Assembly (NCBI GenBank): GCA_017620615.1
Contig: JAGAUW010000002.1
Coordinates: forward strand, 1 to 64,000
Direction: 5' to 3'
Origin: Clostridia bacterium
Lineage (GTDB): Bacteria > Bacillota > Clostridia > Monoglobales > Monoglobaceae
Length of the DNA: 64,000 nucleotides
Shown piece by piece: positions 1 through 64,000 of this stretch. The notes under the pieces were generated by a model. The model ran no database searches. It saw nothing but the letters and a program-made list of their open reading frames with translations, and was not told the origin of the DNA. Positions within the stretch are counted from its first letter, which is position 1; each line of letters starts with the position of its first letter. The translations under genes were made by a program, and so were the position numbers.

Positions 1-115
1 ATTTCCCATAGCGTAAGCTAGTAAGACCCCACGTAGACTATGTGGTTGATAGGTCGGAGGTGTAAGTGCGGTAACGTATTTAGCTGACCGATACTAATAG
101 GTCGAGGGCTTGACC
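1..115 (+). rRNA. 23S ribosomal RNA, 3' end (partial)
   Basis: The first ~115 bases match the conserved 3' end of bacterial 23S rRNA, including the stretch around ACCGATACTAATAGGTCGAG and the closing GGGCTTGACC. The gene is cut by the window edge. The exact 3' end (about 115) is inferred from family convention. The 5S gene follows after about 90 bases, with no tRNA between them. Confidence 0.95.
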
Positions 116-206
116 TAAATAGATTATGGAGTAAGCCAAAACTCTTCTTCGTTCAGTTTTTAAGAACACGAAAAAGAGTCAACGCACCAATGGTGCTTGA
201 CATACA

Positions 207-322
207 TTCGGTGGCAATAGCAAGAAGGTCACACCTGTTCCCATTCCGAACACAGTAGTTAAGCTTCTTAGCGCTGATGATACTTGGTGGGCAACCGCCC
301 GGGAAAGTAAGACGTCGCCGGA
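207..322 (+). rRNA. 5S ribosomal RNA
   Basis: The segment has the 5S hallmarks: CCCATTCCGAACAC near the middle, TTAAGC, and GCGCTGATGATACT further on. Its ends (TTCGGTGGC and GTCGCCGGA) pair to form helix I. Its length of 116 nt is normal. It is the last gene of the rRNA operon and is followed at once by an intrinsic terminator. Confidence 0.95.
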
Positions 323-330
323 ACGCACGA

Positions 331-359
331 CAGACACTCATTTGAGTGTCTGTTTTTTT
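331..359 (+). terminator. Intrinsic terminator of the rRNA operon
   Basis: A perfect stem (CAGACACTCA pairing with TGAGTGTCTG) is followed by seven T residues, immediately downstream of 5S rRNA. The 94 bases from here to the next reading frame hold nothing I recognise. Confidence 0.93.
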
Positions 360-453
360 GTGCGTTACGGTTGCCTGCCAATTATGTATCATCAGCGCTA
401 ACTCGCAAGAATGTTTTCAATCGGGAGAACCGTCCCCCTGATTGCACCCCTGA

Positions 454-1338
454 TTGCAAAACACCACAGAAAATGCACAGGAGGGTAAAAAAAGCATTGC
501 AGGGACAAGACTTTCGGAGCTTGTTGAGAAATACGGTGCTATCCCACGCGGTGAAAAACCCCACAGGGATATACAGGTTCCAAAGAAAACCGCAAAGGAT
601 AAAAAGGTATCTCAGACTGTTCGAACAATTCTTGAAACAAAGGCGACACCCGATGAAGCTCTGCCGACTATTGAGAAGATGGTTGAGGAGGGTACTTTCT
701 CTTATGATGTTTATACGGACAAGCAAGCCATAAACGATGCTGATTCTTACATAAAAGAGTATGGTTGGGATAAAAGTCTTATGGATTGGTTTAGTGCTGT
801 GGAAAAAGGTGTGGTATCTAAAGAACATACGGCAATAGGTTGGGCATTATACAACAATGCCGCAAACATTGCTGCGACCACAACATCGGAAACAGAGAGA
901 ACAACTGCAATCAATACATCCCTCAACATTCTTGATGCTATGGTAAGACACCAGCGAAGTGCCGCACAGGCGTTGCAGGCTACACGGATACTTAAAAAGC
1001 TCTCGCCTGAGACTCAATTATATGGTGTGCAAAAAAGCATACAAGCACTTCGTAAGGAGCTGGTCGACAAATATGGAGATAAAGCGCCGAACCTTAAAAT
1101 TGATGAAAGCCTTGCTGAGCAGTATTTAAAAGCTGAAACTCAGGAAGAACGAGAAGCAATAGAAAAGGAAATATACAAAGATATTGGCAGACAGATGCAC
1201 GAAACCTGGTATAAAATGTCTGCAATGCTTCAGGGTGGACTTGATATATCGAACATTATGGTATACTTTCCTCAAAATAGAAGTAGGTTGAAATTTTTTA
1301 ATACCGCTCATTGCTTTTTTTTGTTTTATGGTGTATAA
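454..1338 (+). pseudogene. Remnant of a large mobile-element (phage/ICE polyvalent-type) protein
   Basis: The open frame (294 codons) begins at a TTG directly after an in-frame TGA and has no ribosome-binding site. The protein is hydrophilic and helix-rich, with a charged N-terminus followed by helices that end near residue 265 (HETWYKMSAM). I recall similar helices from the very large multi-domain proteins of Clostridial phages and integrative elements, upstream of membrane or MuF-like parts; this is family recollection, not a search result. After residue ~265 the sequence turns into a phenylalanine-rich tail, as expected past a deletion point. Both ends therefore look lost, and I read it as a decayed fragment inserted behind the rRNA operon. 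It could still be a short expressed protein. Confidence 0.5.
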
Positions 1339-1343
1339 TAACT

Positions 1344-1372
1344 TTGACAAATTTTGTTCTTTAACATATAAC
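1344..1372 (+). promoter_or_regulatory. Sigma-A promoter, TTGACA-17-TATAAC
   Basis: The -35 TTGACA (1344-1349) and -10 TATAAC (1367-1372) are separated by 17 bases. It lies just after the mobile-element remnant and about 12 bases before a strong GGAGG. It would drive the 24-codon frame at 1392 and probably the metallophosphoesterase at 1577, which has no better promoter of its own. Confidence 0.75.
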
Positions 1373-1391
1373 ACTTTACGGAGGAATTTAT

Positions 1392-1466
1392 ATGGGGGTA
1401 CACAGATTTTCAGTTATTGTCAACTTAAATTGGTTGGTGATTTTATTGAAAATCATGTGGCTATGA
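1392..1466 (+). CDS. Possible 24-residue peptide or start of a decayed gene
   Basis: An ATG sits 8 bases after GGAGG and 20 bases after a near-consensus -10, so initiation signals are good. The frame stops after 24 codons. The +2 frame continues from the same place to a stop at 1487-1489 and looks more protein-like (ending VAMMCFGAGK), which suggests a frameshifted and truncated gene. I do not recognise the product. The 110 bases from 1467 to the next start hold nothing else I recognise. Confidence 0.3.
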   Translation: MGVHRFSVIVNLNWLVILLKIMWL

Positions 1467-1576
1467 TGTGTTTTGGGGCGGGGAAATAAGTATAAGGCCT
1501 GCATTGGAAGAGGTATTCTTATGGATTAAAAACTTTAATTAGGTTGAAGGATATAAAAATATTTTCGAGGTAAAGA

Positions 1577-2434
1577 ATGAGAATAAGGAAAAAGCATGTG
1601 GTTTTGCTCTCTCTATTGGTGTTGATATTGCTTTTGAGTGTTTGGATTATAAAAGGCAATACTGATATTGTGCTTACTGAAATTTCTGTGGTATCAGAGA
1701 ATTTACCTGAGGGTTTTGACAAATTCAGGATAGTTCAGATTTCTGATTTGCACAATTCGAGATATGTAAAAAACAACGAAAAGGTAGTCAATCTTATCAA
1801 AAATGCGGATGCTGACATAATTGTTATTACCGGGGATATGATAGATTCGCGGCGGCTTGATATGGAAATGGCAGTGAGCTTTGCTGAAAAGCTTATGGAA
1901 ATTGCCCCGACATTTTATTCGAACGGAAATCACGAAAGCAGAATAGAGGAATACCCTGAGTTTAAGGAACGGCTCAGTGGCATTGGTATAACGGTTCTTG
2001 AGGATGAAAACGTTAAAATCACATCAGGCGGCGATGATATAACCTTGATAGGAATGATTGACCCTGCGTTTTATATGAAAGAAACCGACAAAAAACGAAA
2101 AGAAAAAGTGAATGTGCAGCTTTCCCGAATAATTCCTGATGATACAAACTATAAAATTTTACTTTCTCATCGTCCTGAATTGTTTGATGAGTATGTTAAA
2201 CACAATATAGATTTGGTGTTTTCGGGGCATGCTCACGGTGGTCAAGTTGTTCTTCCAAAGTTTGGCGGTGTATATGCCCCAGGGGAAGGTTTTTTCCCAA
2301 AGTATTGTATGGGTATTCATACCAAGAGAAATACCAATATGATCGTGAGTCGAGGTGTCGGAGACAGTGGCTTTCGATTCAGGATAAACAATAAGCCGGA
2401 AATCATTGTTGCAGAGCTTATAAAGAAAAAATAA
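1577..2434 (+). CDS. Membrane-anchored calcineurin-like metallophosphoesterase
   Basis: 285 residues. An N-terminal membrane anchor (about residues 8-25, preceded by RIRKK) places the catalytic domain outside the cytoplasm. The metallophosphoesterase motifs are in order: ISDLHN, TGDMID, GNHES, a later SHRPE histidine, and GHAHGGQ near the C-terminus. All expected metal ligands are therefore present. This is the YkuE/YaeI-type branch, which typically acts on phosphodiesters or lipid-linked substrates; the substrate here cannot be read from sequence. The start at ATG 1577 follows GAGGTAAAG. It stands alone, facing the hydrogenase-maturation operon tail to tail across a shared terminator. Confidence 0.85.
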   Translation: MRIRKKHVVLLSLLVLILLLSVWIIKGNTDIVLTEISVVSENLPEGFDKFRIVQISDLHNSRYVKNNEKVVNLIKNADADIIVITGDMIDSRRLDMEMAVSFAEKLMEIAPTFYSNGNHESRIEEYPEFKERLSGIGITVLEDENVKITSGGDDITLIGMIDPAFYMKETDKKRKEKVNVQLSRIIPDDTNYKILLSHRPELFDEYVKHNIDLVFSGHAHGGQVVLPKFGGVYAPGEGFFPKYCMGIHTKRNTNMIVSRGVGDSGFRFRINNKPEIIVAELIKKK

Positions 2435-2439
2435 TAACA

Positions 2440-2467
2440 AAAAGCCATCCTGTCTGGATGGCTTTTT
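2440..2467. terminator. Bidirectional intrinsic terminator
   Basis: AAAAGCCATCC pairs with GGATGGCTTTT around a TGTCT loop. There is a T-run on the plus side and, read on the minus strand, one on the other side. It lies between the converging phosphoesterase and hydrogenase-maturation genes and probably ends both transcripts. Confidence 0.88.
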
Positions 2468-2482
2468 GAGCTTTAAAGAATT

Positions 2483-2782
2483 TTAGAATTCAAAGTCAAT
2501 GCATTTGCGACTTTCCATAACAGAACGCACAAAGGTGGCAACTTCAACGTGCTTGGGGTTTGTTTGGTAGCCAGCCAGCGATGCTTCGTCCACGAATGTG
2601 CTGTCAAGCATAAGGTCAGCATTGGATGATTCCATTGTGCTGGAATAGACTTTTATTTCGGTGAGCCCCTCAATTTGACCAAGAAGCCCCTCAAGCCCCG
2701 CTTTGATTTTTTCAGCGGCTGAAAGCTTTTCGTGCTCAGCCATTTCTGCTTTGAAATTCCAAAGAATAATGTGTTTTACCAT
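2483..2782 (-). CDS. Dabb (stress-responsive alpha/beta barrel) domain protein
   Basis: 99 residues that fit one Dabb domain: the N-terminal MVKHIILWNFK strand, a helix (AAEKIKAGLEGLLGQIEGL), a strand with VYSS, then LDSTFVDEASLAGYQ and the conserved NPKHVEVATFV. Dabb proteins are small dimeric ferredoxin-like barrels with no single agreed function. It is last in the operon behind hydG, 22 bases downstream with its own AAAGGAA site. Co-transcription with hydE-hydG is clear from spacing. A role in hydrogenase maturation is only guilt by association. Confidence 0.85.
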   Translation of the reverse strand: MVKHIILWNFKAEMAEHEKLSAAEKIKAGLEGLLGQIEGLTEIKVYSSTMESSNADLMLDSTFVDEASLAGYQTNPKHVEVATFVRSVMESRKCIDFEF

Positions 2783-2804
2783 TGTCTAAATTCCTTTCTT
2801 TTTG

Positions 2805-4229
2805 TTAAAATCTAAAATCTCTTTTTCCGTTTTCGATTTCTTCAATGTATTTTTTAGCAAGTTCCCGAGTCTTTTCGTTGGGAACTTTTTCTATTTCTTT
2901 CTTTATCACTGCGATGCCGTTTTTAACTGTTTCAGGGGATGCATAATCCATAAGGTATTCCTTAAGGGTAATGAGTGCATTGGGCTGACAGCAGTTTGCA
3001 ATTTGTCCTGACTTTATCAGTGACATAAATCGGTCACCTGTTCTGCCCTCACGATAACAAGCGGTACAGAAACTGGGGATATAACCAAGCTCCAAAAGCC
3101 AGTTCACAACACTATCAAGAGGACGAGTATCGCTGATGTCAAATTGGGCGGAGTTTTCTGTTTCGTCCTCATCGTGAATATATCCGCCCACAGTGGTTTT
3201 TGAACCGCCGCTTATCTGAGATACACCAAGTTTTAAAACTCTTTCACGGGATGCTTTTGATTCACGGGTGGAGATAATCATACCAGTATATGGAACAGCT
3301 ATACGGATAATCGCAACAATCTTTTCAAAAATTTCATCAGAAATAGCATTTGTGAAAGAATCTTTGTCTATACCCTCAGCAGGACAAATTCGTGGAACGC
3401 TTATGGTATGAGGCCCAACGCCTTTTGCTGCCTCCAGATGCTCTGCGTGCATAAGAAGACCCACAAAATCATAACGGTACATCTCTAGCCCGAATAGAAC
3501 GCCGATACCCACATCGTCAATGCCACCATCCATAGCTCTGTCCATAGCCTCGGTGTGATATGCATAATCGTGTTTGGGGCCTGTTGGATGAAGCATTTCA
3601 TAATTTTCTTTGTGATAGGTCTCCTGAAAGAGAATGTATGTGCCAATGCCTGCATCCTTAAGCTTTCGATAGTTTTCAACGGTTGTTGCCGCAATATTCA
3701 CGTTTACACGGCGGATGGCGCCGTTTTTGTGCTTGATGCCGTAAATAGTATTTATGCTTTCAAGAACGTATTCGATTGGGTTATTTACAGGGTCTTCACC
3801 AAGCTCGATGGCGAGACGCTTGTGTCCCATATCCTGAAGCGCAATAACCTCTGCCTTTATTTCTTCCTGAGTAAGCTTTTTTCGTGTTATGCACTTGTTT
3901 CCGTGATGATAGGGACAATAGGTACATCCGTTCACACAGTAATTTGAAAGGTAGAGGGGCGCAAACATAACAATTCTGTTGCCGTAAAGTTTTTCTTTTA
4001 TTCTGATAGCCAGGGCTTTTATTTGTTCAATAGCTTCAGGAATATCACATTCAAGGAGCACTGCTGCCTCGCGGTGAGAAAGACCTTTGCAGTCTTCAGC
4101 GCGCTTTATCAAAGAAAAGACAAGGTCGCGATTTGATTTGTTTTGTTTTGCATATTCAATGGTATCAAGTATTTCCTGATGGTTGATAAATTCTTCAGCA
4201 ACCGAAGATTTTGGGTTATAAACTGCCAT
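2805..4229 (-). CDS. hydG: [FeFe]-hydrogenase maturase HydG (radical SAM tyrosine lyase)
   Basis: HydG cleaves tyrosine to p-cresol and dehydroglycine, and delivers CO and cyanide on iron for the H-cluster. The 474-residue length is typical. The radical-SAM CX3CX2C motif is at C98, C102 and C105. The second, C-terminal cluster motif CX2CX22C, diagnostic for HydG over its relative ThiH, is at C388, C391 and C414. The ATG follows AAAGGAGAA by 7 bases. It lies 23 bases behind hydE in the same operon. No hydF and no hydrogenase structural gene lie in this window, so they must be elsewhere if the pathway is complete. Confidence 0.95.
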   Translation of the reverse strand: MAVYNPKSSVAEEFINHQEILDTIEYAKQNKSNRDLVFSLIKRAEDCKGLSHREAAVLLECDIPEAIEQIKALAIRIKEKLYGNRIVMFAPLYLSNYCVNGCTYCPYHHGNKCITRKKLTQEEIKAEVIALQDMGHKRLAIELGEDPVNNPIEYVLESINTIYGIKHKNGAIRRVNVNIAATTVENYRKLKDAGIGTYILFQETYHKENYEMLHPTGPKHDYAYHTEAMDRAMDGGIDDVGIGVLFGLEMYRYDFVGLLMHAEHLEAAKGVGPHTISVPRICPAEGIDKDSFTNAISDEIFEKIVAIIRIAVPYTGMIISTRESKASRERVLKLGVSQISGGSKTTVGGYIHDEDETENSAQFDISDTRPLDSVVNWLLELGYIPSFCTACYREGRTGDRFMSLIKSGQIANCCQPNALITLKEYLMDYASPETVKNGIAVIKKEIEKVPNEKTRELAKKYIEEIENGKRDFRF

Positions 4230-4252
4230 AATAAATTCTCCTTTATGTCAAA

Positions 4253-5299
4253 TTATTTTTCTGGGTGGTCACCTCGGGCGGTGACTATTTCATAGCCGAT
4301 AGCATCAATACGTTTTTTTAGAAGCTTAAGACCCTCTGCAGCTTCTTCATTGGTTGAGATTTTGCCGTTATAAAGCATATATTTTTGTCTGTCCTTTATG
4401 GGTGAAAGGTTGGGCATAACAACGTTTGCACCCGACAAAATTCCCATTTCACGACCCCTTTTGTGAATTGTTCCAAGAGCAGTGGTGGAGGGAAGAAGTA
4501 CATTTTTGAGCATTATTCTCACAAGTGCGAGAAGTAAGAGAGTCAATTCAAGACTTCCTTGGGGCTTATTCCAAAATGGTGTGTCTTTGTGTGGGATAAA
4601 AGGCCCGATACCCACCATCTCAGGGTTTAGCTCGCGGATAAAAAGCAAATCTTCGGCCAAGGTGTCAAAAGTCTGATGAGGTGAACCTACCATAAAACCA
4701 CAACCTGTCTGAAAACCAATTTCTTTGAGGTCGAAAAGGCATTTTTTTCTGTTTTCAAGGGTTTGACCTTTTGGATGGAGCATACTGTAATGCTCACTGT
4801 TTGCGGTTTCGTGGCGAAGAAGATAGCGGTCTGCACCTGCATCAAAAAGTCTTTGATAACTTTCCTTTGATTTTTCGCCTATTGACAGCGTAACTGCACA
4901 GTCGGGATAATTTTCTTTAATGCTGTGGATAATGTCACACATCAAATCATCATCAAAGAGGGAGTCTTCACCGCCTTGAAGAACAAAGGTGCGAAAACCC
5001 AAGGGGTAACCTGTTTCACAGCAGGAAAGAATATCGTCTTTTGAAAGGCGGTATCTCTCTGCGCTTTTGTTTTCAGAACGAAGACCGCAGTAGTAACAAT
5101 TCTGCTTACATATATTTGTGAATTCAATGAGACCACGGATGTATATTTTGTTTCCAAAATATTTTGAGGCAATTTCTCTTGCAAGTTTTCGTGCAAACTC
5201 CAAATCGTTTTCGGTGAATGTTGAAAGTAATTGTACAAATTCACAGTGCGTGAGGGTACCCGCAGATTCAAGTTTCTTTATAAGTTCGAGATTATTCAC
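4253..5299 (-). CDS. hydE: [FeFe]-hydrogenase maturase HydE (radical SAM)
   Basis: HydE is the radical-SAM enzyme that processes the HydG product during assembly of the H-cluster di-iron subcluster. I chose GTG at 5299 (348 residues) because GGGAGG lies 5 bases upstream; a longer frame opens at 5332 but overlaps that site. The CX3CX2C motif falls at C64, C68 and C71, close to characterised HydE proteins. Other family signs are RYRLS, LQGGED, RHETAN and the C-terminal NVVMPNLSP. It sits 20 bases behind the TM1266-type gene and 23 bases before hydG. Confidence 0.93.
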   Translation of the reverse strand: MNNLELIKKLESAGTLTHCEFVQLLSTFTENDLEFARKLAREIASKYFGNKIYIRGLIEFTNICKQNCYYCGLRSENKSAERYRLSKDDILSCCETGYPLGFRTFVLQGGEDSLFDDDLMCDIIHSIKENYPDCAVTLSIGEKSKESYQRLFDAGADRYLLRHETANSEHYSMLHPKGQTLENRKKCLFDLKEIGFQTGCGFMVGSPHQTFDTLAEDLLFIRELNPEMVGIGPFIPHKDTPFWNKPQGSLELTLLLLALVRIMLKNVLLPSTTALGTIHKRGREMGILSGANVVMPNLSPIKDRQKYMLYNGKISTNEEAAEGLKLLKKRIDAIGYEIVTARGDHPEK

Positions 5300-5319
5300 A
5301 TTAACCTCCCCATAGAATG

Positions 5320-5562
5320 CTATTTTGAACAAACTGTCTTGACGCTTACATCGGCAATCATACCAAGCTTTCCTGAAAGAGCGCCTATAACATCGGTTGA
5401 AGCATCAAGAACAATGCTCATCACCGATAGGTCTTTTTCACGGTAGGGAATACCCATTCTGCCAACGATATAATCGCTGTAATCGTGAAGAATACGGTTG
5501 ATTTCTTCGGATGAGTTAAGGTTGTTGATAATAATACCAATAATTGCAATTTTAGTTTCCAT
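5320..5562 (-). CDS. TM1266-family putative regulator of the iron-only hydrogenase system
   Basis: 80 residues from ATG 5562, chosen because GGAGG lies 7 bases upstream (the frame itself opens earlier, at 5622). The sequence METKIAIIGIII, the EEINRILHDYSDYIVGRMGIP stretch and the final SGKLGMIADVSVKTVCSK are typical of the TM1266 family. Members have an ACT-like fold resembling the NikR C-terminal domain and are routinely encoded beside hydE/hydG; a regulatory role is proposed, not proven. It is first in the operon, directly after the leader hairpin. That position would suit a protein that senses the pathway's state. Confidence 0.85.
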   Translation of the reverse strand: METKIAIIGIIINNLNSSEEINRILHDYSDYIVGRMGIPYREKDLSVMSIVLDASTDVIGALSGKLGMIADVSVKTVCSK

Positions 5563-5583
5563 TTTAAAGCCTCCAAATAAAAA

Positions 5584-5609
5584 TACTCCTTGCCGAGAGG
5601 CAAAGAGTA
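5584..5609 (-). terminator. Intrinsic terminator hairpin in the leader of the hyd operon
   Basis: On the minus strand, TACTCTTTGCC (5609-5599) pairs with GGCAAGGAGTA (5594-5584) around a TCTC loop, then runs into ATTTTTATTT. It sits about 20 bases upstream of the first gene's start, inside the transcript, so it would stop transcription before the operon unless prevented. Confidence 0.8.
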
Positions 5610-5610
5610 C

Positions 5611-5679
5611 AAAAATATACAAAATATAAACATTGTTCTTTGCCTGAAACTCAGAAATTCATCCTTGTTCTCAGCAAAA
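5611..5679 (-). promoter_or_regulatory. Candidate antiterminator/sensor region of the hyd-operon leader
   Basis: In the leader RNA, GGCAAAGA (5644-5637) is complementary to TCTTTGCC, the 5' arm of the terminator, so pairing there would break the terminator. The same strand also contains CTGAGA (5674-5669), which can pair with TTTCAG (5649-5644) just before that segment and compete for it. This gives three mutually exclusive pairings, as in riboswitches and protein-controlled attenuators. I do not recognise a known riboswitch class here. The pairings are seen; the switching is inferred. Confidence 0.5.
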
Positions 5680-5681
5680 TA

Positions 5682-5710
5682 ATTGTATCATAAATCAGTG
5701 CTTATGTCAA
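5682..5710 (-). promoter_or_regulatory. Sigma-A promoter of the hydrogenase-maturation operon
   Basis: On the minus strand, TTGACA (5710-5705) and TACAAT (5687-5682) are 17 bases apart. Predicted transcription starts near 5675, giving a leader of about 113 nt before the first start codon. The leader carries the hairpins described at 5584-5679. Confidence 0.85.
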
Positions 5711-5719
5711 CATCACAAA

Positions 5720-8083
5720 TTATTGAATTTTTGATAACTTGAGGGCACTATCTTCACTTGAAATCAAAACACGGCTCCCCTCAAAAATTTCACCGCTTAT
5801 GAACATCTGAGCCAAAGCATCTTCAATGTGTCTTTCGATATATCTGCGCATAGGACGAGCACCGTACTGAACATTATAGCCGTTTTTGACAATGAGTTCT
5901 TTTGCATCAAGGGTTACTTCAATTGAAATTCCTTTTTCCAGAAGACCCTTGTTAAGCTCCGCGAGCATAAGGTCAACGATTTTCAAAAGGTCATCCTTTG
6001 AAAGCTCGTCAAAAACAATGATTTCATCAATTCGGTTTAAAAATTCAGGTCTGAACAGCTGTTTAAGGGCTTTTTCTGCCTTGAGTCTATTTGATACATT
6101 GCTGCTTGCGCCAAAGCCTGCGACACCGCCCAAGGTGTCGCTGCCCGCGTTTGAAGTCATGACGATTATGGTGTTCTCAAAAGAAACAGTTTTTCCGTGG
6201 CTGTCGGTTATGCGACCGTCGTCCAGAATTTGAAGTAGAATATTGAAAACATCGGGATGAGCCTTTTCGATTTCGTCAAAAAGGATAACAGAGTAGGGGT
6301 GACGTCTTATTTTTTCGGTGAGCTGACCTGCGTCGTCATAACCTACATATCCGGGGGGCGAGCCGATAAGTCTTGAAACAGTGTGTTTTTCCATGAATTC
6401 TGACATATCAAAGCGGATAAGAGCGTCTTCTGTGTCGAAGACTTCTTTTGCAATCTGTTTTACAAGCTCGGTTTTTCCCACACCTGTGGGACCTACAAAG
6501 ATGAATGAAGCGGGACGGCGTTTGAGACTGAGCCCTGCACGCTTGCGGCGGATACCACGGGAAACAGCCGATACAGCCTCATCCTGACCGATAAGATTCT
6601 TGTGAAGACGTTCTTCAAGGTTTACAAGACGGTTGGTTTCAAATTCGGTAATGTTTTTTACGGGGATTTTTGTCCATCCCTCAATAACAGTCGCCAAATC
6701 GTCAGGGGTGAGATAAACATCGCTGATTGTCTTTTCAATATCCTCAATCTCGGCAAGGAGCTGACACTCACGGCTTTTGAGCTCGGCAAGTTTTTCATAG
6801 CTTTTGTCTGATGCTGCAGCTTCGTCGGCATTTTGTGTTTCAAGCTCTGTCTGCATGGATTTGACTTCCTCAAGTTGTGATTTAAGTTTTGCAAGTTCTG
6901 TGAGAGCTACATTATCAAGGTTCGCCTTTGATGCCGCTTCGTCAATTACGTCAATGGCTTTGTCGGGGAGAAATCTGTCTGTAATATAACGTTTTGACAG
7001 GACTGTTGCGCAACGGATAATGTCATCCGTTATTTTTACTTTGTGATAATCTTCATAGTAGCTCTTTATACCACGAAGCATATCGATTGTTTCCTCAATT
7101 GATGGCTCTTCAACAATGACGGACTGAAATCTGCGCTCCAAAGCGCTGTCTTTTTCAATGTGCTTGCGGTATTCTTCCAAGGTTGTCGCGCCAATAATCT
7201 GAATTTCACCACGGGAGAGTGCAGGTTTTAAAATGTTTCCTGCATTCATAGCCCCCTCAGCATCACCTGCTTTGGTGAGAATATGCACCTCATCAATAAC
7301 AAGAATGATGTTTCCAAGGGATTTTACCTCACTGATAAGACTTTTGAGGCGGGACTCAAACTGACCGCGGAATTGTGTTCCTGCAACCATAGCTGCCATA
7401 TCAAGAAGATAAATTTCATAGCCCAAAAGCTTTGCGGGAACATTCCCATCGGCAATTCTCAAAGCAAGACCCTCTGCAATGGCGGTTTTTCCCACACCAG
7501 GCTCACCGATTAAGACGGGGTTATTCTTTGTGCGGCGGTTGAGAATTTGGGTTATGCGGTTCATTTCAACGTCTCTGCCAATGATACGGTCAATTTCGCC
7601 AAGCTTCGCTTTTTTGGTGAGATTTGTGCCGTACATATCCAGGAATTTTCGACCCTTATCTTTTTTCTTTTTATCATTTTTCGCGTCTTTTGATGATGTG
7701 TTTTGTGATGCTGCACTGTTTTCGTCAGCAGGCTTTCCGCCGAACATATTGGACAAGAAAGAGAGGGGTGACTTTTTCATTGCACCGCCGTTTTCACTGT
7801 CGGCAAAATCTTCGCCTTCCAGAAATTCGCCAGAAAGCATTTGCATAGGGTCAAATTCTTCGCCTGAGCCAACCATTTCTTCCATCATTTTCATTGTTTC
7901 ACTGTTCATATTGTCAAACTCTTCGGGGCTTATCCCAAGACTCTTTATCATATTTGAAACAGCGTCAATATTCAGTTCCTTGGCACACGAAAGGCAATAA
8001 CCCTCGTTTACCTGTTTGCCATCGAGTTCCATCTTGGTAACGAAAACCACGGCCATATTTTTTTTGCATCTTGTACAGAGCAT
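5720..8083 (-). CDS. clpE: ClpE-type Clp ATPase with N-terminal zinc finger
   Basis: 787 residues. A zinc finger opens the protein (C3, C6, C30, C33) and replaces the Clp-N repeat domain of ClpC. A low-complexity acidic/lysine linker (about 60-145) follows, then two AAA+ modules with Walker A GEPGVGKT (193-200) and GPTGVGKT (about 530-537). A short middle coiled coil (LKSQLEEVKSMQTELE) lies between them. This arrangement is that of ClpE, an unfoldase that feeds ClpP and resolves aggregates under stress. ClpP and ClpX are encoded at the far end of this window. Transcribed alone, divergently from ileS. I see no CtsR or CIRCE box in its promoter. Confidence 0.88.
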   Translation of the reverse strand: MLCTRCKKNMAVVFVTKMELDGKQVNEGYCLSCAKELNIDAVSNMIKSLGISPEEFDNMNSETMKMMEEMVGSGEEFDPMQMLSGEFLEGEDFADSENGGAMKKSPLSFLSNMFGGKPADENSAASQNTSSKDAKNDKKKKDKGRKFLDMYGTNLTKKAKLGEIDRIIGRDVEMNRITQILNRRTKNNPVLIGEPGVGKTAIAEGLALRIADGNVPAKLLGYEIYLLDMAAMVAGTQFRGQFESRLKSLISEVKSLGNIILVIDEVHILTKAGDAEGAMNAGNILKPALSRGEIQIIGATTLEEYRKHIEKDSALERRFQSVIVEEPSIEETIDMLRGIKSYYEDYHKVKITDDIIRCATVLSKRYITDRFLPDKAIDVIDEAASKANLDNVALTELAKLKSQLEEVKSMQTELETQNADEAAASDKSYEKLAELKSRECQLLAEIEDIEKTISDVYLTPDDLATVIEGWTKIPVKNITEFETNRLVNLEERLHKNLIGQDEAVSAVSRGIRRKRAGLSLKRRPASFIFVGPTGVGKTELVKQIAKEVFDTEDALIRFDMSEFMEKHTVSRLIGSPPGYVGYDDAGQLTEKIRRHPYSVILFDEIEKAHPDVFNILLQILDDGRITDSHGKTVSFENTIIVMTSNAGSDTLGGVAGFGASSNVSNRLKAEKALKQLFRPEFLNRIDEIIVFDELSKDDLLKIVDLMLAELNKGLLEKGISIEVTLDAKELIVKNGYNVQYGARPMRRYIERHIEDALAQMFISGEIFEGSRVLISSEDSALKLSKIQ

Positions 8084-8108
8084 ATTTTTCCCTCCGTCAT
8101 ATATTTAC

Positions 8109-8122
8109 GGTGCAAAAGCACC
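8109..8122 (-). promoter_or_regulatory. Short hairpin in the clpE 5' leader
   Basis: GGTGC and GCACC flank a four-base loop, midway between the clpE promoter and its GGAGGG site. It could be a small mRNA-stability or repressor element; nothing more can be said. Confidence 0.35.
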
Positions 8123-8143
8123 TGAAAATTCAAAGCATAAAAC

Positions 8144-8172
8144 AGTATAGCACAAAACATGGGGTATTTCAA
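8144..8172 (-). promoter_or_regulatory. Sigma-A promoter of clpE
   Basis: On the minus strand, TTGAAA (8172-8167) and TATACT (8149-8144) are 17 bases apart, about 60 bases upstream of the clpE ATG. Confidence 0.8.
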
Positions 8173-8234
8173 TTAAAAATTTATTAACAATATGAAAAAA
8201 ATTACCAAAAAATCAATGAATTTCGGCAAATCCC

Positions 8235-8263
8235 TTTACAAATGCGAAAATTTCTTGTAAAAT
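8235..8263 (+). promoter_or_regulatory. Sigma-A promoter of ileS
   Basis: TTTACA (8235-8240) and TAAAAT (8258-8263) are 17 bases apart; an overlapping TATAAT occurs at 8263-8268. The remaining leader is only about 50 nt, too short for the T-box leader that often controls ileS in Firmicutes. Confidence 0.65.
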
Positions 8264-8319
8264 ATAATGGTTAATGACTTGGTTTATTATTCATTTTATA
8301 TACTTAGGAGGCATTTATT

Positions 8320-11300
8320 ATGTACGACAAGGTGTCAACCGATTTATCCTTTGTGGACAGAGAGAAAGAAATTGTCAAGTTTTGGAAGGATAATGACATA
8401 TTCAAAAAAAGTATAAAGAACCGCGAAAGTGGCGAAATCTATACATTTTTTGATGGTCCCCCCACGGCGAACGGAAAGCCGCATATCGGTCACGTTCTTA
8501 CCCGTGTTATCAAGGACCTTATTCCCCGTTATCGCACAATGAAAGGCTTTAGCGTTCAGAGAAAAGCGGGCTGGGACACTCACGGTCTTCCTGTTGAACT
8601 TGAGGTTGAAAAACAGCTTGGCATTAGCGGAAAGCCACAGATTGAAAATTACGGAATTGAAGACTTTGTGAAAAAATGTAAGGACAGCGTTTTCACCTAC
8701 CAGAGCGAGTGGGAGGAAATGAGTGACCGTGTTGGCTTCTGGGCTGATATGGAAAATCCCTATGTTACCTATCATAACGACTACATCGAGTCTGTTTGGT
8801 GGGCACTCAAGACCATATGGGACAAAAAGCTCCTTTACAAGGGTCACAAGATTATGCCATATTGCCCCCGTTGTGGAACTTCCCTTTCAAGCCACGAGGT
8901 TGCTCAGGGATATAAAGACGTGAAGGAAGCATCTCTCATTGCAAAATTCATCGTAAAGGGCAAGACAAGCGAATATATACTGGCTTGGACCACAACACCC
9001 TGGACACTGCCCTCAAACGTGGCGCTTTGTGTTAATCCTCACGAAACTTATGTAAAGGTAAAGGTGGCAGAAGAAACCTTTATTCTGGCAGAAGCGCTTC
9101 TTGAAACAGTTATCAAGGACGAATATGAGGTAATCGAAAAGTACATTGGTACAGACCTCTGTGGTCTTGAATATGAGCCTCTTTATGACTTTGCAACACT
9201 CGACAAAAAAGGTCATTTCATCGTTGCTGACAACTATGTTACAATGAGCGATGGTACAGGTATCGTTCATATCGCACCCGCATTTGGTGAAGATGACTCA
9301 CGTGTGGGCAAAGAAAACGACCTGCCTTTTGTTAATCTTGTTAATCCTCAGGGTAACTTTGTGGACTCAGTTACACCCTGGAAAGGTATGTTCGTAAAAG
9401 ACGTTGACAAGCTTGTTATCCGTGACCTTAAGGAAAGAAATCAGCTCTTTGAAGTTATTAACTTTGAACACAGCTATCCGTTCTGCTGGAGATGTGACAC
9501 ACCGCTTCTTTATTACGCTTGTGACACATGGTTCATCAAGATGTCGGCTGTCCGCGACAGACTCCTTGCCAACAACGAAACAGTAAACTGGATGCCTGAC
9601 AACATCAAGCACGGCAGATTTGGGAACTTCCTCGAAAATGTAATCGACTGGGGTCTCTCACGTTCAAGATACTGGGGAACACCGCTTCCTATCTGGACCT
9701 GTGAATGCGGTCATCACGAATGCATTGGCTCAATCGCAGAGCTCAAAGAAAAAGGAATTGACGTGCCAGAAGATATCGAACTTCACAAGCCATATGTTGA
9801 CAACGTATTTTTAAAATGCGAAAAGTGTGGCGGACAGATGAAGAGAGTTTCAGACGTTATTGACTGCTGGTTTGACTCCGGCTCAATGCCCTTTGCACAA
9901 TGGCACTATCCTTTTGAAAACAAGGAAATGTTTGACAATAATTTCCCTGCTGACTTTATCAGTGAAGCTATAGACCAGACAAGAGGCTGGTTCTATACAC
10001 TTATTGCCATTTCAACACTGCTCTTTGACAAGTCACCATATAAGAATGTTATCGTGCTTGGTCACGTTCAGGACAGAGATGGACGCAAGATGTCAAAGCA
10101 TATAGGCAATGTTGTAAACCCTTGGGATGTCCTCAATAAGCAGGGCTCAGATGCGGTAAGATGGTATTTCTATTCAAACAGTGCTCCGTGGCTTCCCAAC
10201 CGTTTCCATGACGAAGCCGTTTCAGAATCACAGAGAAAGTTCCTCGGCACTCTTTGGAACACCTATGCTTTCTACGTTCTTTATGCAGACATTGACAAGT
10301 TCAATCCAACAGAGCACACGCTTGATGCATCAAAGCTTACACTTCTTGACAAGTGGATTCTTTCAAAGCTCAACTTTGTAATTAGAACTGTTGACGAATA
10401 TCTCGAAAATTATAAGATTACCGAGGCTACACGTGTTATTCAGGAATTCACCGACGAGCTTTCAAACTGGTATGTAAGACGCTCAAGAGAAAGATTCTGG
10501 GCAAGCGAGCTTACTGATGATAAGATTTCTGCATATATGACACTTTATACAGTTCTTACTGAATTTTCAAAGGTTTGTGCACCATTCATCCCGTTTATGA
10601 CAGAAATGATTTATCAGAACCTTGTTCTCAACGTGGATAAAACTGCACCTGAAAGTGTTCACCTTTGTGATTTCCCGAAAGCAAATGCTGAATTTGACTT
10701 TGCGGACATCGAGGCTGAGATGGATGCAGTAAGAAAAATTGTTATCCTTGGTCGTGCTTGCCGAAACGCAGCAAACATCAAGAACAGACAGCCTATCGCA
10801 AAAATCTTTGTTCAGACAAATGAGAAGATAAACGAGGTTTATAAGAATATCGTTCTTGACGAACTCAACGTAAAAGAACTTGAAATTACAGCTGATGCAA
10901 GTGCATTCATTTCGTACAACTTCAAGCCACAGCTCAAGACAATGGGACCAAAGTACGGCAAAATTGTAAGAGCAATCTTTGAAGAAGTTAACAAAATGAA
11001 TGGCGCCGAGGTTATGGCAACTCTCAACAATGGCGAGATGGTAAAACTCACTGTTGAGGGCACAGCTGTTGAATTTGGCATTGATGACGTTTTGGTTGAA
11101 ACACTTCAAAAAGACGGCTTTGTATCAGACAGCGATGCAAGTTACACGGTTGTTCTTGATACAAACCTCACTGACGAGCTCATTGAAGAGGGCTTTGTAA
11201 GAGAAATCTTAAGCAAAATCCAGACAATGAGAAAAGACAGCGGATTTGAAGTTCAGGACAACATTCGCGTGACATATTGCGGAAGTGAAAAGATTGATGC

Positions 11301-11430
11301 AATTATCACTGCAAACAAAGCAGAAATTTCTGCTCAGTCACTTGCTGTTTCGATTGAAAATGCTGAAAATGACGGTAAAGAATGGAACATCAACGGCGAA
11401 AAGGTAAAGATTGCAATAGAAAAAGCATAA
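8320..11430 (+). CDS. ileS: Isoleucyl-tRNA synthetase
   Basis: 1036 residues, the length of the long (type 2, eukaryote-like) IleRS, which is the class often insensitive to mupirocin. HIGH is at residues 55-58. The second class-I signature is KMSKH at 590-594, with histidine in place of the usual serine. The editing domain (TTPWTLPSN region), the WFDSGSMPFAQ stretch and DQTRGWFYTL are all in place, followed by the anticodon-binding domain. The enzyme charges tRNA-Ile. It is transcribed alone from its own promoter and ends in the 58 bases shared with the accessory island. The start ATG follows AGGAGG. Confidence 0.97.
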   Translation: MYDKVSTDLSFVDREKEIVKFWKDNDIFKKSIKNRESGEIYTFFDGPPTANGKPHIGHVLTRVIKDLIPRYRTMKGFSVQRKAGWDTHGLPVELEVEKQLGISGKPQIENYGIEDFVKKCKDSVFTYQSEWEEMSDRVGFWADMENPYVTYHNDYIESVWWALKTIWDKKLLYKGHKIMPYCPRCGTSLSSHEVAQGYKDVKEASLIAKFIVKGKTSEYILAWTTTPWTLPSNVALCVNPHETYVKVKVAEETFILAEALLETVIKDEYEVIEKYIGTDLCGLEYEPLYDFATLDKKGHFIVADNYVTMSDGTGIVHIAPAFGEDDSRVGKENDLPFVNLVNPQGNFVDSVTPWKGMFVKDVDKLVIRDLKERNQLFEVINFEHSYPFCWRCDTPLLYYACDTWFIKMSAVRDRLLANNETVNWMPDNIKHGRFGNFLENVIDWGLSRSRYWGTPLPIWTCECGHHECIGSIAELKEKGIDVPEDIELHKPYVDNVFLKCEKCGGQMKRVSDVIDCWFDSGSMPFAQWHYPFENKEMFDNNFPADFISEAIDQTRGWFYTLIAISTLLFDKSPYKNVIVLGHVQDRDGRKMSKHIGNVVNPWDVLNKQGSDAVRWYFYSNSAPWLPNRFHDEAVSESQRKFLGTLWNTYAFYVLYADIDKFNPTEHTLDASKLTLLDKWILSKLNFVIRTVDEYLENYKITEATRVIQEFTDELSNWYVRRSRERFWASELTDDKISAYMTLYTVLTEFSKVCAPFIPFMTEMIYQNLVLNVDKTAPESVHLCDFPKANAEFDFADIEAEMDAVRKIVILGRACRNAANIKNRQPIAKIFVQTNEKINEVYKNIVLDELNVKELEITADASAFISYNFKPQLKTMGPKYGKIVRAIFEEVNKMNGAEVMATLNNGEMVKLTVEGTAVEFGIDDVLVETLQKDGFVSDSDASYTVVLDTNLTDELIEEGFVREILSKIQTMRKDSGFEVQDNIRVTYCGSEKIDAIITANKAEISAQSLAVSIENAENDGKEWNINGEKVKIAIEKA

Positions 11431-11457
11431 AAGCAATTAACGAAAAAAGAAACGACC

Positions 11458-12012
11458 TCATATGGGGTGTACTCTAAAGGAAAGTAAAAAGGCTCTCGCA
11501 AAATTGCGAGGGCCTTTAATCTTTATAAAACAATCTTTTTGCCATCTTATAACATTTGTATCTATATATTCCCATATTTTTTGATAATCTTTTTGACCTC
11601 TGATTATGTGGTCATTGCAAGATGATTGCCATATATTTTCGCCATATTCTCTATTGCAATATCTTTTTAATAACGATATAAATTTTGAGGTTTCATTATT
11701 GTAGGGTGCGGCGGTTTCCGACGCACCGTTTTTGTAATCTGTTATGCTGAGGATTAAATGAAAATGATTTGGCATAATTACATATTTATCTATATTTATG
11801 TGGGAATATTTTTCATTCATCAACCTAATATGTCTATCAAGAATTATTCCATATTCAGATAATATCATTTGCGGTGCGTCAAAATTGCCGCACCCTACGA
11901 TTTCACCTAATAACTTTTTTCTATCTTTCACGCATACCGTGAGAAAATATATTCCCGGTGTTGAATAATCATATCCTTTTAATCTTGTTGGTTTTCGTTT
12001 TGGTAATTCCAT
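11458..12012 (-). CDS. REP-associated tyrosine transposase (RAYT, Y1 HUH family)
   Basis: 184 residues. The HUH motif is HFH at 83-85 (in VIMPNHFHLIL). The likely nucleophile is Y149 in KIWEYI, the position corresponding to the catalytic tyrosine of E. coli TnpA-REP. IWQSSCNDHIIR is the usual preceding block. All catalytic residues are present, so it may be active. RAYTs cut single-stranded REP hairpins carrying a GTAG head. Two such hairpins lie inside this gene, in frame (11701 and 11871). The C-terminus is odd: the last ~20 codons run through an intrinsic terminator stem (11488-11517) before reaching a stop. It follows an XRE gene by 10 bases, so the two are probably one operon. Confidence 0.85.
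   Translation of the reverse strand: MELPKRKPTRLKGYDYSTPGIYFLTVCVKDRKKLLGEIVGCGNFDAPQMILSEYGIILDRHIRLMNEKYSHINIDKYVIMPNHFHLILSITDYKNGASETAAPYNNETSKFISLLKRYCNREYGENIWQSSCNDHIIRGQKDYQKIWEYIDTNVIRWQKDCFIKIKGPRNFARAFLLSFRVHPI
11488..11517. terminator. Bidirectional terminator-like hairpin between ileS and the RAYT gene
   Basis: A 13-bp stem (AAAGGC, a T-G wobble, CTCGCA pairing with TGCGAG and GCCTTT) with a short loop. On the minus strand it is followed by TTTTTACTTT, a usable T-run; on the plus strand the T-run is weaker. It lies after ileS but still inside the RAYT reading frame. Confidence 0.7.
11701..11728 (+). repeat. REP-like hairpin A inside the RAYT gene
   Basis: It begins with GTAG, then GGTGCG pairs with CGCACC, with a G/A mismatch, an inner CGG/CCG pair and a TTT loop. 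A GTAG head at the foot of a hairpin is the known recognition form for RAYT transposases. In the opposite strand it encodes residues around 96-103 of the transposase (GASETAAP). Confidence 0.75.
11871..11898 (-). repeat. REP-like hairpin B inside the RAYT gene, inverted relative to A
   Basis: Read on the minus strand it starts GTAG (11898-11895). GGTGCG then pairs with CGCACC, with the same G/A mismatch as copy A and an inner CAA/TTG pair. It encodes about VGCGNFDAP of the transposase. Copies A and B face outward, about 140 bases apart, as in paired REP (REPIN/BIME-like) units. Confidence 0.7.
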
Positions 12013-12022
12013 ATCTTTTTCC

Positions 12023-12265
12023 TTATTTTATTTCTTGTTCAAGGTTTTCAAATTCCTCCGTATTGAAAAATTCCGTTAGAGTTGTTCCTAAACCATCGCA
12101 TAGCATTTTTAAAGTAACAATTCCGGGATTTTGACTTTTTCCGTACAAAATATTTTTAATAGTTGATGGAGCAACACCGGACTCAGTTGCTAATTTATTG
12201 ATTGTAATTCCTTTTTCTTCGCATAAATATAAAATTCTGTTTTTTACTGTTGTATAAGTATCCAT
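12023..12265 (-). CDS. XRE-family (Cro/C1-type) transcriptional regulator
   Basis: 80 residues, nearly all one helix-turn-helix domain: RILYLCEEKGITINKLATESGVAPSTIKNILYG carries the two DNA-binding helices, followed by the usual TLKMLCDGLGTTLTEFF. There is no sensor or oligomerisation domain beyond a short acidic tail. It lies 10 bases upstream of the RAYT gene and divergent from a secreted protein. Four TAGNCTA boxes lie between the divergent starts. It most likely represses one or both transcripts through those boxes; this is inference from position. Confidence 0.9.
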   Translation of the reverse strand: MDTYTTVKNRILYLCEEKGITINKLATESGVAPSTIKNILYGKSQNPGIVTLKMLCDGLGTTLTEFFNTEEFENLEQEIK

Positions 12266-12280
12266 TTTCCTACCTCATAT

Positions 12281-12294
12281 AATTTACGTAAATT
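12281..12294. promoter_or_regulatory. 14-bp perfect palindrome ahead of the XRE gene
   Basis: AATTTACGTAAATT is a perfect palindrome placed between the XRE start codon and the first TAGNCTA box. Together with those boxes it makes this intergenic region unusually rich in dyad symmetry. It could be a second operator. Confidence 0.4.
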
Positions 12295-12296
12295 TA

Positions 12297-12357
12297 TAGA
12301 CTAATTATAGTCTACAAGTATTGACAAAGTAGGCTATATATGATACTATATAGGCTA
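12297..12357. promoter_or_regulatory. Four phased TAGNCTA boxes, likely XRE operator
   Basis: The heptamer TAGNCTA, itself a dyad, occurs at 12297 (N=A), 12308 (N=T), 12330 (N=G) and 12351 (N=G). The spacings are 11, 22 and 21 bases, close to whole helical turns, so all four face one side of the DNA. Boxes 1 and 2 overlap a minus-strand TATAAT (12309-12304) in front of the XRE gene. Box 3 lies within the spacer of the plus-strand promoter and box 4 just after its -10. Confidence 0.65.
12321..12349 (+). promoter_or_regulatory. Sigma-A promoter of the secreted stalk/NPCBM protein
   Basis: TTGACA (12321-12326) and TACTAT (12344-12349) are 17 bases apart. The spacer contains one TAGNCTA box and another follows the -10, so a bound repressor would block polymerase. 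A CCTTT/AAAGG mini-hairpin follows in the leader at 12365-12377. Confidence 0.8.
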
Positions 12358-12397
12358 TAGAAAGCCTTTGCGAAAGGTGATTAGGAGGTAAAACAAA

Positions 12398-13111
12398 ATG
12401 AAGAAAAGATTACAAGGACTAATTGCAGGTGTGCTGATTGGTGCAATGCTGACAAGTGGAGTGGTATTTGCCGAAAGCGGACCAGAAATAATTGGGGCAC
12501 TATATAATGATATTAAAATTTATGTTGACGGTGAAAAAATTGAACCAAAAGATGCAACAGGCAAAACGGTGGAACCTTTTATTTACAACGGAACCACATA
12601 TCTCCCTGTTAGAGCAATAGGTGAAGCAATAGAAAAGGATGTAAACTGGGATGGTTCAAGTCATAGCGTGTACATAGGTAAAATGCCTGGAAAAGAAACA
12701 TATCTTACTGATATATGCCCAGCATATGAGTTCGATGAATGGAGATATGAAGAGTGTACATCAAATAACGGAAAAAACTTTTCTATGGCAGGAGAGTTAT
12801 ACACTAGAGGTTTTACTGTTACGCCATATAATTGCGAGTCGGTTATATCTTTGTATAATCTTAATGGCCAATACAATACTTTATCCTTTACGGCAGGACA
12901 TGTTGATGGTACAGCTAATCAAAATTTAGAATTAAGAATATATGCAGATAATGAATTAATAAAAATTATAAAACTAAAGCATAATCAAATGCCCAGCACT
13001 TATAATGTTAATTTAAGTGGTGCTCTTCAGTTAAAAATCGAGGCAGTAAATCCTGAAGGTGATACTTGGGCACAAGCCACATACGGAATAGCTAACGCAA
13101 TCATTGAATAA
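12398..13111 (+). CDS. Secreted protein: copper-amine-oxidase-like stalk domain plus NPCBM-like domain
   Basis: 237 residues. A clear signal peptide (about 1-25, ending VVFA) means export. Residues ~35-90 resemble the copper amine oxidase N-terminal (stalk) domain common in Clostridial surface proteins, with IKIYVDGEKI, then YNGTTYLPVRAIGEAI and VNWDG. That domain is not enzymatic by itself. The C-terminal half (YTRGFTVTPY, LSFTAGHVDG, LELRIYADNEL) resembles an NPCBM/NEW2 carbohydrate-binding-associated fold. No catalytic domain is present, so it is probably a wall or glycan-binding protein. It diverges from the XRE-RAYT operon and has AGGAGG before its ATG. Confidence 0.8.
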   Translation: MKKRLQGLIAGVLIGAMLTSGVVFAESGPEIIGALYNDIKIYVDGEKIEPKDATGKTVEPFIYNGTTYLPVRAIGEAIEKDVNWDGSSHSVYIGKMPGKETYLTDICPAYEFDEWRYEECTSNNGKNFSMAGELYTRGFTVTPYNCESVISLYNLNGQYNTLSFTAGHVDGTANQNLELRIYADNELIKIIKLKHNQMPSTYNVNLSGALQLKIEAVNPEGDTWAQATYGIANAIIE

Positions 13112-13216
13112 TACAAATGGGATAAATCTCATATAATTGTAAAATATGTCCGGTACTGTAACAAGTAGGGAAGATGTATGGCATCTTCCAAATATTTAGG
13201 ATAATCCTAAGACCTT

Positions 13217-13245
13217 TACGGTTCGTCGGAAACCGCCGAACCGTA
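13217..13245 (-). repeat. REP-like hairpin C, intergenic copy
   Basis: TACGGTTCG pairs with CGAACCGTA over 9 bp, with the same mismatch, inner CGG/CCG pair and three-base loop as REP copy A. Relative to copy A, one stem base pair has changed on both strands (G-C to T-A), so the pairing is kept. The head reads GTAC rather than GTAG on the minus strand. Confidence 0.65.
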
Positions 13246-13247
13246 CG

Positions 13248-13287
13248 ATAAAAGGGAGAAACGAATTCAATCGTTTCGCCCTTTTAT
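13248..13287 (+). terminator. Long intrinsic terminator-like hairpin
   Basis: ATAAAAGGG then GAAACGA pair with TCGTTTC then CCCTTTTAT, a 16-bp stem with a single mismatch and a six-base loop. ATATTTA follows. It abuts REP copy C and probably ends the secreted-protein transcript. Confidence 0.7.
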
Positions 13288-13394
13288 ATTTACTGTCCTT
13301 AAGAGCACACCGATTATTTGGGGGCGTTTTTATTTGTTAATTTGAATTTAGTGAAAATATACAAAAAAATAAAAAAATATTGTTTGGTTTTTGG

Positions 13395-13423
13395 TTGAAA
13401 AGTTTAATGAAATAAAGTATAAT
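13395..13423 (+). promoter_or_regulatory. Sigma-A promoter of the EF-G paralogue
   Basis: TTGAAA (13395-13400) and TATAAT (13418-13423) are 17 bases apart, about 55 bases upstream of the TTG start. Confidence 0.85.
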
Positions 13424-13477
13424 ATTTACCATAAAGAAGTACTTTGACAGTACATATCTACATTGGAGGGTTGAAAA

Positions 13478-15544
13478 TTGAAACTGTATGAAACATCAAA
13501 AATCAAAAACTTTTGTCTCTTAGGACACGGAAACTCGGGAAAGACATCACTGGCAGAGGCTATGCTGTATACGGCTGGCTCGGTTGAACGTATGGGAAGA
13601 ACCCAGGACGGCAACACAGTTATGGATTTTGACCCCGAGGAAATAAAACGCAAATTTTCGATTAGTGCTGCGGTTGCTACTTGTGACTGGAGCGGTACTA
13701 AATTTAATATTATAGACACCCCTGGATTTTTTGACTTTGTTGGTGAGGTTCAGCAGGGCATAAAAGTGGCTGATGCTGCGATAATTGTTCTCAGTGGTAA
13801 GTCGGGTCTTACTGTTGGTGCTGAAAAGGCTTGGAAATATGCAGACGATGCAGGTATTCCCAAGATGATATTCATCAACAAGGTTGATGATGAAAGAGTT
13901 AATTATTATGGGGTTCTTGACCAGCTTCGCGAAAAATACGGCAAAAAGATTGCTCCGCTTCAGGTTCCTATCCGTGAGGGCGAAAAAATTACAGGCTTTG
14001 TTAACGTTGTTGAGGGTGAGGCAAGAAAATTCGAGGGTGACAGAACTGTTACGGCTACAATTCCTGAGGGAATGGAGGCAGACATCGAGCCAATCCGTGA
14101 AATGATAAATGAAGCTGTTGCTGAAAGCTCTGAAGAGCTTATGGAAAGATATTTCGCAGGCGAAAGCTTTACTTTGGCTGAAACATACGAAGCGCTCAGA
14201 AGCGGCGTTGCAGCAGGCGACATTGTTCCTGTTCTTTGCGGAAGTGCATACAACAAGCTTGGTATTTCATCGCTTATGAATGCAATAAACGCATATTTCC
14301 CAGCCCCTGATTCATCCGATGAATTCTTTATTGCCAAAAAAGAAGACGGTAGTGACGCGCGCAGAAGAGTAGACGTAAATGACCCCCTTGCAGCGTTAGT
14401 GTTCAAAACCGTTGCTGACCCGTATGTTGGAAAGCTTTCATATTTCAAGGTTTATTCAGGTATTATGACTCCTGATACAACTGTTTACAATGCGACCTCC
14501 GGTCAAAGTGAGAGGATAGGCAAAATTTATGCAATGGTGGGCAAAAAGCAGGTTGAGGTTGAAAAGCTCAATGCAGGTGACATTGGTGCTGTTACAAAGC
14601 TTGCAAACACAAACACAGGTGACACTCTCTGCAGTATGACAGACCGCATTGTGATTGACGGAATAAGTTTCTCAAAGCCCAACACAACACTTGCTGTTGT
14701 TCCAAAGGCAAAGGGTGACGAAGAAAAGATAAGCCAAGGTCTTTCAAAACTTATGGATGAAGACAAGACCTTTGCTGTTGAAAACAACACAGAAACACGA
14801 CAGATGGTTATCAAAGGTATGGGTGAACAGCACATTGACATTCTGGTTAGCAAGCTGAAAAACAAATTTGGCGTTGACGTAAACCTTACAGAGCCTCGTG
14901 TTGCATATCGTGAAGCTATACGCAAGACTGTTAAGGTTGAAGGAAAACACAAGAAACAGTCAGGCGGTCACGGTCAGTATGGTCACGTTTGGATTGAATT
15001 TGCTCCCTACGATGATGGGCTTCTCTTTGAAGAAAAGGTATTCGGTGGTTCAGTACCAAAAAACTATTTCCCAGCGGTTGAAAAAGGTCTTCAGGAAAGT
15101 ATGAAGCAGGGTGTATTGGCAGGCTATCCAATGGTAGGCCTCAAGGCTACACTTATGGACGGTTCATACCATCCCGTTGATTCATCAGAAATGGCGTTCA
15201 AGACTGCTGCATCACTTGCATTCAAGGCGGGTATGGAACAGGCAAGTCCCGTTCTTCTTGAACCAATCGGTCACCTCAAGGTTTATGTCCCTGATACTTA
15301 CACTGGTGATATAATCGGTGACATAAACAAGCGTCGCGGACAGATGCTTGGTATGACACCTCAGGGTGATGGAATTACGCTTATCGAGGGTGAAATTCCT
15401 ATGGCAGAGATGCATACATACTCATCAGACCTTCGTTCGATGACTCAGGCAAAGGGAAATTATGAGTTTGAGTTTGAAAGATATCAGGACGCACCACAAA
15501 ATATCGTGGATAAAATAGTAGCAGAAGCAAAAGAAGATAAATAA
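13478..15544 (+). CDS. Elongation factor G paralogue (EF-G2-like)
   Basis: 688 residues with the five-domain EF-G layout: GTPase domain (P-loop GHGNSGKTS from residue 16, NKVD in place of NKMD), domain II, then domains III-V (GMGEQHIDILVSKL; SGGHGQYGHV; YTGDIIGDINKRRGQMLGM). The switch-II motif normally reads DTPGH, where the histidine positions the attacking water. Here D80 to D86 read DTPGFFD, with Phe84 in that place. GTP hydrolysis may therefore be slow or absent. The start is TTG at 13478, set by GGAGGG 7 bases upstream. It is monocistronic and not in an str operon, so it is probably not the main EF-G. It could act in ribosome rescue, recycling or stress translation. Confidence 0.88.
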   Translation: MKLYETSKIKNFCLLGHGNSGKTSLAEAMLYTAGSVERMGRTQDGNTVMDFDPEEIKRKFSISAAVATCDWSGTKFNIIDTPGFFDFVGEVQQGIKVADAAIIVLSGKSGLTVGAEKAWKYADDAGIPKMIFINKVDDERVNYYGVLDQLREKYGKKIAPLQVPIREGEKITGFVNVVEGEARKFEGDRTVTATIPEGMEADIEPIREMINEAVAESSEELMERYFAGESFTLAETYEALRSGVAAGDIVPVLCGSAYNKLGISSLMNAINAYFPAPDSSDEFFIAKKEDGSDARRRVDVNDPLAALVFKTVADPYVGKLSYFKVYSGIMTPDTTVYNATSGQSERIGKIYAMVGKKQVEVEKLNAGDIGAVTKLANTNTGDTLCSMTDRIVIDGISFSKPNTTLAVVPKAKGDEEKISQGLSKLMDEDKTFAVENNTETRQMVIKGMGEQHIDILVSKLKNKFGVDVNLTEPRVAYREAIRKTVKVEGKHKKQSGGHGQYGHVWIEFAPYDDGLLFEEKVFGGSVPKNYFPAVEKGLQESMKQGVLAGYPMVGLKATLMDGSYHPVDSSEMAFKTAASLAFKAGMEQASPVLLEPIGHLKVYVPDTYTGDIIGDINKRRGQMLGMTPQGDGITLIEGEIPMAEMHTYSSDLRSMTQAKGNYEFEFERYQDAPQNIVDKIVAEAKEDK

Positions 15545-15552
15545 GATTGCAA

Positions 15553-15593
15553 AAATCAAGCTCTGTTGCAGGATGTAATGGGGCTTGATTTAT
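15553..15593 (+). terminator. Terminator of the EF-G paralogue
   Basis: AAATCAAGC (15553-15561) pairs with GCTTGATTT (15583-15591) around a long loop, then TATTTG. The T-run is modest. Confidence 0.6.
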
Positions 15594-15606
15594 TTGTAAT
15601 TTTCTC

Positions 15607-15635
15607 TTGAAAAAGTTTAAAAAATATGCTATAAT
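15607..15635 (+). promoter_or_regulatory. Sigma-A promoter of the TAXI-TRAP operon
   Basis: TTGAAA (15607-15612) and TATAAT (15630-15635) are 17 bases apart, 43 bases upstream of the binding-protein start. Confidence 0.85.
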
Positions 15636-15678
15636 AAAAACTCATTTAATAATTTTACTCAAATAGGAGGAGTTAAAA

Positions 15679-16629
15679 ATGAAAAAGATTATTTCAATTG
15701 TACTTTCTTTGGCGCTTGTTCTGGCTCTTACAGCTTGTGGCGGTGCAGGTACAAAAATGACAATGGGTACAGGCGGCACAGCTGGTACATATTATGGTTA
15801 CGGCGGCGTTCTTGGTCAGTATATTACCAACAATGCAGGCGTAAATGTTACTGTTGTTTCAACTGACGGCTCAAAGGCAAATATTCAGGGAATTGACGCT
15901 GGCAATTATCAGCTCGGCACAGTTCAGTCTGATGTTATGTCTTATGCATGGGACGGCACGCGTTCTTTTGAGAGCGAAGGAAAGGTTGACTCTTTCCGCA
16001 CAGTTGCAGGTCTTTATGCAGAAGCAGTCCAGCTTGTTACAATGGACAAGAACATCAAATCAGTAAAAGACCTCAAGGGCAAGGCTGTTTCAATCGGCGC
16101 TCCTGGTTCAGGCGTTTATTTCAACGCTATGGACGTTCTCAAGGCTGCTGACCTTACAGAAAACGACATAAAAGCTCAGTATCAGTCATTTGCTGACAGT
16201 GCTGATGCACTCAAGGATGGCAAAATCGATGCAGCATTCATCGTAGCAGGACCACCAACACCCGCTATCACAGAACTTTGCACAACAAACAGTGCATACC
16301 TTGTTCCGATAGACGGCGAGGTTGCAGAAAAAATGATGGCTGACTGTCCTTTCTATACAGTACACACTGTTCCTGCAGGCACATACGCAGGTCAGACAGA
16401 GGATGTAAAAACTGTTACCGTTAAGGCTACTTTGATTGTAAGTGCGGATGCAGCAGAAGAAGATGTTTACAAGCTCACAGCTGCAATCTTTGATAACATT
16501 GAAGCCATCACTGCTGAAAACGGCAAGGGTGCAGAACTCAGTCTTGAAAACGCTACAAGCGGTATGACAGTTCCTTTCCACGCAGGTGCTGCTAAGTATT
16601 TTGCTGAAAAGGGAATTACTGTTGAATAA
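15679..16629 (+). CDS. TAXI-type TRAP transporter substrate-binding lipoprotein
   Basis: 316 residues. The lipoprotein signal ends in LTAC, so Cys20 is the lipidated residue and the protein sits on the outer face of the membrane. TMGTGGTAGTYYGYGG after the signal is the TAXI family glycine-rich start. VVSTDGSKANIQGIDAGNYQLGTVQSD and VKDLKGKAVSIGAPGSGVYFNAMDVL are further family blocks. TAXI proteins bind organic acids such as glutamate or 2-oxoglutarate; the ligand here is unknown. The permease follows after 76 bases containing a hairpin terminator. Confidence 0.93.
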   Translation: MKKIISIVLSLALVLALTACGGAGTKMTMGTGGTAGTYYGYGGVLGQYITNNAGVNVTVVSTDGSKANIQGIDAGNYQLGTVQSDVMSYAWDGTRSFESEGKVDSFRTVAGLYAEAVQLVTMDKNIKSVKDLKGKAVSIGAPGSGVYFNAMDVLKAADLTENDIKAQYQSFADSADALKDGKIDAAFIVAGPPTPAITELCTTNSAYLVPIDGEVAEKMMADCPFYTVHTVPAGTYAGQTEDVKTVTVKATLIVSADAAEEDVYKLTAAIFDNIEAITAENGKGAELSLENATSGMTVPFHAGAAKYFAEKGITVE

Positions 16630-16652
16630 TAGTTTGTAAAAAGAAAGTTTTG

Positions 16653-16683
16653 GCTGCGGCGAAACTTCGTCGCAGCTATTTTT
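16653..16683 (+). terminator. Internal terminator between binding protein and permease
   Basis: GCTGCGGCGAA pairs with TTCGTCGCAGC (11 bp with one G-T wobble, 16653-16676), then TATTTTTA. A partial terminator here would give more binding protein than permease, a common arrangement for solute-binding-protein operons. Confidence 0.8.
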
Positions 16684-16705
16684 ATGGTTTTACTAAGGAG
16701 GCATT

Positions 16706-18652
16706 ATGGCATTTTTAAAGAAAAATAAAACCCCTGAGATTAATGCGCCTATGGACCTTGATTCCGTTATGAAGAAATTTGACAGGGAGTCAAATACACG
16801 TATATGGGAGGGCGTACCTAAAATTCTGGTTACTTGTATTTTGGCTACTTTTTCTCTTTTTTGTATTTATGTTACTCTGTTTGCCAGCTGGCTTGAAGAA
16901 CTTAGACTTACATCCTTTGTGGCATTCATTGTGCTTCTTGGGTACATAGTTTATCCCGCACGAAAAGGTGTGCAAAGGGTGAACTATATGCCCTGGTACG
17001 ATTTTGTGCTTATGATTTGCGGAACAGGTACATTTTTGTATTATTCATTCAATGCAGTTTCCATAATTCAGCAGGGCAGCAATTTCCTTTGGTATCAGAT
17101 TGTGATTGGTATTGTGGGAACAATCTCACTCGTTGAGGTTTGTCGTCGCAGTGTCGGACTTCCCATTATAATTGTTGCGGCTTGTTTTATTGTTTATGCA
17201 CTCACAGCGGGGCTTTCAAACCCGACACTTTGGGGTAAGCTTAATTATGTCGTTCATTATTTGTTCTACAGCAAAGAAGGTATTTTGTCTACACCAATAA
17301 ACGTATGTTCAAAGTTTATTGTGGTATTTATTATCTTTGGTGCTTTCCTTGAACGTACAGGAATTGCCGATTTCTTCATTAAGATTTCAAATTCTGTGGT
17401 TGGTGGGTTTTCAGGAGGACCTGCAAAGGTTGCTGTTGTTGCCAGTGCCATGGAGGGTATGGTTTCAGGCTCTTCTGTTGCAAACACGGTAGGTTCAGGT
17501 TCGGTTACAATTCCCCTTATGAAGAAAACAGGTTACAAGCCGGAATTTGCGGCTGCTGCTGAGGCTTCTGCTTCAACAGGCGGACAGATAATGCCACCTA
17601 TTATGGGCGCGGCAGCGTTCCTTATGGCTGACTATGTGGGTGTTCCTTATAGCAACATAGTCCTTCGTGCAATTTTACCTGCAGTACTCTATTTTGCAGG
17701 AATTTTCATTGCTGTTCATTTGGAAGCAAAAAAAGAGGGGCTTCGCGGACTTACAAAGGAAGAACTTCCACGTCTGGTGCCTCTGCTTAAAAGCACATAT
17801 TTGTTACTTCCTTTGATTGTACTTATTTATCTTGTAGGTACAAGCCAGCGTTCAATTCAGTATGCGGCGGCTATTGCGATTGTTGTTGCTATTGTTGTGA
17901 GTCTCTTTAATAAAGAAAACCGTATTACGCCCAAAAGGATATGGGAAGCCCTTGCGGCAGGCGGTCAGGGTATGATCACCGTTGCTGCAGCTTGCGGCGT
18001 TGCAGGTATTATTGCAGGAACAATCACTATGACAGGTCTTGCAAACGTTATGATAAACGGTATTGTGGCACTTGCTGGAAATCAGGTTATTATAGCGCTG
18101 TTTTTAACTATGCTTTGCTGTATTGTACTTGGTATGGGTGTTCCAACTACTGCCAACTATTGCATTATGGCAGCTACCTGTGCACCGATTCTTGTGCGTA
18201 TGGGTGTTCCGGCTATTGCGGCACATTTCTTTGTGTTCTATTTTGGAATCGTTGCTGACCTTACACCACCGGTGGCTCTGGCGGCATATGCCGGTGCGGC
18301 TATTGCTCAGGCAAACCCAATGAAGACGGCGGTTACAGCAACAAAGCTTGCTATTGGTGCTTTTATTGTGCCATATGTGTTTGCTCTCAATCCGGCAATG
18401 CTCTTTATTGACACAACCGCATGGGAGGTTATTCAAATCAGTATAACCTCACTTATTGGTATTTTTGCAGTTTCGGCAGCCCTGGAGGGGTATCTTTTCC
18501 ACCATATGCCGTGGTATCAGCGCGTGATAAGCGCTGTTGGCGGACTTATGCTGATTTATCCAGGTGCGGTCACTGATGCTGTGGGTGTTGCACTTGTGGC
18601 GATTGTTGTTGTTATTCAAATTTTGGTGAGAAATAAAAAAGTAGATATTTAA
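16706..18652 (+). CDS. TRAP transporter fused permease (TAXI type)
   Basis: 648 residues and strongly hydrophobic, with about 16 or more likely membrane segments. The small DctQ-like part (four helices at the N-terminus) is fused to the large DctM-like part. Signature stretches include GGFSGGPAKVAVVASAMEG, ASASTGGQIMPPIMGAAAF and GMGVPTTANY, the last two forming the hairpin substrate site in DctM proteins. With the upstream lipoprotein this makes a complete sodium-driven secondary transporter. The start ATG follows AAGGAGG. Confidence 0.95.
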   Translation: MAFLKKNKTPEINAPMDLDSVMKKFDRESNTRIWEGVPKILVTCILATFSLFCIYVTLFASWLEELRLTSFVAFIVLLGYIVYPARKGVQRVNYMPWYDFVLMICGTGTFLYYSFNAVSIIQQGSNFLWYQIVIGIVGTISLVEVCRRSVGLPIIIVAACFIVYALTAGLSNPTLWGKLNYVVHYLFYSKEGILSTPINVCSKFIVVFIIFGAFLERTGIADFFIKISNSVVGGFSGGPAKVAVVASAMEGMVSGSSVANTVGSGSVTIPLMKKTGYKPEFAAAAEASASTGGQIMPPIMGAAAFLMADYVGVPYSNIVLRAILPAVLYFAGIFIAVHLEAKKEGLRGLTKEELPRLVPLLKSTYLLLPLIVLIYLVGTSQRSIQYAAAIAIVVAIVVSLFNKENRITPKRIWEALAAGGQGMITVAAACGVAGIIAGTITMTGLANVMINGIVALAGNQVIIALFLTMLCCIVLGMGVPTTANYCIMAATCAPILVRMGVPAIAAHFFVFYFGIVADLTPPVALAAYAGAAIAQANPMKTAVTATKLAIGAFIVPYVFALNPAMLFIDTTAWEVIQISITSLIGIFAVSAALEGYLFHHMPWYQRVISAVGGLMLIYPGAVTDAVGVALVAIVVVIQILVRNKKVDI

Positions 18653-18668
18653 AGCGTAATATAAAAAG

Positions 18669-18696
18669 ACCTTTTCCGAAAAGAAAAGGTTTTTTT
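18669..18696 (+). terminator. Terminator of the TAXI-TRAP operon
   Basis: ACCTTTTC pairs with GAAAAGGT around a six-base loop and is followed by six or more T residues. Confidence 0.88.
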
Positions 18697-18731
18697 GTGC
18701 CAAAAACTTCTGACAAAATTACTTATAATGT

Positions 18732-18760
18732 TTGCTTTTTCAAAAAACTTGTGATATAAT
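18732..18760 (+). promoter_or_regulatory. Sigma-A promoter of the acyltransferase/ligase pair
   Basis: TTGCTT (18732-18737) and TATAAT (18755-18760) are 17 bases apart. A TTTGCC/GGCAAA mini-hairpin follows in the leader (about 18778-18794), just before AAAGGAG. Confidence 0.75.
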
Positions 18761-18812
18761 ATTTCGGTATGATGTTTTTTGCCTGATGGCAAATTAACAA
18801 AGGAGTGATTTT

Positions 18813-19679
18813 GTGAGAAAATTTGGTGACAGAAATGATGCTTATCGTATCCGTGATATTGACGGTGTGCATTTTTATATGGCATATCTTATGCCCAAAC
18901 GGACTCAGGCGGAAGTATACATCAATGAAAAGATTGATGTGACAGAGCTTCTTGAATACATAAAAGAAAAGAATTCTACAGGTGAGCGGAAGGTTACGCT
19001 GTTTCACTGTGTGATTGCTGCTGTGGCGAGAACAATCAAAATGCGGCCACTCCTCAACCGATATATATCAGGAAAGCATTATTACATGCGTCACGATATC
19101 TCTATGGGATTTACGGTGAAGAAAAAGTTCACTGACCATGCTGAAGAGACGCTTATGATTTATCACCCAAAGGATGATGAAAATGTTACCGCTATAACGG
19201 ACAGACTTTCACCAAAGGTGGCAGAGGCAAAGCGCGAGGATAAAGGGATAAAGGTTGATGATATACTTAATATTGTCAAAAAACTGCCAAAACCCATTAT
19301 GCATTTGTTTATGGCTTTTATGCGGTTTGTGGATAATTTTGGTCTTATGCCAAAAGCTTTCAGCAGTGTTGATACGAATTATGTTACTGTGCTTTTGTCA
19401 AACCTCGGAAGCATTAAATGTGATGCTGTATATCACCATCTCAACAACTTTGGCACAAACGGAATTGTTATTACCATTGGTGAGATACACAAAGAACCCA
19501 TTTTTGACGAAAATGGCGAGGCGAAAGTGCGTGATGTGGTGAACGTTGGTGTCACCTTGGATGAGCGTATTGCTGATGGATTTTATTTTGCACGTTCACT
19601 AAAGCTTGTGAAGCATTTGTTCAAGAATCCAGAGCTTCTTGATAAAAAACTTGGGGAGGAAATTGATTTTGAGTTCTGA
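18813..19679 (+). CDS. Stand-alone 2-oxoacid dehydrogenase acyltransferase (E2/CAT)-like protein
   Basis: 288 residues from a GTG set by AAAGGAGTGA. The fold matches the E2/chloramphenicol-acetyltransferase catalytic domain: TLFHCVIAAVARTIKMRPLLNRYI, a central KKLPKPIMHLFMAFMRFVDNFG helix pair, NYVTVLLSNLGSI, and the C-terminal motif. There is no lipoyl or E1/E3-binding domain, so it is not part of a normal dehydrogenase complex. In E2 enzymes the C-terminal motif is DHRxxDG, with catalytic histidine. Here it reads DERIADG (250-256), so Glu251 takes the histidine's place. The stop overlaps the start of an acyl-CoA ligase gene, which suggests the two proteins handle the same acyl group. Confidence 0.82.
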   Translation: MRKFGDRNDAYRIRDIDGVHFYMAYLMPKRTQAEVYINEKIDVTELLEYIKEKNSTGERKVTLFHCVIAAVARTIKMRPLLNRYISGKHYYMRHDISMGFTVKKKFTDHAEETLMIYHPKDDENVTAITDRLSPKVAEAKREDKGIKVDDILNIVKKLPKPIMHLFMAFMRFVDNFGLMPKAFSSVDTNYVTVLLSNLGSIKCDAVYHHLNNFGTNGIVITIGEIHKEPIFDENGEAKVRDVVNVGVTLDERIADGFYFARSLKLVKHLFKNPELLDKKLGEEIDFEF

Positions 19680-21372
19680 TGCTAAATGGTTCAAATACTA
19701 TGGAGATGTTCCTCATACCATTGACTATCCGGACATTTCTATGTATGAAATAATAAAGCGTTCAAAAGAAAAATATGGCTCATATATTGCCTATGATTTT
19801 ATGGGTAAGGCTGTTTCTTTTGAAAAACTTATTGATGAAATAGATGATTGTGCCAAGGCTCTGCTTGCACAAGGAATAAAGGCGGGGGATACTGTTACAA
19901 TATGCCTTCCCAATGTTCCTCAGGCGGTTATTATGCTTTATGCATTAAACAAAATCGGTGCTGTTGCCAGCATGGTTCACCCTCTTTCGGCCGAAAACGA
20001 AATTATGTTTTATCTCAATGAGAGCAACAGCCGTATGGCAATAACTCTTAGCCAGTTTTATGATAAGTTTGAGGCAATAAAAGGAAAAACTCCTGTTGAA
20101 AAGGTTATTGTTGCAAAAATTGAGGAAGCTCTTCCTGTGGTAAAAGGCTTTTTCTATAAATTTGTCGGTAAAGAGCCAAGGGTAGCAGATGACCCGTGGG
20201 TAATTTCGTGGCAGGATTTTATGAATAAGGCAAAGAATTATGCTGGCGAAAGCGATTTTGTGGGAAAAGGTGAAGATTCAGCTGTTATACTGTTTAGTGG
20301 AGGTACCACAGGTACATCAAAGGGTATTTTGCTTACAAACCTCAACTTCAACGCTCTTGCTATGCAGACTGCTGCGGCATCCTCATGCTTTGAAGCGGGT
20401 GATACTATGCTCTCTGTTATGCCGATTTTCCACGGATTTGGACTTGGTGTGGGAATACATACAATTCTTGCATATGCAGGCAAATGTGTGCTTGTTCCGA
20501 GACTCAATGTTGAAGAATTCCCTGGTCTTTTCAAAAAGTACAGACCCAATTATATGGCTGGAGTACCAACTCTTTTTGAAGCGATGATGAGAAATGAGGA
20601 AATGAAAAAAGCGGACCTTTCGTGTCTTAAGGGCCTTTTCAGTGGTGGTGATTCCCTTTCTATTGAACTCAAGAAAAAAATAGATGCTTTCCTCAAAGAC
20701 GGTGGTGCGAAAATTCAGGTGCGTGAAGGGTATGGCACGACAGAGTGTGTAACCGCAAGTTGTCTTACCCCGATTGATTATTACCGCGAGGGAAGCATTG
20801 GAATACCTTTCCCTGATACCTTTTATAAAATTGTTGTACCCAACACCAATGAAGAAGCAGCGGTGGGCGAAATGGGTGAGATTTGTATTTCCGGCCCCAC
20901 TCTTATGAAAGGGTATATAAACAATCCAAAAGAAACAAGTCAGACTCTTCGGGTTCATGATGATGGAAAAACTTATCTTCATACGGGCGACCTTGGATAT
21001 ATGGATGAGGATGGATTTATCTATTTTGTGCAGCGTCTCAAAAGAATGATTGTTACCAGTGGATACAACGTATATCCATCACAGATTGAAAATGTTATAG
21101 ATTCTCATGAAGCGGTGATGTTCAGTACTGTTATTGGTGTCAAGGATGACTACCGTATGCAGCGTGTGAAAGCTTTTGTGGTGCTTAAACCCGGTTTTTC
21201 ACCTACTGATGAAATAAAAAAATCAATAAAGGCACATTGTGAAAAAAATATTGCTAAATATGCTCTCCCACGGGAATATGAGTATCGTGACAGCCTACCC
21301 AAGACTTTGGTGGGGAAGGTTGCTTACCGCGAGCTTGAACGCGAGGAAGAAGAAAAGCTTTTGATAAGATAA
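19669..21372 (+). CDS. Acyl-CoA synthetase / AMP-dependent ligase
   Basis: 567 residues from TTG 19669, chosen because GGGGAGGA lies 8 bases upstream (an earlier in-frame start at 19639 lacks a site). Adenylate-forming enzyme motifs are in order: ILFSGGTTGTSKGI (P-loop), VREGYGTTE, YLHTGDLGYMDEDGFIYFVQR, the hinge RLKRMIVTSGYNVYPSQIE, and the C-terminal LPKTLVGKVAYRE with the catalytic lysine. It activates a carboxylic acid to the acyl-AMP and then the CoA thioester; chain length is unknown. It overlaps the E2-like gene by 11 bases, so the two are translationally coupled. Confidence 0.93.
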   Translation: MSSDAKWFKYYGDVPHTIDYPDISMYEIIKRSKEKYGSYIAYDFMGKAVSFEKLIDEIDDCAKALLAQGIKAGDTVTICLPNVPQAVIMLYALNKIGAVASMVHPLSAENEIMFYLNESNSRMAITLSQFYDKFEAIKGKTPVEKVIVAKIEEALPVVKGFFYKFVGKEPRVADDPWVISWQDFMNKAKNYAGESDFVGKGEDSAVILFSGGTTGTSKGILLTNLNFNALAMQTAAASSCFEAGDTMLSVMPIFHGFGLGVGIHTILAYAGKCVLVPRLNVEEFPGLFKKYRPNYMAGVPTLFEAMMRNEEMKKADLSCLKGLFSGGDSLSIELKKKIDAFLKDGGAKIQVREGYGTTECVTASCLTPIDYYREGSIGIPFPDTFYKIVVPNTNEEAAVGEMGEICISGPTLMKGYINNPKETSQTLRVHDDGKTYLHTGDLGYMDEDGFIYFVQRLKRMIVTSGYNVYPSQIENVIDSHEAVMFSTVIGVKDDYRMQRVKAFVVLKPGFSPTDEIKKSIKAHCEKNIAKYALPREYEYRDSLPKTLVGKVAYRELEREEEEKLLIR

Positions 21373-21429
21373 AAAATCTGGCAGTAATACGTTTTTTATT
21401 ATGACATGGGTGAAGGACAAGGAGAAATT

Positions 21430-22266
21430 ATGAAAAATTCAAAATCTATTTTATTAACTGTTTTGGGAACGATGATTACTGGGTTTGGTATTGGTGCATT
21501 TCTCACACCCAACAAAATCGTGGGTGGCGGAGCGTCAGGTCTTTCAACTACGCTTTATCACGCGCTGAATATACCTCCGGGTTTGGGTTTCTTTGTAATA
21601 AATATTATATTTTTGATAATGGGACTTAAAGTTCTCGGTAAAAGCTTTATTCTCAAAACTTTGTTTGGGGCAACTCTTTTATCTGTGTTTGTTCAGGTCT
21701 TTTCTATGTTGCCCATATATGTTGGAAATCTTTTGCTTGCAACAATATTTGGAGGAGTGCTTTATGGCATTGGCATTGGTCTCAGTTTTGCAGCAGGTGC
21801 GTCTACCGGGGGCACGGATATACTCGGCAGAATTGTTCAGGTAAAATTCGGGCACTTGCCAATCGGCAAGATTCTTCTGGCTTTGGATGGCGTTATTATT
21901 GCGGTATCGTGGATTATTTTTAAGGATATTGAGCTTATTCTGTATGGTATAATAACTTTGTTTGTTTCGTCTTTTTCCATAGATTATGTTATAAGTAAGC
22001 TAAATGTTTCTCGTATGGCTTTTGTTATAACAGAACGTGGAGAAGAGATTTCAAACAAGCTTGTTTCAACTTCGCCCCGAGGCGTTACTCGTATCGATGT
22101 AATGGGAGCATATACAAATGAACCAAGGCAGATGCTTTTCTGTGCTCTCAAAGAAAGCGAAGCAGAAGCTTTTCAAAAAAAGATACTTGAAATAGACGAA
22201 AATGCATTTATTGTATTTTCAGAGTCACAAAGAATAAAAGGAAACGGTTTTTATTTGTATAAATGA
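21430..22266 (+). CDS. YitT family membrane protein
   Basis: 278 residues from ATG 21430, which follows AAGGAGAA (a start at 21406 has no site). Five to six membrane segments form the DUF161/YitT core (TPNKIVGGGASGLSTTLYHALN, FAAGASTGGTDILGRIVQ). A soluble C-terminal DUF2179 domain follows (about 195-278, with SPRGVTRIDVMGAYTNEPRQMLFCALK). The function of the family is unsettled. It lies 57 bases behind the ligase with no obvious promoter and may be read through from it. Confidence 0.92.
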   Translation: MKNSKSILLTVLGTMITGFGIGAFLTPNKIVGGGASGLSTTLYHALNIPPGLGFFVINIIFLIMGLKVLGKSFILKTLFGATLLSVFVQVFSMLPIYVGNLLLATIFGGVLYGIGIGLSFAAGASTGGTDILGRIVQVKFGHLPIGKILLALDGVIIAVSWIIFKDIELILYGIITLFVSSFSIDYVISKLNVSRMAFVITERGEEISNKLVSTSPRGVTRIDVMGAYTNEPRQMLFCALKESEAEAFQKKILEIDENAFIVFSESQRIKGNGFYLYK

Positions 22267-22346
22267 TTTTTGGCGGGATATTTTTCTGCCAATAGATGAA
22301 AAATAACCTTATAAAATATTTTACATAAAGAAAAGGAAGCGAAAAA

Positions 22347-23654
22347 ATGAGTACATTATTATCAGTTTCAGTTGCATTGCTGGCAGGTCTTCTCATGACC
22401 AGAGTATTTAAACCATTTAAGTTGCCTTCGGTAACAGCATATCTTATTGCGGGTGTTTTGATAGGGCCTTATTGCATAGGAAGGGTTGGTTTTGAGGGGA
22501 TAGGCTTCACCTCGGCAGAGGCGGTTGAACGCCTTGGCCTTGTTTCGGAAGTGGCACTTGGTTTCATTGCTTTTTCCATCGGAAGTGAATTTAGACTTTC
22601 AGAGCTTAAGAAGACGGGAAAGCAGGCATTTGTGATTGGTATATTCCAGGCACTTGTAGCAACTTTATTTGTTGATTTGGCACTTGTAGGAATTCATTTC
22701 ATTATGCCCGACAAAATTACAATACCACAGGCGATTATTCTTGGTGCAATAGCTACTGCAACAGCTCCGGCGGCTACCTTGATGGTTGTACGTCAGTACA
22801 AAGCGAACGGACCTCTTACCAAGTTGCTTCTCCCAATAGTTGCTCTTGATGATGCGGTGGGACTTGTTGTTTTTGCGGTATCTTTCGGCATTGCAAAAAC
22901 TATGATGTCAGGCAATCTTGATTTAATTTCAATCATTGTAAATCCTTTGGTTGAGATTGCGTGCTCATTGACCCTCGGTGCAATTATGGGATGGATACTC
23001 ACTCAGCTTGAAAAAATGTTTAATTCAAACACCAATCGTCTAAATATGACAATTGCCTTTGTGTTCCTTACGGTTGCACTTTCTATGATTGATTTTCATA
23101 TTGGAAGTGTTCATATCAGTTTTTCATCATTGCTTGTATGTATGATGCTTGGAACAATATTCTGCAATATCTGTCCCCTTTCTCACGATTTGATGGAAAA
23201 ATCAGACAAGTGGACATCACCGCTTCTGGCTCTGTTTTTTGTTATCAGCGGTGCAGAACTTGAACTTAATGTTTTTCTTGATTGGGCAATTGTGGTTGTC
23301 GGCATTGTGTATATTTTGTTCCGTTGCCTCGGAAAGTACGTTGGAACATTTATTAGTGCCAAAGCAACGGATTGTGCTCCTCAGATATGCAAGTATTTGG
23401 GTATAACGCTGTTTCCTCAGGCAGGAGTTGCTCTTGGAATGTGTGCTATCGTTGCGGCATCCGCTGAAATGGGAGCAGAGGGTGCTTTGGTGCGGAACAT
23501 AACACTTTTTGCGGTTCTTATATACGAGCTGGTTGGTCCTATTCTCACCCGTCAGGCACTTACCTTGGCAGGAGACATCAAGCCTATGCCTGACCACGTT
23601 AAAAACCGTCGTGAGACAAAGCTTGAAGAAGCAAAGAACAAAGCTAATAAATAA
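22347..23654 (+). CDS. Cation:proton antiporter (CPA2 / Kef-type membrane domain)
   Basis: 435 residues with 12-13 hydrophobic segments. The opening SVALLAGLLMTRVFKPFKLPSVTAYLIAGVLIGP is the classic CPA2 first-helices signature, and ALDDAVGLVVFAVSF carries the paired aspartates of the ion site. There is no RCK/TrkA-N domain after the membrane part, so nucleotide gating is absent. The substrate (Na+ or K+ for H+) cannot be told. The 80 bases before it hold a weak TTGGC/GCCAA dyad and AT-rich sequence but no convincing promoter. A ClC-type gene follows behind a terminator. Confidence 0.92.
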   Translation: MSTLLSVSVALLAGLLMTRVFKPFKLPSVTAYLIAGVLIGPYCIGRVGFEGIGFTSAEAVERLGLVSEVALGFIAFSIGSEFRLSELKKTGKQAFVIGIFQALVATLFVDLALVGIHFIMPDKITIPQAIILGAIATATAPAATLMVVRQYKANGPLTKLLLPIVALDDAVGLVVFAVSFGIAKTMMSGNLDLISIIVNPLVEIACSLTLGAIMGWILTQLEKMFNSNTNRLNMTIAFVFLTVALSMIDFHIGSVHISFSSLLVCMMLGTIFCNICPLSHDLMEKSDKWTSPLLALFFVISGAELELNVFLDWAIVVVGIVYILFRCLGKYVGTFISAKATDCAPQICKYLGITLFPQAGVALGMCAIVAASAEMGAEGALVRNITLFAVLIYELVGPILTRQALTLAGDIKPMPDHVKNRRETKLEEAKNKANK

Positions 23655-23665
23655 AATTGAATATA

Positions 23666-23697
23666 AAATCCGGATGCTTGATGGTATTCGGATTTTT
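23666..23697 (+). terminator. Terminator between antiporter and ClC genes
   Basis: AAATCCG (23666-23672) pairs with CGGATTT (23689-23695) and runs into five T residues. The ClC gene's ribosome-binding site begins about 10 bases later, so read-through is possible. Confidence 0.65.
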
Positions 23698-23719
23698 CTT
23701 GGAAAAGGAGGGGAAAAAT

Positions 23720-24973
23720 GTGAATAAGGACAATGCGCTCAAAGGCTCGTTTGGTTATATCAAAGCTTTTCTCAAATGGGTTGTTATTGCATCTGCTCTA
23801 GGCTTATTTGGTGGTACTGTGGGCAGTGTATTCCATAAAAGTATTGAATTTGTAACAGATTTTAGAATAGAACATCCCTGGATAATATTTTTATTGCCCA
23901 TAGGCGGTCTTGTTATAAGCTTTATTTATTGGATTTGCAGAAAGAAAGGTCACATTGATACTAACCGAGTGATTGAGGCAGCAAGAAGTGATGAAAAAGT
24001 TCCTCTTGTTATGGCACCTCTTATTTTTGTGAGCACTGTTATAACCCATCTTCTTGGCGGATCAGCAGGGCGCGAGGGTGCTGCACTTCAGCTCGGCGGA
24101 AGTATTGGCTATAATATGGGAAAGTTGCTCCGACTCAAAAAAGAGGATACTCATAGTATTGTTATGGCAGGTATGAGCAGTGTTTTTTCTGCGTTGTTTG
24201 GGACACCAATTACTGCTGCTGTTTTTTCTCTTGAGGTGGTTTCTGTTGGGATTTTTCACTATGCAGGTCTCTTGCCGTGTATAATTTCTGCTTTTGTGGC
24301 ATACAGGGTATCACTTTGGTTTGGCAGTGTGCCAACACACTTTGATTTTGTTAATTTGCAACCCCCTGAATTTCATATTATGACAAAAGCAATAATTTTA
24401 GCAATTCTTTGTGCAATAGTGAGTATAGCTTTTTGCGTTTCAATCAAAAAGTGTGAAAAATTTGCAAAAAGATTTTGTCCCAACAAGTTTTTGCGTGCAT
24501 TTTTGGGCGGGGCAATAATAGTGGTGCTTACAGTTTTGGTTGGAACGTATGACTATAATGGCGCAGGTATGAAAGTGATAGAAAGGGCTCTTGGTGGAAC
24601 AGCGAGTCCCTGGGCATTTATTCTGAAAATTATATTTACCTCGATAACAATAGCTGCAGGATTTAAAGGTGGCGAAATTGTACCGACATTTTTTATAGGT
24701 GCTACCTTTGGATGTTTTGCAGGAGGACTTTTGGGGCTTGATGCAGGATTTGGTGCAGCCATAGGCTTTGTGGCTATGTTTTGTGGTGTTGTGAATTGTC
24801 CTATTGCATCAATAATTCTGGCGTTGGAAGCCTTTGGAAGTGAGTCGATTGTTGTGTTTGCGGCAGTATGTGCGGTAAGCTTTATGATGTCAGGATATTT
24901 TGGACTTTATAAAAGCCAGAGAATAGTTTATTCAAAACTCACGGAAGAATATGTTGATAAAAAGACAAAATAG
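23720..24973 (+). CDS. ClC-family chloride/fluoride channel or antiporter
   Basis: 417 residues from GTG 23720, set by AAGGAGGGG 6 bases upstream. The ClC motif GSAGREG is at 114-120, with Glu119 as the gating glutamate. The following residue is Ala instead of the usual Pro. Later family motifs include FSALFGTPITAAVFSLEV and FKGGEIVPTFFIGATFG. I count about 10 hydrophobic stretches. The sequence does not decide between a Cl-/H+ exchanger, a fluoride exporter and a passive channel. The gene neighbours a cation/proton antiporter, consistent with ion or pH homeostasis. Confidence 0.92.
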   Translation: MNKDNALKGSFGYIKAFLKWVVIASALGLFGGTVGSVFHKSIEFVTDFRIEHPWIIFLLPIGGLVISFIYWICRKKGHIDTNRVIEAARSDEKVPLVMAPLIFVSTVITHLLGGSAGREGAALQLGGSIGYNMGKLLRLKKEDTHSIVMAGMSSVFSALFGTPITAAVFSLEVVSVGIFHYAGLLPCIISAFVAYRVSLWFGSVPTHFDFVNLQPPEFHIMTKAIILAILCAIVSIAFCVSIKKCEKFAKRFCPNKFLRAFLGGAIIVVLTVLVGTYDYNGAGMKVIERALGGTASPWAFILKIIFTSITIAAGFKGGEIVPTFFIGATFGCFAGGLLGLDAGFGAAIGFVAMFCGVVNCPIASIILALEAFGSESIVVFAAVCAVSFMMSGYFGLYKSQRIVYSKLTEEYVDKKTK

Positions 24974-24978
24974 AAACA

Positions 24979-25008
24979 AAAAAACACACCCTGCGGGGTG
25001 TGTTTTTT
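24979..25008. terminator. Bidirectional terminator between converging transport genes
   Basis: AAAACACACCC pairs with GGGTGTGTTTT around a short GC-rich loop. T-runs are present in both directions. Confidence 0.92.
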
Positions 25009-25016
25009 ATCGTTGG

Positions 25017-26120
25017 CTAAAAGCCAATCAAAAATCCCATAATAACGAGCAGTGTAATCAGAAAACCAAAGTTGTACAAGCTGAATTTTTTGAGATATGT
25101 TTTGATGTTTTGGGGGTCATTTTTCAAATATTCCCTGAATGTTATAAGACTTGCAAGTGATGCAATAAGTGTTCCCGTTCCTCCAATGTTTACAGCTACA
25201 AGAAGTGAGGAATAGTTGTCAGTGAAATGTGATAAAAGAATTCCGCTTGGGACGTTGCTTAAAAACTGACATGATATTGCGCCTATTAAAAGGGTGTGGC
25301 GGTTGACCAAGGAATCCAAAAGTACGTGGAGTATGTTAATGCGCGAAACGTTCCCTGAAAATACAAAGAATGCACAAAATGTAACGAGCAACGGGTAATC
25401 AACAGTTTTAAGAGCCGATTTATCAAGAAAGATAAGAGATATAACGATAATTAAAAGACCTGCGATATAAGGAATTACACCAAAAACTATTATTATTGAA
25501 ACAACAAACAAAATCAAATAAATAACAGTTCTGCTCATATTTAAATGTGCATCAAATGTGCGCCTGATTGAAAGTGGCTCATTTTTCACAAACAGACAGC
25601 AAATGGTTATCATAGTTACCGCAATCAGAAAAGGTACAAGCATAATGCTTACAAATTCACCGGTGGGAATGTTGAAATAGTTATAAAGATAAAGGTTTTG
25701 GGGGTTGCCAAAGGGTGTAAGCATTCCGCCGAGGTTTGCCGCAATATTTTGCATTATAAAGGTAAATGCAAGATAACGATGGTTATCGGTTGACGTTATT
25801 ACATAATAACCAAGGGGCAAAAATGTAATCAGTGCCATATCGTTTGCAATGAGCATGGACGCTATGAAAGTTATGTACACAAGTGCCAGAATTGCCGAAC
25901 GCACGGTGGTGAATACGGTTATTATTTTTGATGAAATTATTCTGAAAAAGTAAATATTTTTCAGAGCACACACCACTGCCAGAGTACAAAAAAGGCAAGT
26001 GAGGGTTTTGAAATCGAAATAAGACAAGTATTCTCTGTCTGGTGGGACAAAGAACATAGAAATCAGTGCAACCGAAATGGCGATGCACATAACAGGATTT
26101 TTTTTCACAAATGTACGCAT
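25017..26120 (-). CDS. SLC13/ArsB-type anion permease
   Basis: 367 residues with about 10 membrane segments. LIANDMALITFLPLGYYV, NIAANLGGMLTPFGNPQNLYLY and FLSNVPSGILLSHFTDN are the signature hairpins of the ion-transporter superfamily (citrate, dicarboxylate, arsenite). It is shorter than most members, with loss mainly at the N-terminal side. The substrate is unknown. It starts 2 bases after the rqcH stop, so it is the second gene of an rqcH operon, though the two functions have no evident link. Confidence 0.85.
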   Translation of the reverse strand: MRTFVKKNPVMCIAISVALISMFFVPPDREYLSYFDFKTLTCLFCTLAVVCALKNIYFFRIISSKIITVFTTVRSAILALVYITFIASMLIANDMALITFLPLGYYVITSTDNHRYLAFTFIMQNIAANLGGMLTPFGNPQNLYLYNYFNIPTGEFVSIMLVPFLIAVTMITICCLFVKNEPLSIRRTFDAHLNMSRTVIYLILFVVSIIIVFGVIPYIAGLLIIVISLIFLDKSALKTVDYPLLVTFCAFFVFSGNVSRINILHVLLDSLVNRHTLLIGAISCQFLSNVPSGILLSHFTDNYSSLLVAVNIGGTGTLIASLASLITFREYLKNDPQNIKTYLKKFSLYNFGFLITLLVIMGFLIGF

Positions 26121-26122
26121 AT

Positions 26123-27886
26123 TTATTCCTCAATCCGTAGTTTTTCCACAAGCTTTTCGTCGGGGTCCACAAATACTGTATAATTGGTATCAAATATTAC
26201 AAAACCGGGACTTGAGCCGTTGGGCTTTCTTATGTTTTTTATCAGGGTATAGTCAACAGCAACACCGGTAGACTTTTGAGCTTTGCTGAAATATGCCGCC
26301 AACGATGCCGCTTCAAGAAGTGTGTTGTCGGGTATTTCGCCAGTACCGTTGGTGCGGACAACGACGTGAGAGCCAGGTATATTCTTAGTATGCAGCCACA
26401 TATCTGTTGAATATGCGGTTTTTATGGTTAGCTCATCATTTTGTTTGTTGTTTCTGCCGATAAGAATCTCAAAGCCGTCACTTGATAAAAAACGCATAGG
26501 CTTTGATTTTTTTTGCTGTTTTTTCTTTTTCATATTTCCCAAAGAGATGTAACCTTGTTCTGCAAGTTCTTCGCGGATTTCAGCAATATCCAAGGGCGTA
26601 CGTGCCCTTGTAACACTGTCAAGAACAGTCTCAAGATAAGCCTTTTCCTTTTTTGCATCCTCAAGTTGCTTTGTGGAGTGTTCCTCGGCAGCCTTTGCCT
26701 TTGTGTAAAGTTTATAATATCTCTGAGCATTCTGTGAGGGTGTAAGCTCTTCACTTAGCGAGATTTTTATGTCTTCAAGTGACTCTGAAAAATAGTTCTG
26801 GACGGTTACAAATTTGGTGTTATTTTCTATTCTATAAAGATTTGCGGTAAGCAAATCTCCGTACATTTTGTATTTATCGCGGTCCTTTGATTTTTCGATG
26901 CTTTCGGTGTGCAATGCAATTTTTTTCTCACAACGGTCAATATTGTTGTTGATAAGCCTTATGGTGCTTGCCGATTTTTGGGAAAGCCTGTCCTGAATAT
27001 CTCTTGATATGAAAAATGTTTCAACTGCTTCACTGATCGACTCATATTTTTTGATTTTTCCAAGGGAAATGTATTGAGTGAGGGTTGCTATGGAGAAAGC
27101 AAGGGGTTTTTCTGTAGCTAAATCAAAAACCACAGTGCTTCCCGAGGATAAAGATAAAATTTCGTCAAAAAATCTTTTGGTTTCTGTCGCAAAAGTTTCG
27201 GGATTTATTTCTGAAACAAAGGCTTTTGTATTTCCGGTGGCACGGTATACGAGTTCTCTTGCAAGAAGCGGGCTCATACCCATAAATTCTCCTACTAAAA
27301 ACTTATCGAGAGGGGTATCAACGGGGAGTGAAGAAATTTTATAGGCAAAATCTTTTGCCGAAAACCCTGTTGGAAGAGCCTTCTCCTGTTTTGGCGGAAG
27401 CTCATAGATAAGCCCTGGCAAAACCTGTCGCACTGCACTTGTTGTGAACTCGATATGCTTTATGCTGTCAATAATTTTGTTGTCGTTTTGGATAAGCGTT
27501 ATGTTGCTGTGCTTACCCATAATTTCAACCATAATACTTTTTTCTGTGAGGTCACCAAGTTCGGTATAACATTCAATGTCAATTTTTATCACGCGGTCAA
27601 AATCTATCTGGTATATGGCTTTTATTTTTCCGCCGCCAAGGTGTTTTCTCATTATCATACAAAAGAGAGGTGCGGTCAGCGGATTTTCACGGGATATGTT
27701 TGTCAGGTGAATTCTGGGGTTTGATGTTGCTGCAGAAATGAGTAGACGAAAAAGACCCTCCCGTGTACGGACTGAAATAACAATTTCATCTTTTTCGGGC
27801 TGGTAGACTTTGTCGATTTTGCCGCCCTTTAATTTTTTATTAAGTTCCCGGGCTATGCCGAATGTCACAAAACCGTCAAATGCCAT
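26123..27886 (-). CDS. rqcH: Ribosome-associated quality control protein RqcH (NFACT family)
   Basis: 587 residues from ATG 27886 (a longer frame opens at 27949 without a site; AGAGG lies before 27886). RqcH binds stalled 50S-peptidyl-tRNA and recruits tRNA-Ala to add alanine tails to the nascent chain. The NFACT-N domain begins MAFDGFVTFGIARELN. Asp97 and Arg98 are exactly the DR pair essential for tailing. A coiled coil spans roughly 300-430 and the NFACT-R domain (MRFLSSDGFEILIGRNNKQND, TKNIPGSHVVVR) closes the protein. It was formerly called FbpA, fibronectin-binding. Its position divergent from yicC matches yloA-yloC of B. subtilis. Confidence 0.95.
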   Translation of the reverse strand: MAFDGFVTFGIARELNKKLKGGKIDKVYQPEKDEIVISVRTREGLFRLLISAATSNPRIHLTNISRENPLTAPLFCMIMRKHLGGGKIKAIYQIDFDRVIKIDIECYTELGDLTEKSIMVEIMGKHSNITLIQNDNKIIDSIKHIEFTTSAVRQVLPGLIYELPPKQEKALPTGFSAKDFAYKISSLPVDTPLDKFLVGEFMGMSPLLARELVYRATGNTKAFVSEINPETFATETKRFFDEILSLSSGSTVVFDLATEKPLAFSIATLTQYISLGKIKKYESISEAVETFFISRDIQDRLSQKSASTIRLINNNIDRCEKKIALHTESIEKSKDRDKYKMYGDLLTANLYRIENNTKFVTVQNYFSESLEDIKISLSEELTPSQNAQRYYKLYTKAKAAEEHSTKQLEDAKKEKAYLETVLDSVTRARTPLDIAEIREELAEQGYISLGNMKKKKQQKKSKPMRFLSSDGFEILIGRNNKQNDELTIKTAYSTDMWLHTKNIPGSHVVVRTNGTGEIPDNTLLEAASLAAYFSKAQKSTGVAVDYTLIKNIRKPNGSSPGFVIFDTNYTVFVDPDEKLVEKLRIEE

Positions 27887-27937
27887 AAAGCTAACCTCTT
27901 TTTTGAAAAATGTTATATTAAAAAATAAATCTTTAAC

Positions 27938-27966
27938 AGTATACAACAAAAGTTGAAAAATTTCAA
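27938..27966 (-). promoter_or_regulatory. Sigma-A promoter of rqcH
   Basis: On the minus strand, TTGAAA (27966-27961) and TATACT (27943-27938) are 17 bases apart. Confidence 0.85.
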
Positions 27967-27974
27967 ATATTTAT

Positions 27975-28003
27975 TTGATTTTTTTGAAAATCTATGATAT
28001 AAT
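27975..28003 (+). promoter_or_regulatory. Sigma-A promoter of the yicC-remA-gmk-rpoZ operon
   Basis: TTGATT (27975-27980) and TATAAT (27998-28003) are 17 bases apart. A second overlapping pair, TTGAAA 17 bases before TAGTAT, begins 10 bases later. The promoter is back to back with that of rqcH. Confidence 0.8.
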
Positions 28004-28080
28004 TCATAGTATAAAATTTTATAATAGCGGAAATATTGCTTAAATGTTTCCCTTTGCCCCAAGAGGAGGCGCAGTTACTT

Positions 28081-28956
28081 ATGCTGAAAAGTATGACAGG
28101 CTTTGGCAGAGCCGAGAAAATGTTTGATGATTTTGAGGTAAAAGTAAACCTCAAATCAGTAAATCACAGATATATGGACGCATCAATACGTATGCCCAAA
28201 TATTATACCTTTGCGGAAGATAAAATCCGTCAGGCGACGGCGAAATACATTTCCCGTGGAAAGATAGAAATTTTTATTTCTGTTGACCGCATTGAAGGCA
28301 GCGGCAAGACCATTGCCATTGACAAGGATGTTGCAAAAAATTATATTGATGCGCTCCGAACCCTTGTTGAATTCGGTATTGAAAATGATGTGAAGATTTC
28401 AACGATTTCTCAGTATCACGATATTTTCAAAATCGAAAGTGACGAAGAAGACGAAGAAAGAATAACAGCTATGCTTCTCGAAGTTTTTTCAGCGGCGGCA
28501 GAGGATTTTGTCAATATGCGAATTGAAGAAGGTAAAAATATGGAAAAGGATATTTTGTCCCATCTTGATATTCTTGCTGAAAAGCTCTCGCAGGTTGAAC
28601 TTCGGTATCCGCAAATTGTTGAGGAATACAGAAATCGCCTGAAAGGAAAAATTTTAGAAGTGCTGGAAGATAAGAATATTGACGAAGCAAGAATTGTGAC
28701 GGAGGTTGCAATCTTTGCTGAACGTACCGATATTGGTGAAGAAACAGTCAGACTTCATAGCCACATAAAAGAGTTTAGAAAAGCACTCCAGACAGACCAG
28801 CCAATCGGCAAAAAGCTTGATTTTATGATTCAGGAAATGAACCGTGAAACCAACACTATGGGTTCAAAGGCAAATGATGTTGAGATTTCCAAAATTATTG
28901 TGGATATGAAATCCGAGATTGAAAAAATCAGGGAACAAATTCAAAACATTGAATAA
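28081..28956 (+). CDS. yicC: YicC/YloC-type endoribonuclease
   Basis: 291 residues from ATG 28081, behind GAGGAGG with an 11-base gap. The opening MLKSMTGFGRAE and the following VKVNLKSVNHRYMDASIRMP are family signatures. RLHSHIKEFRKAL and LDFMIQEMNRETNTMGSKAND close the DUF1732 domain, which carries the proposed metal-binding catalytic residues. YicC proteins form barrel-like oligomers and cleave RNA. First gene of the operon that continues into remA, gmk and rpoZ, as in B. subtilis. Confidence 0.93.
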   Translation: MLKSMTGFGRAEKMFDDFEVKVNLKSVNHRYMDASIRMPKYYTFAEDKIRQATAKYISRGKIEIFISVDRIEGSGKTIAIDKDVAKNYIDALRTLVEFGIENDVKISTISQYHDIFKIESDEEDEERITAMLLEVFSAAAEDFVNMRIEEGKNMEKDILSHLDILAEKLSQVELRYPQIVEEYRNRLKGKILEVLEDKNIDEARIVTEVAIFAERTDIGEETVRLHSHIKEFRKALQTDQPIGKKLDFMIQEMNRETNTMGSKANDVEISKIIVDMKSEIEKIREQIQNIE

Positions 28957-28992
28957 CAAATGAAAAGCCTTCGGGCGGAAGGATGAAATTTT

Positions 28993-29277
28993 ATGAAACT
29001 TATAAACATAGGCTTTGGAAACATTGTATCAGGTGACCGTGTTGTTGCAATAGTCAGTCCCGAATCTGCACCTATTAAACGTATAGTTCAGGATGCAAGG
29101 GACAAAGGACTTTTGATTGATGCATCTTGTGGACGCCGTACCCGTGCTGTTATTATTACCGATAGTGACCACATAATACTTTCTGCAATACAGACTGAAA
29201 CTATTGCAGGACGTGCCGCTGTCAAGGAAGATATTGCTGACACCAAGGACGAGGGAGAAATTGAGAATGAAGAATAA
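28993..29277 (+). CDS. remA: RemA family DNA-binding regulator (DUF370)
   Basis: 94 residues. [31 protein letters not shown] and [27 protein letters not shown] cover the whole RemA/DUF370 domain. In B. subtilis RemA activates matrix and osmoprotection genes by wrapping DNA. The acidic tail ([15 protein letters not shown]) is an addition. The ribosome-binding site follows a tiny GCC-TTCG-GGC hairpin. The gene's end overlaps gmk by 11 bases. Confidence 0.93.
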
Positions 29278-29836
29278 AGGGATACTTTATATTCTGTCAG
29301 GCCCGTCAGGTGTAGGAAAGGGTACTATCTGCAGACAGCTTGTGGCGAAGCGCAGTGACCTTTCGGTTTCTGTTTCTGCTACTACCAGAGCGCCAAGAAC
29401 GGAAGATACTGACGGCGTAACATATTTTTTCAAAACCAAGGATGAGTTTGAAAAAATGATATCTGATGATAAGTTTCTTGAGTGGGCTGTCTACAACGGA
29501 AACTATTATGGCACACCCGTTGATGCAGTAAATGAAAGACTCAATAAGGGTGAGGACGTTATCCTTGAAATTGAAGTTCAGGGAGCACTCAAGGTTATGG
29601 AGAGATGTCCCAATGCCGTTTCGATTTTTATTGCTCCTCCCGATGAAGATACGCTTTTTTTAAGGCTCAAGAATCGTGGCAGTGAAACGGATGAGCAAAT
29701 TAAAAATAGATTATATGCCGCAAAGGATGAACTTTCAAAGAAAGACAAATATGATTTTGTTGTTGTGAATGATGATTTGTCGGTTGCGGTTTGTGAAATA
29801 GAAAATATAATGAAAAATCAAAAGGAGAAGATGTAA
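29267..29836 (+). CDS. gmk: Guanylate kinase
   Basis: 189 residues from ATG 29267, set by GAGGGAG upstream and overlapping remA. The P-loop is GPSGVGKGT near residues 10-18. The GMP-binding region follows ([34 protein letters not shown]). The enzyme converts GMP and ATP to GDP and ADP. In Firmicutes it is also a target of (p)ppGpp. Confidence 0.96.
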
Positions 29837-29837
29837 A

Positions 29838-30083
29838 ATGATGATTTATCCCCCTATCACAGAACTTGTGAAGAAAACAGGAAGCAGATATGCTTTGGTT
29901 ATTGAAACAGCAAAGAGAACGAGACAGCTTGTGGATGGTGCAGAAAGACTTTCGGATGTTGAAACCTTTAAGGATGTTACCGTTGCAGTGAATGAGATTT
30001 TCGAGGGCAAGGTTGAAGCAGTAAAAACTTCGGAAAATTTGGTAGGCAGCGAAATTGCTTCGGATGAAGAACTTAACAGCTAA
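29838..30083 (+). CDS. rpoZ: RNA polymerase omega subunit
   Basis: 81 residues. MIYPPITELVKKTGSRYALVIETAKRTRQL is the conserved omega core, which folds around the C-terminal tail of beta-prime. One base separates it from gmk. The next gene in many Firmicutes, coaBC, is absent; priA follows after 81 bases in which I see no gene and only a weak dyad. Confidence 0.93.
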   Translation: MMIYPPITELVKKTGSRYALVIETAKRTRQLVDGAERLSDVETFKDVTVAVNEIFEGKVEAVKTSENLVGSEIASDEELNS

Positions 30084-30164
30084 ATATCTTTTGGGACTGC
30101 TTGTTTTGGGTGGTCCTTTTGACTTTTTTGAGGGTCTGCATTTTGTTTTGCGAGGCAGGAAACT

Positions 30165-32402
30165 ATGGTTGCAAAGGTTATAATTAACAATAAAGAACAA
30201 AATATCGACAAAGTTTTTGATTACAGCATACCGATGGTGCTTGAAGAAAGAGCGCAGGTGGGTATGCGTGTTTTGGTGCCCTTTGGCATTGGAAACAGAA
30301 TGGTTGACGGCATAGTTGTGAGGATAACCGAAAAAAGCGAATATAAAAATCTCAAAGAGATAAAAAAGGTCTTAGGAAGCGAGCCGGTTTGTCAGCCGTG
30401 GCTACTTGATTTGTGTCTTTGGGTGAGCGAAAAATATTTTTGTTCACTTTATCAGGCAATCAGGCTCACAACACCTCCGGGAATGGAGTCGGGCGTTCGT
30501 GAAAAAACAATGAAGGTTGCAAGGCTCTTGGTATCACAGGATAAAGCCTTTGATACAATAGATGAAATGCGAAAAAAAGGTGCTACCGCAAGGGCTCGGG
30601 TTGTTGAAGCACTTTTGATGACAGAATGCCTGCCTCTTTCAAAGCTTGTGAGAGAAAAAGGCGGAAGTTATGATGCGGTACGCAGTCTTGAAAAGCTCGG
30701 CTTTTTAGCGGTTGAAGAGGTGCAGCTTGTGCGTGATGCTTATAACGAGACAAAATATCAAAAAAGTACAGCATATAAACCAACTTCTGAACAAAAAGTG
30801 GTTATTGACCATCTGTATAATGTCATTGAAGAGGAAAAAAATGAGAAGATACTTCTTCGTGGTGTTACCGGAAGTGGAAAGACTGAGGTGTTTTTACAGG
30901 CAATAGAAAAGGTTATAGAAAAAGGGAAAAATGCCATTATGCTGGTGCCTGAAATTTCTCTTACGCCCCAGATGGTTGAACGATTTGTTTCAAGGTTTGG
31001 AAATCAGGTTGCAGTTATTCACAGCGCTCTTTCTCAGGGAGAGAGATTTGATGAGTGGAACAAAATCAAAAACGGTGAGGTAAAGGTTGTTGTTGGTGCA
31101 AGATCGGCAATTTTTGCACCTTTTCGAAATATAGGCATAATAATTCTTGACGAAGAACACGAAAACAGCTATAAGTCAGAGACTACCCCGAGGTATCACG
31201 CCATAGATGTAGCAACAAAAAGAGCAAAGGATGAAAACTGTGTTTTACTGCTTGCCTCGGCAACACCATCAGTGAACGAATTTTATAAGGCAAAGATTGG
31301 CGAATATACTCTTTTTGAAATGACAAAGCGATACAACGAGGGTGCAATGCCCGATGTTGACGTTGTGGATATGCGTGGTGAGCTTTTTGAAAATAAGAAC
31401 AGGTCGCCTATAAGTTTGAAACTTCAAAGAGAGATACAAAAAAATCTTGACAACGGTGAAAAGACAATTCTGTTTTTGAACAGACGCGGTTATTCTACAT
31501 TTGTCTCCTGTCGTGAGTGTGGTGAGGTCATAAACTGTCCTGACTGCAGCATTGCACTTACCTATCACAAGAGAAAAGATTTGCTTTCATGCCACTATTG
31601 CGGATATACTATGCGAAATGTAGAAGAGTGTCCGTCTTGCGGTTCGTCATATGTTAAATATTTCGGCACGGGAACACAAAAGATTGAAGAGGAAATAAGC
31701 AGGCTTTTTCCAAGTGCAAGAATTCTTAGAATGGATACTGATACCACATCTGAAAAATGCAGTCACGAAAAAATTCTTGATAAGTTCAAGAATGGTGAAG
31801 CGGATATTCTGCTTGGAACACAGATGGTTACAAAAGGCCTTGACTTTCACGATGTAACTTTGGTGGGAGTTCTTGCGGCTGACACCACCTTGGCGGTGGA
31901 TGATTTCAGGGCGAGCGAACGGGGCTTTTCGTTGTTTACTCAGGTGTGCGGTCGTGCCGGACGCGGAAACCTTTCAGGCAGGGCGATAATCCAAACATAT
32001 CAGCCCTTTAATTCTACAATAAAATTTTCAAGACAGCACGATTATTTGGGCTTTTATGAAAACGAGATTATTCAAAGAAAAAGGTTGAATTATCCGCCGT
32101 TTTGTGACATAATATATATAGTGGCAACCGGGGAAGACGAGCAGACGGTCAAAGAGGAAATGGAGAAAATAGGAAAGCGCCTTGATAAGGAAATAAAGCC
32201 CGACGGAAACATCTTTTCAAAGACAGGACCGGGTGAGGCGCCTATTTCAAAAATCAAGAATAATTACAGATACAGAATACTTATGAAATGCAAAAACGCA
32301 GACGACGCACACGACCTTCTGAGAAGCATCTATGAGGAATATGAAAAAGGCAGAAAATCCGTGTTTTTGACTATTGATATAAATCCGATAAATATGTATT
32401 GA
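30165..32402 (+). CDS. priA: Primosomal protein N' (PriA helicase)
   Basis: 745 residues. The N-terminal 3'-DNA-binding domain is followed by a superfamily 2 helicase core with Walker A GVTGSGKTE and DEEH box. Two zinc-binding clusters follow (CRECGEVINCPDC, CHYCGYTMRNVEECPSC), and then the C-terminal half with GTQMVTKGLDFHDVTLVGVLAAD and QVCGRAGRG. PriA restarts collapsed replication forks. The def gene begins downstream with almost no gap, so the two are cotranscribed. Confidence 0.96.
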   Translation: MVAKVIINNKEQNIDKVFDYSIPMVLEERAQVGMRVLVPFGIGNRMVDGIVVRITEKSEYKNLKEIKKVLGSEPVCQPWLLDLCLWVSEKYFCSLYQAIRLTTPPGMESGVREKTMKVARLLVSQDKAFDTIDEMRKKGATARARVVEALLMTECLPLSKLVREKGGSYDAVRSLEKLGFLAVEEVQLVRDAYNETKYQKSTAYKPTSEQKVVIDHLYNVIEEEKNEKILLRGVTGSGKTEVFLQAIEKVIEKGKNAIMLVPEISLTPQMVERFVSRFGNQVAVIHSALSQGERFDEWNKIKNGEVKVVVGARSAIFAPFRNIGIIILDEEHENSYKSETTPRYHAIDVATKRAKDENCVLLLASATPSVNEFYKAKIGEYTLFEMTKRYNEGAMPDVDVVDMRGELFENKNRSPISLKLQREIQKNLDNGEKTILFLNRRGYSTFVSCRECGEVINCPDCSIALTYHKRKDLLSCHYCGYTMRNVEECPSCGSSYVKYFGTGTQKIEEEISRLFPSARILRMDTDTTSEKCSHEKILDKFKNGEADILLGTQMVTKGLDFHDVTLVGVLAADTTLAVDDFRASERGFSLFTQVCGRAGRGNLSGRAIIQTYQPFNSTIKFSRQHDYLGFYENEIIQRKRLNYPPFCDIIYIVATGEDEQTVKEEMEKIGKRLDKEIKPDGNIFSKTGPGEAPISKIKNNYRYRILMKCKNADDAHDLLRSIYEEYEKGRKSVFLTIDINPINMY

Positions 32403-32422
32403 CGAAAGGTAAGGTTTTGATT

Positions 32423-32884
32423 ATGGCAATCAGAAATATAGTTACATTGGGAGATGAAGTTCTCACAAAAAAGTGCAGACCGGTTGAAAAATTTGATGAG
32501 AGATTACACGCGCTTGTTGAAGATTTGTTTGACACTCTCTATGAATCAGGGGGAGCAGGTCTTGCGGCACCTCAGGTAGGGGTTTTGAGACGTGTTGCTG
32601 TTATCGATATTGACGAAAACCCTATTGAACTTGTAAACCCTGAGATAATTTTTACTGAGGGAAGTCAGACGGGGGCAGAGGGCTGTCTCAGTAACCCCGG
32701 GAAATATGGGATTGTTACACGTCCCCAAAAGGTTACGGTTAAGGCGCAGGACAGATTTGGGGAGTGGCATGAATATACCGGCGAGGATTTGCTTGCGAGA
32801 GCATTCTGTCACGAAACTGAACATCTTGACGGCAAGATGTTTATGGAATTGGTAAGCGAATGGATTGATATTGAGGAAGATTGA
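32423..32884 (+). CDS. def: Peptide deformylase
   Basis: 153 residues from ATG 32423; an upstream in-frame start at 32399 overlaps the priA stop and adds eight non-family residues. The three deformylase motifs are GAGLAAPQVG (44-53), EGCLS with metal ligand Cys88, and HETEH with His130, Glu131 and His134. It removes the formyl group from nascent chains. It is placed directly before fmt, which adds the formyl group. Confidence 0.96.
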   Translation: MAIRNIVTLGDEVLTKKCRPVEKFDERLHALVEDLFDTLYESGGAGLAAPQVGVLRRVAVIDIDENPIELVNPEIIFTEGSQTGAEGCLSNPGKYGIVTRPQKVTVKAQDRFGEWHEYTGEDLLARAFCHETEHLDGKMFMELVSEWIDIEED

Positions 32885-32901
32885 TTTCGGAGGCATTTGA
32901 T

Positions 32902-33831
32902 ATGAATATACTTTTTATGGGAACACCGGATTTTGCTGTTCCGTGTCTTAAGGCACTGATTGAATCAAGTTACAATGTTTGCAGTGTCGTTACCCAACCG
33001 GACAAGCCGGCAGGAAGAGGCCATCGTCTTACACCGCCGCCTGTGAAAGTTTTGGCGGAGGAACACGATATTCCCGTTTTTCAGCCTGAGACACTTAAAG
33101 ATTTTGCATTCAAGGAACAGCTTGAAAAGCTCAATCCTGAACTTATAATAGTTGTGGCATATGGCAAGATTCTTCCTGAATATATACTGGACTTCCCAAA
33201 GCATGGATGCATAAATATGCACGCATCGCTTCTTCCCAAGTATCGTGGTGCGGGACCCATTCAGTGGTCTGTGCTAAACGGTGAAGAAAAAACCGGTGTA
33301 ACATCAATGCTTATGGAAAAAGGACTTGACACAGGGGATATGCTTCTTAAGAGTGAAACAACTATCGGCGAATATGAAACAGCAAGCGAGCTTCATGACA
33401 GATTGATGGTTATGGGCGCGGATTTGCTGATTGAAACCATTGATGCACTTAAAAATGGAACTCTTAAACCTGAAAAGCAGGTTGACAGTCTCTCTTGTTA
33501 TGCACCTATGATTTCAAAGGAAATGGCGAGGATTGACTGGTCAAAGCCTGCAAGAGAGGTTATAAACCTTATTTGCGGAATGAATTCGTGGCCGGTTGCT
33601 CACACCAATTATTTGGGCGAATTTATGAAAGTTTATCGTGCTGTACTTGGAAATACGGCAAAAGGCGAATTCGGAAAAATTGTTTCGGCAAACAGCAAAG
33701 GTCTTGAGGTGATTTGCGGCGACGGAAAAACAATAATAATTGACGAAATTCAGTTCAAAGGCTCAAAAGCTATGCAAGTGAAAGATTATCTCAACGGCCA
33801 CGAAATAAAAGTCGGTGAAATTTTGGGGTAG
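32902..33831 (+). CDS. fmt: Methionyl-tRNA formyltransferase
   Basis: 309 residues from ATG 32902 after GGAGG. MGTPDFAVPCLKAL opens the formyl-transferase Rossmann domain. NMHASLLPKYRGAGPIQWSVLNG carries the catalytic Asn-His region, and GLDTGDML follows. The C-terminal OB-like domain starts near residue 210. Complete and typical. Confidence 0.96.
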   Translation: MNILFMGTPDFAVPCLKALIESSYNVCSVVTQPDKPAGRGHRLTPPPVKVLAEEHDIPVFQPETLKDFAFKEQLEKLNPELIIVVAYGKILPEYILDFPKHGCINMHASLLPKYRGAGPIQWSVLNGEEKTGVTSMLMEKGLDTGDMLLKSETTIGEYETASELHDRLMVMGADLLIETIDALKNGTLKPEKQVDSLSCYAPMISKEMARIDWSKPAREVINLICGMNSWPVAHTNYLGEFMKVYRAVLGNTAKGEFGKIVSANSKGLEVICGDGKTIIIDEIQFKGSKAMQVKDYLNGHEIKVGEILG

Positions 33832-33888
33832 CATTACATATCTCATACCCGGAGATGTGGAAATAACAATGGGTAGAAAGGCAAAAAA

Positions 33889-34596
33889 ATGGGATTTGGA
33901 TATTTTTATGGAATTGATATGACATATATAATTTTGGTGATGCCAGCACTTATTTTTGCTATGTATGCACAGTCAAAGGTGAATACAACCTTCAATAAAT
34001 ATCGCACTGTGGCAAACAGCAAAGGTCTTACCGGCGCAGATGTGGCAAGAAGAATTCTTGATATGAACGGTCTTCACAATGTGATTATTGAACGTACTGC
34101 GGGAAATTTAACGGACCACTTTGACCCAAAGGCAAACATAGTAAGACTTTCGGACGCAACGTATTCAAGCACATCAGTTGCGGCAATCGGAGTTGCGGCA
34201 CACGAGGTTGGTCACGCTGTTCAGCACGCTGAGGGCTATGTTCCAATAAAGGTGAGAAATGCTATTGTTCCTGTGGTACAGATAGCATCATATGCCGCTT
34301 GGCCTCTTGCTATTTTTGGGATTTTGCTGAGCTTTTCAAAGCTTGCGACTTTTGGCGTACTTTTATTCGGTGCTGTTGTGCTGTTTCAGCTTGTTACGCT
34401 CCCGGTAGAATTTAACGCATCTTCCCGTGCACTTAAGACTCTTGAATCAAATGCGATTTTAAACGGTGAAGAACTCAGTGCATCAAAATCGGTGCTTTCG
34501 GCTGCTGCTATGACATATGTGGCATCGGCGGTGGTTGCTATTGCCAACCTTTTGAGGCTTCTTTCTATTGTGGGAGTGGGCAGAAACAGAGATTAA
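33889..34596 (+). CDS. Membrane zinc metallopeptidase (YugP family)
   Basis: 235 residues. One membrane segment at the N-terminus (about 12-27), the zinc motif HEVGH at 105-109 followed by AVQHAEGYVPIKVRN, then two to three more membrane segments. The C-terminal SSRALKTLE and the final membrane helix are typical of YugP/DUF2268-like peptidases. Substrates are unknown. It sits between fmt and rsmB, an order also common in other Firmicutes. Confidence 0.92.
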   Translation: MGFGYFYGIDMTYIILVMPALIFAMYAQSKVNTTFNKYRTVANSKGLTGADVARRILDMNGLHNVIIERTAGNLTDHFDPKANIVRLSDATYSSTSVAAIGVAAHEVGHAVQHAEGYVPIKVRNAIVPVVQIASYAAWPLAIFGILLSFSKLATFGVLLFGAVVLFQLVTLPVEFNASSRALKTLESNAILNGEELSASKSVLSAAAMTYVASAVVAIANLLRLLSIVGVGRNRD

Positions 34597-34613
34597 AAAA
34601 CGGACGTGAAATT

Positions 34614-35897
34614 ATGAATGCAAGAGAAATTGCACTTAAAGCACTTGTCGATATTGAAACAAACGAAACGTATGTAAATGCGGCACTCAAAGAGGCTTTG
34701 TCCACGGAGGGTTTATCTTCTGTGGATAAGGGGTTTATGACTGAACTTATCTATGGCGTTATATCAAACAAAACGGCCATTGATTTTATCATATCAAGGT
34801 ATTCAAAAGTCAAGATGAAAAAAATGACATCTTGGGTGCTAAATATTTTGAGAATGGGTGTTTTTCAACTTCATTTTATGGATAAAGTTCCGCCAAGTGC
34901 TGCGTGTAATGAGGCAGTGAAGCTTGCCAATAAATATTCTCATCGTGCGGGAGCGGGTTTTGTAAATGGTGTATTGCGTGCGGTTTCCAGAGGGAAAGAA
35001 GATTTCAAATTCCCCAAAATGAATGATATTGCAGAGGAATTATCTATCGAGTTTTCATATCCAATCTGGATGACCAAGGCTTTGATAAAAGAATACGGTG
35101 AGGAAGAATGCCGAATGCTTTTTGAAGAAAACAACAAGCCCCACGGGGTGTTTATAAGAGTAAATTCCCTGAAAACAACCGAAAATGGACTTATTGAAAC
35201 ACTTGACAAAGAGGGAGTTTGTTGCGAAAAGACGCAAGTTAAAAACTGTCTCAAGGTCATGGGGAAGTTGAATGTCGAAAATTCTGCGGCTTATAAAGAC
35301 GGACTTTATTCGCTTCAGAATATTTCGTCGCAAATGGCAGTGGAGGCACTTGATGCAAAACCTGATGAATTGGTCGTAGATATGTGTGCTGCGCCCGGTG
35401 GAAAAAGCTGTGCCATTGCAGAACGTATGGGAAATTTGGGCAAAGTATTTTCCTTTGATGTATTTTCTCACAAGGTGGAGCTTATAAAAAAATCTGCCGA
35501 AAGGCTTGGAATTGACATTATAACACCAAAGGTACAGGACTCAAGAGAAAGAGTAGAGAGTTTGGTTGGAAAAGCGGATAGGGTGCTGGCGGACGTTCCT
35601 TGCTCGGGACTTGGTGTTATACATAAAAAGCCGGATATAAAATGGAAACGGAAAGAAGAGGACATTGCAGAACTTTGTGATATTCAACGTGATATTCTGA
35701 AAACAGCCGCCGCTTATGTGAAAAAGGGTGGAACTTTGGTCTACAGCACTTGCACGATTTTGCCTGAAGAAAATAAAATGAGGATTGTTGAATTTTTAAA
35801 AAATCACAGCGAATATAAAAAGGTTTTTGAGAAGCAGATTCTCACCGCGGAAAATGGTGAAAGCGGATTTTATATTTGCAAAATGATAAAGGAATAG
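34614..35897 (+). CDS. rsmB: 16S rRNA (cytosine-967-C5)-methyltransferase
   Basis: 427 residues. The NusB-like N-terminal RNA-binding domain (MNAREIALKALVDIETNETYVN) is followed by the SAM-dependent methyltransferase domain. Motif I is DMCAAPGGKSCAIAERM. The two catalytic cysteines lie in ADVPCSGLG and YSTCTI. It is 17 bases behind the YugP-type gene and 4 bases before rlmN. Confidence 0.95.
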   Translation: MNAREIALKALVDIETNETYVNAALKEALSTEGLSSVDKGFMTELIYGVISNKTAIDFIISRYSKVKMKKMTSWVLNILRMGVFQLHFMDKVPPSAACNEAVKLANKYSHRAGAGFVNGVLRAVSRGKEDFKFPKMNDIAEELSIEFSYPIWMTKALIKEYGEEECRMLFEENNKPHGVFIRVNSLKTTENGLIETLDKEGVCCEKTQVKNCLKVMGKLNVENSAAYKDGLYSLQNISSQMAVEALDAKPDELVVDMCAAPGGKSCAIAERMGNLGKVFSFDVFSHKVELIKKSAERLGIDIITPKVQDSRERVESLVGKADRVLADVPCSGLGVIHKKPDIKWKRKEEDIAELCDIQRDILKTAAAYVKKGGTLVYSTCTILPEENKMRIVEFLKNHSEYKKVFEKQILTAENGESGFYICKMIKE

Positions 35898-35901
35898 ACT
35901 T

Positions 35902-36927
35902 ATGAAAATAAACCTTTTTGACTTGAGCCTTGATGAACTGAAAGAGTTTGTGAAAAAGCTTGGCGAACCACAGTTTCGGGGCAAACAGATATTTGAATGG
36001 ATGTATCGCGGTGCAGAAAATTTCGAAGATATGACAAATATTCCCAAAAGTCTTCGTGAAAAGCTTTTTGAAAACAGCTTTCTTGGCGGGATGTCAATAT
36101 TTGAAAAATACGTTTCAAAGATTGACGAAACACGCAAGTATCTGTTACAATTAAATGACGGGAATTTTATTGAAACCGTGCTGATGAAATATGAATACGG
36201 CTATACTGTTTGTGTTTCTTCTCAGGTAGGATGCAAAATGGGCTGCAAATTCTGTGCATCAACGGTTAACGGCTGGGTGAGAAACCTTACCCCGGGTGAA
36301 ATAGTAGGTCAGGTTCTTTGTGTGCAAAAGGATTTGGGACAAAGGATTTCTAATGTTGTTATGATGGGAATTGGTGAGCCGTTTGACAATTTTGAAAACG
36401 TGCTGAAATCAATAGAACTTATGAATTCCCCAGAAGGCCTTGGGATTGGACAGCGACATATTTCTGTTTCTACCTGTGGCTTGGCAGATAAAATAAGAAC
36501 ACTGGCTGATATGAAAATGCAGATTACTTTGTTGATTTCTCTCCATGCTCCAAGTGATGAGAGACGGTCACAAATTATGCCAATCAATAATAGATTTAAT
36601 ATAAATGAGCTGATGTCGGCTTGTGATTATTACATAAAAGAAACCTCTCGACGAATTTCCTTTGAATATACCTTGATTTCTGGGGTTAATGATACCCTTG
36701 AAGAGGCTGATACATTGGCAAGATTGGTCAAAGGAAAGCTTTGTCATATAAATCTCATTCCCGTAAACAAGGTTGAGGAAAGCGGCTTTTCAAAGAGCAG
36801 CAGAGAAAGAGTCGAAGCGTTTAAAGCAAGACTTGAAAAGCACGGATTGGTGGCGACAGTTCGCCGTGAAATGGGCAGTGATATAAATGCCGCTTGCGGT
36901 CAGCTCAGAAACAAGAAAATAAACTAG
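35902..36927 (+). CDS. rlmN: Dual-specificity 23S rRNA/tRNA adenine-C2 methyltransferase RlmN
   Basis: 341 residues. The radical-SAM cluster motif CX3CX2C is at C111, C115 and C118. The C-terminal catalytic cysteine, in NAACGQLR, is about residue 332. GEPFDNFENV and the SLHAPSDERR block are RlmN signatures and separate it from Cfr. It methylates A2503 in 23S rRNA and A37 in some tRNAs. Confidence 0.95.
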   Translation: MKINLFDLSLDELKEFVKKLGEPQFRGKQIFEWMYRGAENFEDMTNIPKSLREKLFENSFLGGMSIFEKYVSKIDETRKYLLQLNDGNFIETVLMKYEYGYTVCVSSQVGCKMGCKFCASTVNGWVRNLTPGEIVGQVLCVQKDLGQRISNVVMMGIGEPFDNFENVLKSIELMNSPEGLGIGQRHISVSTCGLADKIRTLADMKMQITLLISLHAPSDERRSQIMPINNRFNINELMSACDYYIKETSRRISFEYTLISGVNDTLEEADTLARLVKGKLCHINLIPVNKVEESGFSKSSRERVEAFKARLEKHGLVATVRREMGSDINAACGQLRNKKIN

Positions 36928-36958
36928 TTGCGGAATTGTTATGAAGATAAAGTAAAAA

Positions 36959-36974
36959 GCCTGAAGTTTCAGGC
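36959..36974 (+). promoter_or_regulatory. Hairpin just before the prpC ribosome-binding site
   Basis: GCCTGA pairs with TCAGGC around AGTT, immediately followed by GGAAAGG and then the prpC start. There is no T-run, so it is not a terminator. It may mark an mRNA-processing or translation-control site. Confidence 0.4.
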
Positions 36975-36991
36975 GGAAAGGCTATGATAAT

Positions 36992-37750
36992 ATGGTTATA
37001 AAAGTATGCGGTCTTACGGACAAGGGGAAGTGCCGTGAGCTCAATGAAGACAGCTTCAGAATTTGCGGCTTTTTGGATGACAAACCCCTTGGTGTATGCG
37101 TGCTTGCTGATGGTATGGGTGGTCACAATGCCGGCGAAATTGCCAGTAGTATGGCGGCGGAAATTGTGGCAGGTGAACTTTACGAAACCCTCGGTGAGCC
37201 TGATGACAGCAAAATCACTTTCAATATGGCTACGGCTATCGACTTTGCGAACACAAGTGTTTTTGAACGCTCACTAAGAAGCCGGGAACAGTCCGGAATG
37301 GGTACAACACTTGTTGTGGCATATGTGAAAGATGCCCTTGTCAGAATTGCGAACATAGGTGACAGTTGTGCATATGTAATTTCAGATACACAAATTCGGA
37401 AAATTACGGTTGACCATTCAATTGTTGAGGAACTCGTCCAGAGAGGAAGCATAACACGTCAGGAGGCAAGAAACCATCCTGATAAGAACATCATAACAAG
37501 AGCTCTCGGAACCGAAGAATTTGTTGATGCTGACTTTTATGATTACAAATTATCTTTGGGAGAGACCGTGATTTTGTGCAGTGATGGTCTTACAGAAACT
37601 GTTACTGATGAACGGATAAAAGAAATAATAAACGAAAACGAAGATGTAAAAATGGTGGCTGAAAGCCTTATTGCTGAGGCCAATAAAAATGGCGGAGTTG
37701 ACAACATAACAGTTGTTGTTATACGCGCTCAGAGGGAGGAACGGATATGA
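36992..37750 (+). CDS. prpC: PP2C-type Ser/Thr phosphatase (PrpC/Stp)
   Basis: 252 residues with the PPM motifs: GLTDKGKCRELNEDSF, LADGMGGHNAGEIASS (metal-binding aspartate and glycine), SGMGTTLVVAYV, ANIGDSCAYVI, LCSDGLTETVTDERI and the final GGVDNITVVVI. It reverses phosphorylation by the kinase encoded next, whose start codon overlaps its stop (ATGA). The pair sits between rRNA-modification genes, as in B. subtilis. Confidence 0.95.
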   Translation: MVIKVCGLTDKGKCRELNEDSFRICGFLDDKPLGVCVLADGMGGHNAGEIASSMAAEIVAGELYETLGEPDDSKITFNMATAIDFANTSVFERSLRSREQSGMGTTLVVAYVKDALVRIANIGDSCAYVISDTQIRKITVDHSIVEELVQRGSITRQEARNHPDKNIITRALGTEEFVDADFYDYKLSLGETVILCSDGLTETVTDERIKEIINENEDVKMVAESLIAEANKNGGVDNITVVVIRAQREERI

Positions 37751-39630
37751 CTTTGATAGGTAAGGTTATTGCAGGAAGATACGAAATAATCGAAGAGGTA
37801 GGCAGCGGCGGAATGGCTGTTGTTTACAAAGCCAAGTGTCAGCTGCTCAACAGATTTGTGGCGGTGAAGGTGCTCCGTCCTGACCTCCAGAATGATAGCG
37901 AGTTTGTTCGCCGGTTCAATGTTGAGGCACAGGCAGCGGCTAGTCTTACTCATCCCAATATTGTTTCCATTTACGATGTAGGAAACGACAATGGCCTTCA
38001 TTATATCGTTATGGAATATATTGAGGGTAAAACTTTAAAAGAATATATCGAAGAAAAGGTTATTCTGCCTTGGCGTGAGGCTGTTGATTATGCGGTGCAG
38101 ATTGCCAAAGGTCTCGAACAAGCTCACAAAAATTCCATAATTCACCGTGACATAAAACCCCACAATATAATTATGACAGCTGATGGAATTATGAAGGTTA
38201 CCGATTTTGGTATTGCCCGTGCAAATGTTCAGTCCACTGTTACCTGTGAAGACAGTGCTATTGGCTCTGTTCATTATATTTCACCTGAACAAGCAAGGGG
38301 TGGTTATACTGACGAACGTTCGGATATATATTCTCTGGGCGTTGTTCTTTATGAAATGCTCACGGGAAAGGTACCTTTTGACAGCGAAAGACCGGTTACT
38401 GTTGCTATTATGCATCTTCAGGAGAAACCGGTTATGCCAAGGGAGTATAACCTCAGCATCCCTCTGGCACTTGAGCGTATTGTTCTGAAAGCTATGTCAA
38501 AAGAGGTTTCGGCGAGATATAAAACAGCGTCAGAAATGATTGATGAGCTCCTTGGCGTGCTTCATGACCCCAGTCGTGAGATTGTTGCAGAGGAAATCGA
38601 AGTTCCAAACCGTGAAAATATTGGCCAAACAGTGGTTATGCCTGCGGTGAATATCAAGGACATCAGGAAAGAAGAACCAAAAGCAGAAGAAGTGGCACCT
38701 GCAGCACCAAATAATATCCGGGAGGAAGAAGAATTGCCGAAAAAACCTGTGAAAAAGAACTCGCAAACGGTAGATAAAAAGAAAGAAAGAAAAGTTATTG
38801 CCTTTGCGATTTTAAGCGCTATCGCATTGATTTTGATTATTTCTGCGGGCTTTATGTCCATAACAGGCATGGGCGGACTTTTTGCGTCAGGCGGAAATGT
38901 GGAAATCCCTGAAATAGAGGGTATGCTTTATGATGAGGCAATAGAAAAATATGTAGAAAACGCTGACGAAAATGCAGACTATACCTTCAACATCATTAAA
39001 GGAAAGACAGTTGAAAGTGACGAGGAAGAAGGAACAATTCTCGCTCAGGACCCTGTCGCTGGAACCAAGGTTAAAAAATCAGAAGTGATAGTTATCACCG
39101 TTGAAATCAGTGAGGGCAAGAATGATATAAGACTTAAAAATTACACAAAGTATCAGGATGCCCGTGAGGTTGAAATCGCGGTGAAAGACCTTGGCCTTGA
39201 GGCTGAATTTATTGAGGAATACAGTGATGACATTCCGACAGGTGCTATCATTAAGCAGGAGCCAAAAGCCGGCGACTTTGTTAAACCCGGTGATGTAATT
39301 ACATTCTATGTAAGTCGAGGTCCTGAAAAAGAACCTGAAAAGACCAATCAGGAAGACCAAAGAACCGAAAGTAATCCGGATAATGATACAAAAACAGATG
39401 AAAAACAACCCGAGCCACAGAAGAAGAGCTCTATGCTGACCCTTTACGGACCAAAAGAAAAGGCGAGTGCTTTGGTTCAGGTAAACGTAAATGGAAAGAC
39501 CGTATACAGCAAAACCCTAAGCAAAGGCGCAAGTGACGTTGTGAAGCTTGAGGGTACATCAAACTCAGTTGAGGTTGAAATTCTTCACGATGGTGTTTCT
39601 CAACAAAAAGGAACTGTAAGACTGCATTAA
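37747..39630 (+). CDS. prkC: PASTA-domain Ser/Thr protein kinase (PrkC-type)
   Basis: 627 residues. The kinase domain (1-270) has the glycine loop GSGGMAVVYKA, HRDIKPHN, VTDFGIAR and SPEQARGGYTDERSDIYSLG. A juxtamembrane linker is followed by one membrane helix (about 349-371). Outside the cell there are two PASTA-like repeats (about 383-525) that sense muropeptides or lipid II in this family, a Glu/Pro-rich spacer, and a final ~65-residue beta-rich domain (561-627). Two PASTA units is fewer than in many PrkC proteins, and the final domain is not one I can name. It forms one unit with prpC and precedes rsgA. Confidence 0.95.
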   Translation: MTLIGKVIAGRYEIIEEVGSGGMAVVYKAKCQLLNRFVAVKVLRPDLQNDSEFVRRFNVEAQAAASLTHPNIVSIYDVGNDNGLHYIVMEYIEGKTLKEYIEEKVILPWREAVDYAVQIAKGLEQAHKNSIIHRDIKPHNIIMTADGIMKVTDFGIARANVQSTVTCEDSAIGSVHYISPEQARGGYTDERSDIYSLGVVLYEMLTGKVPFDSERPVTVAIMHLQEKPVMPREYNLSIPLALERIVLKAMSKEVSARYKTASEMIDELLGVLHDPSREIVAEEIEVPNRENIGQTVVMPAVNIKDIRKEEPKAEEVAPAAPNNIREEEELPKKPVKKNSQTVDKKKERKVIAFAILSAIALILIISAGFMSITGMGGLFASGGNVEIPEIEGMLYDEAIEKYVENADENADYTFNIIKGKTVESDEEEGTILAQDPVAGTKVKKSEVIVITVEISEGKNDIRLKNYTKYQDAREVEIAVKDLGLEAEFIEEYSDDIPTGAIIKQEPKAGDFVKPGDVITFYVSRGPEKEPEKTNQEDQRTESNPDNDTKTDEKQPEPQKKSSMLTLYGPKEKASALVQVNVNGKTVYSKTLSKGASDVVKLEGTSNSVEVEILHDGVSQQKGTVRLH

Positions 39631-39640
39631 GAGGTAATGG

Positions 39641-40513
39641 ATGAAAGAACTTAGTGGCGTTATTGTGAAAGGTATCGGCGGTTTCTATTATGTCGATACA
39701 AATAGAGGGATTATTGAATGCCGGGCACGTGGACTTTTCAGAAAGAAAGGGTTTACGCCTCTTGTAGGTGACAAAGTGGTTATATCCTTTGACGAGGAAA
39801 GTATGCAGGGCTATGTAAGTGAGATTTTGCCAAGAATATCGGAACTCATAAGACCTGCGGTTTCAAATGTTACACAAATGGTTGTTGTGGTGGCACAGTC
39901 AAGCCCTGCCCCGAATCTTTATGTTCTTGATAAGTTGATTGCATCTGCGGAATTTGCAAAGCTCAAGATTGCGATATGCTTTAACAAATCAGACCTTGAA
40001 GAAAATGCAGAAGTCATAAAAATTTATAAGGATGCAGGTTTTAAAGTGCTTGAAACCAGTGCTGTTTTCGGCGTTGGAATTGAAAGACTGAAAGAAATTC
40101 TCAAAAATGAAACTACTGTTTTTGCAGGTAATTCAGGAGTGGGAAAATCAAGCCTCTTGAATGCTGTTATTGGAGAGAATATGTTTGAAACCGGAATGGT
40201 GAGTGAAAAGCTTGAACGGGGAAAGCACACCACAAGACACTCTGAACTTGTGAGTCTGCCTTTTGGCGGATATATTGTTGACACACCGGGGTTCAGTTCA
40301 TTTGACGTGAACAAAATCCCAAACACTGAACTAGGGTCTATGTTCAGAGAGTTTGAAGAGTCTTTTGGTAAGTGCAGGTTTTTGGATTGCAGCCATACGG
40401 TTGAGCCTGACTGTGATGTGAGAAGACGGGTTGAAAACGGTGACATCTCAAAGAGCCGACACGAAAGTTATGTTCAGCTTTACCGTGAGATAAAGGAAGC
40501 AAATCAGCTTTAG
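39641..40513 (+). CDS. rsgA: Ribosome small-subunit maturation GTPase RsgA
   Basis: 290 residues. An OB-fold N-terminus precedes a circularly permuted GTPase: the G4 motif (CFNKSDL) comes before the P-loop (GNSGVGKSSLLNAV) and G3 (DTPGF). The C-terminal zinc site is CRFLDCSHTVEPDC. RsgA checks the decoding centre of 30S subunits late in assembly. The ATG follows the prkC stop by 10 bases. Confidence 0.95.
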   Translation: MKELSGVIVKGIGGFYYVDTNRGIIECRARGLFRKKGFTPLVGDKVVISFDEESMQGYVSEILPRISELIRPAVSNVTQMVVVVAQSSPAPNLYVLDKLIASAEFAKLKIAICFNKSDLEENAEVIKIYKDAGFKVLETSAVFGVGIERLKEILKNETTVFAGNSGVGKSSLLNAVIGENMFETGMVSEKLERGKHTTRHSELVSLPFGGYIVDTPGFSSFDVNKIPNTELGSMFREFEESFGKCRFLDCSHTVEPDCDVRRRVENGDISKSRHESYVQLYREIKEANQL

Positions 40514-40535
40514 AGAAAACGAAAGGAAGATGGCT

Positions 40536-41195
40536 ATGAACAAAATTAAGATTGCACCATCAATCTTAGCGGCAGACCCGGTACAACTTGGGGAAGAACT
40601 GAAAAAAATTGAAAAGGCTGGTGCGGATTATGTGCACGTTGATGTTATGGACGGGCATTTTGTTCCAAACCTTGCATATTCACCGGATATTGTAAAAGGA
40701 CTCAGACAGGTGTCAAAATTGCCTTTTGATGTGCATCTTATGATAGAAGAGCCAAAGAAATATATTGAAACCTTTGTAAGAGCAGGAGCTGATATTGTTA
40801 CTGTTCACGAAGAAGTTACCGAGAATTACGCCGAAATGGCTGATTTCATACATCGCTTTGGGGTAAAGGCAGGAATTTCGGTAAAACCTAATACTCCTAT
40901 TGAAAGACTTGAAAATGATTTTGATAAATTTGACCTTATTCTCATTATGACTGTTGAGCCAGGGTTTGGCGGACAGTCTTATATCGAGAGTATGAATGAA
41001 AAAATCAGGAAAACAAGGGCTTTGATTGATAAATCCGGAAAGAATATTGAACTTGAAATTGATGGTGGTGTAACAACTGAAAATATCCGGACTGCAGTGA
41101 AAAGCGGGGCAGATGTTATTGTCGCAGGTTCAACAGTCTTTAAAGCTGAGGATGTCAAGGCTGTCATTGCTGAAATGAGGGAAAATGCAAAATGA
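40536..41195 (+). CDS. rpe: Ribulose-phosphate 3-epimerase
   Basis: 219 residues from the second ATG (40536), which is 8 bases behind AAGGA; the first ATG (40530) is too close to that site. Conserved blocks are IAPSILAADP, VHVDVMDGHFVPNL, DVHLMIEEP, MTVEPGFGGQ and EIDGGV, including the metal ligands and acid/base aspartates. It belongs to the pentose phosphate pathway. It overlaps thiN by 4 bases. Confidence 0.95.
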   Translation: MNKIKIAPSILAADPVQLGEELKKIEKAGADYVHVDVMDGHFVPNLAYSPDIVKGLRQVSKLPFDVHLMIEEPKKYIETFVRAGADIVTVHEEVTENYAEMADFIHRFGVKAGISVKPNTPIERLENDFDKFDLILIMTVEPGFGGQSYIESMNEKIRKTRALIDKSGKNIELEIDGGVTTENIRTAVKSGADVIVAGSTVFKAEDVKAVIAEMRENAK

Positions 41196-41827
41196 GATGT
41201 TTTGTTTTTTGCTCCGCCCAAATAGACTCCTATGATTTTTTGAAAAGCTTTGATTTTGAAAAAAGCTTTATTATTTGTGCAGATGGAGGATATAAGCATA
41301 CACAGAAATTGGGGCTTGTACCTGATTTGTGGATTGGTGATGGTGATTCTCTGAAAAATGGGCACATAGCTGCAAAAGAAATTATTGCTTTTCCTCCCCA
41401 AAAGGATAATACTGATACCGACCTTGCCGTTATGGAAGCACTCCGCAGGGGATATAAGGATATTATAATTCTTGGTGCTCTTGGCGGTCGGCTCGATCAC
41501 GAATATTCACATTTTTGTTTGCTTAAAAAAATACTTGATAATGGCGGCAGGGGAACGCTTCTTGATTCAGACAACGAAATTACCATGGAGAACAAGCGTT
41601 TTTCTGTGTTCCCAGATGATAAAAAATATATTTCGTTTTTTCCCTTTGGTGGTGATGTAAATGATTTCTGCGTAAAAGGGCTGTATTATGAAACGGAAAA
41701 TATGCATCTTGTAAGCGGTGAAGTGCAGGCAAGCAGCAACTGTTTTGTTGATGAGAAAATTGGCGAAATAAGTTTTTCGTCAGGCTATATTCTGGTTATC
41801 AGGTCTAATGATTCAAAAGAAGGTTGA
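41192..41827 (+). CDS. thiN: Thiamine pyrophosphokinase
   Basis: 211 residues. CADGGYKHTQKLGLVPDLWIGDGDSL and KDNTDTDLAVMEALRRGYKDIIILGALGGRLDH are the TPK catalytic blocks. The enzyme converts thiamine and ATP to thiamine diphosphate, the cofactor also used by pentose-phosphate enzymes. It is the last recognised member of the ylo-type block; spoVM and rpmB, which follow in B. subtilis, are not here. Confidence 0.93.
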   Translation: MRCFVFCSAQIDSYDFLKSFDFEKSFIICADGGYKHTQKLGLVPDLWIGDGDSLKNGHIAAKEIIAFPPQKDNTDTDLAVMEALRRGYKDIIILGALGGRLDHEYSHFCLLKKILDNGGRGTLLDSDNEITMENKRFSVFPDDKKYISFFPFGGDVNDFCVKGLYYETENMHLVSGEVQASSNCFVDEKIGEISFSSGYILVIRSNDSKEG

Positions 41828-41835
41828 GGTGCGTT

Positions 41836-43497
41836 ATGAAGAAGGGGCTTATATTTTTTATTTGTTTTTTGATTTCTTTTTCTACAAACCCTATTTGTGT
41901 TGCTTTTGCTACAGAGACAGAGTCTGCGCCTGTAGCCAATTGGGCAGAGGAAAAGAATGAAACCATAGATGAAATTAAGGTGCCCGTTGTAAAGGGAAAA
42001 GCTGATGTCAAAGGGCTTGAAATTGATGTCGATACAGATTACGATGATGAAAATGCTCTTGAAGCTTTTGTGATTAGAGCCCGCTCTACATCCGCAGGGT
42101 ATAAAGTTCTCAGTCTTAATATTTCTGATGCATTGAGGCAAGCGTCAGTATATAGAAAGAAAATGCCATCAATTTGTATTTATACAGATTTTGCTGTGGT
42201 GACTCTTGATAAAGACATAATAAGGGAACTTCGTGATATGAGTCAGAAACAGGACGTTTTTATCACATTTGAAAAAAATGAAAAACTAAATAGAGAAATA
42301 AAAAATAAACTTTCCAATGGAAAGTTTGAGATAAATTGTTATTTTAAAAATCAGCACGAGACCCGGTTGGATGTTTCTAAAAAATTCTTTTTGGAAATTC
42401 CGTATGTGTCCACTGAAATGCGGGACAGTGTTCAGCTTTATTCTGTAAACGGCACAGCTGTGCTTTTGAAAAAATCTGAACGTGGTGAGGAAAGAATTGG
42501 GTGCAGTGTATCAAATGGTGAATCAATTCTCTTTTCAGAGGGCGCTGTTGTTATGATTACAGGCCGAACCCTTGATTTACAGGGGACGATTTCTATGGTT
42601 TTTTATGCATCACTTGAAGGAGTGCGGGCAAGTACAGCAAGGATGCTTTTTTGGGATTCACCTCAGGATGAATATACTTTGGAAACGGCTCAAAGGGTGG
42701 TTGAGTACAGCGGAAGTGATGCTAATGGTTACCGCTTTGAATATGATAATATATCTTCCGTAGATATGAATAAAAAGATACATGCAAGGCTTATGGCAAG
42801 AGATGAAAAAGGGAACATAATATACGGAAGTGCACCGTATGTGGGTTATAGCGTAGTTTCTTATGCAGAAAATATGATGAAAAATGAACAGCTAAGACCT
42901 CTGCTTGTTAAAATGCTCAACTATGGTGCGGCAGCACAGGAATATTTTGGTTCGGACAGAAAGCCTGCAAACAGCACTCTTTCTGAGACTGACAAAGTTA
43001 TGGATTTCACAAAAGTATATGTAAGTCAGGCAAAAACAATTAAGGAAGAAACTAAGAACGGCAAGTGCAGTGCCAGCATTATTGGAAAAACTTTGATTCT
43101 TGAAGGTGATATTTCAATAAATTATTATGTTTCTGATGAAAAAAATGTGGATGAGATGGGCGTTCTTTTTTGGACAGAGGACAGCTTCAAAAAGACTGAT
43201 TCGCATATTGCAGGAACACAGTCTCTTATAATAAAAGACTATGCAATAAACAATGGATACAAGGTATATAATTTTGACAATATTGTATCCAGCAAAATGT
43301 TTGACAATATATATGCAAGAGTTTATACAAGAGTGGGAAATAAGTATAGATACAGCGACATCGACAAATACAGCGTAAGGGATTATGCAGCAAACCAGCT
43401 TTCGAAAAGCAACGATACACTTCTCAAAAATCTTCTCAGACGTCTTTTGATTTATGGAGATGAGGCAAAGCGGTATTTCAAAGTTTCTGGCAGATAA
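41836..43497 (+). CDS. Secreted protein with a duplicated C-terminal domain, function unknown
   Basis: 553 residues from ATG 41836, 7 bases behind GAGGTG. A signal peptide (about 1-25) exports it. Residues ~55-240 resemble the beta-rich region of Clostridial S-layer-type surface proteins. Two copies of a ~130-residue domain follow (about 243-371 and 417-548). Each copy begins G[RK]TL-LxGxIS, has LFW about 25 residues later, a YDNI/FDNI strand, an IxARxxxR strand, then a helix, and ends in (L)NYGAAAQEYF or IYGDEAKRYF. I recall this unit from many dockerin and SLH proteins of gut Clostridia, but know no assigned function. The gene is not clearly part of the thiN operon in function, though only 8 bases apart. 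Confidence 0.8.
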   Translation: MKKGLIFFICFLISFSTNPICVAFATETESAPVANWAEEKNETIDEIKVPVVKGKADVKGLEIDVDTDYDDENALEAFVIRARSTSAGYKVLSLNISDALRQASVYRKKMPSICIYTDFAVVTLDKDIIRELRDMSQKQDVFITFEKNEKLNREIKNKLSNGKFEINCYFKNQHETRLDVSKKFFLEIPYVSTEMRDSVQLYSVNGTAVLLKKSERGEERIGCSVSNGESILFSEGAVVMITGRTLDLQGTISMVFYASLEGVRASTARMLFWDSPQDEYTLETAQRVVEYSGSDANGYRFEYDNISSVDMNKKIHARLMARDEKGNIIYGSAPYVGYSVVSYAENMMKNEQLRPLLVKMLNYGAAAQEYFGSDRKPANSTLSETDKVMDFTKVYVSQAKTIKEETKNGKCSASIIGKTLILEGDISINYYVSDEKNVDEMGVLFWTEDSFKKTDSHIAGTQSLIIKDYAINNGYKVYNFDNIVSSKMFDNIYARVYTRVGNKYRYSDIDKYSVRDYAANQLSKSNDTLLKNLLRRLLIYGDEAKRYFKVSGR

Positions 43498-44388
43498 TCA
43501 TATGTCCTTATATCTTGTTCTGATTCCTTGTTTTGTCAGGGCAGAAAGAATTTGGGTTTCTGTCAGGGTTTTTATAATTTCTGATTGGCTATTGTGTATG
43601 TGGACAATCAGGAAGTAGTCATAGCTTAAACGCTTTATTATGTCTGACGCCAGGGCGTTTTCATTCGCACAGAAAGTTTTGGCGGGGAGATTCTCGGCAT
43701 CACTAAGCTTGCGGTGGCTTTCTATGATTTCCCTAAAAGCAATATGTGAAATAAGGGATTGTTCATAGCTTAAATTGTTAAGGAGAAATGAAAATATCAG
43801 CACAAGAGACAAATTCAGTTTGCCTGAAATGAGTATAATTATGGAGAAAAAACCAATCAGGCAGATGCAGATTTTACTGGATTTATCAAGAACATTGTGT
43901 GCAATTATGGCACCGTGTTTTGCTGTGAGTATTGATTTTAGCATCCGTCCGCCATCGAGGGGGAGCGCGGGGAAAAGGTTTATTATACAAATCGCAAGGT
44001 TTATATCTGCAAAAAAGTGCAGTGTTTCGTGGGATACAAATTTCGATAAAATAGCAGAACACCAGAAAAGAATAAGGTTAAAAAAAGGTCCGGAAAAGGC
44101 AATGAAGAATTCCTTTCCGGAATTTTTTATGTAGTCCGTTTTAAGCCGTGCGTTTATCCCAAATGGGAAAATTGTTATGCTTGAAACTGGGATTTTTAAA
44201 AAGTGTGCACATAGTATATGTGCAAGTTCGTGTAGAAAAGCAACGGCAAAGCCTGTGAAGAAAAATTGCCAGTATCCCCCTAAAAAGGAACAAAGGGCTA
44301 TCGGGAAAAACCAGATATTTACAAAAAGATGTCTGGTGAGTTTTATTTTATAAAATTTATTCAGCGGTAATTTCTTCGGTATTTTCAT
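43498..44388 (-). CDS. SpoIVFB-type intramembrane metalloprotease (M50)
   Basis: 296 residues. The zinc motif HELAH (53-57) lies in a membrane helix, and the second motif NLFPALPLDGG supplies the metal-binding Asp145. Both positions fit SpoIVFB, the site-2-type protease that activates sigma-K in the mother cell. A CBS-like C-terminal region (about 215-296) is partly recognisable. The stop abuts that of the converging upstream gene with no terminator visible. It overlaps the small gene upstream by 32 bases. Another M50 role cannot be excluded, but the spore-former context favours SpoIVFB. Confidence 0.8.
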   Translation of the reverse strand: MKIPKKLPLNKFYKIKLTRHLFVNIWFFPIALCSFLGGYWQFFFTGFAVAFLHELAHILCAHFLKIPVSSITIFPFGINARLKTDYIKNSGKEFFIAFSGPFFNLILFWCSAILSKFVSHETLHFFADINLAICIINLFPALPLDGGRMLKSILTAKHGAIIAHNVLDKSSKICICLIGFFSIIILISGKLNLSLVLIFSFLLNNLSYEQSLISHIAFREIIESHRKLSDAENLPAKTFCANENALASDIIKRLSYDYFLIVHIHNSQSEIIKTLTETQILSALTKQGIRTRYKDI

Positions 44389-44665
44389 TTTTTTTGCCTT
44401 CTTCCTCGGTGGTTTTTTCGTTTATTTTTAAAGCATTTTTCACAGTGTCGGTGATAAAGGTTGTATCGGGTTTATATAAAAAAGCATTTCTTATGTATCC
44501 GTTTAATTCATCCGAAGCTGAAAGTTTGAAAAAATATACGGCAGAAAAAATTATCAAAGCGAAAAGCAGTTGTTTTAAAAGCTTTTTCGCAAATCGGGTC
44601 TTTATTTTATTCTCTTTTGGTACTTGCGACCGTGATGAACGGTATTCTCTATATTCGCGTGCCAT
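44357..44665 (-). CDS. Small single-pass membrane protein, possibly a reduced SpoIVFA
   Basis: 102 residues: a basic N-terminus (EYREYRSSRSQVP, then many Lys/Arg), one membrane helix (about 33-50), and a short external part ending in an acidic tail. SpoIVFA, the inhibitor and anchor of SpoIVFB, has this topology and this place upstream of the protease gene, but normally ends in a LytM/M23 domain, which is missing here. The overlap with the protease gene suggests translational coupling. The link to SpoIVFA rests on position and topology only. Confidence 0.6.
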   Translation of the reverse strand: MAREYREYRSSRSQVPKENKIKTRFAKKLLKQLLFALIIFSAVYFFKLSASDELNGYIRNAFLYKPDTTFITDTVKNALKINEKTTEEEGKKNENTEEITAE

Positions 44666-44730
44666 TTTAGTGTTTGTCCTTTCAAAATATTTATTTGTAA
44701 AAATGTATTAACGGTTTTTTGTTATTATGC

Positions 44731-44759
44731 TTGAAAAAAATGTCGTTTTGGTGTATCAT
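44731..44759 (+). promoter_or_regulatory. Sigma-A promoter of the radical-SAM/DUF2344 pair
   Basis: TTGAAA (44731-44736) and TATCAT (44754-44759) are 17 bases apart, 35 bases upstream of the ATG. Confidence 0.8.
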
Positions 44760-44794
44760 ATATAGGTAATTATTTTTTGAAGGGTATTTTGACT

Positions 44795-46645
44795 ATGAAT
44801 GTTTATGAAAGAAAGTTTGAGCAGGTTCTAAAAAAAGTTCAAAAGCCTGCAAGATATATAGGAAATGAATTTAACAGTGTTCACAAAGAAAATTTCGAGA
44901 AATTTGTTAAGTTTGCATTTTGCTTCCCTGATGTTTATGAGGTGGGAATGTCACATCTTGGAATGAAAATTCTTTACCATATGATGAATGAACGCATTGA
45001 CACTGTGTGCGAACGTGTTTTTGCGCCTTGGGTTGATATGGAGGAGGAGCTGAGAAAGGCTGATATTCCGCTTTTGTCACTGGAAAGTCATATGCCTGTG
45101 TCAAGTTTCGATATTGTGGGTTTTACGCTTCAATATGAGATGAGCTATTCAAACATTCTCAATATGCTTGACCTTGCAAATATTCCCTTAAAGTCAAAAG
45201 ATAGAGGCGAAAATATGCCTTTTGTGTGTGCGGGTGGTCCGTGTGCGTACAATGGTGAGCCCCTTGCCGACATTGTGGACTTTTTCATTTTAGGCGAGGG
45301 CGAAGAAGTTAACAACGAGATTATTGATGCATTCAAAGAATGGAAAGAGTCAGGTGAGAACCGCATTTCATACCTTGAAAGAATTTCAAGGATTGAGGGG
45401 GTTTATGTTCCCTCGTTTTATGATGTAAAATATAAAGATGACGGAACTATTGAGTCAGTTAAACCCAATCGCACTGGCGTGCCTGAGAAAATAAAAAAAA
45501 GAATAGTAAAAGAACTTGACAACGGCTATATTCTTGACAAAATGATAGTCCCTTTTATGGATATTGTCCACGATCGCATTACCCTTGAAATTTTCAGAGG
45601 ATGCATCCGTGGTTGCAGATTTTGTCAGGCGGGGTATCTATATAGACCTGTAAGAGAGCATTCAACTGACAAGTTGATTGAAACCGCACAAAAACTCATT
45701 GATAATACTGGCTATGAGGAAATGTCTTTATCGTCCTTAAGCACAAGTGACTTCACTTGTCTTCAGGAACTTGTGGACAGGCTTCTTGAAATAACTGTCG
45801 ACAAACGCATAAACCTTTCATTGCCGTCACTTCGTGTTGATAACTTTTCTATGGAGCTTATGGAAAAGGTGCAGACGGTGAAAAAGAGCGGACTTACCTT
45901 TGCACCTGAGGCGGGAACTCAGAGACTTCGTGATGTAATAAACAAAAATGTTCTTGAAGAAGACCTTTTGAGAACGGCGGGTATAGCCTTTGGAGGTGGA
46001 TATAATCGTATCAAGCTTTATTTTATGATAGGTCTGCCCACCGAAACAATGGAGGATGTTGAAGGTATTGCTGACCTTGCTGAAAAGGTGATTGATGTTT
46101 TTTACCAGATACCAAAGGAAATCAGAAAAGGACGCTCGGTAACGGTTACGGTCAGCACATCTTCATTCGTGCCAAAACCATTCACTCCATTCCAGTGGGA
46201 ACCACAGAACAGAATTGAAGACCTTGTGGCAAAGCAGAAATTTCTTAAGGAACGCATAAAGACCAGAAGCATCTCATACAACTGGCATCAAAGCCATGTC
46301 AGCTTTCTGGAGGCTGTTTTTGCAAAGGGTGACAGACGGCTTGGAAACGTTTTGGTTGAGGCGCAAAGGCTTGGTTGCCGTTTTGACGGTTGGGACGAGC
46401 ATTTTGATTATGAAAAATGGCTTGATGCTTTCAAAAAATGCGGTGTTGACCCTGAGTTTTATGCATACAGAAAAATTGATCACAGTGAAACTCTGCCTTG
46501 GGACCATATTGATATTGGTGTTTCAAAGCAGTTCCTTGTGAAAGAACACGACAAGGCGTATGAAGAAAAAACCACACCATCCTGCCGTGAAAAATGCAGT
46601 GGTTGTGGTGCAACATCTTTTGGAGGAGGTGTTTGCTTTGAGTAA
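44795..46645 (+). CDS. TIGR03960-type radical SAM protein
   Basis: 616 residues from ATG 44795. A B12-binding-like N-terminal fold (FAFCFPDVYEVGMSHLGMKIL) precedes the radical-SAM motif in FRGCIRGCRFCQAG (CX3CX2C). The C-terminus ends in CREKCSGCGA, a probable extra cluster or zinc site. The family is uncharacterised, but it is regularly next to, or fused with, the DUF2344 protein and in front of rplU. The C-terminal part overlaps the DUF2344 gene by 8 bases. A role in RNA or ribosome modification is a reasonable guess. Confidence 0.88.
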   Translation: MNVYERKFEQVLKKVQKPARYIGNEFNSVHKENFEKFVKFAFCFPDVYEVGMSHLGMKILYHMMNERIDTVCERVFAPWVDMEEELRKADIPLLSLESHMPVSSFDIVGFTLQYEMSYSNILNMLDLANIPLKSKDRGENMPFVCAGGPCAYNGEPLADIVDFFILGEGEEVNNEIIDAFKEWKESGENRISYLERISRIEGVYVPSFYDVKYKDDGTIESVKPNRTGVPEKIKKRIVKELDNGYILDKMIVPFMDIVHDRITLEIFRGCIRGCRFCQAGYLYRPVREHSTDKLIETAQKLIDNTGYEEMSLSSLSTSDFTCLQELVDRLLEITVDKRINLSLPSLRVDNFSMELMEKVQTVKKSGLTFAPEAGTQRLRDVINKNVLEEDLLRTAGIAFGGGYNRIKLYFMIGLPTETMEDVEGIADLAEKVIDVFYQIPKEIRKGRSVTVTVSTSSFVPKPFTPFQWEPQNRIEDLVAKQKFLKERIKTRSISYNWHQSHVSFLEAVFAKGDRRLGNVLVEAQRLGCRFDGWDEHFDYEKWLDAFKKCGVDPEFYAYRKIDHSETLPWDHIDIGVSKQFLVKEHDKAYEEKTTPSCREKCSGCGATSFGGGVCFE

Positions 46646-47303
46646 ATGGAGACTTAAGTTTTCAAAGCTTGGTATGGGGAAATATATTTCCCATCTTGAC
46701 CTTTTGAGGACGTTCACACGTTCTATTCACCGTGCGGAGATTCCTGTAAGGTACAGTCAGGGCTTTAATCCACATCAACTCATAACTTTTTCGCTTCCGT
46801 TGGCGCTTGGCGTAACAAGTGAGACCGAGTTTGTTGATATTGATTTTGAAGATACAGTTTCGCCTGATGAGATATTGACGAGGCTCAATAAGAATCTTCC
46901 TCCTGACATAAAAATACTAAAGGTTTCACAGCCGATTTTTAAGGCACATGACATTGTTTCTGCAAAGTATATAATTGATATAATAGCACCAAGAGTTATT
47001 TTAAAAGAGAAAATTGAAAGCTTTTTCGAGCAGGAAAACATAAGTGCCACAAAGAAGACGAAAAAAGGCGAAAAAGAGATTAACCTCAGGGATTTTATTA
47101 AAGAGGTTAAGGTGGTTTCTTTAGAGGGGAACGCTTTCAGACTTGATGCTCTTTTGTCGGCGGGTGGCGAAGCAAATATAAAGCCCGACATCGTTGTTGC
47201 AAAACTTCAGGAATACTTGAACTCTAGTGAGTTTGAAAGTGTTGACATTCACCGCGTTGAGATATTTTTCGAGAATGATAAAAAAATAGAAAGTTTTTGT
47301 TGA
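46638..47303 (+). CDS. TIGR03936/DUF2344 protein
   Basis: 221 residues from TTG 46638, which follows GGAGGAGG by 9 bases and overlaps the radical-SAM gene. WRLKFSKLGMGKYISHLDLLRTFTRSIHRAEIPVRYSQGFNPH is the family opening. In related genomes a ribonuclease G gene normally follows. Here the next gene is rplU, so rng is missing from the cluster. The stop codon lies inside the -35 of the next promoter. Confidence 0.88.
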   Translation: MSKWRLKFSKLGMGKYISHLDLLRTFTRSIHRAEIPVRYSQGFNPHQLITFSLPLALGVTSETEFVDIDFEDTVSPDEILTRLNKNLPPDIKILKVSQPIFKAHDIVSAKYIIDIIAPRVILKEKIESFFEQENISATKKTKKGEKEINLRDFIKEVKVVSLEGNAFRLDALLSAGGEANIKPDIVVAKLQEYLNSSEFESVDIHRVEIFFENDKKIESFC

Positions 47304-47328
47304 CAAGCAAGGGATTTTGTGTTATCAT
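47300..47328 (+). promoter_or_regulatory. Sigma-A promoter of rplU-rpmA
   Basis: TTGACA (47300-47305) and TATCAT (47323-47328) are 17 bases apart. The -35 overlaps the stop codon of the DUF2344 gene. Confidence 0.85.
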
Positions 47329-47334
47329 ATTACG

Positions 47335-47416
47335 GTAACCGCGCGAGAAGGGTTTTAAAAGTCTGATTTTCAGCACCCCATTTGGCGAGTCTTGGGTAAT
47401 AGGAGGGATTACGATT
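47335..47416 (+). ncRNA. Probable L21 leader (autoregulatory 5' UTR of rplU)
   Basis: The 80-nt leader between the promoter and the rplU start is GC-richer than its surroundings and starts GGTAACCGCGCG. It contains short complementary segments (for example ACCC with GGGT near its end) ahead of GGAGGG. Firmicutes commonly carry a structured L21 leader here that lets the ribosomal protein limit its own synthesis. I place it by position and composition; I have not matched the consensus fold. Confidence 0.5.
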
Positions 47417-47728
47417 ATGTACGCAATTATCGAAACTGGCGGAAAACAGTACAAGGTTTCAGAAGGCGACGTTGTTTTCGTTGAAAAGCTTGACGTTGAA
47501 GCTGGCAGCACAGTTACAATCGACAAGGTATTGGTTGTAGAAAAAGACGGTGATTTGAAAGTTGGTGCACCTTTTGTTGAAGGCGCTACCGTTGAAGCAG
47601 AAGCTATCAAAAACGGCAAAGAAAAGAAAATCATTGTTTACAAGTACAAGGCAAAGAAGGGCTACCACAAAAAGCAGGGCCACAGACAGCCTTATACAAA
47701 GCTTGAAATCAAGAAGATTAATGGCTAA
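47417..47728 (+). CDS. rplU: 50S ribosomal protein L21
   Basis: 103 residues. [18 protein letters not shown] is the diagnostic opening and [29 protein letters not shown] the RNA-binding end. Normal length. The gene for the L27-processing protease Prp (ysxB), usually placed between rplU and rpmA in Firmicutes, is absent; only 39 bases separate the two. Confidence 0.97.
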
Positions 47729-47767
47729 TCGTTTTTTATTGAATAATTTTTAAGAGAGGTGAACATA

Positions 47768-48028
47768 ATGGCTCATAAGAAAGGTGTCGGCAGTACTAAG
47801 AACGGCAGAGATTCTGAGTCCAAACGACTTGGCGCGAAAAAAGGTGACGGTCAGCACGTTTTGGCAGGCAACATCCTCGTTAGACAGCGCGGAACAAAAA
47901 TATACCCCGGAATCAACGTAGGCAAGGGCAGTGATGATACTTTGTTTGCTTTGGTAAACGGTCAGGTTAAGTTCGAAAGAAAAGGTAAGGACAAGAAACA
48001 GGTTTCTGTTTACGAAATCGTTCAGTAA
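47768..48028 (+). CDS. rpmA: 50S ribosomal protein L27, without the cleavable N-terminal extension
   Basis: 86 residues from ATG 47768 after AGAGGTG; a GTG at 47759 would add only three residues. The protein begins [16 protein letters not shown], the form found in E. coli. Most Firmicutes carry a nine-residue leader (ending near QFFAS) that Prp must remove before L27's N-terminus can reach the peptidyl-transferase centre. Here the leader and the prp gene are both missing. Confidence 0.96.
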
Positions 48029-48046
48029 TTTATGCCAAATAACACG

Positions 48047-48075
48047 AAGTGCACGCCAGGCGTGCACTTTGTTTC
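48047..48075 (+). terminator. Hairpin terminator between rpmA and obg
   Basis: AAGTGCACGC pairs with GCGTGCACTT over 10 bp around a three-base loop, then TGTTTCT. The T-run is interrupted, so read-through to obg is likely. Confidence 0.7.
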
Positions 48076-48109
48076 TATCTGGAAGAGTTTTTAAAGGAGG
48101 TTAATTCTT

Positions 48110-49381
48110 ATGTTTATTGATACAGCCAAAATTTTTATACAGGCGGGCAAAGGCGGCGACGGTGCTGTTACTTTTCATCGTGAAAAATATGTTGCAGCAG
48201 GCGGTCCTGACGGTGGTGACGGCGGAAACGGCGGAAGTATTATTGCTATTGCCAGCAAAGATATGAGTACCCTCCTTGATTTTCGTTATAAAAAGAAATA
48301 CGTCGCTGAAAGTGGCGGAAACGGCCGTGACGGAAGACGAAGCGGAAAAAATGGTGAAAATTTTTTCCTCAAGGTTCCTTGTGGCACAATAATACGCGAC
48401 AGCGAATCAGGAAAGGTCATTTGTGACTTAAAAAGTGACGGAGAAAGCTTTATTATTGCAAAAGGTGGCAGTGGCGGTTGGGGAAATGCAAGATTTGCCA
48501 CAGCTACACGCCAGACCCCTAAGTTTGCAAAGGCGGGTCTGCCCGGTGACGAAAGAGAAATAACACTTGAACTGAAACTCATTGCGGATGTTGGTCTTTT
48601 GGGATTTCCAAATGTAGGAAAATCCACGCTTTTGTCAATAGTCAGTGAAGCGCGTCCAAAGATTGCAAACTATCACTTTACAACCCTTATTCCAAATCTT
48701 GGGGTAGTTCGTATTGACGGAACTAAAGGCTTTGTTATGGCGGATATTCCGGGTATTATTGAGGGTGCACATGAGGGTATTGGTCTTGGCCATGCATTCC
48801 TGAGGCACGTTGAAAGAACAAGGGTTTTGCTTCATGTGGTGGATGTTTCGGGATGTGAGGGCAGAGACCCCATTGAAGATGTGCATACAATCAATGAGGA
48901 ACTCTTGAAATACAGTGAAAAGTTGGCTGAAAAACCTCAGATTATTGTGGCGAATAAAATGGATATCCCATCTTTTGACGATAACTTTGAAAAATTCAAA
49001 GCACAGATGGAAGATGAGGGCTATACGGTTTTTGCTATTTCTGCTGCAACACGAAAAGGCATTGATGATGTTCTTTATTATACAGCGAAAATGCTGGAAG
49101 AGCTTCCCTTGGATGATGAAGATGACTATGAATATCTTGACCTTGACGAAGAAAGAAACACAGACAGCATTGAAATCACTGTTGAAGACGGGGTATACGT
49201 TGTCGAGGGTATGTATGTAAGGAAAATTGTTGGCTCTACAAACTTTGATGATTATGAGTCGCTTCAATATTTCCAGCGTGCACTCAGGAAAAGCGGAATT
49301 ATTGATATACTTGAAGAAAAGGGCATAAAAGAGGGAGATACTGTTCATATGTACGGTGTTGAGTTCGATTATATAAAATAG
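48110..49381 (+). CDS. obg: GTPase Obg (CgtA)
   Basis: 423 residues. The glycine-rich Obg fold (1-160: FHREKYVAAGGPDGGDGGNGG) precedes the G domain (GFPNVGKSTLL, DIPGIIEGAHEGIGLG, NKMD) and a C-terminal OCT domain (about 345-423). Obg acts in late 50S assembly and, in B. subtilis, in stress response and the start of sporulation. The gene order rplU-rpmA-obg is conserved. Confidence 0.96.
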   Translation: MFIDTAKIFIQAGKGGDGAVTFHREKYVAAGGPDGGDGGNGGSIIAIASKDMSTLLDFRYKKKYVAESGGNGRDGRRSGKNGENFFLKVPCGTIIRDSESGKVICDLKSDGESFIIAKGGSGGWGNARFATATRQTPKFAKAGLPGDEREITLELKLIADVGLLGFPNVGKSTLLSIVSEARPKIANYHFTTLIPNLGVVRIDGTKGFVMADIPGIIEGAHEGIGLGHAFLRHVERTRVLLHVVDVSGCEGRDPIEDVHTINEELLKYSEKLAEKPQIIVANKMDIPSFDDNFEKFKAQMEDEGYTVFAISAATRKGIDDVLYYTAKMLEELPLDDEDDYEYLDLDEERNTDSIEITVEDGVYVVEGMYVRKIVGSTNFDDYESLQYFQRALRKSGIIDILEEKGIKEGDTVHMYGVEFDYIK

Positions 49382-49418
49382 GAATTGAATAAACCAGAAA
49401 AAATTTGCAAAAATACAC

Positions 49419-49447
49419 TTTACATTGCAAATTTTTTTTGTTATACT
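49419..49447 (+). promoter_or_regulatory. Sigma-A promoter of the topoisomerase pair
   Basis: TTTACA (49419-49424) and TATACT (49442-49447) are 17 bases apart; GGAGG precedes the start codon. Confidence 0.8.
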
Positions 49448-49519
49448 GTATTTTGTGGAAATGTTTACAAAATCTACTACATATTGTTGTTAATTTATAT
49501 ACGGAGGTATTTTTGAGAT

Positions 49520-51499
49520 ATGTGTGCAAAAAGTTACAACGACGACAGCATAGTTGCACTTAAAGGTGCGGACAGGGTAAGAAAACGTCCCGCTGTTATT
49601 TTTGGCTCGGACGGCATAGAGGGCTGCCAGCACTCTGTTTTTGAAATACTTTCAAATTCCATTGACGAAGCACGTGAGGGATACGGCAGACTTATCACTG
49701 TTCGCAGATTTTTGGATAGGTCTGTTGAGGTTGAAGACCAGGGTCGTGGTATTCCTGTGGACTATAACCAGCGTGAAGAACGCTTCAACTGGGAACTTGT
49801 ATTTTGCGAGATGTATGCAGGCGGCAAATATAAGAACAACTCCGGTGAGAACTATGAATTCAGTCTTGGACTTAACGGCCTTGGTACTTGTGCGACACAG
49901 TACAGCTCTGAATTTATGGACGTTGAGGTGCTTCGTGACGGCAACAGATTTAAATTGCACTTTGAAAAAGGTGAAAATATTGGCGGTCTCATAAAAGAAC
50001 CTTTTAAACATCGCCACACCGGTACAAAAATTCATTGGAAGCCTGACACTGAGGTTTTCACTGACATTGATATTTCGCTTGATTATTATATGGATGTGTT
50101 GAAAAAACAGGCGGTTGTAAATTCAGGGGTTAAGTTTGTGCTTTATAACGAAACTTCCCCTGGTAAGTTTGAAGAATTTGAATTTTATTATGACAATGGT
50201 ATAATTGATTACTTAAAAGAAATTTCCGACGGAAAAGAAAAAACTCTGCCTTATTATATCGGGGCAGAACGCGTGGGGCGTGACCGCGAAGACAAGGAAG
50301 ATTATAAGGTAAAAATGAGCTTTGCTTTTTGCTTCAATAATGATGTAAATGTCATTGAATATTATCACAATTCAAGCTTTCTTGAATATGGCGGTTCGCC
50401 TGATAAAGCGGTGAAGAATGCTTTTGTTTATGCTATCGACAAATATCTCAAGTCAAGCGGAAAGTACACAAAGAATGAGTCGAAAATTCTGTTCACCGAC
50501 GTTGCGGACAGTCTTTGCCTTATCAGTAACTCATTTTCGACCATGACCAGCTATGAAAACCAGACAAAAAAGGCGATTACAAACAAATTTATTCAGGATT
50601 CAATGACCGAATTCTTAAGGGAACAGCTTGATGTTTATTTCATTGAAAACAAAATGGATGCAGAAAAAATTGCAGACCAGGTGCTTATAAACAAAAGAAG
50701 CCGAGAAACTGCAGAAAAAACAAGGACAACCCTTAAAAAGAAGCTTGACGTCAAAATGGATGCGGTGAACCGCGTGAAAAAGTTTGTTGACTGCAGAACA
50801 AAGGCTGTTGAGCGCCGAGAGGTTTATATTGTGGAGGGTGATTCTGCGCTTGGTTCATGTAAGCTTGGCCGTGACAGTGAATTTCAGGCGATTATGGCAA
50901 TCCGCGGTAAAATTCTTAACTGCTTAAAAGCTGACTATGACAAAATTTTCAAAAGTGAAATCATTGTTGACCTTCTGAAAGTTCTTGGCTGCGGTGTTGA
51001 AATAAACGCAAAACAAAACAAAGAACTGAGTTCCTTTGATATAAATAATTTGAGATGGAACAAAATTATAATCTGTACTGATGCGGACGTTGACGGGTTT
51101 CAGATAAGGACGCTGGTACTTACTATGCTTTATCGCCTTACACCCACATTGATTGAAGAGGGGTATGTGTATATTGCCGAATCTCCCCTTTATGAAATAA
51201 CAGTAAAGGATAAGACGTATTTTGCCTTTGATGAAAAGGAAAAAGCGGATATCCTCGCGAAAATTGGGGATAAGAAATACACCATCCAGCGAAGCAAAGG
51301 ACTGGGTGAGAATCAGCCTGATATGATGTGGGAAACAACCATGAATCCCGAAACAAGACGTCTTATCAAGGTTATGCCCGAGGATGTGGACAAGACCCGT
51401 GAGGTATTTGAACTTTTGCTTGGTGACAATTTGGCAGGAAGAAAAGAGCACATAGCCGAAAACGGGCACAAATATATTGAGCTTACTGACGTAATGTAG
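49520..51499 (+). CDS. Type IIA topoisomerase B subunit, divergent GyrB/ParE paralogue
   Basis: 659 residues. The GHKL ATPase domain has the N box (EILSNSIDEA), DQGRGIPV and GLNGLGTCATQYSSEF. The TOPRIM domain has EGDSALGSCKLGRDSEFQAIMAIRGKILN, where canonical GyrB has SAGGSAKQGRD, and the metal-binding DADVDG. The end (QRSKGLGENQPDMMWETTMNP) is the usual C-terminal block. The deviations in TOPRIM and ATPase loops mark it as a paralogue, not the main gyrase. The partner A subunit follows after 16 bases. Which of decatenation or supercoiling it performs is not determined. Confidence 0.88.
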   Translation: MCAKSYNDDSIVALKGADRVRKRPAVIFGSDGIEGCQHSVFEILSNSIDEAREGYGRLITVRRFLDRSVEVEDQGRGIPVDYNQREERFNWELVFCEMYAGGKYKNNSGENYEFSLGLNGLGTCATQYSSEFMDVEVLRDGNRFKLHFEKGENIGGLIKEPFKHRHTGTKIHWKPDTEVFTDIDISLDYYMDVLKKQAVVNSGVKFVLYNETSPGKFEEFEFYYDNGIIDYLKEISDGKEKTLPYYIGAERVGRDREDKEDYKVKMSFAFCFNNDVNVIEYYHNSSFLEYGGSPDKAVKNAFVYAIDKYLKSSGKYTKNESKILFTDVADSLCLISNSFSTMTSYENQTKKAITNKFIQDSMTEFLREQLDVYFIENKMDAEKIADQVLINKRSRETAEKTRTTLKKKLDVKMDAVNRVKKFVDCRTKAVERREVYIVEGDSALGSCKLGRDSEFQAIMAIRGKILNCLKADYDKIFKSEIIVDLLKVLGCGVEINAKQNKELSSFDINNLRWNKIIICTDADVDGFQIRTLVLTMLYRLTPTLIEEGYVYIAESPLYEITVKDKTYFAFDEKEKADILAKIGDKKYTIQRSKGLGENQPDMMWETTMNPETRRLIKVMPEDVDKTREVFELLLGDNLAGRKEHIAENGHKYIELTDVM

Positions 51500-51515
51500 G
51501 AAAGGGGGAAATAAA

Positions 51516-53699
51516 GTGGCTAAAAATCCAATTATTGAATATCAGAACATAACGGACACGCTCCAGAATAACTATATGCCATATGCTATGAGCGTTATTA
51601 TTTCCCGTGCTATCCCGGAAATTGACGGCTTCAAGCCCTCTCACAGAAAGCTTCTTTATACTATGTATAAAATGAGGCTTTTAAACGGCGGACGCACAAA
51701 ATCTGCAAATGTAGTGGGACAGACGATGAAGCTCAATCCCCACGGCGATGCGGCTATTTATGAAACAATGGTGCGTCTTACCGAGGGGCATCAGGCACTT
51801 CTTCACCCACTTGTTGATTCAAAGGGCAACTTTGGTCGTCAGTATTCAAGGGATATGGCATATGCTGCAGCACGTTATACCGAGGTAAAGCTTTCAAAAA
51901 TATGCAGTGAAATTTTTGGTGATATTGATAAAGAAACAGTTGACTTGGTTGACAACTATGACGGAACACTCAAAGAACCTACACTTTTGCCCGTTACGTT
52001 CCCCAATATTTTGGTGAACCCAAATCAGGGTATTGCTGTCGGTATGGCGTCAAATATCTGCAGTTTCAACCTTTCTGAAATATGCGAAGCAACAATCAAA
52101 CTTATGAAAAACCCCGATTCAGACATTATGGATGTTTTGCTTGCACCTGACTTTTCTACTGGTGGTGAGGTTCTGCTTAACAAGGAAGAAATGCGTGAGA
52201 TTTACCGCACGGGCAGGGGCTCTTTCAAAATCCGTGCTAAATATGAATATGACAAAAAGGCACATTGTATTGATATTAAAGAAATACCATATACCACCAC
52301 AGTAGAGGCTATAATTGAAAAAATAATTGAGCTTATTAAAGCTGGAAAGCTGAAAGAAGTTTCGGATATTCGTGATGAAACCGACCTTGGTGGCCTTAAA
52401 ATTACTATTGATGTAAAAAAAGGCACTGATCCTGAAAAGCTCATGGCGAAGCTCTTTAAGATGACACCTCTTCAGGACAGCTTTGGTTGTAACTTTAATA
52501 TTCTTGTTGAGGGCTCACCTATGGTGCTTGGTGTAACTGACATAATCTGTGAATGGTTACGTTTCAGAAAGAATTGTATAAAACGTGGCATCAGATATGA
52601 TATAGAAAAGAAGAGTGCCAAACTTCATCTTCTTGAGGGACTTGAAAAAATTCTTCTTGATATAGATAAGGCAATAAAAATAGTTCGTGAAACCGAAGAA
52701 GATGCTCAAGTTATACCAAATCTTATGTCGGGTTTTGGTATTGATGAGGTTCAGGCAGAATTTGTTGCTGAAATCAAGCTTCGAAACCTCAATAAAGAGT
52801 ATATTTTGAAGCGTACGGCAGAAATTAAATCTCTTACCGAAGAAATTGCAGAGCTTCGTGATACCCTTGAGAAAAACAAGAAAATTGAAAAGATTATTGA
52901 AAAGGAACTCAAGGAAATTTCGAAAAAGTTTGGTACACCAAGAAAAAGTTCTATTGTTTCTGATAGCGAAATAGAAGTTGAAATAGAAGAAAAAATTGAG
53001 AATTATCCTGTGGTTATTTTCTGTACGAAAGATGGTTATCTCAAGAAAATTTCGCATTTGTCCCTGCGATTCAGCGGAGAACAAAAGGTGAAAGAAAATG
53101 ACGAGATAATCAAGTGTGTTGACACCGACAACACGGCAGAAATTTTGGTATTTTCCACATCTGGCGAGGTTTACAAAACAAAAGCCCACGAAATCCCTGA
53201 CAGCAAGGCAAGCCTTTTGGGTGAATATCTGCCCAATCTTCTTTCAATGGGCGAGGGTGAACGTGTTGCAGGGGTGGTTGTTACCAAGGAATATAAGGGT
53301 AACATTCTTTTCTGTTTTGAAAACGGTAAAATAGCAAAGGTAGATATAAAAGGCTATGAAACCAAGCAAAACAGAAAGAAGCTCACAAATGCATATTCTA
53401 TGGTTTCACCTCTTGTAAAGGTTATGTTTTTGCCCGAAGATACAGAGCTTGTTGCAATCAGTAATATAGGAAAGGCACTAATCTTCAATTCTGCACAAAT
53501 TGCCCTTAAAACCACAAAAAATTCTCAGGGTGTTAATGTTATGCTTCCCACCAAGAATAGTAAACTTTCGGATGTACGGCTTATTTCAGAAACGGGAATA
53601 AAGGATGTTAAGCATTACAGAACAAAAAATATTCCGGCAAAGGGTGCGGTTATAAGACCTGAGGATGCTGAAACTCCTCAGCTTACACTTTTTGAATAA
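51516..53699 (+). CDS. Type IIA topoisomerase A subunit, divergent GyrA/ParC paralogue
   Basis: 727 residues from GTG 51516. Opening MPYAMSVIISRAIPEIDGFKPSHRKLLYTMY gives the winged-helix region. The active-site tyrosine is in AAARYTEVKLS. The quinolone-binding stretch reads NPHGDAAIYETMVR: the usual Ser and Asp/Glu anchor positions are Ala and Glu. A long coiled coil (about 350-490) and a shortened beta-pinwheel C-terminal domain (500-727) follow. The canonical GyrA box of gyrase (QxRGGxG) is not visible, so it is more ParC-like. It would work with the B subunit encoded upstream. Confidence 0.88.
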   Translation: MAKNPIIEYQNITDTLQNNYMPYAMSVIISRAIPEIDGFKPSHRKLLYTMYKMRLLNGGRTKSANVVGQTMKLNPHGDAAIYETMVRLTEGHQALLHPLVDSKGNFGRQYSRDMAYAAARYTEVKLSKICSEIFGDIDKETVDLVDNYDGTLKEPTLLPVTFPNILVNPNQGIAVGMASNICSFNLSEICEATIKLMKNPDSDIMDVLLAPDFSTGGEVLLNKEEMREIYRTGRGSFKIRAKYEYDKKAHCIDIKEIPYTTTVEAIIEKIIELIKAGKLKEVSDIRDETDLGGLKITIDVKKGTDPEKLMAKLFKMTPLQDSFGCNFNILVEGSPMVLGVTDIICEWLRFRKNCIKRGIRYDIEKKSAKLHLLEGLEKILLDIDKAIKIVRETEEDAQVIPNLMSGFGIDEVQAEFVAEIKLRNLNKEYILKRTAEIKSLTEEIAELRDTLEKNKKIEKIIEKELKEISKKFGTPRKSSIVSDSEIEVEIEEKIENYPVVIFCTKDGYLKKISHLSLRFSGEQKVKENDEIIKCVDTDNTAEILVFSTSGEVYKTKAHEIPDSKASLLGEYLPNLLSMGEGERVAGVVVTKEYKGNILFCFENGKIAKVDIKGYETKQNRKKLTNAYSMVSPLVKVMFLPEDTELVAISNIGKALIFNSAQIALKTTKNSQGVNVMLPTKNSKLSDVRLISETGIKDVKHYRTKNIPAKGAVIRPEDAETPQLTLFE

Positions 53700-53707
53700 A
53701 AATAAAC

Positions 53708-53733
53708 GCCCCGCACATTTTTGCGGGGCTTGT
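53708..53733 (+). terminator. Hairpin after the topoisomerase operon
   Basis: GCCCCGCA pairs with TGCGGGGC over 8 bp around CATTTT. Only short T stretches follow (TTGTGCTTT). Confidence 0.7.
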
Positions 53734-53743
53734 GCTTTGAAAA

Positions 53744-53772
53744 GCATATTTTAAACGGGTGTTTCATAAATA
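53744..53772 (+). promoter_or_regulatory. Candidate sigma-E promoter of cwlD
   Basis: GCATATT (53744-53750) and CATAAATA (53765-53772) are separated by 14 bases. This matches the Bacillus sigma-E pattern (ATATT, 13-15 bases, CATACAnT) far better than any sigma-A pattern here. It is 20 bases before the cwlD TTG start. In B. subtilis cwlD is transcribed by sigma-E. Confidence 0.6.
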
Positions 53773-53791
53773 TTTCCTGAGGTGAAAACTA

Positions 53792-54511
53792 TTGAAATTC
53801 AAAGTGCTTTTTGTCAGGAAATGGACAGCTGTTTTTCTTGGTTTGTCGGTGGCAATGTTTTTTATGTGTTGCTTTGGCTTTATGTCTGAATTTACTGCGC
53901 AAAACGTTTTTTCGGAAGCAGGAGGTAAAAAAGTTATACTTATTGACCCGGGGCACGGAGGTCGCGACGCAGGGGCTTCTGCCAATGGCTCGGTGGAAAA
54001 GGATATCAATCTTGCGGTTTCAAAAATTTTAAAAAAATATATTGAAGATGGCGGGGATATCGCTTTTATGACGAGGGAAACCGATACAAATACGGCAGAC
54101 CCAAACCGACCTCAAAATGTAACACAAAAAAAATCAGATATGCGGATGCGAAAGGCAGATATCGAAAAATACAAGGCGGATATTTTTATAAGCATACATA
54201 TGAACAAGTTTGAGCAGTCAAAATACAGGGGAGCTCAGGTTTTTTATGATGCTGACAATGAGGAAAACCGAGTGCTCGCGGAATCAATCCAAAATTCCCT
54301 CAAAGAGGTTTTGAAGGATGACAACAAGCGAGTGCCAAAAGCAACAGGTGACAGCATTTTTGTTCTTCGCAATAACAAAATCCCATCGGTTCTCATTGAG
54401 TGTGGTTTTTTGTCAAATGTTGATGAGGCAAAGCTTTTAAATACACCTGAATATCAAAAAAAGGTTGCTGAGGGAATTTATCTTGGGTTAACCAGATATA
54501 TTAACCGTTAA
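53792..54511 (+). CDS. cwlD: N-acetylmuramoyl-L-alanine amidase CwlD
   Basis: 239 residues from TTG 53792, set by GAGGTGAAAA. An N-terminal membrane anchor or signal (about 12-31) is followed by the Amidase_3 domain: [12 protein letters not shown] with zinc ligand His55, Glu69 in [15 protein letters not shown] and [10 protein letters not shown]. CwlD makes muramic-delta-lactam in the spore cortex, needed for germination. It ends tail to tail with sigE, overlapping by 11 bases. The sigma-E-like promoter upstream fits a mother-cell gene. Another cell-wall amidase remains possible. Confidence 0.87.
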
Positions 54512-55232
54512 TCATTTTGTTGATGTCACGTCTAAGGCGTGACATTATTCTTTTCTCGAGTCTTGATATGTATGACTGTGAAATTCCCAGCATATCTGCT
54601 ACTTGTTTTTGGGTTTTTTCCTCGCCTGAGCCATTTATGCCGAAACGCAAATTCATAATTTTCTGTTCACGTTCCGATAACTTTTGCATGGCAATCATAA
54701 GCAGTTCCTTGTCAACCTTGTCCTCAATTCTGCGTTGTGTTATGTCGTTGTCGGTGCCCAAGATATCTGAAAGCAAAAGTTCATTTCCGTCCCAGTCTAC
54801 ATTCAAGGGCTCATCAATTGAAATGCTCATTTTGTTTGAATTATTTTTACGAAGATACATAAGAATTTCGTTTTCGATGCATCGTGAAGCATAAGTGGCA
54901 AGCTTTATATTTTTATCAGGGCAGAATGTGTTGATTGCCTTTATTAGCCCAATAGTGCCGATTGAAATAAGGTCTTCAACTCCTATGCCGGTGCTTTCAA
55001 ATTTTTTTGCAATATACACTACGAGGCGGAGATTATGCTCAATAAGCGTGGCTTTTGTACTTTCTGTATCCACAGAGAGTCGAAGGTTTTCAATCAGATT
55101 ATCTTCGTCCTCTGTTGAAAGTGGCGGAGGAAGAGTTTCCGCCCCGCCTATGTAGAGGACTGATGTTTTTTCTCTTATGAAAGAAAAGATTTTTGCAATA
55201 AGAAGTTTAAAATCGGGGTGTTTCAGATTCAT
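54501..55232 (-). CDS. sigE: RNA polymerase sporulation sigma factor SigE
   Basis: 243 residues from ATG 55232. The N-terminal pro-sequence (about 1-27) is present, then region 2 ([52 protein letters not shown]) and region 4 ([39 protein letters not shown]). Sigma-E is the first mother-cell sigma factor and is activated by SpoIIGA. The gene begins 26 bases inside the end of spoIIGA, so translation is coupled. Confidence 0.93.
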
Positions 55233-56142
55233 TTTTGTTCCTTTCTGCCTGGTATTCACAAGCACTTTCATTATTATAAAAATCAAAGATATGAGGGTTT
55301 AGAATTCCTGAAAATCCTGACTTTTTTCCAAAATCAGTGTTGGAGATGGCGATTATTGCTTTTTTTATCTCTCTCTCCTCAAACAAAATTTTATCGGGAA
55401 TAATGCCATACATAATTTCAAGAGGCGTGTCAATGGTTGAAAATGGAAGAACACGGAGCTTTGTTTCGTATCCTGCCGGAATAGTATTTTCCCTGATTGC
55501 ACAAAGCAACTCTTTTGGAAAAAGCTGTTTTGCACATTTTGGTGAAAGTATTATTGCGGGAAATCCGCTTATGGGGTCGCAAAGGGTACACCCGGTGTCA
55601 CAAAGCGCTTTGAAATCTACAGTTTTGTTTTCAAAAAAGACGGTTATGTCAACCTGCTTTCTGGATGCAACCATATTTTCCTTTTTTATAAAAGAAATTG
55701 CATATATCACGAGGTATGCGAGGATTATTGAAAAAATAAGGGTTTTTGAGCTTATATTAAAATAAATTTCACCGTTTGAAACAAAGGTGTTCATTGTGGT
55801 GCCAAAGTCGGTGAAAAAAATCAGGAAAAACATTATTCCGCCGAAAATCAGATTTGATGCAAAAAACATAAGGGCGTTTTTGAAGAGTGCCTTTATTGTA
55901 TATGACGGAAATGCTATCCAAACAGAAAAAAACAGAAAAACTACTTTAAAAACTATTGAATATAAAAAAGAAATTTGCGGAAAAAACATAACCGTGGAAT
56001 AAAAAGCAGACAGAGATGAACTCAGCGCAATGCGCCATAGGCACAAGGTTTTTTTAATTAAAAATGCCGTTCCCAAAAGAACAAGAGTGTCAATAAAAAA
56101 GTTCATCAGAAACAGCATATCAAGATATACTATTGGCTTCAC
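55207..56142 (-). CDS. spoIIGA: Sigma-E processing peptidase SpoIIGA
   Basis: 311 residues from GTG 56142, chosen for AAAGGA upstream and because [19 protein letters not shown] starts the family (the frame also opens earlier at 56184). Five membrane segments occupy 1-150. The cytoplasmic aspartic-protease domain has its catalytic Asp182 in ALCDTGC, where most members have DSGN or DTGN, so the last residue is Cys rather than Asn. It cleaves the pro-sequence of SigE. Upstream is a promoter with a Spo0A-box-like site. Confidence 0.9.
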
Positions 56143-56172
56143 AGCTTGAGGTCCTTTCTTTTTTCTAAAATT

Positions 56173-56206
56173 ATTATACTTCACAAACTCAAAAATTTTT
56201 GTCGTA
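56173..56206 (-). promoter_or_regulatory. Candidate Spo0A-dependent promoter of spoIIGA-sigE
   Basis: On the minus strand TATAAT (56178-56173) has no proper -35 at 17 bases. Instead TACGACA (56206-56200) ends 21 bases upstream. Read on the plus strand this is TGTCGTA, one base off the 0A box TGTCGAA. The B. subtilis spoIIG promoter has the same unusual layout: a 22-base spacing with a 0A box over the -35. Confidence 0.55.
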
Positions 56207-56260
56207 TTTGGGGAAGTTTTAAAATCCTCAAAAAGAAACTTTAAATTACAAAATTCAATG

Positions 56261-56289
56261 TTGAAATGTATAAAAAACTATGGTAGAAT
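56261..56289 (+). promoter_or_regulatory. Sigma-A promoter of pgi
   Basis: TTGAAA (56261-56266) and TAGAAT (56284-56289) are 17 bases apart, 31 bases before the ATG. Confidence 0.8.
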
Positions 56290-56320
56290 AGAAATAACAA
56301 ACTTGATAGGGGTGCTTAAT

Positions 56321-57655
56321 ATGAAAAACATTACTTTTGATTATGATGCCGCGCTTGGCTTTTTTTCGAAAGAAGAAATTTCGAACATAAAAGGACAGGT
56401 TAAAGATGCACATCAGTCTTTACATTCCAAAACAGGTGCAGGCAACGACTTCTTGGGTTGGGTGAACTTACCTAAAGATTATGATAAGGAAGAATTTGCA
56501 CGTATCAAAGATGCAGCCCGCCGAATCAGAGAAAACTCGGATGTTTTGGTTGTTATTGGCATTGGAGGCTCATACCTTGGTGCAAAGGCGGCTATTGATT
56601 TTCTTACAGGGCCATTTTTTAACTATACTGCTGATACCCAGATTTTGTTTGCCGGAAACAGCATAAGTCCCAATTACTTAAAAGGACTTCTCAAAACCAT
56701 TGAGGGAAAAGATGTTTCGGTGAATATAATTTCAAAGTCGGGAACAACAACCGAGCCCGCCATTGCTTTCAGAATTTTTAAGGAATATCTTGAAAACAAA
56801 TATGGCAAGGAAGAAGCAAGAAAGAGAATTTTTGCAACCACCGACAAGGAAAAGGGTGCTCTCAAAAATCTTGCAGACAAAGAGGGCTATGAAACCTTTG
56901 TCGTGCCCGATGATGTAGGCGGAAGATATTCTGTTCTCACTGCGGTAGGACTTCTTCCGATTGCTGTTTGCGGTGCTGATATTGACAAGCTTATGGCTGG
57001 TGCAAGGGATGCAATGCAGCTTTACTCAAATGAGAATGTTGAAGAAAATGATTGCTACAAATATGCGGCAATAAGAAATATTCTTTACCGCAAGGGCAAA
57101 ACTGTGGAAATGCTTGTGAATTACGAGCCTGAACTTCAGTATTTCATCGAATGGTGGAAACAGCTTTTTGGAGAGAGTGAGGGCAAGGACAAAAAGGGTA
57201 TTTTCCCGTCAGGCGCAAGCTTTTCAACAGACCTTCATTCAATGGGCCAGTATATTCAGGATGGCCTCAGAAATCTTTTTGAGACAGTGCTTTACGTTGA
57301 AGATACTAAGGAAGACATTGTTATAGGCACTGACCCTGAAAATGTTGATGGACTCAATTTCTTAAGCGGAAAAACTGTGGATTTTGTCAATAAAAAGGCT
57401 TTTGAAGGCACGCTTCTTGCCCATACAGACGGCGGTGTTCCAAATCTTGTGATAAAGCTTAAGGCTCTTGATGAATATACTTTGGGTCAGCTTTTCTATT
57501 TCTTTGAAAAGGCCTGCGGTATAAGCGGTTATATGCTGGGGGTAAATCCTTTCAATCAACCAGGCGTTGAAAGCTACAAGAAGAATATGTTTGCTCTCCT
57601 TGGAAAGCCAGGTTTTGAAGCTGAAAAAGAGGCCCTTGAAAAAAGATTGAAATAA
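56321..57655 (+). CDS. pgi: Glucose-6-phosphate isomerase
   Basis: 444 residues from ATG 56321, behind AGGGGTG (the frame opens earlier at 56258 but that lies upstream of the promoter). [50 protein letters not shown] and [13 protein letters not shown] are the sugar-phosphate binding and catalytic blocks. This is the shorter Firmicute form. It links glycolysis and the pentose phosphate pathway; rpe is elsewhere in this window. Confidence 0.96.
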
Positions 57656-57668
57656 TTCAAAAAAACTA

Positions 57669-57697
57669 TTGTTTATTTTGGAAAAGTATGATATAAT
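57669..57697 (+). promoter_or_regulatory. Sigma-A promoter of the small P-loop gene
   Basis: TTGTTT (57669-57674) and TATAAT (57692-57697) are 17 bases apart. Confidence 0.8.
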
Positions 57698-57755
57698 TGC
57701 TACAAGAAGAAAATACACTATATGTGTATGAATATAAAGAAGGGCGGTATTGCTT

Positions 57756-58169
57756 ATGATTAAAATTCACATTGGCCTTAAAGGCAGCGGAAAAACAAAA
57801 AAACTTATTGATGATGTAAACGGTGCAATCTCTTTGGAAAAAGGAAACGTTGTTTGCATTACTGAGGGAAATCGCCTGATGCACGATATCGACAGAAATG
57901 CCAGAATGATAAACACCGAACAGTTTGACATAAAGAACTTTGATATGTTTGCAGGTCTCCTTTGCGGAATCATTGCACAGGACTTTGATGTTACACACAT
58001 TTTCATTGACAGTGTGTTCAAGAGTGTTCCCAGTGCGTCTATGTCAAACATTGATGAACTTATTGCTATCATTGAAAAGCTTGAGGCACAGTTTGGCACA
58101 TCATTTACTCTTATGGTGAGTGCTGATATTGCTGAAGCAACAGACCTTGTTAAGAAATACATTGCTTAG
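57756..58169 (+). CDS. Small P-loop NTPase-like protein, function unknown
   Basis: 137 residues from ATG 57756, behind GAAGGGCGG. A Walker A motif GLKGSGKT (8-15) opens the protein, as in minimal P-loop folds. A later strand THIFID supplies a Walker-B-like aspartate. NEither a LID nor a base-recognition loop is visible. The size is well below most nucleotide kinases, although the order is reminiscent of thymidine-kinase or PilT-like cores. It has its own promoter and terminator between pgi and thrC, so the neighbourhood gives no clue. Confidence 0.75.
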   Translation: MIKIHIGLKGSGKTKKLIDDVNGAISLEKGNVVCITEGNRLMHDIDRNARMINTEQFDIKNFDMFAGLLCGIIAQDFDVTHIFIDSVFKSVPSASMSNIDELIAIIEKLEAQFGTSFTLMVSADIAEATDLVKKYIA

Positions 58170-58195
58170 CAATTATTGATTTTTAGAATCTGAGG

Positions 58196-58237
58196 GGAGC
58201 AGCCGGTTTGATTGCTGAAATCGGCTTTGCTCCTTTC
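58196..58237 (+). terminator. Terminator of the small P-loop gene
   Basis: GGAGC pairs with GCTCC, and GCCGGTTT with GAAATCGGC inside it with small bulges. TTTCTGTGTTT follows. Confidence 0.7.
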
Positions 58238-58284
58238 TGTGTTTAAATATATCAGAATTAACAAAAGAAAGGTTATGAAAAATT

Positions 58285-59787
58285 ATGCAGTATATAAGTA
58301 CACGAAACAGCAGTATAAAAGTTAAATCTGCTACTGCCATAAAGAAAGGCTTGTCCGATGAAGGCGGACTTTTTGTTCCTGCCGAGATTCCACAAATTGA
58401 CCTTGAAGACATTAAAAAACTGACAGAGAAAAGCTACACTGAACGTGCGGTTTTTGTCCTTAAAAAATATCTTACGGACTTCTTGGTTAAGGAACTTCGC
58501 GAATGCGCCGAAAATGCTTACGGCGGAGGCAAGTTTTCTGGCGAAAATCCTGCTCCTGTGGTGAATGTAGGCGGGAAATACAATGTTCTTGAGTTGTGGC
58601 ATGGTCCTACTTGCGCATTCAAGGATATGGCACTTCAGATTTTACCTCATTTTCTTACAAAATCTATGCAGAAAACCGGTGAGGACAAGACGGTTGTTAT
58701 TCTTGTTGCTACATCTGGTGATACAGGAAAGGCTGCTCTTGAGGGCTTCAAAGATGTTGCCGGTACAAAGATTATTGTTTTTTATCCCAGTGAGGGTGTA
58801 AGCAACATTCAAAAACTCCAGATGATTACCCAAGAGGGTAAAAACGTTTTCGTTTCGGGTATTAAAGGCAATTTCGACGATGCTCAATCCGGCGTTAAAA
58901 CTATTTTCACCGACAAAGAAGCAAATACTGAGTTTTTGAAAAAAGGATTTACTTTATCCTCTGCAAACTCAATAAACTGGGGCAGGCTTGTGCCGCAGAT
59001 TGTTTATTACATTTCGGCTTATTGTGATATGGTGGCATCCGGCGAGGTTGTCCTTGGAGACAAAATAAACATCTGTGTTCCTACGGGAAATTTTGGAAAT
59101 ATCCTTGCGGCATACTATGCAAAGCGTATGGGACTTCCGGTGAACAAGCTTATTTGTGCGTCAAATCAGAATAACGTACTTACTGATTTTATAAATAGCG
59201 GCGAATATAACAAAAACCGCAATTTCCACACCACTATTTCACCGTCTATGGATATTCTTATTTCAAGCAATCTTGAAAGACTTCTTTTTGACCTTTCGGG
59301 AAATGACGACAAAAAGGTAAGCAAGTGGATGACGGACCTCAAGGAAAAAGGAGGATACAAGGTGTCGGCTGACGTGAAGAAAAAGGTTGCTGAAATATTC
59401 TGGGCGGGATACTGCGATGATTATTTCACAAAGGAACGCATCTACAAAACATATACTGAATTCGGCTATACAGTTGACACCCATACAGCTGTTGCTATTG
59501 ATGTGTATGAACAGTATAAGACCGAAACAAAGGATATGACGCCTACGGTAATTGCGTCAACAGCAAGCCCGTTCAAGTTCAACCAAAGCGTTCTTTCAGC
59601 ACTTGGCAAGGATAGAGAAACTGTGGATAAGGATGACTTTGAACTCCTTGACATTTTGTCGTCTGTATCTCAAATGGAAATCCCGGCTTCTTTGGGTAGC
59701 CTTAGAACCAAAAAGAAGAGATTTGAAAATGTATGTGAAAAAAGTGAACTTTTGATGACAGTTAATGGCTTTTTAGATAAAAAATAG
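58285..59787 (+). CDS. thrC: Threonine synthase
   Basis: 500 residues, the long form. The PLP lysine is in HGPTCAFKDMAL. The phosphate-binding stretch is ATSGDTGKAALEGF and the NINWGRLVPQ-type block appears as SANSINWGRLVPQIVYY. It converts O-phosphohomoserine to threonine. It lies alone, AAAGAAAGG upstream of the ATG. I see no threonine attenuator or T-box in the 115 bases before it, only the terminator of the previous gene. Confidence 0.96.
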   Translation: MQYISTRNSSIKVKSATAIKKGLSDEGGLFVPAEIPQIDLEDIKKLTEKSYTERAVFVLKKYLTDFLVKELRECAENAYGGGKFSGENPAPVVNVGGKYNVLELWHGPTCAFKDMALQILPHFLTKSMQKTGEDKTVVILVATSGDTGKAALEGFKDVAGTKIIVFYPSEGVSNIQKLQMITQEGKNVFVSGIKGNFDDAQSGVKTIFTDKEANTEFLKKGFTLSSANSINWGRLVPQIVYYISAYCDMVASGEVVLGDKINICVPTGNFGNILAAYYAKRMGLPVNKLICASNQNNVLTDFINSGEYNKNRNFHTTISPSMDILISSNLERLLFDLSGNDDKKVSKWMTDLKEKGGYKVSADVKKKVAEIFWAGYCDDYFTKERIYKTYTEFGYTVDTHTAVAIDVYEQYKTETKDMTPTVIASTASPFKFNQSVLSALGKDRETVDKDDFELLDILSSVSQMEIPASLGSLRTKKKRFENVCEKSELLMTVNGFLDKK

Positions 59788-59792
59788 TTTTG

Positions 59793-59818
59793 ATACGGCT
59801 CACTTTTGTGAGCCGTAT
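59793..59818 (+). terminator. Hairpin terminator after thrC
   Basis: ATACGGCTCAC pairs with GTGAGCCGTAT over 11 bp around TTTT. The T-run is poor (TCTATG), so termination may be partial and the next gene partly read through. Confidence 0.75.
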
Positions 59819-59843
59819 TCTATGAAGAGGGAGGTGATGCTTT

Positions 59844-60539
59844 GTGGCTATTTTCGCTTTAGGAGATTTGCATTTGTCTTTTGGAACAGACAAGTCAATG
59901 GATGTTTTTGGAAGCAGGTGGGAAAACTATACCGAAAAAATTTATGACGGCTGGCAAAGCATTGTATCCGAAGACGATTTGGTCATTATCCCCGGTGATG
60001 TGTCCTGGGCAACTTATCTTGAGGATGCTGTGCGTGATTTTGAATTTATTCAGGGGCTTAACGGCAAAAAGGTTATTATCAAGGGAAATCACGATTATTG
60101 GTGGACAACCCTCAAAAAAATGGAGGAGTTTTTGGTTGAAAACAACTTTGATTCCATAAAAATTCTTAATAATACAGCAATTGCTTTTGAAGATGCAGCA
60201 ATTTGCGGAACGCGTGGCTGGTCGATTCAGGAAAATAATGACGAGAGTGACGAAAAAATAATTGACCGCGAAAAAAAGAGACTTGTGCTTGCTCTTGAAG
60301 AAGCAGCGAAGTTCAAAAAAGAACGGCTGATTGTGGGCATCCATTACCCGCCCTTTAATTATGCCGGTCAGGAAAATGGATTTCTTGAAATAATGCGGAA
60401 TTATGACGTGGACACTTGTGTGTATGGACACCTGCACTCTTTTGCCCACAAGAATGCAGTGGAAGGTGATTTCGGGGGCGTGAGTCTCCGCCTTGTGGCA
60501 GGGGATTTTGTGGATTTTAAGCCGGTTTTGATTGGGTAA
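59844..60539 (+). CDS. Cytosolic calcineurin-like metallophosphoesterase
   Basis: 231 residues from GTG 59844, behind GAGGGAGGTGA. Motifs in order: GDLHLSFG, PGDVSWATYLEDA, GNHDYWW, GIHYPPFN and YGHLHSFAH. No signal peptide or membrane segment, unlike the phosphoesterase at 1577. It is the type annotated as a serine/threonine phosphatase or UDP-diacylglucosamine-like hydrolase in Clostridia. The substrate is unknown. Confidence 0.9.
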   Translation: MAIFALGDLHLSFGTDKSMDVFGSRWENYTEKIYDGWQSIVSEDDLVIIPGDVSWATYLEDAVRDFEFIQGLNGKKVIIKGNHDYWWTTLKKMEEFLVENNFDSIKILNNTAIAFEDAAICGTRGWSIQENNDESDEKIIDREKKRLVLALEEAAKFKKERLIVGIHYPPFNYAGQENGFLEIMRNYDVDTCVYGHLHSFAHKNAVEGDFGGVSLRLVAGDFVDFKPVLIG

Positions 60540-60607
60540 TCCCAAAATCTTCATTATAATGCATAAAAAAAGTTTGTTCAAACGCGAAAAAAATATTAAA
60601 ATGCCTA

Positions 60608-60636
60608 TTGTCAAGAGGAAATTCTTGTGCTATAAT
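60608..60636 (+). promoter_or_regulatory. Sigma-A promoter of tig (and probably clpP-clpX)
   Basis: TTGTCA (60608-60613) and TATAAT (60631-60636) are 17 bases apart. Confidence 0.85.
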
Positions 60637-60701
60637 ATTGTGTGTTTAATGACTAACATAGGCAAAATATGCCTTTAATAGTTTCAGAGAGGAATGTTGA
60701 A

Positions 60702-61976
60702 ATGAGTACAGTAGAAAAAAAAGAAAAGAATGTTGTGAATTTTGAGTTTTCAGTCAGCGGTGAAGAATTTAGAACTGCTATTGAAAAGGCTTACAAAAAG
60801 AACGTAGGCAAAATCAATATTCAGGGTTTCAGACGCGGCAAAGCACCCCGTCAGATTATCGAAAGATATTATGGCAGTGAGGTTTTCTTTGAAGATGCTG
60901 TCAACATCGTTCTTCCGGATGCATATGATAAAGCAATCGATGAACAGAATATTGAAGCAGTTGCTCAGCCTGAAATCGATGTAAAAGAAATTTCAAGAGA
61001 AAATGGTGTTGTTTTCACAGCAAAGGTTGCTGTTAAGCCTGAATTTGAGCTTGGTCAGTACAAGGGCGTTGAGGTTTCAAAGGTTACACACAGAACAACC
61101 GAAAAAGAAATCAATGGCGAGATTGAAAAAATTCGCGAAAGAAATGCAAGACTTGTTACTGTTGAAGACAGAAGTGCAGAGCTTGGTGACACAACAAATA
61201 TTGACTTTGAAGGTTTCGCTGATGGAGTTGCTTTTGAAGGTGGCAAAGGCGAAAACTTTGATTTGAAGCTTGGTTCAGGTCAGTTCATTCCCGGCTTTGA
61301 AGAACAGCTTGTTGGAAAGAATACAGGCGATGAGGTTGATGTAAAGGTTACATTCCCCAAGGAATATCACGCAGAAAACCTCAAAGGTAAGGATGCTTTC
61401 TTTAAGGTAAAAATCAACAGCATCAAGACACAGGAACTTCCTGAACTTGATGATGAGTTTGCTAAAGATGTCAGCGAATTTGATACATTTGAAGAATTCA
61501 AGGCCGATATGACAAAGAAGCTTAAAGAAAAGAACAAAGCGAAGTCGAAGCAGGAATTGGAAAACAAAATAGTGGAAACAATATGCAATAACACAGAAAT
61601 TGATATTCCTGAGGCTATGTTTGAAACGGCAGTTAACAACCAGATTCGTGAACTTGCTATGCAGCTTCAGTATCAGGGTATGAACATCGAACAGTATGCT
61701 CAGTACACAGGTATCACCCTTGATGCTATGAAAGCTCAGATAAGACCTGATGCAGAGAAGAGAGTGAAGACATCTTTGGTTCTTGAAAAGATTGCAAAGG
61801 CTGAAAATATTGAGGTTTCTGACAAGGAAATCGAAAAAGAGCTCGAAAAGATGGCAGAGCAGAGCAAAATGTCTGTTGAAGACATCAAAAAGTATGTTAA
61901 CGTTGACGACATCAAAGACAGCAAGATTGTTGAAAAGACAATTGATTTTGTTGTTAAGAATGCAACAGTTAAATAA
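60702..61976 (+). CDS. tig: Trigger factor chaperone
   Basis: 424 residues from ATG 60702, behind AGAGAGGAA (an in-frame ATG at 60669 adds 11 non-family residues). The ribosome-binding signature is in GFRRGKAPRQIIERYYG. The middle FKBP-type prolyl isomerase domain (about 150-240) contains FIPGFEEQLVG. The C-terminal chaperone arms follow. Tig meets nascent chains at the ribosome exit. The classical tig-clpP-clpX order is kept. Confidence 0.96.
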   Translation: MSTVEKKEKNVVNFEFSVSGEEFRTAIEKAYKKNVGKINIQGFRRGKAPRQIIERYYGSEVFFEDAVNIVLPDAYDKAIDEQNIEAVAQPEIDVKEISRENGVVFTAKVAVKPEFELGQYKGVEVSKVTHRTTEKEINGEIEKIRERNARLVTVEDRSAELGDTTNIDFEGFADGVAFEGGKGENFDLKLGSGQFIPGFEEQLVGKNTGDEVDVKVTFPKEYHAENLKGKDAFFKVKINSIKTQELPELDDEFAKDVSEFDTFEEFKADMTKKLKEKNKAKSKQELENKIVETICNNTEIDIPEAMFETAVNNQIRELAMQLQYQGMNIEQYAQYTGITLDAMKAQIRPDAEKRVKTSLVLEKIAKAENIEVSDKEIEKELEKMAEQSKMSVEDIKKYVNVDDIKDSKIVEKTIDFVVKNATVK

Positions 61977-61995
61977 TAACGCTTCAAATATAGAG

Positions 61996-62026
61996 CAAAG
62001 GTTAATCATTTCGGTTAACCTTGCTT
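61996..62026 (+). terminator. Hairpin between tig and clpP
   Basis: AAGGTTAA (61998-62005) pairs with TTAACCTT (62015-62022), then GCTTGCGTTTT. A partial terminator that could set the ratio of Tig to ClpP/ClpX. Confidence 0.6.
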
Positions 62027-62075
62027 GCGTTTTGGGGCAAATGTCGAAATTTTAAGAAAATTGGAGGAAAAACAA

Positions 62076-62663
62076 ATGAATAACAGCTTGGTACCATATG
62101 TAATTGAACAAACAAGCAGAGGGGAAAGGTCATATGACATATTTTCACGTCTTTTAAAGGATAGAATTATCTTTTTGTCAGACGAAGTAAATGATGCAAC
62201 AGCGAGTCTTGTTGTGGCACAACTTTTGTTCCTTGACAGCGAGGACCCCGACAAAGATATAAACCTTTATATCAACAGCCCCGGAGGTTCTATCACTGCA
62301 GGTATGGCTATTTATGATACAATGAAATACACAAAGGCGGATGTTTCTACCATTTGTGTAGGTATGGCGGCTTCGATGGGTGCATTTTTGCTTTCAGCAG
62401 GAGCAAAGGGCAAAAGATTTGCTCTTCCTAACAGCGAAATTATGATTCATCAGCCCCTTGGCGGTGCCAAAGGTCAGGCAACGGATATTCAGATTCATGC
62501 AGAACGTATCATAAAAATGAAAGATAAGCTCAACCATATGCTTTCAGAACACACAGGTCAGCCCCTTGATGTTATTCAAAGAGATACCGAACGTGACAAC
62601 TTTATGTCGGCGGAAGAAGCTTTAAAATACGGGCTCATTGACAAAATCGTAGAAAAGAGATAA
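62076..62663 (+). CDS. clpP: ATP-dependent Clp protease proteolytic subunit
   Basis: 195 residues from ATG 62076, behind GGAGG (the frame opens at 62025). The catalytic serine is in [13 protein letters not shown], the histidine in IMIHQPLGG and the aspartate in [11 protein letters not shown]. ClpP is the protease chamber for ClpX (next gene) and probably for the ClpE-type ATPase at 5720. Confidence 0.97.
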
Positions 62664-62689
62664 GTTATTTTTTCAAAAGGAGACAGAAT

Positions 62690-63991
62690 ATGTCGAGCAA
62701 TAATGATATAAGACAGCTTCGCTGTTCTTTTTGCGGCAAAACAGAAGACCAGGTCAAGAAACTCATTGAGGGACCGGGAGTTTATATTTGCAACGAATGT
62801 GTTGATTTGTGCTTTGAAATTGTTGAAGACGAGTTTGACGACGTGAACTATGTTTCCGAAGAAACAGAAGCTGGTGAACTCCCAAAGCCAAAAGAAATCA
62901 AGGCGTTTCTTGACGATTATATCGTTGGTCAGGATGCGGCAAAAAGAGCACTTTCTGTTGCTATTTACAACCATTATAAAAGAATAGGCTATAACGGACA
63001 AAATGATGATATTGAGCTCCAAAAGAGCAATATTTTGCTCCTTGGTCCAACCGGTGTGGGTAAGACTTTTCTTGCCCAGACTTTGGCGAAAATGATGAAT
63101 GTTCCATTTGTAATTGCAGATGCTACATCACTTACAGAAGCCGGATACGTGGGCGAGGATGTTGAAAATATTCTCTTAAAGCTCATTCAGGCAGCGGACT
63201 ATGACATCCAAAAGGCAGAAAAGGGAATTATCTATATTGATGAAATTGACAAGATTTCAAGAAAGTCCGAAAATCCGTCTATTACCCGTGATGTAAGCGG
63301 CGAGGGCGTTCAGCAGACTCTTCTCAAAATTCTTGAGGGGACTATTGCATCAGTTCCACCCACAGGCGGAAGAAAGCATCCTCATCAGGAGTTTATTCAG
63401 ATTGACACAACAAACATTTTGTTTATTTGTGGTGGTGCATTTGAAGGAATTGACAAGATAATCGAAAGCCGTATAAACACCTGCTCTCTTGGCTTTGGTG
63501 CAAAGGTTGAGAGCAAAAAAGAGAAAAATCGCGGTGATGTTTTGAAACACCTAATCCCTGATGATTTGCTGAAATTTGGTCTTATCCCTGAATTTATTGG
63601 GCGTGTTCCGGTTATTACAACCCTTGAGTCACTTGACAAAGATGCTCTCAAAATGATACTTACAGAGCCGAAAAACGCTCTTGTAAAACAGTATAAAAAG
63701 CTTTTTGAAATGGACAATGTTGAGCTTGAATTTCTTGATGAAGCCGTTGATGCTGTTGCTGAAAAGGCAATAAAAAGAAATACCGGCGCAAGGGGTCTTC
63801 GCACCATTCTTGAAGATATAATGCAAGATATTATGTTTGAGATACCCTCGGATTCTGCAATCAAAAAGGTAACCGTGACAAAGGAATGTGTTACAGAAAA
63901 AGCAGCACCCCTCACCGAGCGTGAAGAACGCAAAACGGTAAAAAAACCACGGACACAAACGGTTATTACTGATGATAAATCTGCGTGTTAA
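62690..63991 (+). CDS. clpX: ATP-dependent Clp protease ATP-binding subunit ClpX
   Basis: 433 residues and complete: the stop lies 9 bases before the window end. The N-terminal zinc-binding domain is [19 protein letters not shown] followed by CNECVDLC. The AAA+ domain has GPTGVGKT, the Walker [11 protein letters not shown], and the pore-2 and IGF loop region (LGFGA for ClpP docking). The tail is rich in Lys and Thr. It unfolds substrates for ClpP, whose gene ends 26 bases upstream. Confidence 0.97.
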
Positions 63992-64000
63992 TTTTCGCGG

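Follow-up and report, generated by a model that had tools for sequence, protein, structure and literature searches.

A conserved two-fold symmetric hairpin in the leaders of [FeFe]-hydrogenase maturation genes of Clostridia is probably part of a transcription attenuator

The control of H-cluster assembly for [FeFe]-hydrogenases in bacteria is, to our knowledge, largely unknown, and TM1266 proteins are annotated as putative regulators for which we know of no target. An operon that begins with a TM1266 gene and continues with two H-cluster maturase genes raises the question of what its leader does and what signal it reads. The operon lies in the window, which is the whole 64-kb stretch of DNA analysed here and is part of a 1.26-Mb Clostridia bacterium genome (82% complete), whose relatives in the same genus are ruminant gut MAGs. 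A ClpA/B/C-like gene (8083-5720, minus strand) precedes the operon, which is formed on the same strand by the TM1266-family putative regulator gene (5320-5562; TIGR03959, 114 bits; NikR C-terminal-domain fold) and by the genes of the radical SAM maturases HydE (4256-5299; TIGR03956, 567 bits) and HydG (2805-4229; TIGR03955, 913 bits). A small ORF (2483-2782, minus strand; beginning MVKHIILWNFKAEM), located immediately 3' of hydG and ahead of a strong terminator (2468-2438), may be a fourth gene of the operon. Elsewhere in the window, an Rfam L21 ribosomal-protein leader is found at 47327-47402 on the plus strand (41.4 bits). The original prediction described the hyd leader as an attenuator or riboswitch; it does prove to be a conserved leader of the attenuator type, but the upstream pairing register differs from the predicted one and the same class of element also precedes hydG, hydE, hydF and aspA. 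Judged from sequence, the leader is very probably a transcription attenuator whose first fold, an anti-antiterminator hairpin, belongs to a conserved and uncatalogued class, whatever the identity of its sensor.

The sigma-A type promoter of the operon (TTGACA-17-TACAAT; 5682-5710, minus strand) matches the consensus at 11 of 12 positions and has a TG before the -10 box, so the earlier description of it as near-perfect holds; it is among the top three of 19 promoter-like sites in positions 1-9000, a region for which shuffles give 19.5 sites. Transcription is predicted to start near G5675. The intrinsic terminator hairpin (5583-5610, minus strand) has 12 pairs, one more than the 11 first described, and is followed by a T-run at 5582-5575, so that, as in an attenuator, a terminator with its U-run is placed between the promoter and the first gene. 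It ends 20 nt upstream of the ATG at 5562 and the leader is about 113 nt long, both as predicted. Folding of the full leader gives -29 kcal/mol against -21.0 in shuffles (z -2.8; one of 200 shuffles equals it), and in an alignment of five species the terminator hairpin has two-sided changes at 5 of its 12 pairs.

The 5' end of the transcript forms a hairpin (5678-5639, minus strand; P0-GA/CA-P1-AA/GA-P2), the putative anti-antiterminator, in which three short stems are separated by two GA-containing internal loops. In P0, UUUGCU (5673-5678) pairs with GGCAAA (5644-5639); in P1, GAAC (5667-5670) pairs with GUUU (5650-5647); and in P2 (5653-5664), GGA (5664-5662) pairs with UCU (5655-5653). Each strand of the hairpin reads CUGA-N4-(R)A(A/G)G, which makes it a near-perfect dyad. 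With a start at G5675, only about positions 5675-5673 of the P0 5' strand are transcribed and P0 has 3-4 pairs, so the hairpin would depend on a stabilising partner.

This hairpin was examined by pairing within the genus, by a shape descriptor and by folding. The TM1266 gene is present in 7 of the 9 genomes of the genus, and all 7 leaders have the same shape. In their alignment, which was made without structure, the P0-P1-P2 register is 91% paired and three pairs have two-sided changes from A-U to G-C, one in P2 and two among the four pairs of P1, while controls with the partner shifted by one to three columns are at most 55% paired. The covariation check on related leaders that had been proposed thus finds compensatory changes across all seven operon-carrying members of the genus, and in the wider consensus as well. 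The upstream pairing first proposed, 5674-5669 with 5649-5644, has 81% of its positions paired in the genus, none of them with a two-sided change, and was dropped as a conserved register in favour of P0-P1-P2. The shape descriptor matches 7 of 7 genus leaders and was composed after these had been seen, which leaves as its informative part the absence of matches in 2000 dinucleotide shuffles of each leader and the single match, the leader hairpin itself, on both strands of the 64-kb window. A first, simpler descriptor missed or misplaced the genus because P0 closes with U-G there and CA, GA or GG occurs as the 3' loop. The genus covariance model, R3, scores the window hairpin at 57.6 bits, a sequence that belongs to its own training set. 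A presumed second copy in the same genome, suggested by a 21-nt DNA match (G000:C17:57072), is located within a coding gene and was attributed to chance.

The switching segment is the octamer GGCAAAGA (5644-5637, minus strand), which includes the P0 3' strand and is also the 5' strand of the antiterminator. It is perfectly complementary to UCUUUGCC (5606-5599), the antiterminator 3' strand and part of the terminator 5' arm, which bears out the earlier claim of complementarity and gives the leader another property of attenuators, a conserved upstream segment that can pair with the terminator 5' arm. Across five species every antiterminator pair is retained (100% paired), one of them through a two-sided change. 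Folding of the growing window transcript starts with the hairpin (-12.6 kcal/mol), passes to the antiterminator at nt 85, with the arm out (-19.6 kcal/mol), and ends with the hairpin together with the terminator (-31.0 kcal/mol). The mutually exclusive pairings of the original prediction are recovered as alternating folds, with the upstream pairing in the P0-P1-P2 register, and in this form they are conserved in the genus.

A common plan, CU-GA-P1-RA-P2-GA-P1'-RA-AG, was recognised in leaders of TM1266 genes, both those of the family and those of 80 named loci located by way of HydE. The first covariance model, R1, was built from 14 seeds chosen partly by shape (alignment A1), and a second model, R2, from 55 matches in the searched loci. 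In the 55-sequence alignment two-sided changes occur at 11 of 13 pairs and the covariation is 0.468, against 0.178 in shuffles and at most 0.137 in slid versions, values that are biased towards the structure because the alignment was fitted to it. Since A3 is structure-fitted and the seeds of A1 were picked partly by shape, cleaner tests come from A4 and A6, although these include few sequences. The motif CUGA-N4-RAAG is near-invariant on both strands of the hairpin in 53 distinct sequences. An intrinsic terminator follows within 180 nt in 87 of the 126 distinct elements, where shuffled downstream regions lead to an expectation of 2.4. Pairing between the P0 3' strand and the terminator arm of the same leader averages -9.3 kcal/mol, compared with -6.8 (sd 0.23) when arms are swapped between species. 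The -10 box is often just a few bases ahead of the element, which places the element at the extreme 5' end of the transcript. Upstream of TM1266, hairpins also occur as tandem pairs (L074, L075, L080, L085, L098, L106, L123, L126 and L140), which were spotted by eye and in some cases confirmed by a model, as for the first copy of L085.

The window copy appears to be a divergent variant of this class, an assignment based on hairpin shape, the dyad, gene synteny and the layout of the switch. The R2 model does not recognise it (best score 6.9 bits in 5200-5900, with filters off), and R3 performs weakly on the wider class, with 2 of its 6 non-self matches on known elements at E 5 and 9; R3 matches in three further genomes (G139, G206 and G316) are outside hyd context and were rejected, as were R1 matches at window positions 52956 and 62147, which are without support and ascribed to chance. 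In the window genus, CUGA-N4-NAGG or a close match is read in both half-sites, a departure from the class that the two halves share. As R2 and R3 link the genus to the class weakly or not at all, it is a dyad descriptor for both forms that bridges them: it has 21 matches in 1.16 Mb on both strands, at least 17 of which are in leaders. The window copy has the features of the class: the dyad CUGA-N4-NARG is present on both strands with N4 paired, stands close to the 5' end of the leader of TM1266-hydE-hydG and leads into the antiterminator and terminator.

A search with R2 of 391 Clostridia genomes drawn evenly (cut-off E 0.1), some of which had supplied training sequences (e.g. G015, G020, G022, G034 and G045), gave 86 matches in 79 genomes. 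The first recognised downstream gene is TM1266 in 46 of the 86, hydG in 14, hydE in 6 and hydF in 2, so that 68 matches precede these four genes. This association with genes, like the hairpin and its conservation, was computed directly. Most of the other 18 matches are within coding regions, and about a dozen such matches (L171, L180, L213, L214, L222-L224 and others) were set aside as false positives; one of the 18 is at a contig end. In L234 (5100-7803), an element of 40.2 bits is followed by aspA, which encodes an aspartate ammonia-lyase, and by hydF in one apparent operon. Operon links between aspA and hyd genes have been reported, and ammonia-lyases have a role in making the dithiomethylamine ligand (PMC11736057); the arrangement in L234 gives independent support for an aspartate ammonia-lyase in H-cluster assembly. 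Another locus (L233; G117:C59:1-9428) has an element at 8525-8561 on the minus strand (27.1 bits), with a terminator, ahead of an operon in which a NifH-like gene is followed by two more genes (one resembling a nitrogenase component), an ABC transporter of the iron/heme type and, at the end, a second hydE; this is an unusual combination of a nitrogenase-like operon and an H-cluster maturase. In L235, an element of 33.9 bits (about 10771-10807, minus strand) is upstream of an SsuA-like ABC transporter, which could be a hint at the signal or could be chance.

These observations suggest how the leader may work. Soon after the start of transcription, the RNA would fold into the P0-P1-P2 hairpin with its two GA loops. 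A bound regulator that holds this hairpin would keep the octamer locked in P0, the terminator would form and the maturation operon would be OFF. With the hairpin free, the octamer would pair with the emerging terminator arm and block the terminator, and transcription would read through the antiterminated leader into TM1266-hydE-hydG (ON). The hairpin overlaps the ribosome-binding site in some hydG and hydF elements (e.g. L161, L174, L193 and L208), where it probably acts on translation too, and a held hairpin would be OFF there as well. While the terminator, the antiterminator and their complementarity are computed features, we infer the OFF direction from the terminator-arm pairing, the folding order of the transcript and the ribosome-binding-site overlap; a bound regulator, and the candidates for it, are likewise deduced.

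TM1266 is a good candidate for this regulator, and a TM1266 protein acting with a small signal ranks above direct sensing of a small molecule. With or without a metal or metabolite, TM1266 would bind the dyad and stabilise the hairpin in the manner of PyrR, exerting feedback on its own operon, a reading to which we give a little less than an even chance. The predicted structure of the window protein (pLDDT 95.6) matches Thermotoga maritima TM1266 (2nzc; Z 15.8) and the NikR regulatory domain (Z ~13), and a DNA-binding domain is absent from it by predicted structure and structure comparison. A sensor fold that lacks a DNA-binding part, encoded behind a two-fold symmetric RNA, suggests that TM1266 reads RNA, although the protein is not obviously basic. 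TM1266 is also the commonest first gene behind the element, and hyd-context elements are found in 65 of 206 genomes with both HydE and TM1266 against 1 of 52 with HydE and no TM1266 (Fisher p 1.4e-6), an association confounded by the frequent position of TM1266 as the first gene after the RNA and by the non-independence of related genomes; limited to elements before other genes, the co-occurrence is merely suggestive. Genomes with TM1266 alone have such elements in 3 of 29 cases, and those with neither gene in 0 of 104. Against this reading, R2 detects no element in 141 of the 206 genomes with both genes, and TM1266 was not found in G423 (behind L117) or in G064, which have two elements and one element, respectively, and may be incomplete. 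Taken further, TM1266 might be an RNA-binding attenuation protein that reads the symmetric hairpin and feeds the state of H-cluster assembly, as metal, precursor or ammonia supply, to all maturation genes of Clostridia, a broader proposal that we hold tentatively.

A small-molecule riboswitch is possible at a lower rank. The hairpin would bind an H-cluster assembly signal directly and switch OFF by the same logic without a protein, and the signal could be a precursor, an ammonia donor, or iron or an Fe-S related species, possibly with one ligand for each GA half-site. The strong sequence conservation of the two internal loops, the tandem copies in several leaders, the tie to the whole pathway including aspA-hydF, and the two elements in a genome where TM1266 was not found are all in line with direct binding, but an aptamer formed by a 4-bp stem between two 2x2 loops is small, the dyad fits a symmetric protein and the RNA tracks genomes that have TM1266.

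It is improbable that the leader is a passive terminator which sets a low basal level, with an incidental structure and a hairpin that is no switch: the single-sequence stability is modest, as such a reading would have it, but the hairpin is conserved, the antiterminators are matched to their own terminators and the occurrence is gene-specific. Leader-peptide attenuation or a divergent member of a known Rfam class (PyrR site or T-box) is very improbable, since no conserved short ORF was noticed in a non-systematic inspection, and since the PyrR model (RF00515), which reaches 29.4 bits (E 0.04) on the leader, stays below its gathering score of 54, the alignment lacks the conserved ARUCCAGAGAGGYU binding loop and the operon is not a pyr operon. 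The relatives' elements have no plausible Rfam match, and a sub-threshold T-box match (RF00230) in L105 sits 2.4 kb upstream of the element there. With no gathering-level match to Rfam release 15 in the window leader or on the relatives' elements, and no description of the element in the main texts of the open-licence literature searched, the leader agrees with its first characterisation as undescribed and without a known riboswitch consensus.

The attenuator reading makes the conserved RNA before maturation genes of many Clostridia a concrete candidate target for TM1266. The RNA element predicts a regulon of hydE, hydF, hydG, TM1266 and aspA, ties aspA independently to the H-cluster pathway, and makes the question of the sensor testable with purified parts.

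Among known systems, the PyrR-controlled pyr leaders have an upstream anti-antiterminator hairpin which, when stabilised, lets the downstream terminator form (PMC7430163). The hyd leader resembles the PyrR attenuators of Bacillus in this logic, in the presence of several copies per operon and in having the regulator gene first, while it differs in sequence, fold and genes, and its regulator is putative. It is like riboswitch OFF-switches that act through a terminator in the conservation of its 5' domain, the choice between antiterminator and terminator, the pathway-specific occurrence and the tandem copies of some leaders, but its core is unusually small and two-fold symmetric, and matches no Rfam class. 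TM1266 shares with the nickel regulator NikR the C-terminal metal-sensing fold, and lacks the ribbon-helix-helix DNA-binding domain of that protein. The first gene of the window operon is an ordinary member of the TM1266 family (TIGR03959; PDB 2NZC), and it is the conserved RNA ahead of it that is new. The attenuator logic is thus already known, and what is added here is the element with its dyad and gene set.
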